From Nitriliruptorales bacterium (GTDB lineage: Bacteria; Actinomycetota; Nitriliruptoria; Euzebyales; JAHELV01), in assembly GCA_024644015.1 (NCBI GenBank), contig JAHELV010000019.1:7628-51139 (forward strand): a stretch of 43,512 bases of DNA, given 5' to 3'. Positions within the stretch are counted from its first letter, which is position 1. Each line of letters opens with the position of its first letter. The notes below the pieces were generated by a model, which saw only the letters and a program-made list of their open reading frames with translations, ran no database searches and was not told the DNA's origin. The position numbers and the translations under genes are program-made. This document shows positions 1 through 43,512 of the stretch, piece by piece.

Positions 1-47
1 GCGCGCACCCCCGAGGTCATGATGGGATCCACGACCTCATCGGCAAG

Positions 48-740
48 GTGGCCCACCTGATGACCGGATCAAGCGGATCGTCGGCCTCTGGGGATGCTGA
101 TGTCCGCAGCTGGGCAGATCGTTCCCCGCGACGCTCGGTCGGCTCCCCAGGACGCCACGACGGTCTCCCGGGAAGGTCGCCGATCCGATCCGGCATACGG
201 ATCGTGCTGGGCCTGGTCGCGCTGATGTGGCTGCTGGAGGTCGTCGACGTGCTGACGCGGCACGCCTTCGATGCGTTCGGCATCCTGCCACGAACGGTCG
301 CCGGGCTGACGGGGGTCGTGGTCGCGCCATTCCTGCACTACGGCTTCGGGCACCTGGCCGCCAACACCATCCCGTTCGTCGTGCTCGGGCTCCTCATCGC
401 CGCCGCGGGCGCCGCTCGCTTCGTTGTGGTCACGGTCGTGGCGGCACTGTTCAGTGGCATGGGCGTGTGGCTGCTGGCTCCGTCGGCGTCGATCACCGCC
501 GGAGCCAGCGGGGTCGTGTTCGGGTACGCCGCATACCTGATCGTGCGCGGGTTCATGTCGCGGCGTGCCACGCAACTCGCGGTCACGGTCGTGGTGATCG
601 CGGTCTTTGGCACGGGCCTGCTCGCCGGACTCGTGCCCCGCGACGGGCTGTCGTGGCAGGGCCACCTGTTCGGCGCCGCCGGCGGCGTGGCGGCCGCGTT
701 CCTGCTGCACCGCGATCGCACCGGCGGAGCCGGTCGTTGA
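48..740 (+). CDS. Rhomboid family intramembrane serine protease
   Basis: A 230-residue polytopic membrane protein that should cleave substrates within the bilayer. After about 45 polar, probably disordered residues come roughly six hydrophobic segments. The rhomboid signatures are all present: an H-x-x-x-N helix (H102, N106 in HLAANTIPF), the serine nucleophile motif GASG with S154, and the partner histidine H206 in SWQGHLFGAAGG. The start used is GTG at 48, but ATG at 60 is in frame and the frame stays open to the window edge, so a start upstream of the window cannot be excluded. It converges on the PRC operon with 39 nt between the stops. The substrate is unknown. Family assignment is firm. 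Confidence 0.88.
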   Translation: MAHLMTGSSGSSASGDADVRSWADRSPRRSVGSPGRHDGLPGRSPIRSGIRIVLGLVALMWLLEVVDVLTRHAFDAFGILPRTVAGLTGVVVAPFLHYGFGHLAANTIPFVVLGLLIAAAGAARFVVVTVVAALFSGMGVWLLAPSASITAGASGVVFGYAAYLIVRGFMSRRATQLAVTVVVIAVFGTGLLAGLVPRDGLSWQGHLFGAAGGVAAAFLLHRDRTGGAGR

Positions 741-779
741 ACGCGTCCGACCGGCGACCGTGCGTCGTGGACGACCCGG

Positions 780-1256
780 TCAGTCCGCAGCGGGATCGTC
801 CGCCGGCTGCACCGCGTCGTGCCGGACGATGATCGCGTACGGTCCGATGGTCATCAGACCGGCACCGCGTACCGTCGTGCGATCCGTCTCGAGCATGACG
901 ACCTCGCCGGTGGTCTCGTCGAACTCCGCGTCGACCAGGGGCCCGATCTCGTACGCGGTGTCGGTCAGCACCCGCCTGCCACGCAGGTCCAGGTCGCCCG
1001 ACGCCACCCGCTGCTCGTAGTCGCCGTCAGGGTGTCGCAGATGGTCTTCGCTGTCGATGACCACCGCATCGGGACCGAAGCCGACCACATGCTCCCAGTC
1101 GACCAGCGCCGCCCTGCTCCTGCGACCACCGACGTGCAGTGCCACGACAGAACGTGTCGGCGCGGCAACGACATATCGGATGACCCGTCCGATCTCGTCG
1201 GCGGACGCTCTGCTGTAGACGGGCGTGTTCTCGGCCCCGGCGAACCGGAGCGTCAT
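780..1256 (-). CDS. PRC-barrel domain protein (distal gene of operon)
   Basis: A 158-residue soluble protein with one PRC-barrel fold recognisable as alternating short beta strands around the phrase VVALHVGGRRSRAALVDWEHVVGFGPDAVVI, followed by a second barrel-like half (RRVLTDTAYEIGPLVDAEF). PRC-barrels occur in photosynthetic reaction centre H subunits, in RimM and in many actinobacterial proteins of unknown role. Its ATG overlaps the stop of the preceding PRC gene by 4 nt (ATGA), so the two are almost certainly translated together. It is probably a paralogue of its neighbour. The precise function is unknown. Confidence 0.8.
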   Translation of the reverse strand: MTLRFAGAENTPVYSRASADEIGRVIRYVVAAPTRSVVALHVGGRRSRAALVDWEHVVGFGPDAVVIDSEDHLRHPDGDYEQRVASGDLDLRGRRVLTDTAYEIGPLVDAEFDETTGEVVMLETDRTTVRGAGLMTIGPYAIIVRHDAVQPADDPAAD

Positions 1257-1825
1257 TGGGAGCGCTCCAGCTGTGAGCGGAAGTCGTCGACCGCGCCACC
1301 GAACCCGGACAGGTCGTCACGGATGAACCCGGTCACGCTGGCGGGCACGATGAGCGCCGACGCCGAGACCGAGAACGTCTCGGGGAGCGGTATGTAGCGC
1401 CGGTCGCTGCCGGGACCCTGCTCGACGGCGGGACCACCGATCTCGTAGCCGACGACCCGCGCCTGCTCATCGACCGCCAACACCAGATCGGTCACCACAC
1501 CCAGTTCCTGGCCGCTGTCGGTGATCACGCGGCCGCCGACGACGTCCTCCGCATCGTCCCGGTCGAAGACCTCGGGGTCCGGCGCCACCAGAACGTCGCG
1601 GCTCGAGACCGTGATCGCGTCCGGCCCGAGCGCGTGGACGCCCGACCAGGACAGGACCCGCTTGAGGGGCCCCGACAGCCACCCGCGTTTGTTCAGCGTG
1701 AAACCGACCAGGCGGCCGGCGTCGTGCGAGAACACCACATCTCTGACTTCTGCGATGTCCTCGCCGGAGTCGAGCGTCACGATCGGGCGGCCCGTGATCT
1801 CACCGGCGCGCATGACCAGGCTCAT
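1253..1825 (-). CDS. PRC-barrel domain protein with two barrel repeats
   Basis: A 190-residue protein with two tandem PRC-barrel units: residues about 5-80 (GEITGRPIVTLDSGEDIAEV, then the typical GRLVGFTLNKRGW strand) and about 90-165 (GGRVITDSGQELGVVTDLVL, then VVGYEIGGPAVEQG). The C-terminal tail is charged and helical. The ATG at 1825 was chosen because it overlaps the stop of the upstream 43-codon gene as ATGA; the open frame extends to 2131 but codes for implausible Arg-rich sequence there. It is the middle gene of a three-gene operon with 4-nt overlaps at both ends, which suggests the products act in fixed proportion, possibly as a complex on the membrane anchor encoded first. Confidence 0.82.
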   Translation of the reverse strand: MSLVMRAGEITGRPIVTLDSGEDIAEVRDVVFSHDAGRLVGFTLNKRGWLSGPLKRVLSWSGVHALGPDAITVSSRDVLVAPDPEVFDRDDAEDVVGGRVITDSGQELGVVTDLVLAVDEQARVVGYEIGGPAVEQGPGSDRRYIPLPETFSVSASALIVPASVTGFIRDDLSGFGGAVDDFRSQLERSQ

Positions 1826-1953
1826 CGACCTCGCCGTCCCTTGCGATCGACGACGATGCCCCCGGCTCGGCGCCGGCGCTGTATCAGCGCGAACACGACG
1901 AACACGACGAACAGTACAACCACGGCCACGATCAGCCAGGACACCCAGTCCAT
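1822..1953 (-). CDS. 43-residue single-pass membrane protein heading the PRC operon
   Basis: This very short gene reads MDWVSWLIVAVVVLFVVFV, continues hydrophobic to about residue 24, and ends with a strongly basic tail (QRRRR, then DRKGRRGR). That is a single transmembrane helix with the tail in the cytoplasm by the positive-inside rule. A good Shine-Dalgarno (TTGGAGG) lies 5 nt before the ATG at 1953, and the TGA overlaps the start of the PRC-barrel gene as ATGA. These two features make it a real gene despite its length. The inferred role is a membrane anchor or partner for the PRC-barrel proteins. No family was recognised. Confidence 0.72.
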   Translation of the reverse strand: MDWVSWLIVAVVVLFVVFVVFALIQRRRRAGGIVVDRKGRRGR

Positions 1954-2240
1954 CCGCACCTCCAAGGCCAGACGGCGGCGCCTGTGCAGCCGCGCTCATG
2001 CGGCCAGGGTACAGACATCTGCGACTGTTCCTCCAGATTCTCGCCCCCGTGGCCATCCGGACATCGGGCCTCCTGGCATGCGCCTGACCAGCGGAATCGC
2101 ATGGATGTCGTGGCCGTCGCCGGCGGCGCACACTGACGGGCCGGCAGAAACTTCCCGCTCGGACAAGCGTGGATCATTGGCATGCCGATCTCGGGCGACA
2201 TGCTTGACCCACCGGACGATCCGCAGCATCGGAGCAACGG

Positions 2241-2771
2241 ATGGCTCATCGGCATCGCCGACGCCGGGCACGCGCCGCCAGCGTTCTGCTCGGCGTGCTG
2301 ATCCTCGTCGCCTTCGGCATGGGCCGGGCCTCGTCGCTGACCGGGCCGCTCGCGGAGCGCGCGGCGAGAGCCGACACAATCCAGGTCGCCCCCGGCACGA
2401 GCGCGCTGGAGCCCCGAGCCGAGCCGGTCTATGTCGCACTGAACAGGGAGCGCACCCGCGCCGGACTGGCGACGTTGAAGATCGATGCCGACCTGGTCGC
2501 GACCGCCGCGCGCGATGCCTGCGCGATGGCGCGCGGCGACATCCCGCTGAGTGGAGACCGCGAGCGGCTCTCCGAGGCAGGTGGCCACAGCGAGAACACC
2601 GGCCTGGTAATCGACGACGATCCCGACGCGGGCGCCCGGACGATGCACGCCTGGTGGACCCGTACCCGCGTCCACCGCCGCGATCGCATGGACCCGCAGA
2701 TGGTCCGGTACGGCATAGGCGCATGCAACGCCGAGGATCGCACATACTACGTGGAGCGCTTTGCACGGTGA
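2241..2771 (+). CDS. Secreted CAP/SCP-domain protein
   Basis: A 176-residue exported protein. Residues 1-12 are His/Arg-rich, 13-30 form a hydrophobic signal or anchor segment, and a CAP (SCP/PR1, cysteine-rich secretory) domain follows from about residue 60. CAP features are the opening helix ALNRERTRAGLATLKIDADL, the H-S-E-N core and the MHAWWTRTRVHR segment, where family members usually have W-x-x-S-P-x-H. It ends in YGIGACNAEDRTYYVERFA. GGAG lies 6 nt before the ATG. Bacterial CAP proteins are extracellular and often bind lipid or wall material; the exact role here is unknown. It heads a plus-strand run with the hydrolase 24 nt downstream. Confidence 0.8.
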   Translation: MAHRHRRRRARAASVLLGVLILVAFGMGRASSLTGPLAERAARADTIQVAPGTSALEPRAEPVYVALNRERTRAGLATLKIDADLVATAARDACAMARGDIPLSGDRERLSEAGGHSENTGLVIDDDPDAGARTMHAWWTRTRVHRRDRMDPQMVRYGIGACNAEDRTYYVERFAR

Positions 2772-2795
2772 CTGCGATCGACAAAGGGGTGCTGG

Positions 2796-3524
2796 TTGGC
2801 CGAGCGCCGGGCCTTCGTCCTTGTCCATAGCCCGATCGCCGGACCTGGCACCTGGGAACCGGTCGCTGACACCTTGCGGGACCGCCACGTCGCGACGACC
2901 GTGCCCGAGCTGACCGACGATGGCTCTCCGCCGTTCTGGCGCCAGCACACCCGCTGCGTCGTGCGCGCCATCGCCGAGGATGTCGAGCCCGGCATGCCAC
3001 TCGTGCTCGTCGCGCACAGCGCAGCGGGACAGTTGCTCGGAGTCGTCGGCCCCGTACTGCGTGACGCCGGCTACCGCGTGACGGCCGAAATCCTCGCGGA
3101 CGCCGGTCTGCCGCCGTGCGGACGCAGCCGTCTCGAGCAGCTCGACGACGAGCTGCCTGAGCTCGCAGCGCACGTGCGTTCGCTACTGAACGACGGGTTG
3201 CGGTTCCCGGCCTGGACCGAGGACGACGTGGCTCCGCTCGTTCCCGACGAGAAGCGTCGGAACCAACTGCTCGCACAGCTACGGCCGCCGCCGCCGAGCT
3301 ACTGGGTCGAGCAGATCCCGACGTCGATCGGCTGGCCCGATGCGCCCGTCGGCGCACTGATATTCAGTCACAGCTACGGTCCCACCGTTGAGGCCGCACG
3401 CGACAACGGGTGGCCCGTGCGGGTGCTGGACACCGACAACCACCTGCTGCCGCTCGCCGACGAGGAGCGGGTCGCAGATGAACTGCTCGCCCTCGCTGAC
3501 GAGCTCGCCGCCGATCATGGGTGA
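2796..3524 (+). CDS. Alpha/beta hydrolase fold protein
   Basis: A 242-residue cytoplasmic protein beginning with a typical first strand and oxyanion loop (AFVLVHSPIAGPGTW) and carrying the nucleophile elbow AHSAAG with S75. A plausible catalytic histidine lies in DNHLLPLADEE near residue 221. The start is a TTG at 2796, preceded by AAAGGGG; no better start exists in the frame. It sits 24 nt after the CAP gene and 21 nt before the sulfotransferase-like gene, so co-transcription is likely. Substrate is not predictable: esterase, amidase and haloperoxidase-type enzymes share these motifs. Confidence 0.78.
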   Translation: MAERRAFVLVHSPIAGPGTWEPVADTLRDRHVATTVPELTDDGSPPFWRQHTRCVVRAIAEDVEPGMPLVLVAHSAAGQLLGVVGPVLRDAGYRVTAEILADAGLPPCGRSRLEQLDDELPELAAHVRSLLNDGLRFPAWTEDDVAPLVPDEKRRNQLLAQLRPPPPSYWVEQIPTSIGWPDAPVGALIFSHSYGPTVEAARDNGWPVRVLDTDNHLLPLADEERVADELLALADELAADHG

Positions 3525-3545
3525 GCCGATCCTCGGCCTTGCCGC

Positions 3546-4286
3546 ATGAGACGCACCGTGCGGGTCGCCATGTGGTCCGGCCCGCGCTCCCTGTCGACCG
3601 CCATGATGCGATCGTGGGGCAATCGCAGCGACACGATCGTCACCGACGAACCGCTGTACGCGCACTACCTCCGCCGAACCGACGCCGACCACCCCGCTCG
3701 GAACCGGATCCTGGCGACGTACGACGCCGACTGGCGGCAGGTGACCCGACGCCTGGCCGGCCCGGCACCCGGTGGGCATGCGGTGTGGTACCAGAAGCAC
3801 ATGACGCACCACGTGACCGACGACGTCGATCTCGACTGGCTCGACGGGCTCCACAACTGCTTTCTGATCCGGACGCCGGCCGAGGTCATCTCCAGCTATG
3901 TCCGTGTTCAGGGACGACCGACCCTCGAGGATCTGGGCCTCCCGCAGCAATGGCGGCTGTTCTCGCACGTCGCCGGGACCGACGCGGTCCCACCGGTCAT
4001 CGACGCGGCGGACCTGCTGCGCGACCCACCGACAGTCCTGGCCGCACTGTGCGATGCCGTCGGCGTCGCCTTCAGTGACCGCATGCTGTCGTGGCCGCCG
4101 GGCCGTCGCGCCACCGACGGGGTGTGGGCGGACCACTGGTACGGCGACGTCGAACGGTCGACGGGCTTCGCGGCGTATCGCCAGCGTGACGTGCAGGTCG
4201 ACCGGCGCTTCGGTGACCTGCTCGCCACGGCCGACGAGATCTACGCGCGTCTGGCGGCCCATCGGCTGATCACCGTGGGCACGTGA
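3546..4286 (+). CDS. Sulfotransferase-like P-loop protein
   Basis: A 246-residue protein with a sulfotransferase-type phosphosulfate-binding loop at the N-terminus (MWSGPRSLSTAMMRSW, residues about 9-24) and a second conserved element LIRTPAEVISSYVRV near residue 115 that corresponds to the 3'-phosphate-binding strand and helix. This subgroup usually sits beside, or is fused to, a class IV aminotransferase, and here the next gene is one. The junction is TGATG, so the two are translationally coupled. It may use PAPS, but no acceptor can be predicted and activity is unproven. Confidence 0.78.
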   Translation: MRRTVRVAMWSGPRSLSTAMMRSWGNRSDTIVTDEPLYAHYLRRTDADHPARNRILATYDADWRQVTRRLAGPAPGGHAVWYQKHMTHHVTDDVDLDWLDGLHNCFLIRTPAEVISSYVRVQGRPTLEDLGLPQQWRLFSHVAGTDAVPPVIDAADLLRDPPTVLAALCDAVGVAFSDRMLSWPPGRRATDGVWADHWYGDVERSTGFAAYRQRDVQVDRRFGDLLATADEIYARLAAHRLITVGT

Positions 4287-5185
4287 TGCTGCAGCAGTTC
4301 GACGAGCGCAACCGGGACCTGCTGATCAACATCTCGGGCAGCCTCGTGCACCGCGACAGTGCCGGCGTCAGCCCCTTCGACTCGGTGGTGCAGGGTGGCG
4401 ACGCGGTGTGGGAGGGGCTGCGCGTCTACGAGGGGCGCGTGTTCCGCCTGACCGAGCACCTCGACCGTCTGCACCGATCGGCCAGGGCACTGGCGTTCGA
4501 TGCGATCCCGTCCCACGAGCGGCTGACACGCGAGCTGCGCCGCACGCTGCGGGCCAACAACATGTCAGACGGCATCCACGTACGCCTGACGCTGACGCGG
4601 GGCGTCAAGTACACCAGCGGCATGGATCCGCGGCTGAACACCGCCGGTCCGACGCTGATCATCGTGGCCGAACACAAACCTGTGGTGTACGACCGCGCCG
4701 GCATACGACTCGTGACGTCGGGTATCCGGCGCATCCCACCGGACTGCGTCGACCAGAACATCCACTCGTGCAATCTGATCAACTCGATCCTGGCCAAGCT
4801 CCAAGCCAACGCGGCCGGGGTCGACGACGCGCTCATGCTCGATCTGCGGGGCTTCGTCGCCGAGACGAACGCGACGCACGTGTTCGTCGTGCGTGACGGC
4901 TCGGTGGCCACGCCGCTCACGATGTCGTGCCCGGAGGGGATCACGCGAGCGGTGGTGCTCGAGCTGTGTGGGGACCATGGCATCGCGGCGGTCGAGCGTG
5001 ATCTGTCGCTGTCCGACGTCTACGGCGCCGACGAGATGTTCTGCACGGGCACCATGGGCGAGCTGGCGCCGGTCATCGAAGTCGACGGCCGTCGGATCGG
5101 CGACGGGCGGCGGGGCCCGGTGACCACCGCACTCACGGACCAGTTCGCCGAGTTCGTTCACGGCAGCGGCACCCGGATCGTCTGA
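4286..5185 (+). CDS. Class IV aminotransferase-like protein, PLP lysine apparently replaced
   Basis: A 299-residue fold-type IV PLP-enzyme homologue (branched-chain/D-amino acid aminotransferase, ADC lyase family). Recognisable blocks are VWEGLRVYEGRVFRLTEHLDRL, VRLTLTRGVKYTSGMDP, SILAKLQANAAGVDDALMLD, GFVAETNATHVF and SCPEGITRAVVLEL. Active family members normally have a Lys in an I-K-S-x-N-x-L motif just before the x-x-L-A-K helix; here the aligned stretch is NIHSCNLINSILAK, placing His160 at that point. The protein may therefore be inactive, use another residue, or do different chemistry. ATG 4286 is preferred over the adjacent in-frame GTG at 4283. It is coupled to the upstream sulfotransferase-like gene. 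Confidence 0.82.
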   Translation: MLQQFDERNRDLLINISGSLVHRDSAGVSPFDSVVQGGDAVWEGLRVYEGRVFRLTEHLDRLHRSARALAFDAIPSHERLTRELRRTLRANNMSDGIHVRLTLTRGVKYTSGMDPRLNTAGPTLIIVAEHKPVVYDRAGIRLVTSGIRRIPPDCVDQNIHSCNLINSILAKLQANAAGVDDALMLDLRGFVAETNATHVFVVRDGSVATPLTMSCPEGITRAVVLELCGDHGIAAVERDLSLSDVYGADEMFCTGTMGELAPVIEVDGRRIGDGRRGPVTTALTDQFAEFVHGSGTRIV

Positions 5186-5432
5186 CACCTGCACGCCGTG
5201 CCGGTCGCATGATCGTTGCCGTTTCATGCGCGGTGGCGCGACCAGCGGGCAGGACCTGTGGAGAAGGTGGTCGCGCCATGGCGGGGTGGGTGTCGATACG
5301 ACGGCAAAAGCACACCTTGCGCCGACCACCCCGCACTTCGTGCGAAAGGTGGTCGTGCGGGTGCGGGGTGGTCGTGCGAGTGCGGGGTGGTGCGGGTGCT
5401 GGAGGGGCGTTGGGGCGTGGCCCGGGGGTGGG
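5186..5432. repeat. Intergenic cluster of inverted and direct GGTGGTCG repeats
   Basis: The 247 nt between two convergent genes is full of copies of GGTGGTCG and its complement. A perfect 11-nt inverted pair lies at 5234-5244/5268-5278 (TGGCGCGACCA/TGGTCGCGCCA), and a perfect 14-nt pair at 5323-5336/5361-5374 (CGACCACCCCGCAC and complement). A near-duplicate of GTGCGGGGTGGT follows at 5380-5391. No plausible reading frame uses it. It looks like REP-type extragenic DNA or a bidirectional transcription end. Confidence 0.6.
5323..5355. terminator. Candidate bidirectional terminator hairpin
   Basis: An 8-bp stem CGACCACC/GGTGGTCG closes over an inner 5-bp stem CGCAC/GTGCG with a TTC loop, separated by a small C/AAA internal loop. 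There is no T-run, as is common in GC-rich actinobacteria. It lies between the stops of the aminotransferase (+) and sqdB (-), so it could serve both. Confidence 0.5.
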
Positions 5433-6614
<1,182 letters not shown>

Positions 6615-6634
6615 TTACGCCATGTTGACCGGGA

Positions 6635-6663
6635 AACCTACTACGGAGGTCGCACAGTGCCAA
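6635..6663 (-). promoter_or_regulatory. Sigma-70-type promoter of sqdB
   Basis: On the minus strand TTGGCA is followed after exactly 17 nt by TAGGTT, ending 29 nt before the sqdB ATG. This is one of the clearest -35/-10 pairs in the window. Confidence 0.6.
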
Positions 6664-6770
6664 CCGACGGCCCCCGCCCGCGACCCCGCAGGCACGTCAC
6701 AGGATCTGCCGGCGCGTGTCGTTCGGTCCGGGGGTCATGCGCCCGTCGGGCGACACGCCAGCGGACACCG

Positions 6771-6776
6771 TAGCAT
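6771..6776 (+). promoter_or_regulatory. -10 box of leaderless gtrA-like gene
   Basis: TAGCAT ends 8 nt before the ATG at 6785 and no Shine-Dalgarno is visible, which fits transcription starting at or next to the start codon. No convincing -35 was found. Confidence 0.45.
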
Positions 6777-6784
6777 CAGGCGCG

Positions 6785-7297
6785 ATGGATCCAACCCGCA
6801 CCGGTGACCACGTCCACAGACTGTGGCGCCGTCCAGGCGTCAAACGGTTCTCGAAGTACGCCGTGGGCTCCGTCGTCGCGTTCACCGCGAGCGAGATTGT
6901 CTTTCTGCTGTCCTACGGCTCGGGGTGGGCCCGGCCGCAGGTCGCGTCGGTGCTCGCGTTCGCCGCCGGCATCCCGGTCAACTACGTGCTGAACCGGCGG
7001 TGGGCGTGGCAGCGTCGTGGCAGACCGGGTCTGCGCGACGAGCTGCTCCCGTATGCCGCGGTGGTCAGTCTCAGTGTGGTGGCATCGGCGGCCGGCACAT
7101 GGGCCGCCGACCGGTGGGTGCAGTCCGTCACGCTGCCGCGCGCGATCGACGTGCTCCTGGTGGGTGCGACCTTTGCGGCGATCAACGGCGGGTTGTTCCT
7201 GGCGAAGTACGTCCTGCTGGACCGTCTGGTGTTCCGCGATCGTCCGGCGCCCACCGGCGCCCACCCTGCTACGCGCGATGTCGAGACCGTTCCCTGA
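6785..7297 (+). CDS. GtrA-like membrane protein (polyprenyl-linked sugar flippase)
   Basis: A 170-residue protein with four hydrophobic segments and the GtrA-family phrases RFSKYAVGSVVAF near the start and ASVLAFAAGIPVNYVLNRRWAW in the middle. GtrA proteins flip bactoprenol-phosphate-linked sugars across the membrane in O-antigen glucosylation, teichoic acid and arabinogalactan pathways. The open frame starts at 6716, but ATG 6785 is preferred because the family homology begins soon after and a -10 box lies just upstream. Its 3' end overlaps the convergent glycosyltransferase gene by 29 nt. The neighbour supplies the GtrB-like domain, supporting a joint role. Confidence 0.85.
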   Translation: MDPTRTGDHVHRLWRRPGVKRFSKYAVGSVVAFTASEIVFLLSYGSGWARPQVASVLAFAAGIPVNYVLNRRWAWQRRGRPGLRDELLPYAAVVSLSVVASAAGTWAADRWVQSVTLPRAIDVLLVGATFAAINGGLFLAKYVLLDRLVFRDRPAPTGAHPATRDVETVP

Positions 7298-9521
7298 GCC
7301 AGGTCCCGACGACGACCCCGCCGTAGCGCAACCCGTACAGCAGGTTGTGGCCTTTCTTCGACGCGCCGGCCGCACGCTGCCGCATGGTCGTGGGCACCTC
7401 GACGACGTGGAACCCGTGTGCCAGCGCACCGATCAGCAGTTCCGACGACTGGTACTGCGGCTGGCGCAACGTGACGGTCGACGTGACCTCCGCGCGCATC
7501 GCCCGAAGGCCGAACGAGGTGTCGGTGATCTTCTGGCGCGTCAACGCGCTGACGAGCCACGCGTAGAACCGGACGCCCGCTCGGCGGAAGCCGTCGGTCG
7601 TCTCCTCGCGACCGAGTCGACGTGAGCCGGTCACGAAGTCCGCGCGGTCATCCAGGAGCGGCTGCAGGACCGTGCGCAGCTCGGCCGGGTCGTACTGGCC
7701 GTCGGCGTCCAACGTGGCGATGAACCGTGCGCCGCCCTCGCGTGCGATGCGATAGCCGAGTCGCAACGCGGCGCCCTGGCCACGGTTGACCCCCGGCTCC
7801 GCGACATACGCGCCGTGCCGCCGCGCCACGTCGGGGGTGGCGTCGGCGGAACCGTCGTCGACCACCACAACGCTGACCGGCATGGCTTCGACGGTCGGGG
7901 GGATGCCGTCGAGGACGGCGCCGAGCGCGTCCTGCTCGTCATAGGCGGCGATCACGACGACGATCGGACCCAGTCGCCGGTCGTCATGGGCCTCGCGGAA
8001 CCGCGCCACCGCCGCGTCGTCCACCGCGCCGGCGGTGCTGTGCGGTCCGTCGGTCGGCGGTCGGTCGGCGGTCGCGGTCATTGCACGGGTCCGATCGGTG
8101 AACGCGGTGACGCCCAGTGCGCCGGCGACGGGCATCGTGACGAGCGCGGGCAGCATATAGCGCCAGGAGAACTCGTAGAGCGCCGGCAACACTGCCAGGA
8201 GCGCGCCGGTGACCGACCACAGCAGGCACGCCGACCGCAGCGACGACTGCCTCGCCGTGCCCACGCCCAGGCCCGCCGCGAGGCCGACGAGCAACCAGGC
8301 CAGCAGCACCGGCCCGGGTGTGTAGCCGACGCTCAGCTGGTAGCGCCGCAGCAGGCTCGCCAGAGCCGGCGACACCTCCGGGCGTGCGTCAAACGCAGCG
8401 AGCACCTCGAGGTATCGTCCGTAGCGCGGATAGACCTGCTGGAACTGCCAGCGCCCGACGTCGACGTCGTTGGGGAACTGTGCCCTGGTCGGCCAGAACA
8501 TCTTGCCCATGTCGATCGCGACGGCCGTCATGACATCGAGCGGCTGCTGGCGGATCACCCGCGCGCCGAACTCGCGCAGCGACTGGTCCTGCGTCATCCC
8601 GCGTGGCGGGTCGTGGCGGTTGACCGGCGACTCGGTGTTCCACACGTAGTTGTCGATCTTCAACCGTTGCCCCAGCGGTTCGTCGGGGCACAGGTCGCGC
8701 TGGTCGGCCGGGATGTCGATGCGCCCGCAGTCGACCAGCACGGCCACCCGGCCGTACAACATCCGACCACCGACCGGTGTCAGCGCGAAGTCGCCCGTCC
8801 TCGACTGGTAGAACGCCATGTACGCCAGCACCGGGACCGCGAACACGACGGCGAACAACGCGGCAACGACGGCCCGCCGGGGCCAACGCCGGCCCTGCTC
8901 CAACAGCAGATAGGCGACACCGGGCACCACGACGAACTGCCCGATCAGTCGCACCGGCACCGCGAGCCCGAGCACGACGCCGGCAGCGGCGGCCGTGAGC
9001 AGCCGACGGCTGAAGGGCCGCTGCCGACCGACGCCGTCGATCAGCAGCACGATGCCGCCGAACACCATCGCCTGGAACAGCGTCTCGGACAGGACGTTCT
9101 GCTCGATCTGCAACTGGTAGGCGTCGAGCAGGACCGGCGCCGCCGCGAGCGCCGCGATCCAGCGGCGCACGCCTGCCCGCAGCAGCAGCACATACATCCC
9201 GGCCGCGAGCGCAAGGCCGATGCCGTGCTGCACGACCGGCACCACCCGAAGGTCGCCGAAGGCGGTCAGCGGGCGCAGGAACACCGAGTAGCCGATGGGA
9301 CGCGCACCCGACGGGCGCAGTGGACCGATGTTCGTCAGATACGACAGTGAGTCGATGTACAGCAGCGCCGGGCGATACGCCAGAGCCGTGACCGCGCGCA
9401 GCACCACGCCGGCAGCGAACAGCAGACTGAACAGCCAGTGTCCGCGAAGGAACGCAGCGAGCGACCTCGACGGCGGAGCGACGTACGCACTCGGCGTCTG
9501 AGCGGAGGTCGTGGTGGCCAT
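7269..9521 (-). CDS. Membrane GT-C glycosyltransferase fused to a polyprenyl-phosphate GT2 domain
   Basis: A 750-residue fusion. Residues about 25-480 carry many transmembrane helices and resemble dolichyl-phosphate-mannose-dependent (GT39/PMT-like) transferases, with an acidic first outer loop (LLYIDSLSYL, D57) and a long exported loop containing two cysteines (DCGRIDIP, DLCPDE). From residue 517 follows a complete GT2 domain of the DPM1/GtrB type: VVIAAYDEQD, VVVDDGS (D555-D556), the metal-binding DADGQYD (D605, D607), TGSRR and DTSFGLRAMR. One chain thus combines the enzyme that loads a sugar onto polyprenyl phosphate inside with one that uses such donors outside. It lies 18 nt after the epimerase gene and should be co-transcribed with it. 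Confidence 0.85.
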   Translation of the reverse strand: MATTTSAQTPSAYVAPPSRSLAAFLRGHWLFSLLFAAGVVLRAVTALAYRPALLYIDSLSYLTNIGPLRPSGARPIGYSVFLRPLTAFGDLRVVPVVQHGIGLALAAGMYVLLLRAGVRRWIAALAAAPVLLDAYQLQIEQNVLSETLFQAMVFGGIVLLIDGVGRQRPFSRRLLTAAAAGVVLGLAVPVRLIGQFVVVPGVAYLLLEQGRRWPRRAVVAALFAVVFAVPVLAYMAFYQSRTGDFALTPVGGRMLYGRVAVLVDCGRIDIPADQRDLCPDEPLGQRLKIDNYVWNTESPVNRHDPPRGMTQDQSLREFGARVIRQQPLDVMTAVAIDMGKMFWPTRAQFPNDVDVGRWQFQQVYPRYGRYLEVLAAFDARPEVSPALASLLRRYQLSVGYTPGPVLLAWLLVGLAAGLGVGTARQSSLRSACLLWSVTGALLAVLPALYEFSWRYMLPALVTMPVAGALGVTAFTDRTRAMTATADRPPTDGPHSTAGAVDDAAVARFREAHDDRRLGPIVVVIAAYDEQDALGAVLDGIPPTVEAMPVSVVVVDDGSADATPDVARRHGAYVAEPGVNRGQGAALRLGYRIAREGGARFIATLDADGQYDPAELRTVLQPLLDDRADFVTGSRRLGREETTDGFRRAGVRFYAWLVSALTRQKITDTSFGLRAMRAEVTSTVTLRQPQYQSSELLIGALAHGFHVVEVPTTMRQRAAGASKKGHNLLYGLRYGGVVVGTWLRERSRHRA

Positions 9522-9539
9522 GCCGTTCGGGCCGCGGCG

Positions 9540-10526
9540 CTACTGTCCGGCGGCCGCGTGGAACTCCGCGGAGCCCGGTTCCACGAAACGCGTACCGGAG
9601 TGGCTCTGCCACGCGACGAACTCGTCCCAGACCTGGCGGAGCCCGTCGACCAGCGACACCTGCGGCTGGTAGCCGATCCGGCGGGCACGCTCGATCGAGA
9701 CGATCACCGCGGGCATCTCACCGGGTTTGGCCTCGACGTGCTTGACCGGCAACTCGCGGCCCGTCGCCTCGCGCGCGGCGGCGACGAGGTCCAGGACGCT
9801 GACCGACCGACCCGACCCGACGATCATCGGACCGGTCACGTCGTGCTGCCACGCCAGCAGCAGGGCGGCACACGCGTCCCGGGTGTTGACCAGGTCCCGG
9901 CGCTGGGTGCCGTCGCCGTAGACCTGGACGTACTCACCCGACAGCGCGGCGCGCATCAGTCGCGGGACGAAGCTGTCCTTGTGGAACATGCCGGTGCCGT
10001 ACACGTTCGTCAGCCGCAGCGCGCACGTCTGCATGGCGTACGCCGCGCCGTAGCCGCTGCACAGCATCTCGCAGGCCGCCTTGGTCGCGCCGTACGGCGT
10101 GAGCGGGCGAAGCGCCATGTCCTCGGTGATCGTCCGCGCCCCGACGTCACCGGTCACCGCGTTGGTCGACGCGAGGTAGAAGCGTGCCACCCCGCGGGCG
10201 CGCGCACGCTCGAGCAGTGCGGCGGTGACGCCCACGTTGTGCTCGGTCGTCTGGCGGGGGTGTTCCACCGACTCGAGCACCGAAGTCCGTGCGGCCAGGT
10301 GGACGATGCCGTCCAGGTCGCCGGTCACGGCCCGCTCGACCGTGTCGGGGTCACGCAGATCCCCGATCACGGTCGGCACACCCTCGACGGTCGGGGCACG
10401 GCGATCCACGATGCGCACGTGTGCACCGGCGGAGCGCAGCGTCTGCACGATCGCTCCGCCGATGAAGCCGGACCCGCCGGTGACGAGGACCCGGGCACCG
10501 TCGAGCGTCGATGGGGCTTCAGTCAT
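9540..10526 (-). CDS. NAD-dependent sugar-nucleotide epimerase/dehydratase
   Basis: A 328-residue extended short-chain dehydrogenase. The Rossmann motif is VLVTGGSGFIGGAIV, with DRRAPTV after the second strand, LAARTSVLESVEHP, the serine/threonine strand YLASTNAVTGD, the catalytic YGATK and RLTNVYGTG. It belongs with UDP-glucose 4-epimerases and dTDP-glucose dehydratases; the exact sugar cannot be read off. ATG 10526 was chosen because the frame above it is non-homologous Arg-rich sequence. The downstream glycosyltransferase fusion starts 18 nt after its stop, so it probably makes the donor sugar for that enzyme. Confidence 0.85.
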   Translation of the reverse strand: MTEAPSTLDGARVLVTGGSGFIGGAIVQTLRSAGAHVRIVDRRAPTVEGVPTVIGDLRDPDTVERAVTGDLDGIVHLAARTSVLESVEHPRQTTEHNVGVTAALLERARARGVARFYLASTNAVTGDVGARTITEDMALRPLTPYGATKAACEMLCSGYGAAYAMQTCALRLTNVYGTGMFHKDSFVPRLMRAALSGEYVQVYGDGTQRRDLVNTRDACAALLLAWQHDVTGPMIVGSGRSVSVLDLVAAAREATGRELPVKHVEAKPGEMPAVIVSIERARRIGYQPQVSLVDGLRQVWDEFVAWQSHSGTRFVEPGSAEFHAAAGQ

Positions 10527-10596
10527 CACCAGCGACCTGCCGTTGAGTCGTGGGGTGCCGGGCCCTGCCCGCCGGACCCCCGGGGTGTCGCAGTGC

Positions 10597-10602
10597 AAAC
10601 TA
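10597..10602 (-). promoter_or_regulatory. Candidate -10 box of the epimerase-glycosyltransferase operon
   Basis: TAGTTT on the minus strand lies 70 nt upstream of the epimerase ATG in the divergent region shared with the YbaK-like gene. No matching -35 was seen, so this is tentative. Confidence 0.3.
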
Positions 10603-10681
10603 CCGTTGTCGGCAGCGGCCCGCCGTCGCGCGTCCGCCCCGCTCCACGACTCGGCCCACAGATCGTGCCCGTGTGCCCGTG

Positions 10682-10687
10682 TAGGGT
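10682..10687 (+). promoter_or_regulatory. -10 box of leaderless YbaK-like gene
   Basis: TAGGGT ends 7 nt before the GTG at 10695, with no Shine-Dalgarno between, as expected for a leaderless transcript. Confidence 0.5.
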
Positions 10688-10694
10688 CCGGCCG

Positions 10695-11204
10695 GTGGAG
10701 CACATCGACACCGCCCGCATCCAAGCCCGAGTCCTCGCGGTTGCGCGCGAACTCGACCCCGACGTCGAAGTGCTCTGGATCGACCCGGACCTTGCCGACA
10801 CCGCGACCTTCTGCGAACGCTACGGCTACTCGATGCTGGAGTCGGGCAACTGCATCCTCGTCCGCTCGAAGACCGGCGACCTGCGCTACGCGGCGTGCAT
10901 CGTCCAGGCGACGCGGCAACTCGACCTCAACCGCCACTCACGTACGCTGGTCGGCGCCCGGAAGGCGTCGTTCGCCACGGCGGACGAGTCGATCGAGCAG
11001 ACGCACATGGTGCCAGGAGGGATCACCCCGATCGGTCTGCCCGGCGAGCTGTCGGTGTTCGTCGACACGCCGATCATGTCGCTGGACCGCGTGATCGTCG
11101 GTGGTGGGAGCCGACGCGTGAAGCTGCGGTTGCGGCCGACGGCACTCCGGGCCCTCGATCAGGTGACGATCACCGACATCAGCCGCGCCGCGACACGCGC
11201 GTAG
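10695..11204 (+). CDS. YbaK/prolyl-tRNA deacylase-like protein
   Basis: A 169-residue protein with the YbaK/EbsC fold, the trans-editing domain that hydrolyses mischarged aminoacyl-tRNA such as Cys-tRNAPro or Ala-tRNAPro. Diagnostic stretches are ACIVQATRQLDL, the lysine-bearing VGARKASFATADE, and GGITPIGLPGELSVFVD followed by VIVGGGSRRVKL. The GTG at 10695 is chosen over far-upstream starts because a -10 box lies just before it and the length then matches the family. It is divergent from the glycan genes and is probably unrelated to them. Which tRNA it edits cannot be predicted. Confidence 0.8.
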   Translation: MEHIDTARIQARVLAVARELDPDVEVLWIDPDLADTATFCERYGYSMLESGNCILVRSKTGDLRYAACIVQATRQLDLNRHSRTLVGARKASFATADESIEQTHMVPGGITPIGLPGELSVFVDTPIMSLDRVIVGGGSRRVKLRLRPTALRALDQVTITDISRAATRA

Positions 11205-11292
11205 CGCCCACCGCTGAAGACCGTTCGCTGTCGCCCTGACCCCGACGAGTCCCGGCGCGCCCAGGCGACGGCGGGTCGGACCAGCCGGCCCG

Positions 11293-11628
11293 TCAGCGGC
11301 TGTCGGGCGGGTCGTCGGCGATCCGCCAGTCAGACACGTCGATCGGCCGGCGTTGCGCGAGCCGCTCTTGGATCGCCGGAGCCGTGTCCATCTGCTCCAG
11401 GACGTACCGCACCGCTGCCACCAGCACGACGACGTCGTCGAGGATCCCGAGCGCAGGTACGACATCCGGGATGGCGTCCAGCGGCGAGAGCAGCCAGACG
11501 ACGGCGGCGGCGATCGCGAGCTTGGCCTTGGTCGGAACACGGCGGCCGCGCAGGAGTGCGCGCATGCCGATTCCGAGCAGCAGGACGATGCCGGCGCCGA
11601 TCACGGCGGCCATCACCCATCCACGCAT
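11293..11628 (-). CDS. YkvA/DUF1232 family membrane protein
   Basis: A 111-residue protein with an N-terminal membrane helix (AAVIGAGIVLLLGIGM) and the DUF1232 hallmark WLLSPLDAIPDVVPALGILDD, which forms the second membrane-associated segment, followed by an Arg-containing helix and an acidic tail. GGGGAG precedes the ATG. DUF1232 proteins are widespread and of unknown function. It stands alone between the YbaK-like gene and the GT2-like gene, 80 nt downstream of the latter's stop, and may be transcribed with it. Confidence 0.85.
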   Translation of the reverse strand: MRGWVMAAVIGAGIVLLLGIGMRALLRGRRVPTKAKLAIAAAVVWLLSPLDAIPDVVPALGILDDVVVLVAAVRYVLEQMDTAPAIQERLAQRRPIDVSDWRIADDPPDSR

Positions 11629-11708
11629 CAGCTCCCCCTCGTCCAGACCAGCGTAGCCGCGTGTGCGCGTCCGGGCGACGTGGGCGTGAGCCGCCGACGC
11701 CGGAGCGC

Positions 11709-12560
11709 TCAGCGCCCGGTGGCGACCGTTGCGGCGTCAACGCGTTCGATGATCGTCGCGGTCGAGCGTGGTTGTGCACGGTCGTGGCGGGCCCGCAACG
11801 CGCGAACGAGCAGTTCGCGACCGCCCGCCACCGTGACCGCGGTGCACATCGGTCCGGCGGCGGTGACCGGTATCTCGGTGACCCGGAGGCCGGCGTGCCG
11901 GCAGCGCAGCATCACGTCGACGCCCAGGGCGCGTGCCGTGCCGTTGGCGTGGAGCAGCGCCTGCTCCACGGCCGAGCGCCGGTACGCGCGGATGTGTGCC
12001 GTGAGGTCGCTCACGGGCACGCCGGTGAGCCACCGCAGCGTGACGTTCGCGCTCCGGCTCACCATCCTGCGTCCGAAGGGGCAGCCGATCACGCGTCCTC
12101 CTGGCACGTAGCGCGATCCGACCGCCACGTGGGCGCCGTCGTCGAGCGCCTCGAGCAGCGACGTGATGCGGCGCGCCAGCCGCGAATGCGTCAGCGACAG
12201 TTCGATGACCGCGTCGTAGCCATCGGACAGTCCCCGGGCGGCACCGACCTGCAGCGCCGCGGTGTCCGAATCGAGCGAGGGCTCGTGCAGGACGCTCACA
12301 CGTTGCGAGATCTGGTCGACACCGGCCGACGTCCCCGAGGACTCGACCACCAGGACGTCGACACGTGGATCGGTCTCGAGCGCGCGGGACACCGCGCGGA
12401 GCAGCGCGCGTTGGTCCTTGTCGGACGGCAGGACCACGAGGGCCCGCCGTACGAGCTCGCGCGGCGCCGGGCGTTGCGGGCTCGAGGACCCGAGCTGGCG
12501 GGCACCTGCGGTGATGACCGAGACAGCGAGTGGGACCAGCAACCACACCATCAGAGACAC
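11709..12560 (-). CDS. GT2-like protein with eroded catalytic motifs
   Basis: A 283-residue protein with an N-terminal membrane anchor (MVWLLVPLAVSVITAG) and a fold matching polyprenyl-phosphate mannosyl/glucosyltransferases. The second half is well kept (VAVGSRYVPGGRVIGCP, SRSANVTLRWLTG, then HIRAYRRSAVEQ), but the nucleotide and metal sites are gone: the usual LPTYNE is LPSDKD, VVDDGSPDGT is VVESSGTSAG, and the DADLSHDP metal motif is ELSLTHSR. GTG 12560 is preferred because GGAGA lies 6 nt upstream; TTG 12581 and ATG 12551 are alternatives. The frame is intact, so it looks like a maintained pseudoenzyme rather than a dead gene. Confidence 0.7.
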   Translation of the reverse strand: MSLMVWLLVPLAVSVITAGARQLGSSSPQRPAPRELVRRALVVLPSDKDQRALLRAVSRALETDPRVDVLVVESSGTSAGVDQISQRVSVLHEPSLDSDTAALQVGAARGLSDGYDAVIELSLTHSRLARRITSLLEALDDGAHVAVGSRYVPGGRVIGCPFGRRMVSRSANVTLRWLTGVPVSDLTAHIRAYRRSAVEQALLHANGTARALGVDVMLRCRHAGLRVTEIPVTAAGPMCTAVTVAGGRELLVRALRARHDRAQPRSTATIIERVDAATVATGR

Positions 12561-12790
12561 AGTGGCTCTCCGTGAGATCAATCAGTTGTGTGATCCGACG
12601 TGTCCGGACGGTTGCCCCGTATGGCAATGCGGCGGTGTCACCAAGCCGTCGGATGGCACGGCGCTGCCAGGTCGTCCTCCGCGGACTCGGATGTGCGCCG
12701 ACCGCGCGGGGGGCGGGTATCCACTGCGCGGTGCGGTTTGGCAGGCTCTCGCCACGAACCCGCGCCGACACGCTCCCGGATGGCGAACGG

Positions 12791-12796
12791 TACAGT
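12791..12796 (+). promoter_or_regulatory. -10 box before an 8-codon leaderless ORF
   Basis: TACAGT ends 7 nt before a GTG at 12804 that opens an 8-codon frame (MTISTPGV) stopping at 12830. The spacing matches the leaderless genes elsewhere in the window. It could be a leader peptide or chance. Confidence 0.3.
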
Positions 12797-12803
12797 GCGC
12801 GCA

Positions 12804-12831
12804 GTGACAATCTCCACACCCGGGGTATAGG
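12804..12831 (+). promoter_or_regulatory. Sigma-70-type promoter for the PDDEXK-like gene
   Basis: GTGACA (5 of 6 to the -35 consensus) is followed after 16 nt by TATAGG; an overlapping TAGGTT offers an 18-nt spacer. Transcription would begin near 12840, giving a leader of about 140 nt to the ATG at 12983. Confidence 0.45.
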
Positions 12832-12982
12832 TTGCGGTCGCGAGCTGCGTGTCCGATGCGTTCCACGCTCGATGCAGCGACCAGCCGCGCTCCGCTGACG
12901 GATGACGTCGACGGTGCCGCGGCCGCCCCAGGACCGAACACGCGGCAGCGTCCGTGTACAGCATCGAAGCGGTAGGTCAACC

Positions 12983-13798
12983 ATGGTTCACGATCTGATG
13001 TTCGCCATCGACGGCATCGATGCACGGCTGTCCGAGCCAGTGAGCCTGCGCGACACTGGTCCGCCCACGTCGGACTCCTACACCGAGTGGATCACGCAGC
13101 ACCCGCAACTGCTCGGCCCGAATGTGCGTGTTGTCGCCACCGACCTCCGGTGGCACAGCGAAACCTCCGCCGACGAGATCGCCATCGACGTTCTGGGCAT
13201 CGGCGACGACGGACGCCTCGTGGTCGGCGTGGTGCTCGTCGATGACGATCCGCAGCGGGTGCTGCTGCGGGCGTTGACGCAGGCGGCCTACGCCAGCCGG
13301 CTCGAACCCGACACGCTGGCGGACATGCACGCCGGGCACCTGCGGGCCCGCGGCCAGCACCGCACGGACGAGACGGCCCTGGAGCGACTCGTGTCGCACG
13401 CGGGAGCGCCGCTGCAGACGGAACTGCTCGCGAGGCCCCGCATGGTCGTGTTCTGCGAGCACGTCTCGGCGGCGCTCGGCACGACGATCGTCTGGCTCGA
13501 CGAGATGGGTCTCGACATCGCGCTGCAGCGGTTGCGCGCCTACCAGGTGGACCGTCACACGCTGTTGTTCGTGTCGCAGATCTTCCCATCCGAGCCGGTG
13601 ACCGAGCTCGAGGTCGTCCGCCCGCGCCGGCTGCAGGCGGTTCCCAGGTCCGACGACGCCGGGCTCGGCAGCGCGATCGAGTACGACCAGGCGCTGCCCG
13701 GCGAGCCCGCCTATCCGATGACGTCCGGTGACGCGTCCGAGACTGACGTGGTCTTCACCAACGGATTCGGACACGGTCGCCCGCCCGAGGTGCCGTGA
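12983..13798 (+). CDS. Protein resembling a NucS/DUF91-type PDDEXK nuclease with a lost active site
   Basis: A 271-residue soluble protein. Residues about 25-100 resemble the pattern of restriction-endonuclease-like proteins: a short helix and loop (YTEWITQHPQLLG), a strand, then EIAIDVLGIGDDGRLVVGVVLVDDD and a helix (VLLRALTQAAYASRL). Active members have D-x(n)-E-x-K on these strands; here the Asp is kept (AIDVL) but the E-x-K position reads V-V-L. The rest (VVFCEHVSAALGTTIVWLDEMG) is unassigned. ATG 12983 is preferred; ATG 12902 is in frame but adds polar, non-conserved sequence. The nuclease relation is inferred from pattern only. Confidence 0.6.
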   Translation: MVHDLMFAIDGIDARLSEPVSLRDTGPPTSDSYTEWITQHPQLLGPNVRVVATDLRWHSETSADEIAIDVLGIGDDGRLVVGVVLVDDDPQRVLLRALTQAAYASRLEPDTLADMHAGHLRARGQHRTDETALERLVSHAGAPLQTELLARPRMVVFCEHVSAALGTTIVWLDEMGLDIALQRLRAYQVDRHTLLFVSQIFPSEPVTELEVVRPRRLQAVPRSDDAGLGSAIEYDQALPGEPAYPMTSGDASETDVVFTNGFGHGRPPEVP

Positions 13799-13884
13799 TG
13801 GCCGTCGGCGCGAACAGCGCCTGACCGATCGGATCGTCCGGTCGTTTGCAGCATTGCCCCTGGGTCGAGCTCGCCGTCACGATC

Positions 13885-13890
13885 TACCGT
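13885..13890 (+). promoter_or_regulatory. -10 box of leaderless DUF4395 gene
   Basis: TACCGT ends 6 nt before the ATG at 13897 with no Shine-Dalgarno between. This spacing also decides the start codon, since the open frame extends to 13846. Confidence 0.45.
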
Positions 13891-13896
13891 GTCGCC

Positions 13897-14391
13897 ATGC
13901 GTACGCTGTTCAGGTTTCCCGACCCCGTCAACGAGGTCTCGGCCCGTCTGGTCGCGACAGGTGTCGTACTGCTGTGCATTGCGATCCTTGCCGGCGCCAC
14001 CTGGCTGATCGCGGTGCTGGCCTACGGGTTTCTCGCCCGCGTGGCGACGGGGCCGACACTGAGTCCACTCGGTCAGCTGGTGACCCGCGGGGTGACGCCA
14101 CGGCTGGCGCTACCGGAGAAGCTGGTTCCCGGCCCTCCGAAGCGCTTCGCGCAGGGCATCGGGGCGGTGCTGTCGACGGCGGCCGTCGTCCTGCACTTCG
14201 CGTTCGGTGCCACCGGCCCGGCGCTGGTGCTCGTCGCGATGATCCTCGGCGCGGCGACGCTCGAGGCCGCAGCCGGAATCTGTCTGGGATGCCGGCTGTT
14301 CGCACGGCTGATGGCCGCCGGCCTCATCCCGGCCAGGACGTGCGCCGCGTGCGCGGACCTTTCCCTGCCGAACCCATCGGTCGTCACGTAG
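13897..14391 (+). CDS. DUF4395 family membrane protein
   Basis: A 164-residue protein matching DUF4395: an N-terminal FRFPDPVNEVSARLVATG, two hydrophobic segments, FLARVATGPTLSPLGQL, the basic loop PPKRFAQGIGAVLST, another membrane segment, and a C-terminal CLGCRLFARLM with a paired cysteine motif plus later TCAAC. The two CxxC-like motifs hint at redox or thiol chemistry; in other actinobacteria such genes often accompany thioredoxin or rhodanese genes, none of which is here. The function is unknown. The start is set by the -10 box just upstream. Confidence 0.82.
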   Translation: MRTLFRFPDPVNEVSARLVATGVVLLCIAILAGATWLIAVLAYGFLARVATGPTLSPLGQLVTRGVTPRLALPEKLVPGPPKRFAQGIGAVLSTAAVVLHFAFGATGPALVLVAMILGAATLEAAAGICLGCRLFARLMAAGLIPARTCAACADLSLPNPSVVT

Positions 14392-14431
14392 ACGGCCTTG
14401 CCACAACGCAACGCCGGACCGGAGGACCCCC

Positions 14432-14767
14432 ATGGGTGAGAAGGGCGCGCGGCAGACCGCCGCCGGCGCGGCGATGGCCGAACGGCTCCGCGACGACCTC
14501 GCTGCGCTCGGAAACGTGACGACCAAGAAGATGTTCGGCGGCCACGGTGTCTTCGAGGACGGCATCATGTTCGCCCTCGTCGATTCGCAGGGCACGCCAT
14601 ACCTGCGAGCCGACGACGCCACGTCGTCGACGTTCGAACAGGCTGGTGCGCAGCGGCACGGCAAGATGCCGTACTGGACGATCCCGTCCCCCGTTCTCGA
14701 CGACGAACGTACCCTTGTCGAGTGGGCGGATCGCGCGCTGGGCACCGCTCGCACGGCGAAGCGCTGA
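14432..14767 (+). CDS. TfoX N-terminal domain protein
   Basis: A 111-residue protein with the single TfoX-N domain: a first helix (AAMAERLRDDLAALG), then TTKKMFGGHGVFEDGIMFALVD, YLRADD and MPYWTIPSPVLDD. In gammaproteobacteria the domain is part of the competence regulator TfoX/Sxy; stand-alone actinobacterial versions have no proven role. GGAGG lies 6 nt before the ATG. It is 40 nt downstream of the DUF4395 gene and may be co-transcribed. Confidence 0.85.
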   Translation: MGEKGARQTAAGAAMAERLRDDLAALGNVTTKKMFGGHGVFEDGIMFALVDSQGTPYLRADDATSSTFEQAGAQRHGKMPYWTIPSPVLDDERTLVEWADRALGTARTAKR

Positions 14768-14828
14768 CCGTCCGCGGCAAGCCGCATCGCCCCTCGTGTC
14801 CGTACTCGCGGCGATCGAGGACGACGAG

Positions 14829-15614
14829 ATGGCAACCGCGACCGTTGACCGCTCCCTGAACCCCGTGCTGCGACAGGTCGCCAACGTCGCCGCGTACCTT
14901 CTGATGATCACCGTCAATGCGCTGGCCAACGCACTGCCGATCAATGGCATCACCAGCGGAGCGGTGTCCGACCGCTTCCCCACGTTCGTGACGCCCGCGG
15001 GGTATGTGTTCGCCATCTGGGGCGTCATCTACGCGCTGCTCGGCGTGTTCACCGTCTATCAGGCGTTGCCGGCGCAGCGCAACGACGCGAGGCTGCAGCG
15101 GCTGGGTTTCGCGTTCGCGCTGAGCTGTGTGTGCAACGCCGCCTGGCTGTTCGCTTGGCACTACCTGCAGATCGCGCTGGCGTGGGTACTGATCGTCGCG
15201 CTGCTGATCACGCTGGCCGTCTGCTACGAGCGTCTGCGGGGTCCCGTCGGTTCCCGCGGGCAGTGGTTCGCGGTGCGACTTCCGTTCAGCGTCTACCTGG
15301 GCTGGGTGACGGTCGCGACGGTCGCGAACACCGCCGTCGTCGCCGTCGATGCCGGCATCGACGGCGGATCGTCCGCGCCGCTGTGGGGAGCCGTCGCGCT
15401 CGCCGCGGCCACCGCCATCGGGATCGCCATGCTGATCCGTCGCGCGGACGTCGCGTTCGCGGCGGTGGTCGTGTGGGCGCTGGTCGGCATCGCCGTTGCG
15501 CAAGGGCCGCGCAGCGCCCTGATCGTGGCAGTGGCGGCGGCCGGCTGCACCGCGCTTGTGGCAGTGACGGCGACGACGCTGCTTCGTCAGCGGGATACCG
15601 CATTGTCCGCATGA
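14829..15614 (+). CDS. TspO/MBR-like tryptophan-rich sensory membrane protein
   Basis: A 261-residue polytopic membrane protein with about seven hydrophobic segments. The family signature is FVTPAGYVFAIWGVIYALLG, with VCNAAWLFAWHYLQ following. These long bacterial relatives of TspO are of uncertain ligand and role; classic TspO proteins bind porphyrins or sterols. ATG 14829 is chosen with GAGG eight to nine nt upstream; the open frame begins at 14547 inside the TfoX gene, in another frame and without homology. Confidence 0.78.
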   Translation: MATATVDRSLNPVLRQVANVAAYLLMITVNALANALPINGITSGAVSDRFPTFVTPAGYVFAIWGVIYALLGVFTVYQALPAQRNDARLQRLGFAFALSCVCNAAWLFAWHYLQIALAWVLIVALLITLAVCYERLRGPVGSRGQWFAVRLPFSVYLGWVTVATVANTAVVAVDAGIDGGSSAPLWGAVALAAATAIGIAMLIRRADVAFAAVVVWALVGIAVAQGPRSALIVAVAAAGCTALVAVTATTLLRQRDTALSA

Positions 15615-15631
15615 GATCCGCCGTGAGCGGC

Positions 15632-15643
15632 GACACTGGTGTC
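15632..15643. promoter_or_regulatory. Perfect palindrome GACACTGGTGTC upstream of CNNM genes
   Basis: A 12-nt perfect palindrome lies between the TspO-like stop and the first CNNM gene, a position where an operator could act. Directly after it, a 9-residue frame (15646-15675) ends in ATGA over the CNNM start. Either could be chance. Confidence 0.3.
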
Positions 15644-15671
15644 ACATGTCTCGTCCCGTGATCGTGCAGCC

Positions 15672-16997
15672 ATGACCGTGGCCTGGCTGCTGCTCGCGCT
15701 CGCCGGTGTGATGCTGCTGGCCAACGCCCTGTTCGTCGCGGCCGAGTTCAGCCTGGTGACCGTCGACCGGTCCAAGGTCGCCGACGCCGCCGAAGCCGGT
15801 GACGAGACGGCGGCCGGTGTCTTGGCGGCGTTGCGCAGCCTGTCGACGCAGCTGTCCGGTGCGCAACTGGGGATCACCGTGACGTCGCTGGTCGTCGGCT
15901 ACCTGGCGGAGCCGTCGCTGGCCACGCTCCTGCGCGGTCCGCTTGCGGGCCTCGGCGTCAGCGAGGGCGCGGCGGCGGGGATCGCCGTCACGACCGCCCT
16001 CGCGGTCGCCACCGGCCTGCAGATGGTTCTCGGCGAACTGGTGCCCAAGAACCTGGCCATTGCCAGGCCGGGGCCGGTGGCGAGGCGGGTCGTCGGGCCG
16101 CAGCGCGCCTTCACCAGTGCCGCCGGGTGGCTGATCCGCCTGCTCAACGGCAACGCGAACTGGTTGGTCCGCGCGATGGGCATCGAACCGCAGGAGGAGC
16201 TGGCATCCGCGCGCTCGCCCCAGGAGCTGCAGTCACTGGTCCGCCGGTCCGCCGCCGTGGGCACGCTGCCGCGTCCCACGGCGGCCCTGCTGTCGCGGGG
16301 GCTCGAGTTCGGCGGGCGCTCCGCGACGGACGCGATGACACCGAGGGTGCGGGTGCACTTCGCCGACGCCGGCACGTCGGTGGCCGACGTGCTGCTGCGC
16401 GCACGCGACAGCGGCCTGTCCCGGTTCCCGGTCACGGGCGCGAACGGCGCCGACGACGTGGTGGGTGTGGCCGACCTGCGTCACATGTTGCGCGTGCCGC
16501 GGGACGAGCGCGCCACCACGACGGTCGAGGAGGTCGCCGTCGAGCCGCTGTTCGTGCCGGAGTCGATCGAGCTGGACACGCTGCTGCGGCGGTTGCGGCG
16601 TTCGGACAGCCACCTGGCCATCGTCGTGGACGAGTACGGCGGGACCGACGGCATCATCACCCTCGAGGACCTGATCGAGGAACTGGTCGGCGACGTGGAG
16701 GACGAACACGACACTCCGGTCGCCAGGGTTCAGCTCGACGCGGACGGCAGCTACATCGTGACCGGCCTGCTGCGGCCGGACGAGATCCGCACGCTCGGCC
16801 CGGACGTGCCCGACGACGATCGCTATGACACGGTTGCCGGCTTCGTTTCCAACGCGCTCGACCGCCTTCCCGAGGCCGGCGACGAGGTCGAGGTCGGCGA
16901 CTGGGCGTTGCGCGTCGTTCGTATGGACGGCCTCCGCGTCGACCGAATAAAGCTGACGCCGCTTGTACGCGGTGACGACGACGGCGAACCGTCGTGA
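15672..16997 (+). CDS. CNNM/CorC-type CBS-domain transporter (first of tandem pair)
   Basis: A 441-residue protein of the HlyC/CorC (CNNM) family, linked to Mg2+ or Co2+ transport. Order: a DUF21 membrane domain (about 1-190) with [36 protein letters not shown] and [20 protein letters not shown]; a pair of CBS domains (about 205-330) with [11 protein letters not shown] and [31 protein letters not shown]; and a C-terminal CorC/HlyC domain (about 345-430). All parts are intact. The second CNNM gene follows 37 nt later in the same direction, so the two are probably co-transcribed and may form a heteromer. Confidence 0.88.
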
Positions 16998-17034
16998 TCG
17001 CCACAGCGCAAGCGGGCCTCGCGGCGGCGCCGGC

Positions 17035-18084
17035 ATGAGCGACGGTGGGGCACTGCTGCTCGCGGTCGCGCTGCTCGCGGGCAACGCGTTCTTCGTCGGC
17101 GCAGAGTTCGCGCTGATCTCAGCCCGCCGCAGTCAGATCGAGCCGCTCGCCGAGGGCGGGGCGCGGCGGGCGCGAAGGACGCTGTGGGCGATGGAGCGCG
17201 TGTCGCTGATGCTGGCGGGCGCCCAGCTCGGTATCACCGTGTGCTCCCTTGGCCTCGGAGCCGTGGGCGAACCTGCCATCGCGCACCTGCTCGAGCGCCC
17301 GTTCGCCGCGACCGGCATACCGGAGTCCCTACTCCATCCGATCGCGTTCGTCCTGGCGCTCGGCATCGTCGTCTATCTGCACATGGTGCTCGGCGAGATG
17401 GTGCCAAAGAACATCGCGCTCGCCGCGCCCGAGCGCACCGCGATGATCCTCGGCCCGTTGCTCGCCGCCATCGTGCAGATGGTCAAGCCGGTGATCTGGC
17501 TCCTCAACTCGACCGCCAACGGCATCCTGCGTCTCGTGCGCGTGGAGCCGCGTGACGAGGTGTCGTCGGCGTTCACTGCCGAAGAGGTCGCGGCGATGCT
17601 CGCCGAGTCGCGGAGGGAAGGCCTGCTCGACCACGAGGAGCACGAGCTGCTGACCGGCGCGTTGCAGTTCGAGCAGGTGCAGGCCAGCGACCTGGTCCTC
17701 GGCCCGGACGCGCTGATTTCGATCGACGCTGACGTCACGGCTCGCGAGATCGAGGACATCGTGGCGCGAACCGGGTTCTCGCGGTTCCCGGTCCGCGACG
17801 CCGGTGGCTCCCTGACGGGCTATCTGCACGTGAAGGACGTGCTGGACCTCGAGCCCGATGAGGCCGTGCCCGCTCGGCGGGTCCGACGGCTGCCAAAGAT
17901 CGCGGCGGACGCCGCGGTCGACGACATCGTCGAGATACTGCAACGTACCGGAAGCCACCTTGGAGCGGTCCAGGCTTCTGATAGGGTTCTGGGCGTGGTT
18001 GCCTTGGAAGACGCCATCGAGGAACTGATCGGCGAGGTCACCGACGCGGCCCACACCGGCGCAACCACCGGACTCGGTCGCTGA
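17035..18084 (+). CDS. CNNM-type CBS-domain transporter lacking the CorC domain (second of pair)
   Basis: A 349-residue paralogue of the upstream gene. The DUF21 domain is complete ([58 protein letters not shown]), followed by a CBS pair (VLGPDALISIDADV to VVALEDAIEELIGEVTD). It then stops, so the C-terminal CorC/HlyC domain found in its neighbour is absent and the first CBS repeat is less typical. ATG 17035 is used. The long-plus-short arrangement of paired CNNM genes is common in actinobacteria. Transported ion is inferred from the family only. Confidence 0.87.
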   Translation: MSDGGALLLAVALLAGNAFFVGAEFALISARRSQIEPLAEGGARRARRTLWAMERVSLMLAGAQLGITVCSLGLGAVGEPAIAHLLERPFAATGIPESLLHPIAFVLALGIVVYLHMVLGEMVPKNIALAAPERTAMILGPLLAAIVQMVKPVIWLLNSTANGILRLVRVEPRDEVSSAFTAEEVAAMLAESRREGLLDHEEHELLTGALQFEQVQASDLVLGPDALISIDADVTAREIEDIVARTGFSRFPVRDAGGSLTGYLHVKDVLDLEPDEAVPARRVRRLPKIAADAAVDDIVEILQRTGSHLGAVQASDRVLGVVALEDAIEELIGEVTDAAHTGATTGLGR

Positions 18085-18142
18085 GCAATCCACGTCGGCA
18101 TGTCGGCGCCATGTTTCAACCGCGGTCGAGGGGGTTCCAGCG

Positions 18143-19846
18143 GTGTTGCGGTCAAGCCGCGCCGTCGGCCTTTCCGCCGTCCTCGCCGGCGTGGTTGCCG
18201 GTCTGCTGCTCGGTGCACTGCTGTACGGCGACGACAACAGCCGTTTGTCCGGCGGCACGGCCGCGACCCTGTCGACGGCGACCCCTGCCTCGGTCGAGCC
18301 GACCCGACTGACGGCCCCCGTCACCAGCATCGCGACAGGACCTGGCAGCGCGGATCCGCTGTCGATGGTGCGGCGTGCCGAGACGATCGTGCTGGCGGCA
18401 CGCGGCGACGCCGAGCTGCTGGCCGCGCAGCTGGCGCTGCGGCTGCGCGCGCCGCTGCTGCTCGCGGCGACGCCGTCGGGCTCCGAGGCGGGGTCCAACC
18501 GTGTGGCGGCGCCGGACGACCCGACCGCCGAGCTCACTGCGACGTTCGAGCGGCTCGGCGTGGTCCGCGCGATCGTCGTCGGTCCCGCTGCCCTCGAGCG
18601 GAACGCACGGCTGGGCGGCGCGCGCGACGTCGTGCGCCTGCCTGAGGGACCACAACAGCGCGGGCACCGACAGATCATCCGCGCGGCTGCTGCAGCGGCG
18701 TCCGGCGCGTGGGTGGCGGACATGGACGGCGAGCCGCCGGCAGTCGAAGAGCTGCTCGCCGGCCGGCCGCCCGCGCCGCGGCCGACGCGGACCGCCGTGC
18801 TCGTACGACCGGATGATGACAGCGCGGTGCCGCTGGTGCTGGCCGCGCGCGCGGTGGGACACACCGTCATCCCGACGCGGGTGAATGATCTGCGCGCGGA
18901 CCCGGCGGTGATCAAACGTCTCGCCGAGCTGCGCGGTCGTGGCCGGCCGCCGCAGGTTGTGCTGGGCGGCCGCGCCATGGCCGCCGTCGAGCCGGGAATC
19001 GTCGCCGCGCATCTGGCCACCGTCGCCACAGGCAGACAGCTGCCGGGCGGCGGGCAGCTGGTGATCGACCCGCGCAGGCCGCACGCCCGGCGGTACGTCG
19101 GGCTGTACGGCGTTACCCAGTCGCCGGTGCTCGGTGCGCTCGGCGAGCAACCGGTCAACCGCTCCGTCGCCCGAGCGAAGCAGCTCGCGCGGCGGTATCG
19201 GCGGGTCACAGACGATGTCGACGTCATCGGTTGCTTCGAGATCATCGCGACCGTCGCGTCGTCCTCGGCGGGGCGCGACGGCAACTACGCCCGCGAACGT
19301 CCGATCGCCGACCTCGCGCCTGCGGTCGCTGCGGCACGCAGGGCCGGGATCTACGTGTTGCTCGACATCCAACCGGGCAGATCCGACTTCCTCACGCTGG
19401 CAAAGCGGTACCGGCGGCTGCTCCGCCAGCCCCATGTCGGACTGGCGCTGGACCCCGAGTGGCGCCTGCGGCCCAACCAGCGGCACCTGCAACAGATCGG
19501 ATCGGTCGGCATCGACGAGGTCAACGAGGTGGCCGGCTGGCTCGCCGATCTGGTGCAGCACGAGCGGTTGCCGCAGAAGATGCTGTTGATCCACCAGTTC
19601 AGTCACTCGATGGTGCGCGGCCGCGAGCGCATGGACACCTCGCGCGACGAGCTCGCGTACGTGATCCAGATGGACGGGCAGGGCCCGCAGGGCGCGAAGC
19701 TGGAGACGTGGCGAGCAATCACGGCGGCGCGTCCCGACGGGGTGCAGTTCGGGTGGAAGAACTTCTACGACGAGGACCCTGTCGTGCGGACACCGGCCGA
19801 CACCATGGGGTTGACGCCGCCCCCGGTGTTCGTTTCCTACCAGTAG
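18143..19846 (+). CDS. Exported two-part protein: CWB2-like region plus barrel-like C-terminal domain
   Basis: A 567-residue protein with an N-terminal signal or anchor (residues 6-28) and a Thr/Ala-rich linker. Residues about 75-150 (RAETIVLAARGDAELLAAQLAL, APLLLAATP, VVRAIVVGPAAL) and about 210-280 (TAVLVRPDDDSAVPLVLAARAV, QVVLGGRAM) follow the strand-helix rhythm of cell-wall-binding repeat 2. Residues about 350-567 look like a (beta/alpha) barrel with strands ending VLLDIQPG, LALDPEWRL, LLIHQFSHSM, VIQMDGQG and FGWKNFYDED, which supply acidic residues like a glycoside hydrolase. GAGGGGG precedes the GTG. The enzymatic idea is inference; no named family was recognised for the C-terminal half. 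Confidence 0.7.
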   Translation: MLRSSRAVGLSAVLAGVVAGLLLGALLYGDDNSRLSGGTAATLSTATPASVEPTRLTAPVTSIATGPGSADPLSMVRRAETIVLAARGDAELLAAQLALRLRAPLLLAATPSGSEAGSNRVAAPDDPTAELTATFERLGVVRAIVVGPAALERNARLGGARDVVRLPEGPQQRGHRQIIRAAAAAASGAWVADMDGEPPAVEELLAGRPPAPRPTRTAVLVRPDDDSAVPLVLAARAVGHTVIPTRVNDLRADPAVIKRLAELRGRGRPPQVVLGGRAMAAVEPGIVAAHLATVATGRQLPGGGQLVIDPRRPHARRYVGLYGVTQSPVLGALGEQPVNRSVARAKQLARRYRRVTDDVDVIGCFEIIATVASSSAGRDGNYARERPIADLAPAVAAARRAGIYVLLDIQPGRSDFLTLAKRYRRLLRQPHVGLALDPEWRLRPNQRHLQQIGSVGIDEVNEVAGWLADLVQHERLPQKMLLIHQFSHSMVRGRERMDTSRDELAYVIQMDGQGPQGAKLETWRAITAARPDGVQFGWKNFYDEDPVVRTPADTMGLTPPPVFVSYQ

Positions 19847-19870
19847 CCGCCTCGCTGTAGGCCGCCGAAC

Positions 19871-20302
19871 TCAGGCATCGTGCCCGCCGATCACCTCACG
19901 CCCGCTGAGCTGGTCGATCGACAGCCTGATCAGCTGCTCGGTCTCGTCTGCGGCCCACGACTCGAGGGCCTTGTCCATTGCGGCGACGACCGAGGCCTCA
20001 CGGACGACGTCGAGTGCGCCGAGGGCCATGACACTCCACCCTTGGTGCCAGTCGGCGTCGATCGCATCGACCTCGAACGCGACGCGTTGACGCCGCAGCG
20101 CGGCGTACAGCTTCGAGCCCGCGAACGTGCGGAAGTACACACCGTCGTCGTGGTAGCTGTAGTTGACCGGCAGCACCACGGGCCAGTCAGGGTCGCCGTC
20201 CTCGGCGAAGGCCACCCGACCCAGGCGCGGCCGGTGGCTCTGCAGCAGATGCCGGCACTGGTCCTCGTCGAGCTCGACGATCCGATGGGAACTGCGGCTC
20301 AT
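19871..20302 (-). CDS. Pyridoxamine 5'-phosphate oxidase-like split-barrel protein
   Basis: A 143-residue protein of the FMN-binding split-barrel group (PNPOx-like, nitroimidazole-resistance type): ELDEDQCRHLLQSHRPRLGRVAF, then PVVLPVNYSYHDDGVYFRT and AGSKLYAALRRQRVAFEVDAID, then WSVMALGALDVV. Members bind FMN, F420 or haem and often act in redox defence. ATG 20302 is chosen since AAAGGA lies 5 nt upstream, although the frame opens at 20338. It converges on the exported protein gene with 24 nt between stops. Cofactor and substrate are unknown. Confidence 0.82.
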   Translation of the reverse strand: MSRSSHRIVELDEDQCRHLLQSHRPRLGRVAFAEDGDPDWPVVLPVNYSYHDDGVYFRTFAGSKLYAALRRQRVAFEVDAIDADWHQGWSVMALGALDVVREASVVAAMDKALESWAADETEQLIRLSIDQLSGREVIGGHDA

Positions 20303-20362
20303 CACGGTCCTTTGACAGCCCGGGTTGCTGTGGTGCACGGTACGCCTCGGCAGGGCCGGGGG

Positions 20363-20626
20363 TCACGCGACGGCGGCCGACAGACCGCCATCGATGTCGG
20401 CGATGAGGTGGTCGACCCCCTCGATGCCGACCGACAGTCAGATCAGCGTGGCATGAGCGTGCTCCGCTGGCCAGCGCGCTCGGCGCTCCCATGATGACAC
20501 GACGCCGCGGAAACTCGTGCCGGCTGACACACGGTAGGTGGACAGCGCCAACCGGTGACCCGCCACGTCGTCTGCGACCACTTCGGGCATCGCGTGCAGC
20601 AACACCGTGGGAGGATCTGGTCGCAT
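20363..20626 (-). pseudogene. C-terminal remnant of a PLP trans-sulfuration enzyme (Cys/Met metabolism)
   Basis: Read on the minus strand from ATG 20626, the frame gives LALSTYRVSAGTSFRGVV, then SSWERRARWPAE, HAHATLI, a stop (TGA), and then in the same frame LSVGIEGVDHLIADIDGG to a final stop at 20363. This is the characteristic end of cystathionine gamma-synthase/lyase family proteins (TSFGGV..ERRARW..R-LSVGxEDxDDLIAD). The internal TGA stands where Arg (CGA) is expected, a single C-to-T change. The catalytic two-thirds is missing upstream. It is a decayed fragment, not a working gene; family identity is from motif memory. Confidence 0.55.
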
Positions 20627-20707
20627 GATGTTCCCTTGAGCAGGTTCGTCGAGCTGAGCCGAGGTGCGATCGGGTCGACACCACACTGCCGGATGTGACG
20701 TGAGGAT

Positions 20708-22690
20708 GTGAGGTTGAGCGACGAGCAGGCCGCTGGAGTCGACGTCGGCGGAACATTCACCGATGTCGTGATCGTCGCGCGTGACGGCACGACCCTGCGC
20801 CCACGCGCGATCAAGACGCCGACGACGCCGGCCGACCAGGGCCAGGGGGTCGTCGACGGGCTCGGCGCCGGCGGCGCGGCCGGCACCGTCACGCTGATGG
20901 GCCATGGGACCACGACCGCAACCAACGCGATCCTCGAGCGCGACGTCGCCCGGACCGCCCTGGTGACCACCAGCGGTTTCGCCGACGTCCTGGTCATCGG
21001 CCGGCAGGCGCGGCCCGCCCTGTACGACCTGACGGTGACCCGCCCCGAACCACTGGTGCCCCCCGACCTGGTGGTCACCGTCGATGAACGGGTGGCGGCT
21101 GACGGCCGGGTGGTCGTCGCGCTGACCGAGCACGAGATCGACCGCGTGGTCGACGACGTCGAGGCGCTCGCACCGGAAGCGGTGGCCGTGTCACTGCTGT
21201 TCAGCTACGCCGGCGACGCCCACGAGCGACGCCTGTGCGCGGCGCTGGAGCAGCGTCTGGGCGTGCCGGTGACCCGATCGAGCGCGCTGCTGCCCGAGTT
21301 CCGCGAGTACGAGCGTGCATCGACCTGCGCCTTGAACGCCGCCGTCGCGCCGCGCATGAGCCGCTACCTCGCCGGTCTGGATGACCGTCTACCCGACGCC
21401 ACCATCACGGTGATGATGTCCGGCGGTGGCACCACCGGCCTCGCGCACGCCGCGCGGCAGCCGGTGCACACCCTGCTGTCGGGTCCAGCCGCCGGTGTCG
21501 TGGCAGCAGGTGCCATCGCGAACGCGGCCGGGTTCCCGGACGCGGTCGCGTTCGACATGGGCGGGACCTCGACGGACGTGTGCCTGATCCGCGGCGGCCA
21601 GCCCGAGGTCTCCAGCTCGTCGAGCATCGACCGCCTGCCGTTTCGGACACCGTCGGTCGCGGTGCACACCGTCGGCGCGGGCGGCGGGTCGATCGCGTGG
21701 ATCGACCAGGGTGGCGCGCTGCGGGTCGGACCGCGTTCCGCCGGCGCCGATCCGGGGCCCGCGTGCTACGGCCGCGGCGGCACCGAACCAACGGTCACCG
21801 ACGCCCACTGCGTGCTGGGTCATCTGGACCCCGGCCGCCGACTCGGGGGCGGTCTCACGCTTGATGTCGACGCGGCGCGGAGGTCGGTGGCCACACTGCC
21901 CGACGACGCCGACGGCGCGTGGGGCATCCTGACCGTCGTGCGGGCCACGATGAGCCGGGCGCTGCGCAAGGTGTCCACCGAACGCGGAGTCGCGCCGAGC
22001 GGGCTGGCGCTGGTCGCCTACGGCGGGGCCGGCCCGTTGCATGCGAGTGCGCTCGCGCGCGATCTCGGCATGCGCGTCGTCATCGTACCGCCGGCCGCCG
22101 GGGTCCTGTCGGCACTGGGGCTGCTGCTGGCCGCCCCACGAGCCGAGGTCTCCCGCACACTGATGGCGGACGCCGGCGACGACCTCGAGCCGGTGTGGGC
22201 GACGCTGTCCGAGGACGCGGCACGTGGGCTGCGGGACCGCGGCGCGGACGGCGAGCCGACGCTGCGAAGGATCGCCGACTGTCGCTACGCAGGGCAGTCG
22301 CACGAGCTGCGGGTCGACGCGAGCGCCGGCGACGTCGCCGCGCGCTTCCACCAGGCGCACGAGCAGGCGTACGGCTACCAGATGCCCGACGAACAGGTCC
22401 GGCTCGTGACCGCCCGTGTGGTTGCGGAGGGCGAACCGGTGCTCGCGGAGCCACCCGGCCTGTGGCGGCACGACCGCGCCGACGAGCGGACGCAGGACGT
22501 CGTCGTCGACGGCGAACGGGTGACTGCCCGTGTCGTGCCACGCGGGTCGCTGGGTCCCGGCGACGAGCTCGTGGGACCCGCCCTGGTCGAGCAGTCGGAC
22601 ACGACCTCGCTGCTCGCTCCCAGGGACCGAGGCCACATCGACGAACACCACAACCTGATCATCACGTTCAGCGGCTGGCACGCCCAGTGA
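20708..22690 (+). CDS. hyuA: HyuA-type hydantoinase/5-oxoprolinase subunit A
   Basis: A 660-residue ATP-using subunit of the N-methylhydantoinase/5-oxoprolinase/acetone carboxylase family. Conserved elements: the first phosphate loop VDVGGTFTDVV, MGHGTTTATNAILER, TTSGFADVLVIGRQARPALYDL, SVSLLFSYAGDAHERR, the second actin-like nucleotide motif AFDMGGTSTDVCLI, GAGGGSIAWID and SAGADPGPACYGRGG. GTG 20708 is used; TTG 20714 with GAGG eight nt upstream is equally likely. The B subunit follows with a TGATG overlap. The pair would hydrolyse a cyclic amide at ATP cost; whether the substrate is 5-oxoproline or a hydantoin is not decided by sequence. Confidence 0.9.
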   Translation: MRLSDEQAAGVDVGGTFTDVVIVARDGTTLRPRAIKTPTTPADQGQGVVDGLGAGGAAGTVTLMGHGTTTATNAILERDVARTALVTTSGFADVLVIGRQARPALYDLTVTRPEPLVPPDLVVTVDERVAADGRVVVALTEHEIDRVVDDVEALAPEAVAVSLLFSYAGDAHERRLCAALEQRLGVPVTRSSALLPEFREYERASTCALNAAVAPRMSRYLAGLDDRLPDATITVMMSGGGTTGLAHAARQPVHTLLSGPAAGVVAAGAIANAAGFPDAVAFDMGGTSTDVCLIRGGQPEVSSSSSIDRLPFRTPSVAVHTVGAGGGSIAWIDQGGALRVGPRSAGADPGPACYGRGGTEPTVTDAHCVLGHLDPGRRLGGGLTLDVDAARRSVATLPDDADGAWGILTVVRATMSRALRKVSTERGVAPSGLALVAYGGAGPLHASALARDLGMRVVIVPPAAGVLSALGLLLAAPRAEVSRTLMADAGDDLEPVWATLSEDAARGLRDRGADGEPTLRRIADCRYAGQSHELRVDASAGDVAARFHQAHEQAYGYQMPDEQVRLVTARVVAEGEPVLAEPPGLWRHDRADERTQDVVVDGERVTARVVPRGSLGPGDELVGPALVEQSDTTSLLAPRDRGHIDEHHNLIITFSGWHAQ

Positions 22691-24261
22691 TGGCCGAGGC
22701 ACGCATGTCCGCGGTCGAGCTCGAGGTCGTCCGCCACGCGCTGGCCGGCGTCGCCGACGAGATGGGCATCGCGCTGCGCCGCGCGGCCTACTCGCCGAAC
22801 ATCAAAGAGCGCGCCGACTGCTCCGCGGCGGTGTTCGACGCCGAAGGGCAGATGGTCGCGCAGGCCGAACACATCCCCGTCCACCTCGGCGCGATGCCCC
22901 GCAGCGTCGAGGCGGCGATCGAACGGTTCGGCGACCGCCTCACGCCGGGCGCACAGGTCATCCTCAACGATCCGTACGCGGGCGGAACCCACCTGCCGGA
23001 TCTGACGCTGGTGGCTGCGGTGGGCGGCGACGACGGCAGGGTGCTCGGGTACGTCGCGAACCGTGCCCACCACGCCGACGTCGGTGGAGCGGCGCCGGGA
23101 TCCATGCCGGCGACCGCCACCGACATCGCAATGGAGGGGCTGCGGATCCCGCCGCTGCTCGTCGCCACCGATCACGGCGTGCGCGCCGACCTGCTCGAGC
23201 TCATCGCGGCGAACTCGCGGACGCCGCGGGAACGACATGGCGATCTGCGCGCCCAGTTCGCCGCGAACCACGTCGGCGCGCGGCGCCTTCGTGAGCTGGC
23301 CGGCCGGTACGGCGTCGACGGCCTGGCCGCCGCGATGCGCGAGGTGTGCGACTACTCCGAGCGACGCGTGCGTGCCGCGATCGCCGGCATACCCGACGGC
23401 ACCTACCACGCGAGCGACGTGCTGGAGCTCGACGACGACGTCACGATCGCGGTCGCGCTCACCGTCGACGGCGACGCTGTCATCGCCGACTTCGAAGGCA
23501 GCGCTCCACAGGTCGCGGCGAACATCAACGCCGTGCTCGCGGTCACCGCCTCGAGCGCGTACTTCGTGCTGCGGATGTTGACCGATCCGGGCGCGCCCCC
23601 CAACGCCGGGTGCTACCGCCCGTTGACGGTCCGCGCGCCCGCCCGCAGCGTCGTCGACGCTCGCCATCCAGCGCCGGTCGCAGCCGGCAACGTCGAAACG
23701 TCGCAGCGCATCGTCGACGTGCTCCTGGCCGCCTTCGCGCAGGCGCTGCCCGACCGCGTCCCGGCCGCCAGTCAGGGAACGATGAACAACCTGCTGCTCG
23801 GCGCCAGCGAGCCGGTCGCGTTCAGCTACTACGAGACCCTCGGCGGGGGCGAGGGCGCAACGCCACGGCGCGACGGTCAGTCGGGGATCCACACGGGCAT
23901 GACCAACACGGAGAACACGCCGGCGGAGGCCATCGAGCTGGCGTACCCGTTGCGCGTCTGGCGGTACGAGCTGCGGCGCGACTCCGGAGGCGACGGCGAC
24001 CATCGCGGGGGCGAGGGACTGGTACGCGAGATCGAAGTGCTGTGCGACCGGGCTACGCTGACCTTGCAGACCGAGCGGCGTACGCACGCACCGTGGGGCC
24101 TGCACGGGGGCGGCAGCGGCGCTGTCGGACGAAACGTCGTGGTGCGCGCCGACGGGACCGAGGAGCCGGTCGCCGCCAAGGGGACGTGGGTGCTGCGCCG
24201 CGGCGACCGCATCCGAGTCGAGACGCCGGGCGGCGGTGGCTGGAACCGTCCAGACGCCTGA
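22690..24261 (+). CDS. hyuB: HyuB-type hydantoinase/5-oxoprolinase subunit B
   Basis: A 523-residue partner of HyuA. Family blocks are VRHALAGVADEMGIALRRAAYSPNIKER, the metal-binding NDPYAGGTHLPDLTLV, RAHHADVGGAAPGSMP, ANINAVLAVTASSAYFVLR, NAGCYRPLTVRAP, GNVETSQRIVDVL, GGGEGATPRRDG, and the end motif TPGGGGWNRP. Its ATG overlaps the hyuA stop by one nt (TGATG), so subunits are made together. No hydantoin transporter or racemase gene is nearby, which leaves the physiological substrate open. Confidence 0.9.
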   Translation: MAEARMSAVELEVVRHALAGVADEMGIALRRAAYSPNIKERADCSAAVFDAEGQMVAQAEHIPVHLGAMPRSVEAAIERFGDRLTPGAQVILNDPYAGGTHLPDLTLVAAVGGDDGRVLGYVANRAHHADVGGAAPGSMPATATDIAMEGLRIPPLLVATDHGVRADLLELIAANSRTPRERHGDLRAQFAANHVGARRLRELAGRYGVDGLAAAMREVCDYSERRVRAAIAGIPDGTYHASDVLELDDDVTIAVALTVDGDAVIADFEGSAPQVAANINAVLAVTASSAYFVLRMLTDPGAPPNAGCYRPLTVRAPARSVVDARHPAPVAAGNVETSQRIVDVLLAAFAQALPDRVPAASQGTMNNLLLGASEPVAFSYYETLGGGEGATPRRDGQSGIHTGMTNTENTPAEAIELAYPLRVWRYELRRDSGGDGDHRGGEGLVREIEVLCDRATLTLQTERRTHAPWGLHGGGSGAVGRNVVVRADGTEEPVAAKGTWVLRRGDRIRVETPGGGGWNRPDA

Positions 24262-24321
24262 CGCACGGCCGGTCGGGGAGCTCGAAGCGGTCACTGGCGG
24301 GCCCGGCCGCGTCGATCATGG

Positions 24322-25809
24322 CTACAGCGGGCCACGCTCCCACGGTCCGAAGATCGCCAGCGTGACACCGGGATGCTGGATGTTGAAGAACAGCGTCGAC
24401 CCGTCCGGGCTGAAGGTCGCGCCGGCGAGCTCACTGGTGTTCTCGCGGTTGCGGGCGAGGTCGAACACGTCTCCCCGCCGGGTGACGCCGCGCAGGTGGT
24501 CGTGTCCGCTGCCGTCCTCGCAGAGCACCAGTCCCCCGGCGGGTGACACCGTGATGTTGTCGGGGCTGTCGAGCAGTCTGGCGCCCGGTGACTCGTACAG
24601 GAGCCTGAGACGGCCGCCGGCGGGTCCCCGTGGGCGGTACTCCCACACCTGGCCCTTCCCGGCATCGCCGCCGGATGTGGAGACGATGTAGACCGAGCCG
24701 TTGCCGTACCAGGCGCCCTCGAGCCTCCCGAACGTCGCGCCGCCGTCGGCGGCGCCCTGGTGGTATACCGCGAGCGGATCGTCGGCGCCCGCAGGATCCG
24801 GGTCGGCGATGTCGACCCACGCGACCGGCAGCCACCTTCCGATCCGCTGACCGGTGCGCGAGTCGTAGTTCGGGCGCTCCTCGACCGCAAGCATCTGGAG
24901 TCGGCCACCGGCGGAGAGATCCTCCGGCGTCGTGGGGAGGAACCGGTAGAAGCCGGCGGTGTCGCGATCCTCGGTCTCGTACACGATCCCGGTGGCCGGA
25001 TCGACCGCGACCGCCTCGTGAACGAAGCGCCCCATCGCGACGAGCGGCTCGGCGGCGGCCGCCGGCCGTTCGGCGGGTACCTCGAACACGTATCCGTGCG
25101 GCTTCGACGGCCCGTCGTCGAACGCCTCCTCGCAGGTCAGCCAGGTTCCCCACGGGGTCGGCCCGCCCGCGCAGTTGCGTGTCGTGCCGCTGATGCTGGC
25201 GAAGTGGTCGAGCAGCCGACGGTTCTCGATGTCGAACAGCAGGTTGGTCGTGCCGCCGGCCGCACCCGCGTCGTACGCGACGGCACCGCGCACCGGCGGT
25301 CCCTCCCCGGGGCTCAGTTCGTGGTTGCGCACGAGCCACACCTTGCCGGGGTCGGACGGGTGTGGGAACGCCGCCATCCCGTCGTGGGCGGCCGGCGTCG
25401 GGGTCCCATCGGACATCGCCTCGCCGGTATGGCCGAACGCCGCGTAGGTGAACCCCTCGGGCAGCGCCAGCCAGGCCCGGTCGGCGCGCTCGGACGAGGC
25501 GTAGAGCGGCCGTTGCGCCGACTGCAGTGGACCGTAGCCGCTGCGGTCCCGCGCGGTCACGTCACGACGCTCGGGCTGCGCGAACGTTTCAGGCTCCTCG
25601 CGTACCGCCGCCTGGACGGGTTCCGCCGGGTCCGGCCGCACCACCGCCCCGGTCGGCTCGATGGGCTCCGCACGATCCATCAGCGCGAACAGCACGCCGG
25701 CAACGCCACCGGTGGCGGCCGCGCCGAACGCAGTGCGAAGAAACCTGCGGCGATCGAGTGCGGCGCGTTCCCCGTCTCCCGGCGGTACGGCATCCTGCTG
25801 TGTCGTCAC
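24322..25809 (-). CDS. Tat-exported PhoX-like (DUF839) protein
   Basis: A 495-residue protein starting at GTG 25809. A twin-arginine signal is clear (DRRRFLRTAFGAAATGG), so it is exported folded. The rest matches the DUF839/PhoX group: LPEGFTYAAFGHTGE, HDGMAAFPHPSDPGKVWLV, RNHELSPGEG, CAGGPTPWGTWLTCEE, HEAVAVDPATGIVYETED, FYRFLP, and near the end LCEDGSGHDHLRGV and NIQHPGVTLAIFGPW. PhoX enzymes are Ca2+-dependent alkaline phosphatases; many DUF839 proteins are uncharacterised, so phosphatase activity is likely but unproven. It converges on hyuB with 60 nt between stops. Confidence 0.85.
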   Translation of the reverse strand: MTTQQDAVPPGDGERAALDRRRFLRTAFGAAATGGVAGVLFALMDRAEPIEPTGAVVRPDPAEPVQAAVREEPETFAQPERRDVTARDRSGYGPLQSAQRPLYASSERADRAWLALPEGFTYAAFGHTGEAMSDGTPTPAAHDGMAAFPHPSDPGKVWLVRNHELSPGEGPPVRGAVAYDAGAAGGTTNLLFDIENRRLLDHFASISGTTRNCAGGPTPWGTWLTCEEAFDDGPSKPHGYVFEVPAERPAAAAEPLVAMGRFVHEAVAVDPATGIVYETEDRDTAGFYRFLPTTPEDLSAGGRLQMLAVEERPNYDSRTGQRIGRWLPVAWVDIADPDPAGADDPLAVYHQGAADGGATFGRLEGAWYGNGSVYIVSTSGGDAGKGQVWEYRPRGPAGGRLRLLYESPGARLLDSPDNITVSPAGGLVLCEDGSGHDHLRGVTRRGDVFDLARNRENTSELAGATFSPDGSTLFFNIQHPGVTLAIFGPWERGPL

Positions 25810-25900
25810 GCTCGAACCGCCGTGTCCAGTGGCACCGCCCGCCGGTGTTGGCGACGGCTCGGTGCAATGGTGACATTCCAGCCGGAGGTGTTCACAGCCG

Positions 25901-26875
25901 CTACGGAGTGACGACCAGCTTGCCGATGGCGCCGCGGCCACCGACGAGCCGGAGTGCGTCGGCTGCGTGGTCCAGGTCGAACACCTGCGACACGAGCGGG
26001 TCGATGCGGCCGTCTCGCCACCAGGTGCTCAGCGTCTCGAAGTTGCGCCGGTTGCGCTGCGGATCCGTGCGTGCGAACCGGCCCCAGAACACGCCCACCA
26101 CCGCACAGCCCTTGAGCAGCGGCAGGTTGGCGGGGATCATCGGGATCTGACCGGACGCGAAACCGATGATCAGCAGCCGGCCCTTCCAGGCGGTCGACCG
26201 CAGCGCCGCCTCGGTGGCATCGCCACCCACCGGGTCGAACACCACGTCAGCACCGGCCGGTGCGAGTGACCGCATTTGCTCACGCAGGTCCTGTTGGTCG
26301 TAGCGGATCACGTCGTGCGCGCCCGCTGAGCGCACAGCCTCGGCCTTGTCGTCCGAGCTGACCGCGGCGATGACCCGGGCACCGAGCGCGGCCCCGATCT
26401 GGGTCGCGGCCAGGCCGACACCGCCCGCCGCGCCGAGCACGAGCAGCGTTTCGTCGCGAACGAGCCCGCCCCGGTCCACGAGCGCATGGTAGGCGGTGCC
26501 GTAGGCCACCGGCAGGGTCGCGGCGACCTCGACGGGCATGCCGTCAGGCACAGGGAAGGTCTGGTCGGCGTCGACGACCACCTGCTCCGCGTATCCACCG
26601 TGCGTGATCGACGCGTACACGAGGTCGCCGGCCCGCACGGCGGCGACGTCGGTGGCCACCTCGATGACCTCGCCGGCCACTTCGGCTCCCGGTGCGAACG
26701 GCAGTTCGGGGCGCTCCTGGTAGAGGCCCTGGATGATCAACAGGTCCGGGAAGTTGACCCCCGCGGCCCGCACGCGGATGCGCACGCTGCCGTGGTCGAG
26801 CTCGGGAGCCGGCAGGTCGCCGACCGCGACGCCGTCGAGCCCGTCGAGCCGACGGCAGACCAGCGCCCGCATCAT
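25901..26875 (-). CDS. NADPH:quinone oxidoreductase-type medium-chain dehydrogenase
   Basis: A 324-residue zinc-less MDR protein (quinone oxidoreductase/zeta-crystallin type). Features: [36 protein letters not shown], the nucleotide-binding [38 protein letters not shown] and the end [10 protein letters not shown]. Typical zinc ligands are absent. The start is ATG ATG at 26875/26872, overlapped by the TGA of a 14-codon leaderless ORF; no strong Shine-Dalgarno is visible, so translation probably depends on that upstream ORF. The substrate is likely a quinone or enoyl compound. Confidence 0.85.
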
Positions 26876-26916
26876 CGTCGCCAGACGTGCAGGCGGTCGC
26901 TCGCGGTGGTGTTCAT
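26872..26916 (-). CDS. Leaderless 14-residue upstream ORF coupled to the oxidoreductase
   Basis: Starting at ATG 26916, 8 nt after a TAGGGT -10 box, this frame reads [14 protein letters not shown] and ends in a TGA lying inside ATGATG of the oxidoreductase start. Leaderless initiation followed by termination-reinitiation would explain how the main gene is translated without a Shine-Dalgarno. The peptide may have no function of its own. The assignment is inference from layout. Confidence 0.4.
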
Positions 26917-26924
26917 CGGCCGGG

Positions 26925-26930
26925 ACCCTA
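26925..26930 (-). promoter_or_regulatory. -10 box for the leaderless uORF/oxidoreductase transcript
   Basis: TAGGGT on the minus strand, 8 nt before ATG 26916. The same hexamer and nearly the same spacing precede the YbaK-like gene. Confidence 0.45.
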
Positions 26931-27017
26931 CCCGTTGGCGGCGATACCGCAGAGGATGTCACGTCGCTGTCAGCCTGCGTTTCGGACCGGCCACGGTCGG
27001 CGATCGACGCCCACGGG

Positions 27018-27023
27018 TACGAT
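27018..27023 (+). promoter_or_regulatory. Candidate -10 box of deoD
   Basis: TACGAT lies 33 nt before the deoD ATG, giving a leader of about 27 nt that contains GAGG. No clear -35 was seen. Confidence 0.4.
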
Positions 27024-27056
27024 CTTCGCCCGCCACCCGAAACGAGGCACCGGACC

Positions 27057-27785
27057 ATGCCGACCCCGCACATAGCCGCAGACAAGGAGGACTTCGCCGA
27101 GGCGGTACTGCTGCCGGGCGACCCGCTGCGGGCCCGACACATCGCTGACACGTTCCTGTCCGACGCCCGACAGGTCACGAACGTCCGCAACATGCTCGGG
27201 TTCACCGGTTCGTACCAGGGGATGCCCGTATCGGTGATGGGCACGGGTATGGGCATCCCGTCGTCACTGATCTACGCCACCGAACTGATCAACGAATACG
27301 GCTGCACGCGCCTCGTCCGCGTCGGCTCCTGCGGCGCCGTGACGACCGGGGTCGCGCTGCGGGAGGTCGTCGTCGCGATCGGCGCCTGCACCGACAGCGC
27401 CGTGAACCGCACGCGCTACGGCGGCTGGGACTTCGCGGCGACCTGCGACTTCCGGCTGGCGCGTGCGGCCGTCGACGCGGCGACGGCCCGCGGGTTGACG
27501 GTGCGCACGGGCAACGTGCACTCGGGTGACCTGTTCTACCATCCAGACGACGGCGCCCTCGACGTGATGGAGCGCATGGGTGTGCTCGCGGTCGAGATGG
27601 AGGCGGCGGGTCTGTACGGCATCGCTGCGGCAAGCGGAGTCCGGGCACTGGCGGTGTGCACCGTGAGCGACCAGATCAGGACCGGCGAGGCCCTGCCGGC
27701 CGACGACCGCGAGCGTACGTTCAACGACATGGTCGTGATCGCCCTCGACGCGCTCCGCAGCGACGCCGACAGCGGGGGACACTGA
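27057..27785 (+). CDS. deoD: Purine nucleoside phosphorylase, DeoD type
   Basis: A 242-residue enzyme that phosphorolyses purine nucleosides to base and ribose-1-phosphate in nucleoside salvage. It matches hexameric Deo[21 protein letters not shown], the phosphate-site [38 protein letters not shown], the ribose-binding [13 protein letters not shown] and the base-site Asp in VSDQI. Length fits the family. It stands alone, divergent from the oxidoreductase, without other nucleoside genes nearby. The ATG at 27057 is preceded by GAGG 10 nt upstream. Confidence is high. Confidence 0.93.
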
Positions 27786-27849
27786 CCGCAGCGGGTGCAG
27801 GTCCGCGCGCAGTGCGACGGCCATGGCCGCGACAGCGGACGCGACGTGT

Positions 27850-28095
27850 ACAAACACTGCGGCGTGGTGCCTGGCGGCCCGAGCACCTCGATGCCGTGAT
27901 CGACCAACAGCCGGCCGACCGGCTGGTCCTGCATGCGCTCGACGAGCGTTTCGAAGTCCGCGGGCGATGAGATGACCAGCCCCGGCCGCCGTCCGGTAGG
28001 TGTGCGGGATGTTGCGTGGCAGCTGCACGCAGACGCCGGGGCCGGCCTCGACCACGTCGCCGCCAACCCAGACGGTCAAGCCCCGTCGACCGATG
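27850..28095 (-). pseudogene. Frameshifted, truncated cupin-domain gene remnant
   Basis: On the minus strand from about 28083 one frame reads GLTVWVGGDVVEAGPGVCVQ, then LPRNIPHTYRTA, the typical last strands and PxxxPH motif of a small cupin. Near 27990 the sense continues in a different frame as PGLVISSPADFETLVERM, then VGRLLVDHGIEVLGPPG. No start codon, N-terminal half or stop in a sensible place remains. A terminator hairpin lies where the missing N-terminus should be. The coordinates are approximate. Confidence 0.5.
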
Positions 28096-28122
28096 GTAGA
28101 CGTGGGGAGCGGCAGCACAGCG

Positions 28123-28154
28123 AGAGACCTCCCGCCTACCGACGGGAGGTCTCT
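28123..28154 (-). terminator. Strong hairpin downstream of the two-TM protein gene
   Basis: AGAGACCTCCCG pairs perfectly over 12 bp with CGGGAGGTCTCT around an 8-nt loop. It lies 43 nt past the stop at 28197 of the minus-strand gene. The T-run is weak. It is the best intrinsic terminator candidate in the window. Confidence 0.7.
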
Positions 28155-28196
28155 GCGTCTACGGGTTGCCGGACATCGAGGCCCGGCTTGCCTTGA

Positions 28197-28898
28197 TCAG
28201 GCCATGGCCGGTTCCTTCGACTGCGAGGAATCCGACGCCCGCAGGCCTGTGTCCCAATCCTTGGCGCCGACGGCCCACATGAGACCGAAGCCGGCGATCA
28301 GGCAGGTGACTCCAAGTCCACCCAGCAGAGCGGCAAGGGCGAGGCCAAGCTGCAAGGTAGAGTGCGTGATCGTGCCGACGCCGAGCTCGGCGAACAGGGC
28401 GTGAGCGGTCCCGCTCCACGCCAAGTCACGAGCCGGTCCTTCGATGGGATGCAGACGGTCGAAGTCTGTCCAGTAGCGGCCGTCCACCTCGAACTCGTAG
28501 GTGCCCGCTTCGTACATCTGGCCGTCGTATTCGACGGCTTCGTCGAGCACGACGGTCTGGGTGCCATGAAGGACGTGGTAGCCGATGGTGGCCATCTGGT
28601 ACATGTACTCGGTGGCTGTGTCCACGACCGGATCGTTGGGGTCCAGGTCGCCCTCGACTACCGGGTACTTCCAGTCGTCGACGAGCAACGACATGATCGC
28701 CTCGGCGCCCTCGGTGGTGCCGCGATCGATCAACTGGCCGTCTTCGTTGTAGCTGAGCGTGACGTTCTCAGCTTCGCTGAGGCCTTGAAGCGACGTGTAC
28801 CCCTGCTGGATCTTGTAGAAGGCGACGCCGCCGCCAACCAGGAATCCGACCCCGATCAGGGCCAGGACCATTCCCAGAGTTCTCAGGCGGGCTGTCAT
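28197..28898 (-). CDS. Two-TM membrane protein with a large exported domain, unknown function
   Basis: A 233-residue protein with one helix near the N-terminus (LGMVLALIGVGFLVGGGVAF) and one near the C-terminus (LGLALAALLGGLGVTCLIAGFGLMW), enclosing about 140 residues rich in Asp, Glu, Tyr and Gly (YNEDGQLIDRGTTEGAEAIM, YEFEVDGRYWTDFDRLHP), probably outside the cell. ATG 28898 is chosen since GAGGAG lies 7 nt upstream; the frame opens at 28940. A perfect CRP-type palindrome overlaps the promoter region. Its base composition is slightly less GC-rich than its neighbours and it is flanked by gene remnants, so it may have arrived by transfer. Its function is unknown. Confidence 0.75.
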   Translation of the reverse strand: MTARLRTLGMVLALIGVGFLVGGGVAFYKIQQGYTSLQGLSEAENVTLSYNEDGQLIDRGTTEGAEAIMSLLVDDWKYPVVEGDLDPNDPVVDTATEYMYQMATIGYHVLHGTQTVVLDEAVEYDGQMYEAGTYEFEVDGRYWTDFDRLHPIEGPARDLAWSGTAHALFAELGVGTITHSTLQLGLALAALLGGLGVTCLIAGFGLMWAVGAKDWDTGLRASDSSQSKEPAMA

Positions 28899-28919
28899 AG
28901 CGAGCTCCTCGCTTGGATA

Positions 28920-28935
28920 TGTGACATTCGTCACA
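28920..28935. promoter_or_regulatory. Perfect CRP/GlxR-type operator TGTGA-N6-TCACA
   Basis: TGTGACATTCGTCACA is a perfect match to the CRP-family consensus and lies 22 nt upstream of the ATG of the two-TM protein gene. At this distance it would overlap the -10/start region, which suggests repression rather than activation if a CRP-like protein binds. Confidence 0.55.
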
Positions 28936-28998
28936 AGCAATGTCGGCCACGACTACGGCCCACTGAAGCCCGCAGGTCCCTAGTCGAACCCGAAAGAC

Positions 28999-29302
28999 CT
29001 ATGCGAGGAACGACGGATTTGCCAGGAGCACGCGCTCCGCGTCGTTGGCGATGACGATTCCCGCGCCGGCGACCTGAAACATCGCTCGGTACCTGTTCTC
29101 CGTCTCGGCGAGCTCATCGAGGGCAGCCTGACGCTCTCGCCTCCAGGGCATCCGGGCGGCGCGCTACGACCATCACCGCGAGCGCGGCAAGGACGGCCAT
29201 CACAGACGCTGCAGTCCAGATGAACGGCGACAGCGGCGCTGAGCTCGACCAGCCATCCGATCGCAGGTACCGGCGCGAGCACCGGGCCGGTGCCGGCCGC
29301 AC
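28999..29302 (-). pseudogene. Remnant of a membrane-anchored PAS-domain sensor gene
   Basis: On the minus strand, one frame encodes a membrane helix and linker (FIWTAASVMAVLAALAVMV, then VARRPDALEAR). After a frameshift near 29135 the sense continues as ERQAALDELAETENRYRAMF and QVAGAGIVIANDAERVLLAN, ending PSFLA and a TAG at 28999. The second part is the start of a PAS domain as seen in sensor kinases and diguanylate cyclases. The rest of the PAS and any output domain is missing. A further frame change seems present near 29230. The extent is approximate. Confidence 0.5.
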
Positions 29303-29364
29303 GCTCGAGCGGCCGTTGCGACCGGGTGACGAGGTCGCGGCGCTGCAGGCCGTGTCAGGCGGCT
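29258..29364 (+). pseudogene. Possible MoaD/ThiS-type C-terminal fragment
   Basis: The plus-strand frame ending at TGA 29364 reads RTLERPLRPGDEVAALQAVS and then GG-stop. The GDEVAxLxxVSGG-stop ending is characteristic of MoaD, the small molybdopterin synthase subunit, whose terminal Gly-Gly is thiocarboxylated. Only about 35 residues look related, no ordered start is seen, and it partly overlaps the PAS remnant on the other strand. It could be chance. Confidence 0.3.
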
Positions 29365-29374
29365 GACTGACGGC

Positions 29375-30385
29375 TCAGACACCGGCGTGGTCGGCGATGC
29401 GGCGTCGGTGCTCCGATGCCGTGCCCCACAGCGCGCTGCCCGATCGGGCGCGTTTGAGGTACAGGTGCAGATCGTGCTCCCAGGTGAACCCGATGCCGCC
29501 GTGAACCTGGATCGCGCCTTGTGCGCACGCCACCGCCGCCTCGGACGCCGACGCCTTGGCCTGACTCGCCGCCAACGCGGCGACGTCGTCGCCCACCGCC
29601 GTCGCCCACGCCGCGTGATACGCGTGGCTGCGCGCCGACTCGAGCGCGACGAACATGTCGACGAGTCGGTGGCTGACCGCCTGGAAGGCGCCGATGGGTC
29701 TGCCGAACTGCTCGCGGGTGCGGGCGTACGCGACCGCCATGTCCAGACACGCCTGCCCGACACCGACCAGGTCGTGCGCGTAGAGCGTCGCGGCGACGAG
29801 CGCCGCCGGCGCGTGGCCGTCGGCGACGCCGACGACGAGCGCGCCGACCCCATCTACCGTCACGTCGGCCAGCGGGCGCGTGCGGTCCATGGTCGGCAGC
29901 GTGGTTCGCGTGGTCTCAGCGGCGTCGAGCACCACCAGCACCTGCCGTGCGCCGTCGTCGGCGACGGCCAGCAGATGCGTCGCCGTGCCGCCGTGCGGCA
30001 CCCGTGGCAACATGCCGTGCGCGGCGCCGCCCTCGAGTCGGAGCACGGCACCTGCGGCGTACACACCGATCGCGTCGCCGGCGGCGAGGGCGTTGGCAAC
30101 CTCGTGTTCCGGCTCGACGTAACGCAGCGCCGCGAGCGCCACGACGTGCTCGACGTAGGGCAGCGGTGCGACGACCCGTCCGAGCTCCTCGGCGACGACG
30201 CCCTCCTCCACCGTGCCCGGCAGATCGACGACGCCCATCGCCACCAGGTACGCCCACAGGTCCGCATCGAACCCGGCGCCGTCGAGCGCTGTCGCCCTGA
30301 CGGACTCGCTGGTCGCGTGGTCGGCCAACAGGTCGGAGACCGCCTCGCGCAGCGCGTCCTGGGTGTCGGTGAATGCGGCTTGCAC
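29375..30385 (-). CDS. Acyl-CoA dehydrogenase, short (partner) subunit
   Basis: A 336-residue FadE-type acyl-CoA dehydrogenase. The N-terminal part is short (AAFTDTQDALREAVSDLLAD, then EELGRVVAPLPYVEHVVA), the middle beta domain is reduced, and the C-terminal FAD/oligomer domain is clear (DMAVAYARTREQFGRPIGAF, QAVSHRLVDMFVALESAR, AIQVHGGIGFTWEHDLHLYL). GTG 30385 follows AGGA by 6 nt and comes 8 nt after the stop of the other dehydrogenase. Such unequal pairs in actinobacteria commonly form alpha2beta2 heterotetramers acting on steroid or branched acyl-CoA side chains; this role is inferred by analogy. Confidence 0.85.
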   Translation of the reverse strand: MQAAFTDTQDALREAVSDLLADHATSESVRATALDGAGFDADLWAYLVAMGVVDLPGTVEEGVVAEELGRVVAPLPYVEHVVALAALRYVEPEHEVANALAAGDAIGVYAAGAVLRLEGGAAHGMLPRVPHGGTATHLLAVADDGARQVLVVLDAAETTRTTLPTMDRTRPLADVTVDGVGALVVGVADGHAPAALVAATLYAHDLVGVGQACLDMAVAYARTREQFGRPIGAFQAVSHRLVDMFVALESARSHAYHAAWATAVGDDVAALAASQAKASASEAAVACAQGAIQVHGGIGFTWEHDLHLYLKRARSGSALWGTASEHRRRIADHAGV

Positions 30386-30393
30386 GCGGCGTC

Positions 30394-31566
30394 CTAGCGG
30401 CTGCGGGGCAGGCCGAGGACCCGCTCGGCGATGATGTTCTTGAGGATCTCGGTCGTGCCCGCCTCGATCGAGTGACCACGGCCGCGCAGGTACGTCTGCG
30501 CCCAGATGCCGTCGTCGACTCCCGACGGCCCGTCGAGCACCTGCCCGGCGCTGCCCAGCAGGTCCATCGCGTACTCGCCCATCGCCTGCTGGACGCGTTC
30601 CCACAGCAGTTTGGACATCGATCCTTCGGGCCCGGGCAGGCCCCGCTCCATCTTGGTGATCGCACGCAGGTTGGTGAGGCGCAACGCCTCGACGTCCAGC
30701 TGGAATCCGGCGATGCGCTCGCGCACGACCGGATCGTCCGCGACACCGAGCTTGCCCACGAGATCGACCAGGCGGTCAAGCGTGATCCTGCTGCCAACCT
30801 GCAGGCTGGCTCCCAACGTGCCCCGCTCGTGCAGAAGGGTGGTCATCGCGACCTTCCAGCCCTCCCCCTCCGCGCCCAGCCGGTTGGCGACCGGGATGCG
30901 CACGTCGTCGAAGAACAACTCGTTGAACTCGGCCTGCCCGGTGATCTGGACCAGGGGGCGCACCGATACACCGGTGGCGGACATGTCGGCCAGCAGGTAC
31001 GTGAACCCCGTGTACTTGGACGCCTCGGGATCTGAGCGTGTGACCAGAATGCAGAAGTCCGCGATGTGGCCGTAGCTCGTCCACACCTTCTGGCCGTTGA
31101 CCACGTAATCGTCGCCATCACGGACGGCGCGCATGCGGACGTTGAGGTCCGAACCGGCGTCCGGTTCGCTGAAGCCCTGGCACCAGATCTCGTCTCCGGC
31201 GAGCAGCGGTGGCAGATACCGGCGTTTGTGTTCCTCGGTTCCCCACGCCAGGATCGTCGGCCCAGCCATGTACATCCCGATGATGTTGATCGGCTCGGGT
31301 GCGCGGGCGCGGGCGGCCTCCTCGTTGAAGATGACCTGCTCGACCAGCGTGCCGCCCCGTCCCCCGTACTCGGCCGGCCATGTCAGGCCGGCCCACCCGG
31401 CGTCGTGCAGCGTCCGCTGCCACCAGCGCCGCAGCTCCTCGGCCTGCTCGGGGTCACGCGGTCCCGGATCCGGCGTGTCGAACCAGGCGTCGGTCAGGGT
31501 GTCACGCAGCCACCCGCGCACGTCGGCGCGGAACTCGGCCTCGCGCGCTGTGTCGCGGAAGTCCAT
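30394..31566 (-). CDS. Acyl-CoA dehydrogenase, long subunit
   Basis: A 390-residue FAD-dependent acyl-CoA dehydrogenase. It has the N-terminal helical part (RGWLRDTLTDAWFDTPD, WAGLTWPAEYGGRGGTLVEQ), the FAD/substrate loop IWCQGFSEPDAGSDL, the beta domain with VVNGQKVWTSYGHIADF and FDDVRIPVANRLG, and the C-terminal IEAGTTEILKNIIAERVLGL. AGGGG lies 7-8 nt before ATG 31566. It is the first gene of a two-gene operon with the short dehydrogenase. Substrate is unknown; no steroid or beta-oxidation cluster is next to it. Confidence 0.9.
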   Translation of the reverse strand: MDFRDTAREAEFRADVRGWLRDTLTDAWFDTPDPGPRDPEQAEELRRWWQRTLHDAGWAGLTWPAEYGGRGGTLVEQVIFNEEAARARAPEPINIIGMYMAGPTILAWGTEEHKRRYLPPLLAGDEIWCQGFSEPDAGSDLNVRMRAVRDGDDYVVNGQKVWTSYGHIADFCILVTRSDPEASKYTGFTYLLADMSATGVSVRPLVQITGQAEFNELFFDDVRIPVANRLGAEGEGWKVAMTTLLHERGTLGASLQVGSRITLDRLVDLVGKLGVADDPVVRERIAGFQLDVEALRLTNLRAITKMERGLPGPEGSMSKLLWERVQQAMGEYAMDLLGSAGQVLDGPSGVDDGIWAQTYLRGRGHSIEAGTTEILKNIIAERVLGLPRSR

Positions 31567-31709
31567 GCGCCTGCCCCTCGACTCGGCCGGTGTCCAAGCG
31601 AGCGTAGCCGCCCCGGCCACCCCACCGACACCCGAAGTTCCGGGCGCCGACAACGCGCGTCAACTGGTCGATCGACATGCCCCACCTGGAATCCAATGCG
31701 GTTCGCATG

Positions 31710-31739
31710 TTGTTGCGCGGCCGTGGACGTGCATACTTT
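31710..31739 (+). promoter_or_regulatory. Promoter of the DUF3039 gene
   Basis: TTGTTG is followed after 18 nt by TACTTT in a short AT-rich patch; the ATG is only 5 nt beyond, so the transcript is probably leaderless. Confidence 0.45.
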
Positions 31740-31744
31740 TTTGC

Positions 31745-31984
31745 ATGACCAGCACGACCACGAACCCGGAACCCCGGGTCCGGCCGCGCACGTCGGATGG
31801 CGACGACAAGCGGTACGCACACATCATCCGGGCGCCGAACGCCGACGCGGTGATCACCGAGGCGATGGTCACCGGAACGCCGGTCGTGGCGTTGTGCGGC
31901 AAGAAGTGGGTGCCGAGCCGCGATCCGTCGCGCTTCCCGGTCTGCCCGGTGTGCAAGGAGATCCGGGCGCGGATGTTCGGCTGA
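31745..31984 (+). CDS. DUF3039 family protein
   Basis: A 79-residue actinobacteria-specific protein. The DUF3039 core is intact: KRYAHIIRAPNADAVITEAM, VTGTPVVALCGKKWVPSRDP and FPVCPVCKEI. The three cysteines (one in ALCGK, two in CPVC) suggest a small metal site. The ATG lies just behind a -10 box with no Shine-Dalgarno. The AlkD-like gene starts 8 nt after its stop, so the two should be co-transcribed. Function is unknown. Confidence 0.88.
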   Translation: MTSTTTNPEPRVRPRTSDGDDKRYAHIIRAPNADAVITEAMVTGTPVVALCGKKWVPSRDPSRFPVCPVCKEIRARMFG

Positions 31985-31992
31985 CACCCCTG

Positions 31993-32736
31993 GTGGCGGA
32001 CCTCAGGGCACTCAGCGATGAGCTCGTCGACCGGTTGCGCCCGCTCGGGACACCGGAGCGGGCCGACGGACAGCGTCGGTACCTCAAGAGCACATTGACC
32101 CATCTGGGGGTTGCGATGCCCCAGATCCGTGACACCGTGCGCGACTTCGTCCGCGCTCATCCCGACCTCGACGCCGCGGCGTACAGCGACCTCGTGATCA
32201 CTCTGTGGCAGCGACGGGTCTACGAGTTGCGGCAGGTCGCGGTGCTGCTGATGGAGCGCAGCGCGTCGGGCCTCGACGCCTCGGCACTCGATCTGGTCGA
32301 GCGCCTGCTGCGGGACGCGCACACGTGGGCGTTGGTGGATCCTCTGGCGATCGGGGTGACGGGCCGGATAGCGCTCAACGACGCGCGGGCGTGGAGCAGG
32401 CTGGACTCATGGATCGTCGCCGACGACCTGTGGGTGCGACGTGCCGCGCTGCTTGCCCACCTGCCGTCACTGAAAGCCGACAGCGAGATGTTCGGGCACT
32501 TCGCGGCCTCCGCCGACGCGGTGCTCGACGAACGCGAGTTCTTCATCCGCAAAGCGATCGGATGGGTGTTGCGCGAAGTGGGCAAGCGCGACCCGCAAGC
32601 GGTGGTGGCGTGGCTCGAGGCGCGGACGCCGCTGGTGTCTGGGGTGACCATTCGCGAAGCTGTCAAGTACCTGCCGGCTGCGGATCGTGAGCGGCTGCTG
32701 GCCGCGTTCCGTCCGGCAGCGCCGCGGCCGCGTTGA
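31993..32736 (+). CDS. AlkD-like DNA alkylation repair protein
   Basis: A 247-residue HEAT-like helical protein of the AlkC/AlkD DNA glycosylase family, which removes bulky or positively charged alkylated bases such as N3- and N7-alkylpurines. Signatures: YLKSTLTHLGVAMPQIR, TLWQRRVYELRQVAVLLMER, the substrate-site TWALVDPLA with Trp and Asp, DDLWVRRAALLAHL and the hallmark EFFIRKAIGWVLREVGKRDP. GTG 31993 is the likely start, 8 nt after the DUF3039 stop; the much longer open frame upstream is a shadow of the dehydrogenase gene. The next gene overlaps its stop. Confidence 0.85.
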   Translation: MADLRALSDELVDRLRPLGTPERADGQRRYLKSTLTHLGVAMPQIRDTVRDFVRAHPDLDAAAYSDLVITLWQRRVYELRQVAVLLMERSASGLDASALDLVERLLRDAHTWALVDPLAIGVTGRIALNDARAWSRLDSWIVADDLWVRRAALLAHLPSLKADSEMFGHFAASADAVLDEREFFIRKAIGWVLREVGKRDPQAVVAWLEARTPLVSGVTIREAVKYLPAADRERLLAAFRPAAPRPR

Positions 32737-33239
32737 CCACGTTGAAGATCCGGCTGCGCAAGGTCCGCGACGACGATGCAGCCGAGCTCGCGCAGGCGTG
32801 GATGGACCACGCCGAGGTCTACGCCACGCTGGCTCCGGCGGTCTTTTCCCGGCCCGACGTGGAGGGCCTCGGCGAGTGGCTCGTCGCGGGCCTGCGGGCG
32901 CAGGCCGATCCCGAACGACGACTGGTGCTCGTGGCCGACGTCGACGGCCGCGCGGTCGGCTTCGTGGTGGCCGCCGTCAGCGCTCCGCACGCCGAGGCAG
33001 GGCACCAGATCCAGCGCGATCTGGCGGCCGTCCGAGTCCAGATCGAGGCGCTCGTCGTGGCACGGCGGTGGTGGCGCCACGGTGTCGGGACGCGCCTGAC
33101 GACCGCCGCCGAGGACTGGGCCCGCAACCGTGGCGCCGCTGTCATCAGCGCGCAGGCGTACGTTGACGGCCCCGCAGCGGTGTTCCTGGCCGCCCGCGGC
33201 TTCACGCGGCGCGCGGTGGTCCACGCCAAGCCACTGTGA
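32733..33239 (+). CDS. GNAT family N-acetyltransferase
   Basis: A 168-residue GCN5-related acetyltransferase using acetyl-CoA. The fold is seen in KIRLRKVRDDDAAELAQAWM, the strand LVLVADVDGRAVGFVVAAV, the CoA-binding motif around VQIEALVVARRWWRHGVGTR (Q/R-x-x-G-x-G/A in variant form) and AYVDGPAAVFLAARGFTRR. TTG 32733 overlaps the AlkD-like stop (TTGA), implying coupled translation. The substrate is unknown. Confidence 0.82.
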   Translation: MTTLKIRLRKVRDDDAAELAQAWMDHAEVYATLAPAVFSRPDVEGLGEWLVAGLRAQADPERRLVLVADVDGRAVGFVVAAVSAPHAEAGHQIQRDLAAVRVQIEALVVARRWWRHGVGTRLTTAAEDWARNRGAAVISAQAYVDGPAAVFLAARGFTRRAVVHAKPL

Positions 33240-33333
33240 AGCCAACGAGCGCGGCCGGCACCGCGACGAAAGCGGCCCGGGGCGCGTGATGCGGGCACGA
33301 CACACGCCCGGGCGCTGTGGTGCCAAGCTGGGG

Positions 33334-34032
33334 TCACGCGTCCGCCGGAGGGTCGAACAGGCCGTAGACCGACCAGCCACGATCGGCGAAGCCGGCGGCG
33401 TCGGCGACCCGGGCCGAGGCGGCGTTGTCCGGATCATGCAGGTAGGTCGGCAGGCCGCCCTCACCGAGCACGCGTCGCGCGGCCTGCGCGACCAGCCGCT
33501 GCGCCAACCCTCGGCGCCGCAGCCGAGGTGTGGTGACGACCGCGAGTTCGTGGCCGACGGTGTCGTGACGTTTGATGCCGACCCCGGCGCCGTACGCACC
33601 GGTGTCGTCCCACGCGACCAGCACCGGACCGTAGTTGAACGGCCCGAGCCAGTCGGGCACCCGTGGATCATCGGCGTCGATCCACTCTCCTGCGTCGGGT
33701 AGCTGCCGTACATCCGGCACGCGCCGGGACCAGCGGAAGACACCCCGCCCCAGGACCTTTCCGGCCTGTCCGACGGCCTCGACGATCGCTCTGCGCACAC
33801 CGGCGTCGCACAGCGGGCCGGCGACCCGTGCGACGGCGTCGGCGCGCTCGGGCGCGACCGACAGCAGCGCCCGTTCGGGGGCCGCCACACCGACCAGTGG
33901 CCTGACACGGCCGTCCCACTCGGGCCTCGTGCGCTCCCCGGCGGCGATGACCGCGACCGCCCCGGTCGGCGGCCACGAACCCAGCCACGCACGCAGATGC
34001 GCATCGAGCAGGTCGTCGAACCCGGTCTCCAT
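33334..34032 (-). CDS. GNAT family acetyltransferase with a divergent N-terminal half
   Basis: A 232-residue protein. The C-terminal half is a clear GNAT domain: GPVLVAWDDTGAYGAGVGIK, HELAVVTTPRLRRRGLAQRL (acetyl-CoA loop RRRGLA) and YLHDPDNAASARVADAAGF. The N-terminal half (VAVIAAGERTRPEWDGRVRP) may be a degenerate second GNAT repeat. A TAGGAT box on the same strand ends 6 nt before the ATG, so the gene is probably leaderless. It converges on the other GNAT gene with 94 nt between stops. Substrate unknown. Confidence 0.8.
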   Translation of the reverse strand: METGFDDLLDAHLRAWLGSWPPTGAVAVIAAGERTRPEWDGRVRPLVGVAAPERALLSVAPERADAVARVAGPLCDAGVRRAIVEAVGQAGKVLGRGVFRWSRRVPDVRQLPDAGEWIDADDPRVPDWLGPFNYGPVLVAWDDTGAYGAGVGIKRHDTVGHELAVVTTPRLRRRGLAQRLVAQAARRVLGEGGLPTYLHDPDNAASARVADAAGFADRGWSVYGLFDPPADA

Positions 34033-34038
34033 GCGAGG

Positions 34039-34044
34039 ATCCTA
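34039..34044 (-). promoter_or_regulatory. -10 box of leaderless GNAT gene
   Basis: TAGGAT on the minus strand, 6 nt before ATG 34032, without Shine-Dalgarno. Confidence 0.5.
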
Positions 34045-34155
34045 GGGTGTGACCGGCCGCCGCCGCGGGTTCCAAGCTCAGCGGACGTACGAGAGACGTG
34101 ACGGGGCCCGCAGCGGATCCCTTCGAACGCCACGACGCGCGCCGACAGGCACCGC

Positions 34156-34500
34156 ATGACTGAACCCAGCTCAGCAGACCCGCCGGAGCCCGGCGCCAGG
34201 GCGGACCGACGCGCGCCAGCGGGAGCGCTGTACACCGCCGACCAGTTGCTGGGGCGGACCCCGATCTGGTTGCGCCGCCGGGCGGACAAGCTGCGCCTGA
34301 TGGGACACCTGCTGGCAGCGATCGCGCTGGTTGCGCTGTCGGTCTGGTGGGTCGTGCCACGGCACACCTTCAGTGGCCCCGTGTTGTTCAGCATCGCGCC
34401 CGGTCGCGGAGTCCACGTTGGCGACCTGCTGACCGTTGCCCTTGTCGCGGTGGCCGGCAGGTCCCTGTGGGCCGTGGGACAGATTCTGCGGCGCCGCTGA
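34156..34500 (+). CDS. Small two-TM membrane protein, unknown function
   Basis: A 114-residue protein with about 35 polar residues, a basic stretch (TPIWLRRRADKLRLMG), one membrane helix (HLLAAIALVALSVWWVV), a loop (PRHTFSGPVLFSIAPGRGVH) and a second helix (LLTVALVAVAGRSLWAVG), ending in basic residues. Both ends should face the cytoplasm. Only a weak AGG precedes the ATG. Stop-free composition, the positive-inside layout and lack of a better competing frame support it. No family recognised. Confidence 0.65.
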   Translation: MTEPSSADPPEPGARADRRAPAGALYTADQLLGRTPIWLRRRADKLRLMGHLLAAIALVALSVWWVVPRHTFSGPVLFSIAPGRGVHVGDLLTVALVAVAGRSLWAVGQILRRR

Positions 34501-34542
34501 GCGGCCGCCCCAACGACAGTGCAGCCGCATACACTCCTGTGA

Positions 34543-34595
34543 GATAATCGAACTACCCAGCGCCATGTTCGCGTGGCAAGATGTTACTAGTCTTG
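34543..34595 (+). promoter_or_regulatory. AT-rich promoter region and inverted repeat before the helical-repeat gene
   Basis: GATAAT at 34543-34548 is a near-consensus -10 box. Further down, CAAGA-N9-TCTTG (34577-34595) forms a symmetrical element 15 nt before the Shine-Dalgarno. This patch is unusually AT-rich for the window. It could be a promoter with an operator in the leader. Confidence 0.45.
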
Positions 34596-34610
34596 CGATT
34601 GGGAGGCGAC

Positions 34611-36287
34611 ATGGCGCAGCGGAACATTCGGGGTCTCGATCGCCGATCGATCGTCGACGGTTCCACGCCGCCCTGCGACGAGCCCGGACCTTGGCTGTTC
34701 CCGTTCGACCGCACGCGCCACGAGCGCTCGCGTGCACTGCTCGGTCCCGACGCCGCGGTCAGGCTGACCAGACCGCCGACGGCGGCCGACGCCGTCGACG
34801 AGATGAGCCGCGGATATGAACGACTGTGCGAAGCCGACGACGGCCGCGCACTGGCCCTGACGCCACCAGCGGTCACGGCACTCGGTCGACTCGCCGACGT
34901 GGAGGAGCGGTACGTGATGCTGCTCGGCGGCGAGTCCGGCCATGACACGCTGACGTTGTCCGAGCTCGCCGTCGCCCACCGACGACAGCTGGTGCGGGTG
35001 GCGCCGTCGGCGCAGCGTCCGCTGCTCGCGCTGTCCCTGGTGCTGCTGACCCACCAGCTGCATGCAGCCGGGCGGTTCGCCGACGCGATCGCGACCGGGC
35101 AGGAATCCATCGACATCCTGAGCCGCCAGCTCGAAGTCGGCGACGACGTCGATGTGCGGCCGGCGCTGGTGCTGGCGCTGGACGCGTCACTCATGACGTG
35201 CCTGGCCAAGGGACGGCGGGTCGACGCACTGGAGGATCTCGTCCGTGCCGCGGATCTGCTCGACCGCGTCTGCCGCGACCACGCCGAGTACACGGACGAC
35301 CGCGACGACCACCTCCGTGTGCTGTCGCACGCGCTGAGCAGCGTCGCCGTGCGCGAGGAGGTGCCACCCGCGGTGTTCGAGCTGGCGGCGCGCCTCGGCG
35401 TCCCACCGCCGGAGCCCACGGCGGTGGGCGGGTCAACGGCACGCACCGCTGGGCGCGCCCGGTCGCAGGCCGACGACCTGCATGATGACGCGTTGCATCT
35501 CGCCGTGTCCGACGGCGACGGGCCGGCGGCGGCCGCCGCCGCGGGCAGCGCGGTCAACGCCTACCGGCAGATGCTCACGGCGCAGCCGGCGCACGAACGC
35601 AACCGCCTGTTACGGCGGCTGTCACGCGCGTTGTGGCGCCACGCGACGATCCTCAACGAGTTGCTGGGCCGTTCCCGGGACGCGATGGGGCCCGGTCGCG
35701 AGTCGTTGGCACTCGCACGGCAGCTCCTGCGGTCGACCGAGTGCGCCGACGAGCTCGACGAGCTGATCGGCGAGCTGGGCGTCACACTGCACGACCTGAG
35801 CCACATCGCGCTGGCGGCCGGCCTGATCGGCGAACACGACCAGCTGGCGGAAGAGGCGGCACGGATCAGCTGCTGGACCGTCGGCGCCCGGGCGCTGCGG
35901 GCATTGGGCGCCGCGCTGCACCGGCGGGCCGCAGACGCGTGCGAGACGACGGTGGCGCTCGCGCTCCGCGGGCGCAGCATGAGCGAAACGGTGGCAGCGG
36001 GTGTCCACACCAGCGCACGCGCCGTCGCCATCCGTCGCACCCTGATCGACGATGACGACTCGACGACGCGCTGGGAGCTCGCCAACTCGCTGTTGGCCCA
36101 TGGGCACCTGCGGTGCCTGGACGGCGAGGGCCAGCAGGGCGCGCAGGCGATGGCCGACGCCCATCGGACCGTCAGCGGGCTGCCGGGCCGCGAGGCCCAG
36201 TCCATGCGCGACGCGGCGCGGACCGCCCTGCTCGCCGCCTGCGCCGCACACGACGACGTCGTGCCCGTTGACGACTGGCCGCTGTAG
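34611..36287 (+). CDS. Helical-repeat (TPR-like) protein, unknown function
   Basis: A 558-residue soluble protein made almost wholly of Ala/Leu/Arg-rich amphipathic helices in pairs, for example LLALSLVLLTHQLHAAGRFA then DAIATGQESIDILSRQLEV, and SRALWRHATILNELLGRS then RESLALARQLLR, the pattern of tetratricopeptide repeats. A proline/alanine linker near residue 270-300 splits it into two lobes. ATG 34611 is chosen for the GGGAGG 4 nt upstream. Actinobacterial proteins of this kind often scaffold signalling or serve in regulatory systems, but no catalytic domain is attached and the neighbours give no clue. Confidence 0.7.
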   Translation: MAQRNIRGLDRRSIVDGSTPPCDEPGPWLFPFDRTRHERSRALLGPDAAVRLTRPPTAADAVDEMSRGYERLCEADDGRALALTPPAVTALGRLADVEERYVMLLGGESGHDTLTLSELAVAHRRQLVRVAPSAQRPLLALSLVLLTHQLHAAGRFADAIATGQESIDILSRQLEVGDDVDVRPALVLALDASLMTCLAKGRRVDALEDLVRAADLLDRVCRDHAEYTDDRDDHLRVLSHALSSVAVREEVPPAVFELAARLGVPPPEPTAVGGSTARTAGRARSQADDLHDDALHLAVSDGDGPAAAAAAGSAVNAYRQMLTAQPAHERNRLLRRLSRALWRHATILNELLGRSRDAMGPGRESLALARQLLRSTECADELDELIGELGVTLHDLSHIALAAGLIGEHDQLAEEAARISCWTVGARALRALGAALHRRAADACETTVALALRGRSMSETVAAGVHTSARAVAIRRTLIDDDDSTTRWELANSLLAHGHLRCLDGEGQQGAQAMADAHRTVSGLPGREAQSMRDAARTALLAACAAHDDVVPVDDWPL

Positions 36288-36373
36288 GCCGCATCCGGCG
36301 CTCGCGTCATGCCGCTCGACCCGCTCACGACCGCCGGCGGCTGTGCACTGGGCGGCGACCGGAGCGCATGCGC

Positions 36374-36379
36374 TACGAT
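36374..36379 (+). promoter_or_regulatory. Candidate -10 box of the BI-1 family gene
   Basis: TACGAT lies 49 nt before the ATG at 36429; the leader carries AAGGA. The same hexamer precedes deoD. Confidence 0.35.
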
Positions 36380-36428
36380 CCCGCGGCGGTGGCGAGACCT
36401 GTCGCCCGCGGGACCCAAGGACGTGCTC

Positions 36429-37121
36429 ATGACCGAGTCCGCACTGCCGTTGACGATGCCCGTCGGCACGCAGTCCGTCGACGTGCGGCTGCGGTTCCTC
36501 AGGCGGGTCTACGGCCACCTCGGCGGCGCGGTCGCCGCCTTCGTGCTCCTCGAGCTGGCGCTGTTCTCGAGCGGTCTGGCCTATGCCATCGCTGCGTTCG
36601 TGTTCGGCACGAGCTGGCTGCTGATCCTCGGCGGGTTCGTGCTGGTGTCGTGGCTGTCGTCGACCGTGGCCCACCGCGCCTCCACGCCGGCTGCGCAGTA
36701 TGGGGCGTTCTCGGCGCTGATCGTGGTCGAGGCACTGCTGTTCGCCCCGATGCTGGTGATCGCGTCGCTGCAGGCTCCGGGTGTGATCTCGCAGGCGGCG
36801 ATGCTGTCGGTGGTCGCGTTCGCCGGCTTGACCGTGGTCGCGCTGACGTCGGGCCGTGACTTCTCGGTGCTCGGCGCGCTGCTCAAGTGGGGCGGCGTCG
36901 TCGCGCTGGTCCTGATCGTCGCGGCGGTGCTGTTCGGGCTCCAGCTCGGCACGTGGTTCAGCGTCGCGATGATCGCCTACGCCGGTGGTGCCATCCTCTA
37001 CGACACGAGCAAGGTCCTGCGCTCGTACCCCGCCGACAGGGAGGTGGCCGCGTCGATGCAGCTGTTCGCCAGCCTGGCGCTGCTGTTCTGGTACGTGCTG
37101 CGCCTGCTGATGCGCCGCTAG
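36429..37121 (+). CDS. Bax inhibitor-1 / YccA family membrane protein
   Basis: A 230-residue protein with seven hydrophobic segments matching the BI-1 (UPF0005, TMBIM) family. It opens with an N-terminal [20 protein letters not shown], continues through the core [21 protein letters not shown], and closes with the membrane segment [19 protein letters not shown], where the Asp is part of the family's pH-sensitive site, followed by [15 protein letters not shown]. Bacterial members such as YetJ are Ca2+ leak channels, while YccA and YbhL interact with FtsH or are uncharacterised. AAGGA precedes the ATG by 8 nt. Its stop is about 300 nt before ileS and separated from it by a T-box leader. Confidence 0.88.
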
Positions 37122-37179
37122 CCACCGGTTGCGGGGGGCCTGGTCACCCGCGTTCGTGCGGCGCGATGGGCGCCATGGC

Positions 37180-37185
37180 TAGGCT
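37180..37185 (+). promoter_or_regulatory. Candidate -10 box of the ileS leader
   Basis: TAGGCT is placed so that transcription would begin near 37192, directly before the T-box stem I. Confidence 0.4.
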
Positions 37186-37191
37186 GGTGTC

Positions 37192-37415
37192 ACAGGCGTC
37201 GACCCGGCCATCACCGGCGAGCCTCCGGAAGAACGGGCGACACGCCCCAGTAGAACCGGACGGGTCCGGCCCGTCACAGCCGGCAACGAGCGGGCCCGCG
37301 CAGGACGGCGCGGGTCAAGCGAGGTGGTACCGCGGGCGCCCGACCCGTATCGCGGCCGGCGCGTTCGTCCTCGTACACGACAGCGCAGCAACCGTGTGCG
37401 AAGGAGAACGAACTT
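37192..37415 (+). promoter_or_regulatory. Ile T-box riboswitch (ultrashort stem I, translational) of ileS
   Basis: The T-box core AGGTGGTACCGCG lies at 37322-37334, with TGGT able to pair with the 3' ACCA of uncharged tRNA-Ile. A short stem I near 37201-37220 exposes ATC (37210-37212), an isoleucine specifier codon. CGGGTC (37311-37316) and GACCCG (37342-37347) close a stem round the core. CGTTCGTCCTCG (37362-37373) can pair over 11 bp, with one bulge on each side, with CGAAGGAGAACG (37399-37410), which contains the Shine-Dalgarno. Uncharged tRNA binding would free the ribosome site. There is no intrinsic terminator, so control should be on translation, as known for actinobacterial ileS T-boxes. 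Confidence 0.88.
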
Positions 37416-37417
37416 CG

Positions 37418-40400
37418 ATGGTGTACCCCAAGGACGATCCCACGCGCCAGGTGTCGGCCGCCGCGTCGTACCCCGAGATCGAGCGCCGCGTCCTGGAGCA
37501 CTGGGACGCCGACGACACCTTTGTCGCCTCCGTCGAACAGCGCCCTGCCGGCGCCGACGGCAGCAACGAGTACGTCTTCTACGACGGACCGCCGTTCGCC
37601 AACGGACTGCCGCACTACGGCCACCTGCTGACCGGGTATGTCAAGGACCTGGTGCCCCGGTACCAGACGATGCGGGGTCACCGCGTGGAACGCCGCTTCG
37701 GCTGGGACTGCCACGGTCTGCCCGCGGAGGTCAAGGCCGAGAAGGACCTCGGTATCAACAGCAAGGCGGAGGTGCTCGAGCTCGGCATCGCGGCCTTCAA
37801 CGACGTCTGCCGCAAGTCCGTGCTGCAGTACACGCGTGACTGGGAGCACTACGTCACGCGCCAGGCCCGGTGGGTCGACTTCGACAACGACTACAAGACG
37901 CTCGACCTGGACTACATGGAAAGCGTGATGTGGGCGTTCAAGACGCTCCACGACAAGGGCCTGATCTACGAGGGCTTCCGCGTGCTGCCCTACTGCTGGC
38001 GGTGCGAGACACCTCTGAGCAACACCGAGACGCGGATGGACGACGTGTACCGGCCGCGACAGGACCCGGCGGTGACGGTCGCGTTCACGCTGGAGACCGG
38101 CGAGAAGGTGCTGGTGTGGACCACGACGCCGTGGACGCTGCCCAGCAACCTCGCGTTGGCGGTCGGCCCCGACATCGACTACGTGGTCGTCGAGCGCGAG
38201 GGCACGCGATACATCGTCGGCGAGGCCCGGCTGATCGACTACGAGCCCGAGCTGGGCGACGCCGAGGTCGTCGGCACGCTCAAAGGCTCCGCGCTCGTCG
38301 GGCGCCGCTACACCCCGCTGTTCGACTTCCTGCAGGGCACGCCGAACGCGTTCCAGGTGCTGTCCGGCGACTTCGTGTCCACCGAGGAAGGGACCGGCAT
38401 CGTCCATCTGGCTCCGGCCTACGGCGAGGACGACCAGCTCGCCTGCGCGGCCGCCGGCATCCCGGTGCGGGTCACGGTCGACGACCACACCCGGTTCACG
38501 TCGACGGTGCCCGACTACGAGGGCCTCCAGGTGTTCGAGGCCAACCCGCGGATCGCCGACGACCTGCGTGTGGCCGGCGCACTGTTACGTCACGACACCT
38601 ATGAGCACCCGTATCCGCACTGCTGGCGGTGCGACACACCGTTGGTCTACAAGGCCGTGTCGAGCTGGTTCGTCGAGGTCACGAGGTTCCGTGACCGCAT
38701 GGTCGAGCTCAACCAGGAGATCACGTGGGTGCCCGACCACGTGCGTGATGGTTCGATGGGCAAGTGGCTGGAGAACGCCCGCGACTGGTCGATCAGCCGC
38801 AACCGCTTCTGGGGCTCGCCGATACCCGTGTGGAGGTCCGACGACCCGAACCATCCGCGGGTCGACGTGTACGGGTCACTCGACGAGATCGAGCGCGACT
38901 TCGGGGTGCGCCCCACCGACCTGCACCGCCCGTTCGTCGACGACCTGGTCAGACGCAATCCCGACGACCCCACTGGTCGGTCGATGATGCGCCGCGTACC
39001 CGAGGTGCTCGACTGCTGGTTCGAGTCGGGGTCGATGCCGTTCGCCCAGGTGCACTACCCGTTCGAGAACGCCGAGTGGTTCGAGCACCACTACCCCGGT
39101 GACTTCATCGTCGAGTACATCGCGCAGACCCGTGGATGGTTCTACACACTGCACGTGCTGGCGACGGCGCTGTTCGACCGCCCCGCGTTCGTGAACTGTG
39201 TGGCGCACGGCATCGTGCTGGGCAGCGACGGGCGCAAGATGAGCAAGTCGCTGGGCAACTACCCCGACGTCTACGAGATGTTCGACAGCTACGGCGCCGA
39301 CGCGATGCGGTGGTTCCTGATGGCATCGCCGATCGTCCGCGGCGGCGATCTGATCGTCACCGAACGGGGCATCCGCGACAGCGTCCGGCAGGTGCTGAAT
39401 CCGCTGTGGAGCGCCAACTACTTCTTCACCTTGTACGCCAACGCGGACGGACACGACGCGGTCGCCCGGGTCGACTCCGCGAACGTGCTCGACCGCTACA
39501 TCTTGGCCAAGCTGGCTCATCTCGTCGCCGACGTGACCGCGGCGATGGACGTCTACGACATCTCGGGCGCCTGCGGTCAGGTACGTTCGTTCTTCGACGC
39601 GCTGACGAACTGGTACATCCGGCGGTCGCGCGATCGCTTCTGGTCGGGCGACCCCGACGCGTTCGACACGCTGTACACGGTGCTCGAGACCACCTGCCGG
39701 GTGGCGGCGCCGCTGCTGCCGATGATCAGCGAGGAGATCTGGCGAGGCCTGACCGGAGACCGATCAGTACACCTCCAGGACTGGCCCGCAGCGTCGGCGC
39801 TGCCCCGGGACGACGACCTCGTGGCGACCATGGACCACGTCCGTGACGTCTGCTCGGCTGCGCTGTCGCTGCGCGAGACCAAGCGGCTGCGGGTCCGGCT
39901 GCCGCTCGCGTCACTCACGGTCGCGACCCCCGACGCCGAGGCGCTCGCACCCTTCACCGACATCATCGCCGACGAGGTCAACGTCAAGCAGGTCCGGCTG
40001 CAGCCCGACGTCGACGCTGCGTGCTCAACCGTGCTGACCGTCAACCCGCGCGCTCTCGGACCCCGGCTCGGCGCGGACGTGCAACGGGTCATCAAAGCCG
40101 CGAAGTCCGGCGACTGGACGGTCGACGACCACACGGTGACGGCCGGTGGCGTCGAGCTGGCGGCGGGCGAGTACGAGCTGCGTCTGGTACCTGCCGAGCC
40201 CGAGCGGTCGGCGGCGCTGCCCGGCGATGCCGGTGTCGTGGTGCTCGACACCGATGTCACCCCCGAGTTCGAGGCCGAGGGACGCGCCCGCGACGTCGTC
40301 CGTCTGATCCAGCAGGCACGCCGCGACGCCGGTCTGGACATCTCCGACCGGATCGCGCTGGGTGTCGACGGTGCGGCGGTCGTGCTGGACGCCGTCCGGA

Positions 40401-40531
40401 CCCACGAGGCGTTCGTCGCGGGCGAGGTCCTGGCCGATGCGATCACGTTCGGTGCGCTCGGCGTCGGCCACGTCGCCGACGGCACCGTGGCAGATGGCGA
40501 CCAGGTGCGGGTCTCGGTAGCCGCGGTCTGA
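37418..40531 (+). CDS. ileS: Isoleucyl-tRNA synthetase
   Basis: A 1037-residue class I synthetase charging tRNA-Ile. The catalytic HIGH motif is HYGH (66-69) in [16 protein letters not shown], and KMSKS is intact (607-611) in [16 protein letters not shown]. The editing domain lies between ([37 protein letters not shown]), followed by the helical anticodon-binding domain ([20 protein letters not shown]). Length and motif wording fit the eukaryote-like IleS2 subtype, which is usually less sensitive to mupirocin; that is inference. The Shine-Dalgarno AGGAG is 11 nt from ATG 37418 and is controlled by the T-box. An in-frame GTG follows immediately. Confidence 0.96.
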
Positions 40532-40608
40532 GCGCCACGGGCCGGACCGCGGCTGACCCAAGGCGCCGTAGGGCTGGATTTCAGCTGGTGCGGGCGCCGC
40601 TCAGCCGA

Positions 40609-40614
40609 TAGCGT
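40609..40614 (+). promoter_or_regulatory. Candidate -10 box of the secreted hydrolase gene
   Basis: TAGCGT lies 26 nt before the ATG at 40641, giving a leader of about 19 nt that holds only a G-rich weak Shine-Dalgarno. Confidence 0.35.
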
Positions 40615-40640
40615 GAGCGCGGCGATGGACTGGGGGCCAC

Positions 40641-41993
40641 ATGCGCCGAAGCGCGATGATCGCTGCGTTCCTGTTGCTGCTCGCGCTGGTGCCACACGGC
40701 CCGGCCACGGCGGTGGCGCCGCCGGACGAGCCGGACTGGTTCATCGACGAGGACACGCTGCCGTTCGATCCCCTACCGGGGTTCGAGCACACCACCCGCA
40801 CGTGGGGTGTCCTCCGGGGCGCCGGCTACCGGATCGAGGTGCCCGCCAACTGGAACGGGTCGCTGGTCATGTGGGCCCATGGCTTCCGTGGGGAGGACCT
40901 CGAGCTGACGGTCGACAGCCATCCGCTGCGCCAGTACCTGATCGCCAACGGCTTCGCATGGGCCGCGTCGAGCTTCTCGTCCAACGACTACAACGTCGGC
41001 GACGGCGTGAGCGACACGCGTCGCCTCGTGCGGCAGTTCCGCCGTGAGTACGGGCGCCCTGACACCACATACCTGACGGGCGCGTCGATGGGTGGGCATG
41101 TGACCGCCCGCTCGATCGAGCAGTACCCGCGCCTGTATGACGCGGCCATGCCGATCTGCGGAGCCCTCGGCGACTACGCGCTCTTCGACTACTTCCTCGA
41201 CTACAACCTCGCCGCACAGCAGCTGGGCCTCGGCGCATCGACCTTCCCGGTGGACGCCGCTTCCTACATCGGCCAGGACGTGCCGCTGATCAAGTCGAAC
41301 CTCGAGGCGCCGCCGGGCAGCTGGCCGCAGTCGCTCAACAGCAACGGCGACGCGCTCAAGCAACTGGTGGAGCTGCGCTCCGGCGGCGACCGCCCGAACT
41401 TCGACGAGGGCTGGGTCTACTGGAACTCGGCCCCGTCGGACGCGGGAGACGGCAACTTCCTGTTCTCCCTGGGCGTCGGCGACGGGACCGTTGCCAACCG
41501 CCGGGGCGTCGTCGCCGACAACGTCGGCGTGGTCTACCAGCTCGACCTCGATCCCGCAGTCAGCGCGCGGGAGCAGACCTTCAACGCCGAGATCGAGCGC
41601 GTCCGGGGCGCGCCGTGGCTGCGCCGGTCGCTGCGGCTCAACCCGGTCCCGGTGGTCACAGGCAGGATCCGTGTGCCGGTGCTGTCGCTGCACAATCTCG
41701 GTGACCTGTTCGTGCCCTTCCACAACGAGGTCGTCTACGCACACGAGGTCGCCGCACGGGGCCGCAGCGGGCTGCTGGTCCAGCGCGCCATCCGGGGGGT
41801 CGGTCACTGCGAGTTCACCGCCACCGAACTGGTCACCGCCTTCAGCGACCTCGCGAAGTGGGTCGAGACCGGGGAGCGCCCTGCCGGCGATGTCGTGGTC
41901 GATCCGGCGGTCGTCGCGTCCGATCACTACGGCTGCCAGTTCACGGACTTCGCGACGAAGAACGGTCACGCCTTCGCGACCCGGTGCCCCTGA
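40641..41993 (+). CDS. Secreted alpha/beta hydrolase
   Basis: A 450-residue exported enzyme. A Sec signal (RRSAMIAAFLLLLALVPHG, cleavage likely after TAVA) is followed by an alpha/beta hydrolase fold: the oxyanion strand and loop LVMWAHGFRG (75-84), the nucleophile elbow GASMGGH with S149, a probable acid in HNLGDLFVPFHNE and the catalytic His in GVGHCEFT. Cysteines at C168, C438 and C449 may form a disulfide. The fold is shared by esterases, peptidases and polymer depolymerases, so substrate is open; nothing nearby narrows it. A hairpin at 42051-42074 may end the transcript. Confidence 0.82.
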   Translation: MRRSAMIAAFLLLLALVPHGPATAVAPPDEPDWFIDEDTLPFDPLPGFEHTTRTWGVLRGAGYRIEVPANWNGSLVMWAHGFRGEDLELTVDSHPLRQYLIANGFAWAASSFSSNDYNVGDGVSDTRRLVRQFRREYGRPDTTYLTGASMGGHVTARSIEQYPRLYDAAMPICGALGDYALFDYFLDYNLAAQQLGLGASTFPVDAASYIGQDVPLIKSNLEAPPGSWPQSLNSNGDALKQLVELRSGGDRPNFDEGWVYWNSAPSDAGDGNFLFSLGVGDGTVANRRGVVADNVGVVYQLDLDPAVSAREQTFNAEIERVRGAPWLRRSLRLNPVPVVTGRIRVPVLSLHNLGDLFVPFHNEVVYAHEVAARGRSGLLVQRAIRGVGHCEFTATELVTAFSDLAKWVETGERPAGDVVVDPAVVASDHYGCQFTDFATKNGHAFATRCP

Positions 41994-42050
41994 GCGCACC
42001 CGGAAGACGTGGCCTCGGCCTGAGGGCCGGTCGCGACGTCGGAGGCCGGT

Positions 42051-42074
42051 CAGCGCCGCGGGCCGGCGGCGCTG
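42051..42074 (+). terminator. Candidate terminator after the secreted hydrolase
   Basis: CAGCGCCGC pairs perfectly over 9 bp with GCGGCGCTG around a GGGCCG loop, 58 nt past the hydrolase stop. There is no T-run. It also lies downstream of the minus-strand zinc-ribbon gene and could act in both directions. Confidence 0.5.
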
Positions 42075-42222
42075 CGGGCCGGGCCGTGGAACACCGTCGG
42101 GCTACGGGTCGCCACCGTGGGAGCGATCGGCCCAGCGGCACCCGTCACACCGTCGGGTGTGGCGTGTCGCGTGGGTATGTCGGTTGTGTCTGGCGCGCCG
42201 TTGGCGCCGATGTTTCAGTCAG

Positions 42223-42441
42223 CTAGCCGCACTCGGGACACGACAGTTCGCGGAGGAGCGTGGGGATGTACACGCCTCCACGTCCGCCGCAGCGGGCGCA
42301 ATCCACGCCCGTGCCTGCCATGCTCGCGCCAGTCGGCAGGCCGTCAGCACCAAGGCTGACGGACGGCTGATCGAATGACGGGAGCCCGAGCGGGCCGGCG
42401 GAATGCGGTTCGGCGACCGATGAGACAGAGCCAGCGGGCAT
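42223..42441 (-). CDS. 72-residue C-terminal zinc-ribbon protein
   Basis: A short protein with about 45 low-complexity polar residues (Ser/Gly/Pro-rich) and a compact C-terminal ribbon, CARCGGRGGVYIPTLLRELS then CPECG, whose two C-x-x-C pairs should bind one zinc ion. ATG 42441 is chosen because a full AGGAGG lies 5 nt upstream; the frame runs open to 42567 but adds only Arg-rich sequence. An inverted repeat sits across the region just before the Shine-Dalgarno. Role unknown; such ribbons occur in nucleic-acid-binding and regulatory proteins. Confidence 0.6.
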   Translation of the reverse strand: MPAGSVSSVAEPHSAGPLGLPSFDQPSVSLGADGLPTGASMAGTGVDCARCGGRGGVYIPTLLRELSCPECG

Positions 42442-43046
42442 CTGAGCCTCCTGACGCATAAGCGTCACGTTGCCGGCACCGCGTCGCCCCGGCGCCTCGG
42501 CCGGATGGACGCGGCGCGAACGGATCCCCCGGAGCGTAACCGATGGGACGCCACCGCGACACCGCAATTTTCCGCCGATCCGAGCGCTTCCGGGCAGTGC
42601 TCCCTCCTACCCCGAGGTCCGTTGCGATCCGAACCGTCCGGGAACCGCGCGCGCGGGATCGTCGCCGTTCAGGGACCGGGCACAGGCTGAGCCGTTCGCA
42701 GTGGATGGCCAACCGGACAGGTCGGCGCGCACCGGGGGCACACATCGCAGCCGGCGAGGTGTCGGACCGCCATCGCCCTCAGGCGGGCCGGCGGGGCGTA
42801 TCACGCCACCGGTGGCCGCATTGTGGTGCTGCGTCCGCGGGACCGCCACGGCATGTCGACGGGCCGTCACGACCGCGCTGACCATTCGGTGTGGGTGTCA
42901 CCGATTGTCACAGGCCGGTTGACCGATTACGCGCCGGCTACGTGAGGTCGCCGTCTAGTCACTTTCCGTGTTGTGTGTCGTTGCCGGCACGGACGGGATC
43001 GTGCCGGTGGCGCGACACATGCAGAGCCAATCGAACGGAGACATGG
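42442..43046. other. 605-nt non-coding region between zinc-ribbon gene and repeat protein gene
   Basis: No protein-like frame was found; the open frames across it are Arg/Pro-rich and lack Shine-Dalgarno sites. It holds the inverted repeat at 42452-42467, a direct repeat of GTCAC (42897-42911 area), a TTGACC near 42919, and a 7-bp hairpin CCGGCAC/GTGCCGG at 42984-43007 in what should be the leader of the repeat protein gene. A leader of this size could carry regulation, but no known riboswitch was recognised. Confidence 0.4.
42452..42467. promoter_or_regulatory. Inverted repeat TGACGC-ATAA-GCGTCA upstream of the zinc-ribbon gene
   Basis: Perfect 6-bp arms around a 4-nt centre, ending 11 nt before the ATG and directly abutting AGGAGG. 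It may be an operator, or a small hairpin that affects ribosome access. Confidence 0.45.
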
Positions 43047-43512
43047 ATGTTCGCCATGCGTCGGATCAGCGCCGCGACGGCGTTGAGCCTCAGCATGCTG
43101 CTGCTCGGTCAAGGAGCAGCCGCAGCGGGCTACGACCCGCAGGACCGACCGGATCGCAGACAGGAATGGGGTGAAACCCGCGACGGATACTGCCAGGACA
43201 ACGGGAAGGACCAGCACACGTCGGACGACGCCGACAGCGACAGTGATGCGCCGTGCCCCTCGAAGGGCCCGGGCGACGCGCCGGACAACGACTGGCGCAA
43301 CACGCGCGGCGACAACGGTCACAACCACTGGCGCAACAAGCACGAAGACCGTCACAACGACTGGCGCAACACGCGCGGCGACAACGGTCACAACCACTGG
43401 CGCAACAAGCACGAAGACCGTCACAACGAATGCCGCTACAGGCACGACGACAACGGTCACAACGACTGGCGCAACAAGCACGAAGACCGTCAAAAGGACT
43501 GGCGCAACACGC
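43047..43512 (+). CDS. Secreted protein of 23-residue tandem repeats (partial, runs off window)
   Basis: An open frame from ATG 43047 (GGAG 6 nt upstream) to the end of the window with no stop. It starts with a signal peptide (MRRISAATALSLSMLLLGQG, cut likely after AAAA). An acidic linker with two cysteines follows (YCQDNGKD, DADSDSDAPCP). From residue 82 come 23-residue repeats of the form DWRNTRGDNGHN + HWRNKHEDRHN. They are rich in His, Asn, Trp, Asp and Arg, so the protein is probably disordered or surface-exposed and could bind metal. Unit 3 diverges and contains a cysteine (ECRYRHDDNGHN). The sense strand is decided by the signal peptide and Shine-Dalgarno. No family recognised. Confidence 0.72.
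   Translation, partial: MFAMRRISAATALSLSMLLLGQGAAAAGYDPQDRPDRRQEWGETRDGYCQDNGKDQHTSDDADSDSDAPCPSKGPGDAPDNDWRNTRGDNGHNHWRNKHEDRHNDWRNTRGDNGHNHWRNKHEDRHNECRYRHDDNGHNDWRNKHEDRQKDWRNT
43290..43512 (+). repeat. 69-nt tandem repeat array
   Basis: Units lie at 43290-43358, 43359-43427 and 43428-43496, with a fourth starting at 43497. Units 1 and 2 are identical over all 69 nt; unit 3 is diverged at its start and end. Each unit consists of two related half-units of 36 and 33 nt. The array continues beyond the window. Confidence 0.85.

Follow-up and report, generated by a model that had tools for sequence, protein, structure and literature searches.

A conserved bacterial pairing of a putative sulfotransferase with a class IV aminotransferase-like protein that lacks the Schiff-base lysine

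INTRODUCTION

One way to place an aminotransferase-like protein without its lysine, the signature of PLP enzymes, is to begin with its relatives of known structure. The solved structure nearest to the protein considered here (AT) is 7z79, an aminotransferase-like protein of Variovorax paradoxus with asparagine at the lysine position; it is the best PDB match of the AT clade profile (E 1.8e-109), and an N174K mutant of the same protein has been deposited as 9j32. 7z79 has been in the PDB since 2022, so that a missing lysine, taken by itself, was no news to its depositors. Its motif DLRLNSHSRLN and Ser193 assign 7z79 to a branch that has asparagine at the site (N-type) and no partner sulfotransferase (ST5), whereas the AT described here has histidine (H-type), retains Glu193 and is coupled to ST5. 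Branched-chain aminotransferases (BCATs) of archaea (5mqz and 5e25; about 40% identity) and of E. coli (IlvE; 31%) share fold type IV and most cofactor contacts with AT; they differ in carrying a Schiff-base lysine where AT has histidine, and a hydrophobic pocket where AT has His98, Lys108, Lys131 and Trp42.

In plants, BCAT-like proteins that begin with a sulfotransferase domain appear to join the same two domains in one chain. A more distant likeness, drawn here with no claim of homology, is to the 3-dehydratases ColD, E1 and SpnQ, which belong to fold type I. Like AT, these are aminotransferase relatives with histidine for lysine; unlike AT, they act on nucleotide sugars with hydroxyl as the leaving group; in ColD and E1 the histidine replacing the catalytic lysine acts as acid/base in a PMP-dependent dehydration (PMC8987622). 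On the sulfotransferase side, the CurM and OLS enzymes (4gbm, 4gox) sulfonate a beta-hydroxyl before sulfate is lost; unlike ST5, they are domains of polyketide synthases that work, together with a thioesterase, on acyl chains bound to a carrier (PMC3903477). No paper on the 7z79 N-type, on the H-type or on the ST5-AT pairing was found in the open-access literature, nor any on the plant fusion; the ST5 family, PF19798, was found only in lists (PMC11625862, PMC12506393). An uncharacterised activity had been proposed for the pair by an earlier, sequence-only reading, and the pair does look uncharacterised, the wider family being partly known through 7z79 and 9j32.

RESULTS

The gene pair and its products

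The window, a stretch of 43,512 nucleotides from a Nitriliruptorales bacterium, carries the two genes on its forward strand. The first (3546..4286, +) encodes ST5 (P0001; 246 aa), a putative PAPS sulfotransferase of the Sulfotransfer_5 family (PF19798; 194.3 bits, Pfam cut-off 23.2); the second (4286..5185, +) encodes AT (P0002; 299 aa), a class IV aminotransferase-like protein of the H-type, without a Schiff-base lysine. Read directly in the sequence, stop and start overlap as TGATG (4284..4288, +), with TGA at 4284-4286 and ATG at 4286-4288; this ATG is taken as the start of AT, which the open reading frame list begins at an overlapping GTG, 4283. Because stop and start overlap, the translational coupling that had been claimed for the pair is plausible from the sequence. 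A long open frame spans both genes in 6 of 91 bacterial pairs; by their coordinates, the genes lie on opposite strands in three of these and in different frames in the other three. As judged from these sequences, the bacterial genes are separate, not fused.

AT scores 159.3 bits against the class IV aminotransferase domain PF01063 (Pfam cut-off 28.5). It falls below the cut-offs of all 20 NCBIfam families that it matches (TIGR01122, 222.6 bits against 245.55; NF006185, 268.8 against 363) and so is not assigned by these models to the BCATs of the ilvE_I and related families. Elsewhere the same genome encodes another class IV homologue, with 35% identity to AT. The AlphaFold2 model is a confident fold type IV structure (pLDDT 91.9), at Z 33-37 from BCATs and 7z79. 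The chains of the PDB nearest to it are 7z79 (Z 37.3, rmsd 1.8, 295 aligned) and 9j32 (Z 37.0), with archaeal BCATs at Z 35.7-36.8; the top three chains are tied.

ST5 carries a putative PAPS 5'-phosphosulfate loop at residues 11-18 (SGPRSLST; 3576..3599, +), where P13, R14, S17 and T18 are invariant among 79 aligned ST5 proteins, and a putative 3'-phosphate site at residues 109-117 (3870..3896, +), with R109, P111 and S117 invariant in the same set; we take these two segments to be the PAPS 5'-phosphosulfate and 3'-phosphate motifs. The 3'-phosphate site lies within the stretch matched to the CurM and OLS sulfotransferases, a sequence likeness of about 100 residues; these two are the only PDB matches of the ST5 profile up to E 0.1 (3.5e-9 and 2.4e-8, respectively). 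In the AlphaFold2 model (pLDDT 94) the sulfotransferase fold is evident: among the 50 PDB matches listed, 46 are sulfotransferases, including the first 41, a count that takes Teg12 and Teg14 as sulfotransferases. The model matches PAPS sulfotransferases along almost all of its length; 4gox, from an olefin synthase, ranks first (213 residues, Z 14.9) and tyrosylprotein sulfotransferases tie with it (Z 14.8). The genome of the window itself encodes an APS kinase. From motifs and fold we infer that ST5 uses PAPS.

The lysine position and the cofactor contacts

The CAC codon at 4763..4765 (+) places His160 at the position of the Schiff-base lysine. It aligns without gaps with that lysine in the archaeal BCAT 5mqz and lies over Lys159 of E. 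coli IlvE, presumably the Schiff-base lysine, in an alignment that has a single-residue gap a little further along. The only lysines of AT are residues 108, 131 and 171, none of them at the site. Histidine also occupies the site in three distinct proteins of the same genus (L002, L003 and L004; L012, being the L003 contig, is not counted again), in one of the same order (L005) and in AT members from other phyla; as it recurs in genus, order and other phyla, His160 is no sequencing accident. The sequence-only reading, which had put His160 at the lysine position and called for an alignment with BCATs, is thus confirmed: histidine stands opposite the lysine in both alignments, and in the relatives as well.

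Residue counts come from an alignment of 78 H, 35 N and 29 K rows, each named for its residue at 160. Arg46, Glu193, Thr220, Arg221 and Thr256, which we take to be the contacts expected for a PLP cofactor, are kept in 77-78 of the 78 H rows. Glu193 (4862..4864, +), for which we assume the role known from BCATs of pairing with the cofactor pyridine N1, is Glu in 78/78 H and 29/29 K rows and Thr in 35/35 N rows of this set; the L221/L222 branch of the N-type has Ser. Lys171 is common to 16 of the 29 K rows and absent from all 35 N rows, and in the H-type the Schiff base could in principle have moved to Lys108 or Lys131. The H-type very probably does without a lysine Schiff base; that B6 is still bound there is, on balance, probable. 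A separate observation concerns position 164 of the N-type (L019, L085 and L222 are examples), four residues after the lost lysine: it is Lys, replaced by Arg in branches DLR and DMR, where K-types have Tyr, and might reach to the cofactor.

A remodelled substrate pocket

Three residues of E. coli IlvE, Tyr95, Trp126 and Phe36, which we take to line the substrate pocket, are all replaced in AT. His98 (4577..4579, +) corresponds to Tyr95 and is His in 78/78 H and 35/35 N rows, Tyr in 29/29 K rows. Lys131 (4676..4678, +) corresponds to Trp126 and is Lys in 78/78 H, 33/35 N and 0/29 K rows, K-types having mostly Ile. Trp42, by alignment Phe36 of IlvE, is common to the H and N clades and Phe in K-types. 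Lys108 (4607..4609, +), a pocket-loop lysine, is Lys in 78/78 H and 35/35 N rows and Gly in 29/29 K rows, with Arg in some Pseudomonadota N-types outside the 35-row set. By these alignments a hydrophobic pocket is basic in both lysine-less clades; a more anionic substrate would therefore be expected, for example a sulfate ester or a diacid.

A clade without the lysine

Relatives were gathered by scanning the genome collection with an ST5 alignment (the 80 best of 557 confirmed) and by AT searches of genomes. Wherever the site is covered, ATs beside ST5 have His or Asn at 160, never Lys. Because grouping rows by residue 160 and then counting that residue is circular, a tree was used as the test. 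In the careful tree of 71 rows, the 18 K-type rows are divided from all 53 lysine-less rows by a split of 100/100, and the lysine-less side resolves into two sister clades, H with 17 rows (100/98) and N with 36 (100/99); a quick tree built from 92 rows gives the same picture, with support of only 94 for the joint H+N branch. AT of the window falls on the lysine-less side of the K branch and carries the H98/W42/K108 signature. Lysine loss is thus, on the tree, a property of the whole clade. Gene order follows the same division: H-type AT comes after ST5 (ST then AT, or convergent), and N-type AT before it. The H-type includes an orthologue in Actinoplanes cyaneus (L043), and Pseudoxanthomonas carries the pair with an N-type AT. 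Outside H+N, two class IV homologues, each read from a single tblastn alignment, have His (L135, genome G311) and Asn (L133, genome G315) at the lysine site, and their tree neighbours, L136 and L129, have Lys; these are possible further, independent losses.

Co-occurrence of the two proteins

Three phylum-wide samples (296 + 149 + 398 = 843 genomes) contain strong ST5 in 74 genomes and lysine-less AT in 78, with both in 74. Strong ST5 is thus always accompanied by lysine-less AT (74/74; genome G435 is counted through an AT fragment), and lysine-less AT occurs without ST5 in 4 of 78 (G688, G713, G800 and G746). In the phylum of the window (296 genomes), AT matches at E 1e-48 or better occur in 28, of which 16 are lysine-less and 12 K-type; ST5 occurs in 38, and the 16 that reach at least 137 bits are identical to the 16 with lysine-less AT. 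In the phylum of the planctomycete MAG G312, AT matches occur in 62 of 149 genomes: 20 are lysine-less, the G435 fragment (75% identical) ends before the lysine site, and all the rest have Lys, including 33 read separately; ST5 is present in exactly the 21 genomes with lysine-less AT, G435 included. In the phylum of the Competibacteraceae MAG G315 (398 genomes), 41 of 42 AT matches are lysine-less, G534 having Lys, and strong ST5 is found in 37, all within the 41.

These counts depend on thresholds chosen post hoc, strong ST5 meaning at least 137 bits in the window's own phylum and all primary matches elsewhere; 22 own-phylum genomes with weaker ST5 (82 bits or less) and G810 of the G315 phylum (61.9 bits) are left out. 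The weak proteins form a separate ST5 branch (100*), judging from 14 own-phylum examples in the tree. AT matches were accepted up to E 1e-48 in the window's phylum and up to 1e-40 and 1e-50 in the other two, so that weaker lysine-less ATs may escape. Fisher values are 1e-25 or less, with genome kinship ignored and with the K-type G534 entered as lysine-less in the table for its phylum.

Eight ST5 loci have no adjoining AT, and in six of these eight genomes a lysine-less AT is encoded elsewhere; in G316 and G318, where ST5 is present, the search found no AT from the lysine-less P0002 clade, the G316 contig ending 50 bases past ST5. In several genomes, then, the two genes lie far apart and are both present, from which it follows that a shared function is conserved, not mere adjacency. 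The sequence-only reading had taken the pairing as apparently conserved on the strength of eukaryotic fusions; the 74/74 and 74/78 counts bear out the conservation, and ST5 and AT almost certainly form a functional pair.

Genomic neighbourhoods

An all-against-all comparison of open reading frames at 80 loci found no conserved third pathway gene, only lineage-limited neighbours. In the window's genus the syntenic neighbours are a CAP protein, an alpha/beta hydrolase, a UDP-sulfoquinovose-synthase-like gene, GtrA and a glycosyltransferase. Of this neighbourhood only the ST5-AT pair remains in G014, from the next family; a link to sulfoquinovose was dropped, since the pair stands there without the window's neighbours. 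The alpha/beta-hydrolase-like gene (2796-3524, +) ends 21 bases upstream of ST5, has no Pfam or NCBIfam match and is syntenic in the genus; no match to it was found in 13 kb around the G014 pair. The gene at 5433-6605 (-) resembles UDP-sulfoquinovose synthase, with an NF041015 score of 460 bits where the cut-off is 575; genus relatives have it at 88-91% identity, and it may act on another substrate. One genus relative, G003, has two ST5-AT loci (L293 and L294) with the same syntenic neighbours, reflecting either a duplication or a mixed genome bin.

Plasmid-borne ATs provide a different setting. Fourteen loci were read, of 20 matched records; all are N-type, and ST5 was not found near AT at any of the 14. 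Amino-acid ABC transporter genes are directly or nearly adjacent to AT at ten (H2, H4, H9, H11 and H13-H18); elsewhere, H1 has such a transporter a few genes off, H12 a branched-chain ABC transporter, and H6 and H10 TRAP genes. CLC channels are close to AT at H4, H11, H14 and H18 and further off at H10; genes like those for pyrroline-5-carboxylate reductase or ornithine cyclodeaminase occur at H4, H11, H13 and H18. N-type AT with an amino-acid ABC operon and a CLC channel is a recurring cassette (L221, L224, L225 and L286; the channel is ClcB-like in L225), with pyrroline-5-carboxylate reductase in L221, L225 and L286. Choline-sulfatase genes lie near AT at only two of the 14 loci, overlapping it at H17 and about 4 kb on at H13. 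In Mameliella alba, a choline-sulfatase gene (5894-7432 of L290; TIGR03417, 592 bits against 433) shares a 4-base overlap with an N-type AT; read from gene order, this is a second sulfur link of AT besides ST5.

In the 71-row tree ten of the rows without ST5 form one N branch (100/99) whose sisters have ST5; the branch sitting among ST5-bearing sisters, ST5 was probably lost there. For the remaining plasmid-borne ATs, ST5 may be present elsewhere in the genome. The transporter context suggests that N-type AT in such loci acts on an imported amino-acid-like compound. Since the N-types without an adjoining ST5 are mostly in amino-acid transporter operons, AT is likely to be an enzyme, not only a subunit of ST5 or a mere scaffold.

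DISCUSSION

The reading that we tentatively favour, as a possibility, is a sulfonation followed by a PMP- or PLP-assisted elimination of sulfate. That is, ST5 would use PAPS to sulfonate a hydroxyl group on a small anionic compound, probably an amino acid or a keto acid, as family and fold suggest; the basic pocket of AT would take the sulfonated product together with non-covalent PMP or PLP, held by Arg46, Glu193, Thr220 and Thr256; His160, in the lysine's place, would serve as general acid/base; and sulfate would leave by beta-elimination. AT shows in His160 the replacement of lysine by histidine that marks the ColD/E1-type histidine dehydratases, and these (Lys to His, PMP) expel hydroxyl by the same route; by this analogy His160 may be the acid/base of AT. 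The N-type sister clade, with Asn160 and Glu193 lost, would keep the pocket and mostly the ST5 link while standing further from classical PLP chemistry. Taken by itself, sulfate elimination by AT is doubtful, and it is quite unlikely that AT is in full a fold-type-IV counterpart of ColD/E1, derived from branched-chain transaminases and removing a hydroxyl as sulfate with the help of a PAPS sulfotransferase. An orphan activity, serine-sulfate ammonia-lyase (EC 4.3.1.10), would be a speculative candidate for what the pair does.

A second perspective supposes that AT is a pseudoenzyme: with no catalysis of its own, it would serve ST5 as a dimeric scaffold, as an allosteric partner or by presenting the substrate. 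Inactive paralogues act as such partners in other systems. The essential lysine is gone, and in the N-type Glu193 as well; co-occurrence with ST5 is near perfect, and the genes overlap in the window. Distances in the AT tree correlate with those in the ST5 tree (r 0.48 for 51 pairs, 0.70 for 28 H, 0.83 for 23 N; no value as high arose in 500 permutations), a correlation that could also come from shared species history alone. However, ST5 and AT are unlinked in several genomes, no ST5 was found in the genomes of a nested N branch (G688, G713, G800, with G746 a further N-type lacking it), and the plasmid members of that branch, in their amino-acid transporter operons, argue that AT acts without ST5. 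Moreover, the pocket residues are near invariant across phyla, unlike those of a decaying active site. Loss of catalysis is rather unlikely.

A third perspective keeps the ancestral chemistry, a transamination or racemization by other means, with PLP handled through external aldimines and His160 as the base, or with a Schiff base on Lys108 or Lys131. The fold is kept, as are Arg46, Glu193, Thr220 and Thr256; the H-type has three invariant lysines; and the N-type lies among amino-acid transporters. Against this, Glu193 is lost in the N-type and the pocket is no longer BCAT-like. As for a substitute lysine, K108R and K131S variants of the N-type mean that neither residue is universal, and the distribution of Lys171 (16/29 K-types, 0/35 N rows) speaks against that one too; we regard the whole proposal as unlikely.

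The site might instead have been reused without B6, for chemistry such as that of an acid/base lyase, a hydrolase or an isomerase on a sulfated compound. The lysine and, in the N-type, the glutamate that hold PLP are gone, and new basic residues have entered the pocket; with Glu193 lost, cofactor use may be gone from the N-type, and by extension the fold may be used differently in the H-type. Conservation of Glu193, Arg46, Thr220, Arg221 and Thr256 in the H-type is, though, hard to explain unless a phosphate and pyridine are bound, which makes a cofactor-free H-type distinctly improbable. Chance proximity of unrelated overlapping genes, or a misaligned or mis-sequenced lysine codon, can be set aside in view of the gap-free 5mqz alignment, the histidine in relatives and the 74/74 co-occurrence.

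Whichever chemistry applies, a lysine-less clade found in many bacterial phyla, with a near-invariant pocket and one sulfotransferase family as partner, points to an undescribed two-step reaction. If sulfonation and elimination are indeed its steps, the pair would give these phyla, and possibly plants in fused form, a module in which sulfonation drives the deoxygenation or desaturation of some small anionic metabolite. The two proteins, both small and confidently modelled, offer a testable system for a B6 fold that lacks the lysine; many genes whose only names are 'aminotransferase class IV' and 'sulfotransferase' also gain a candidate function.
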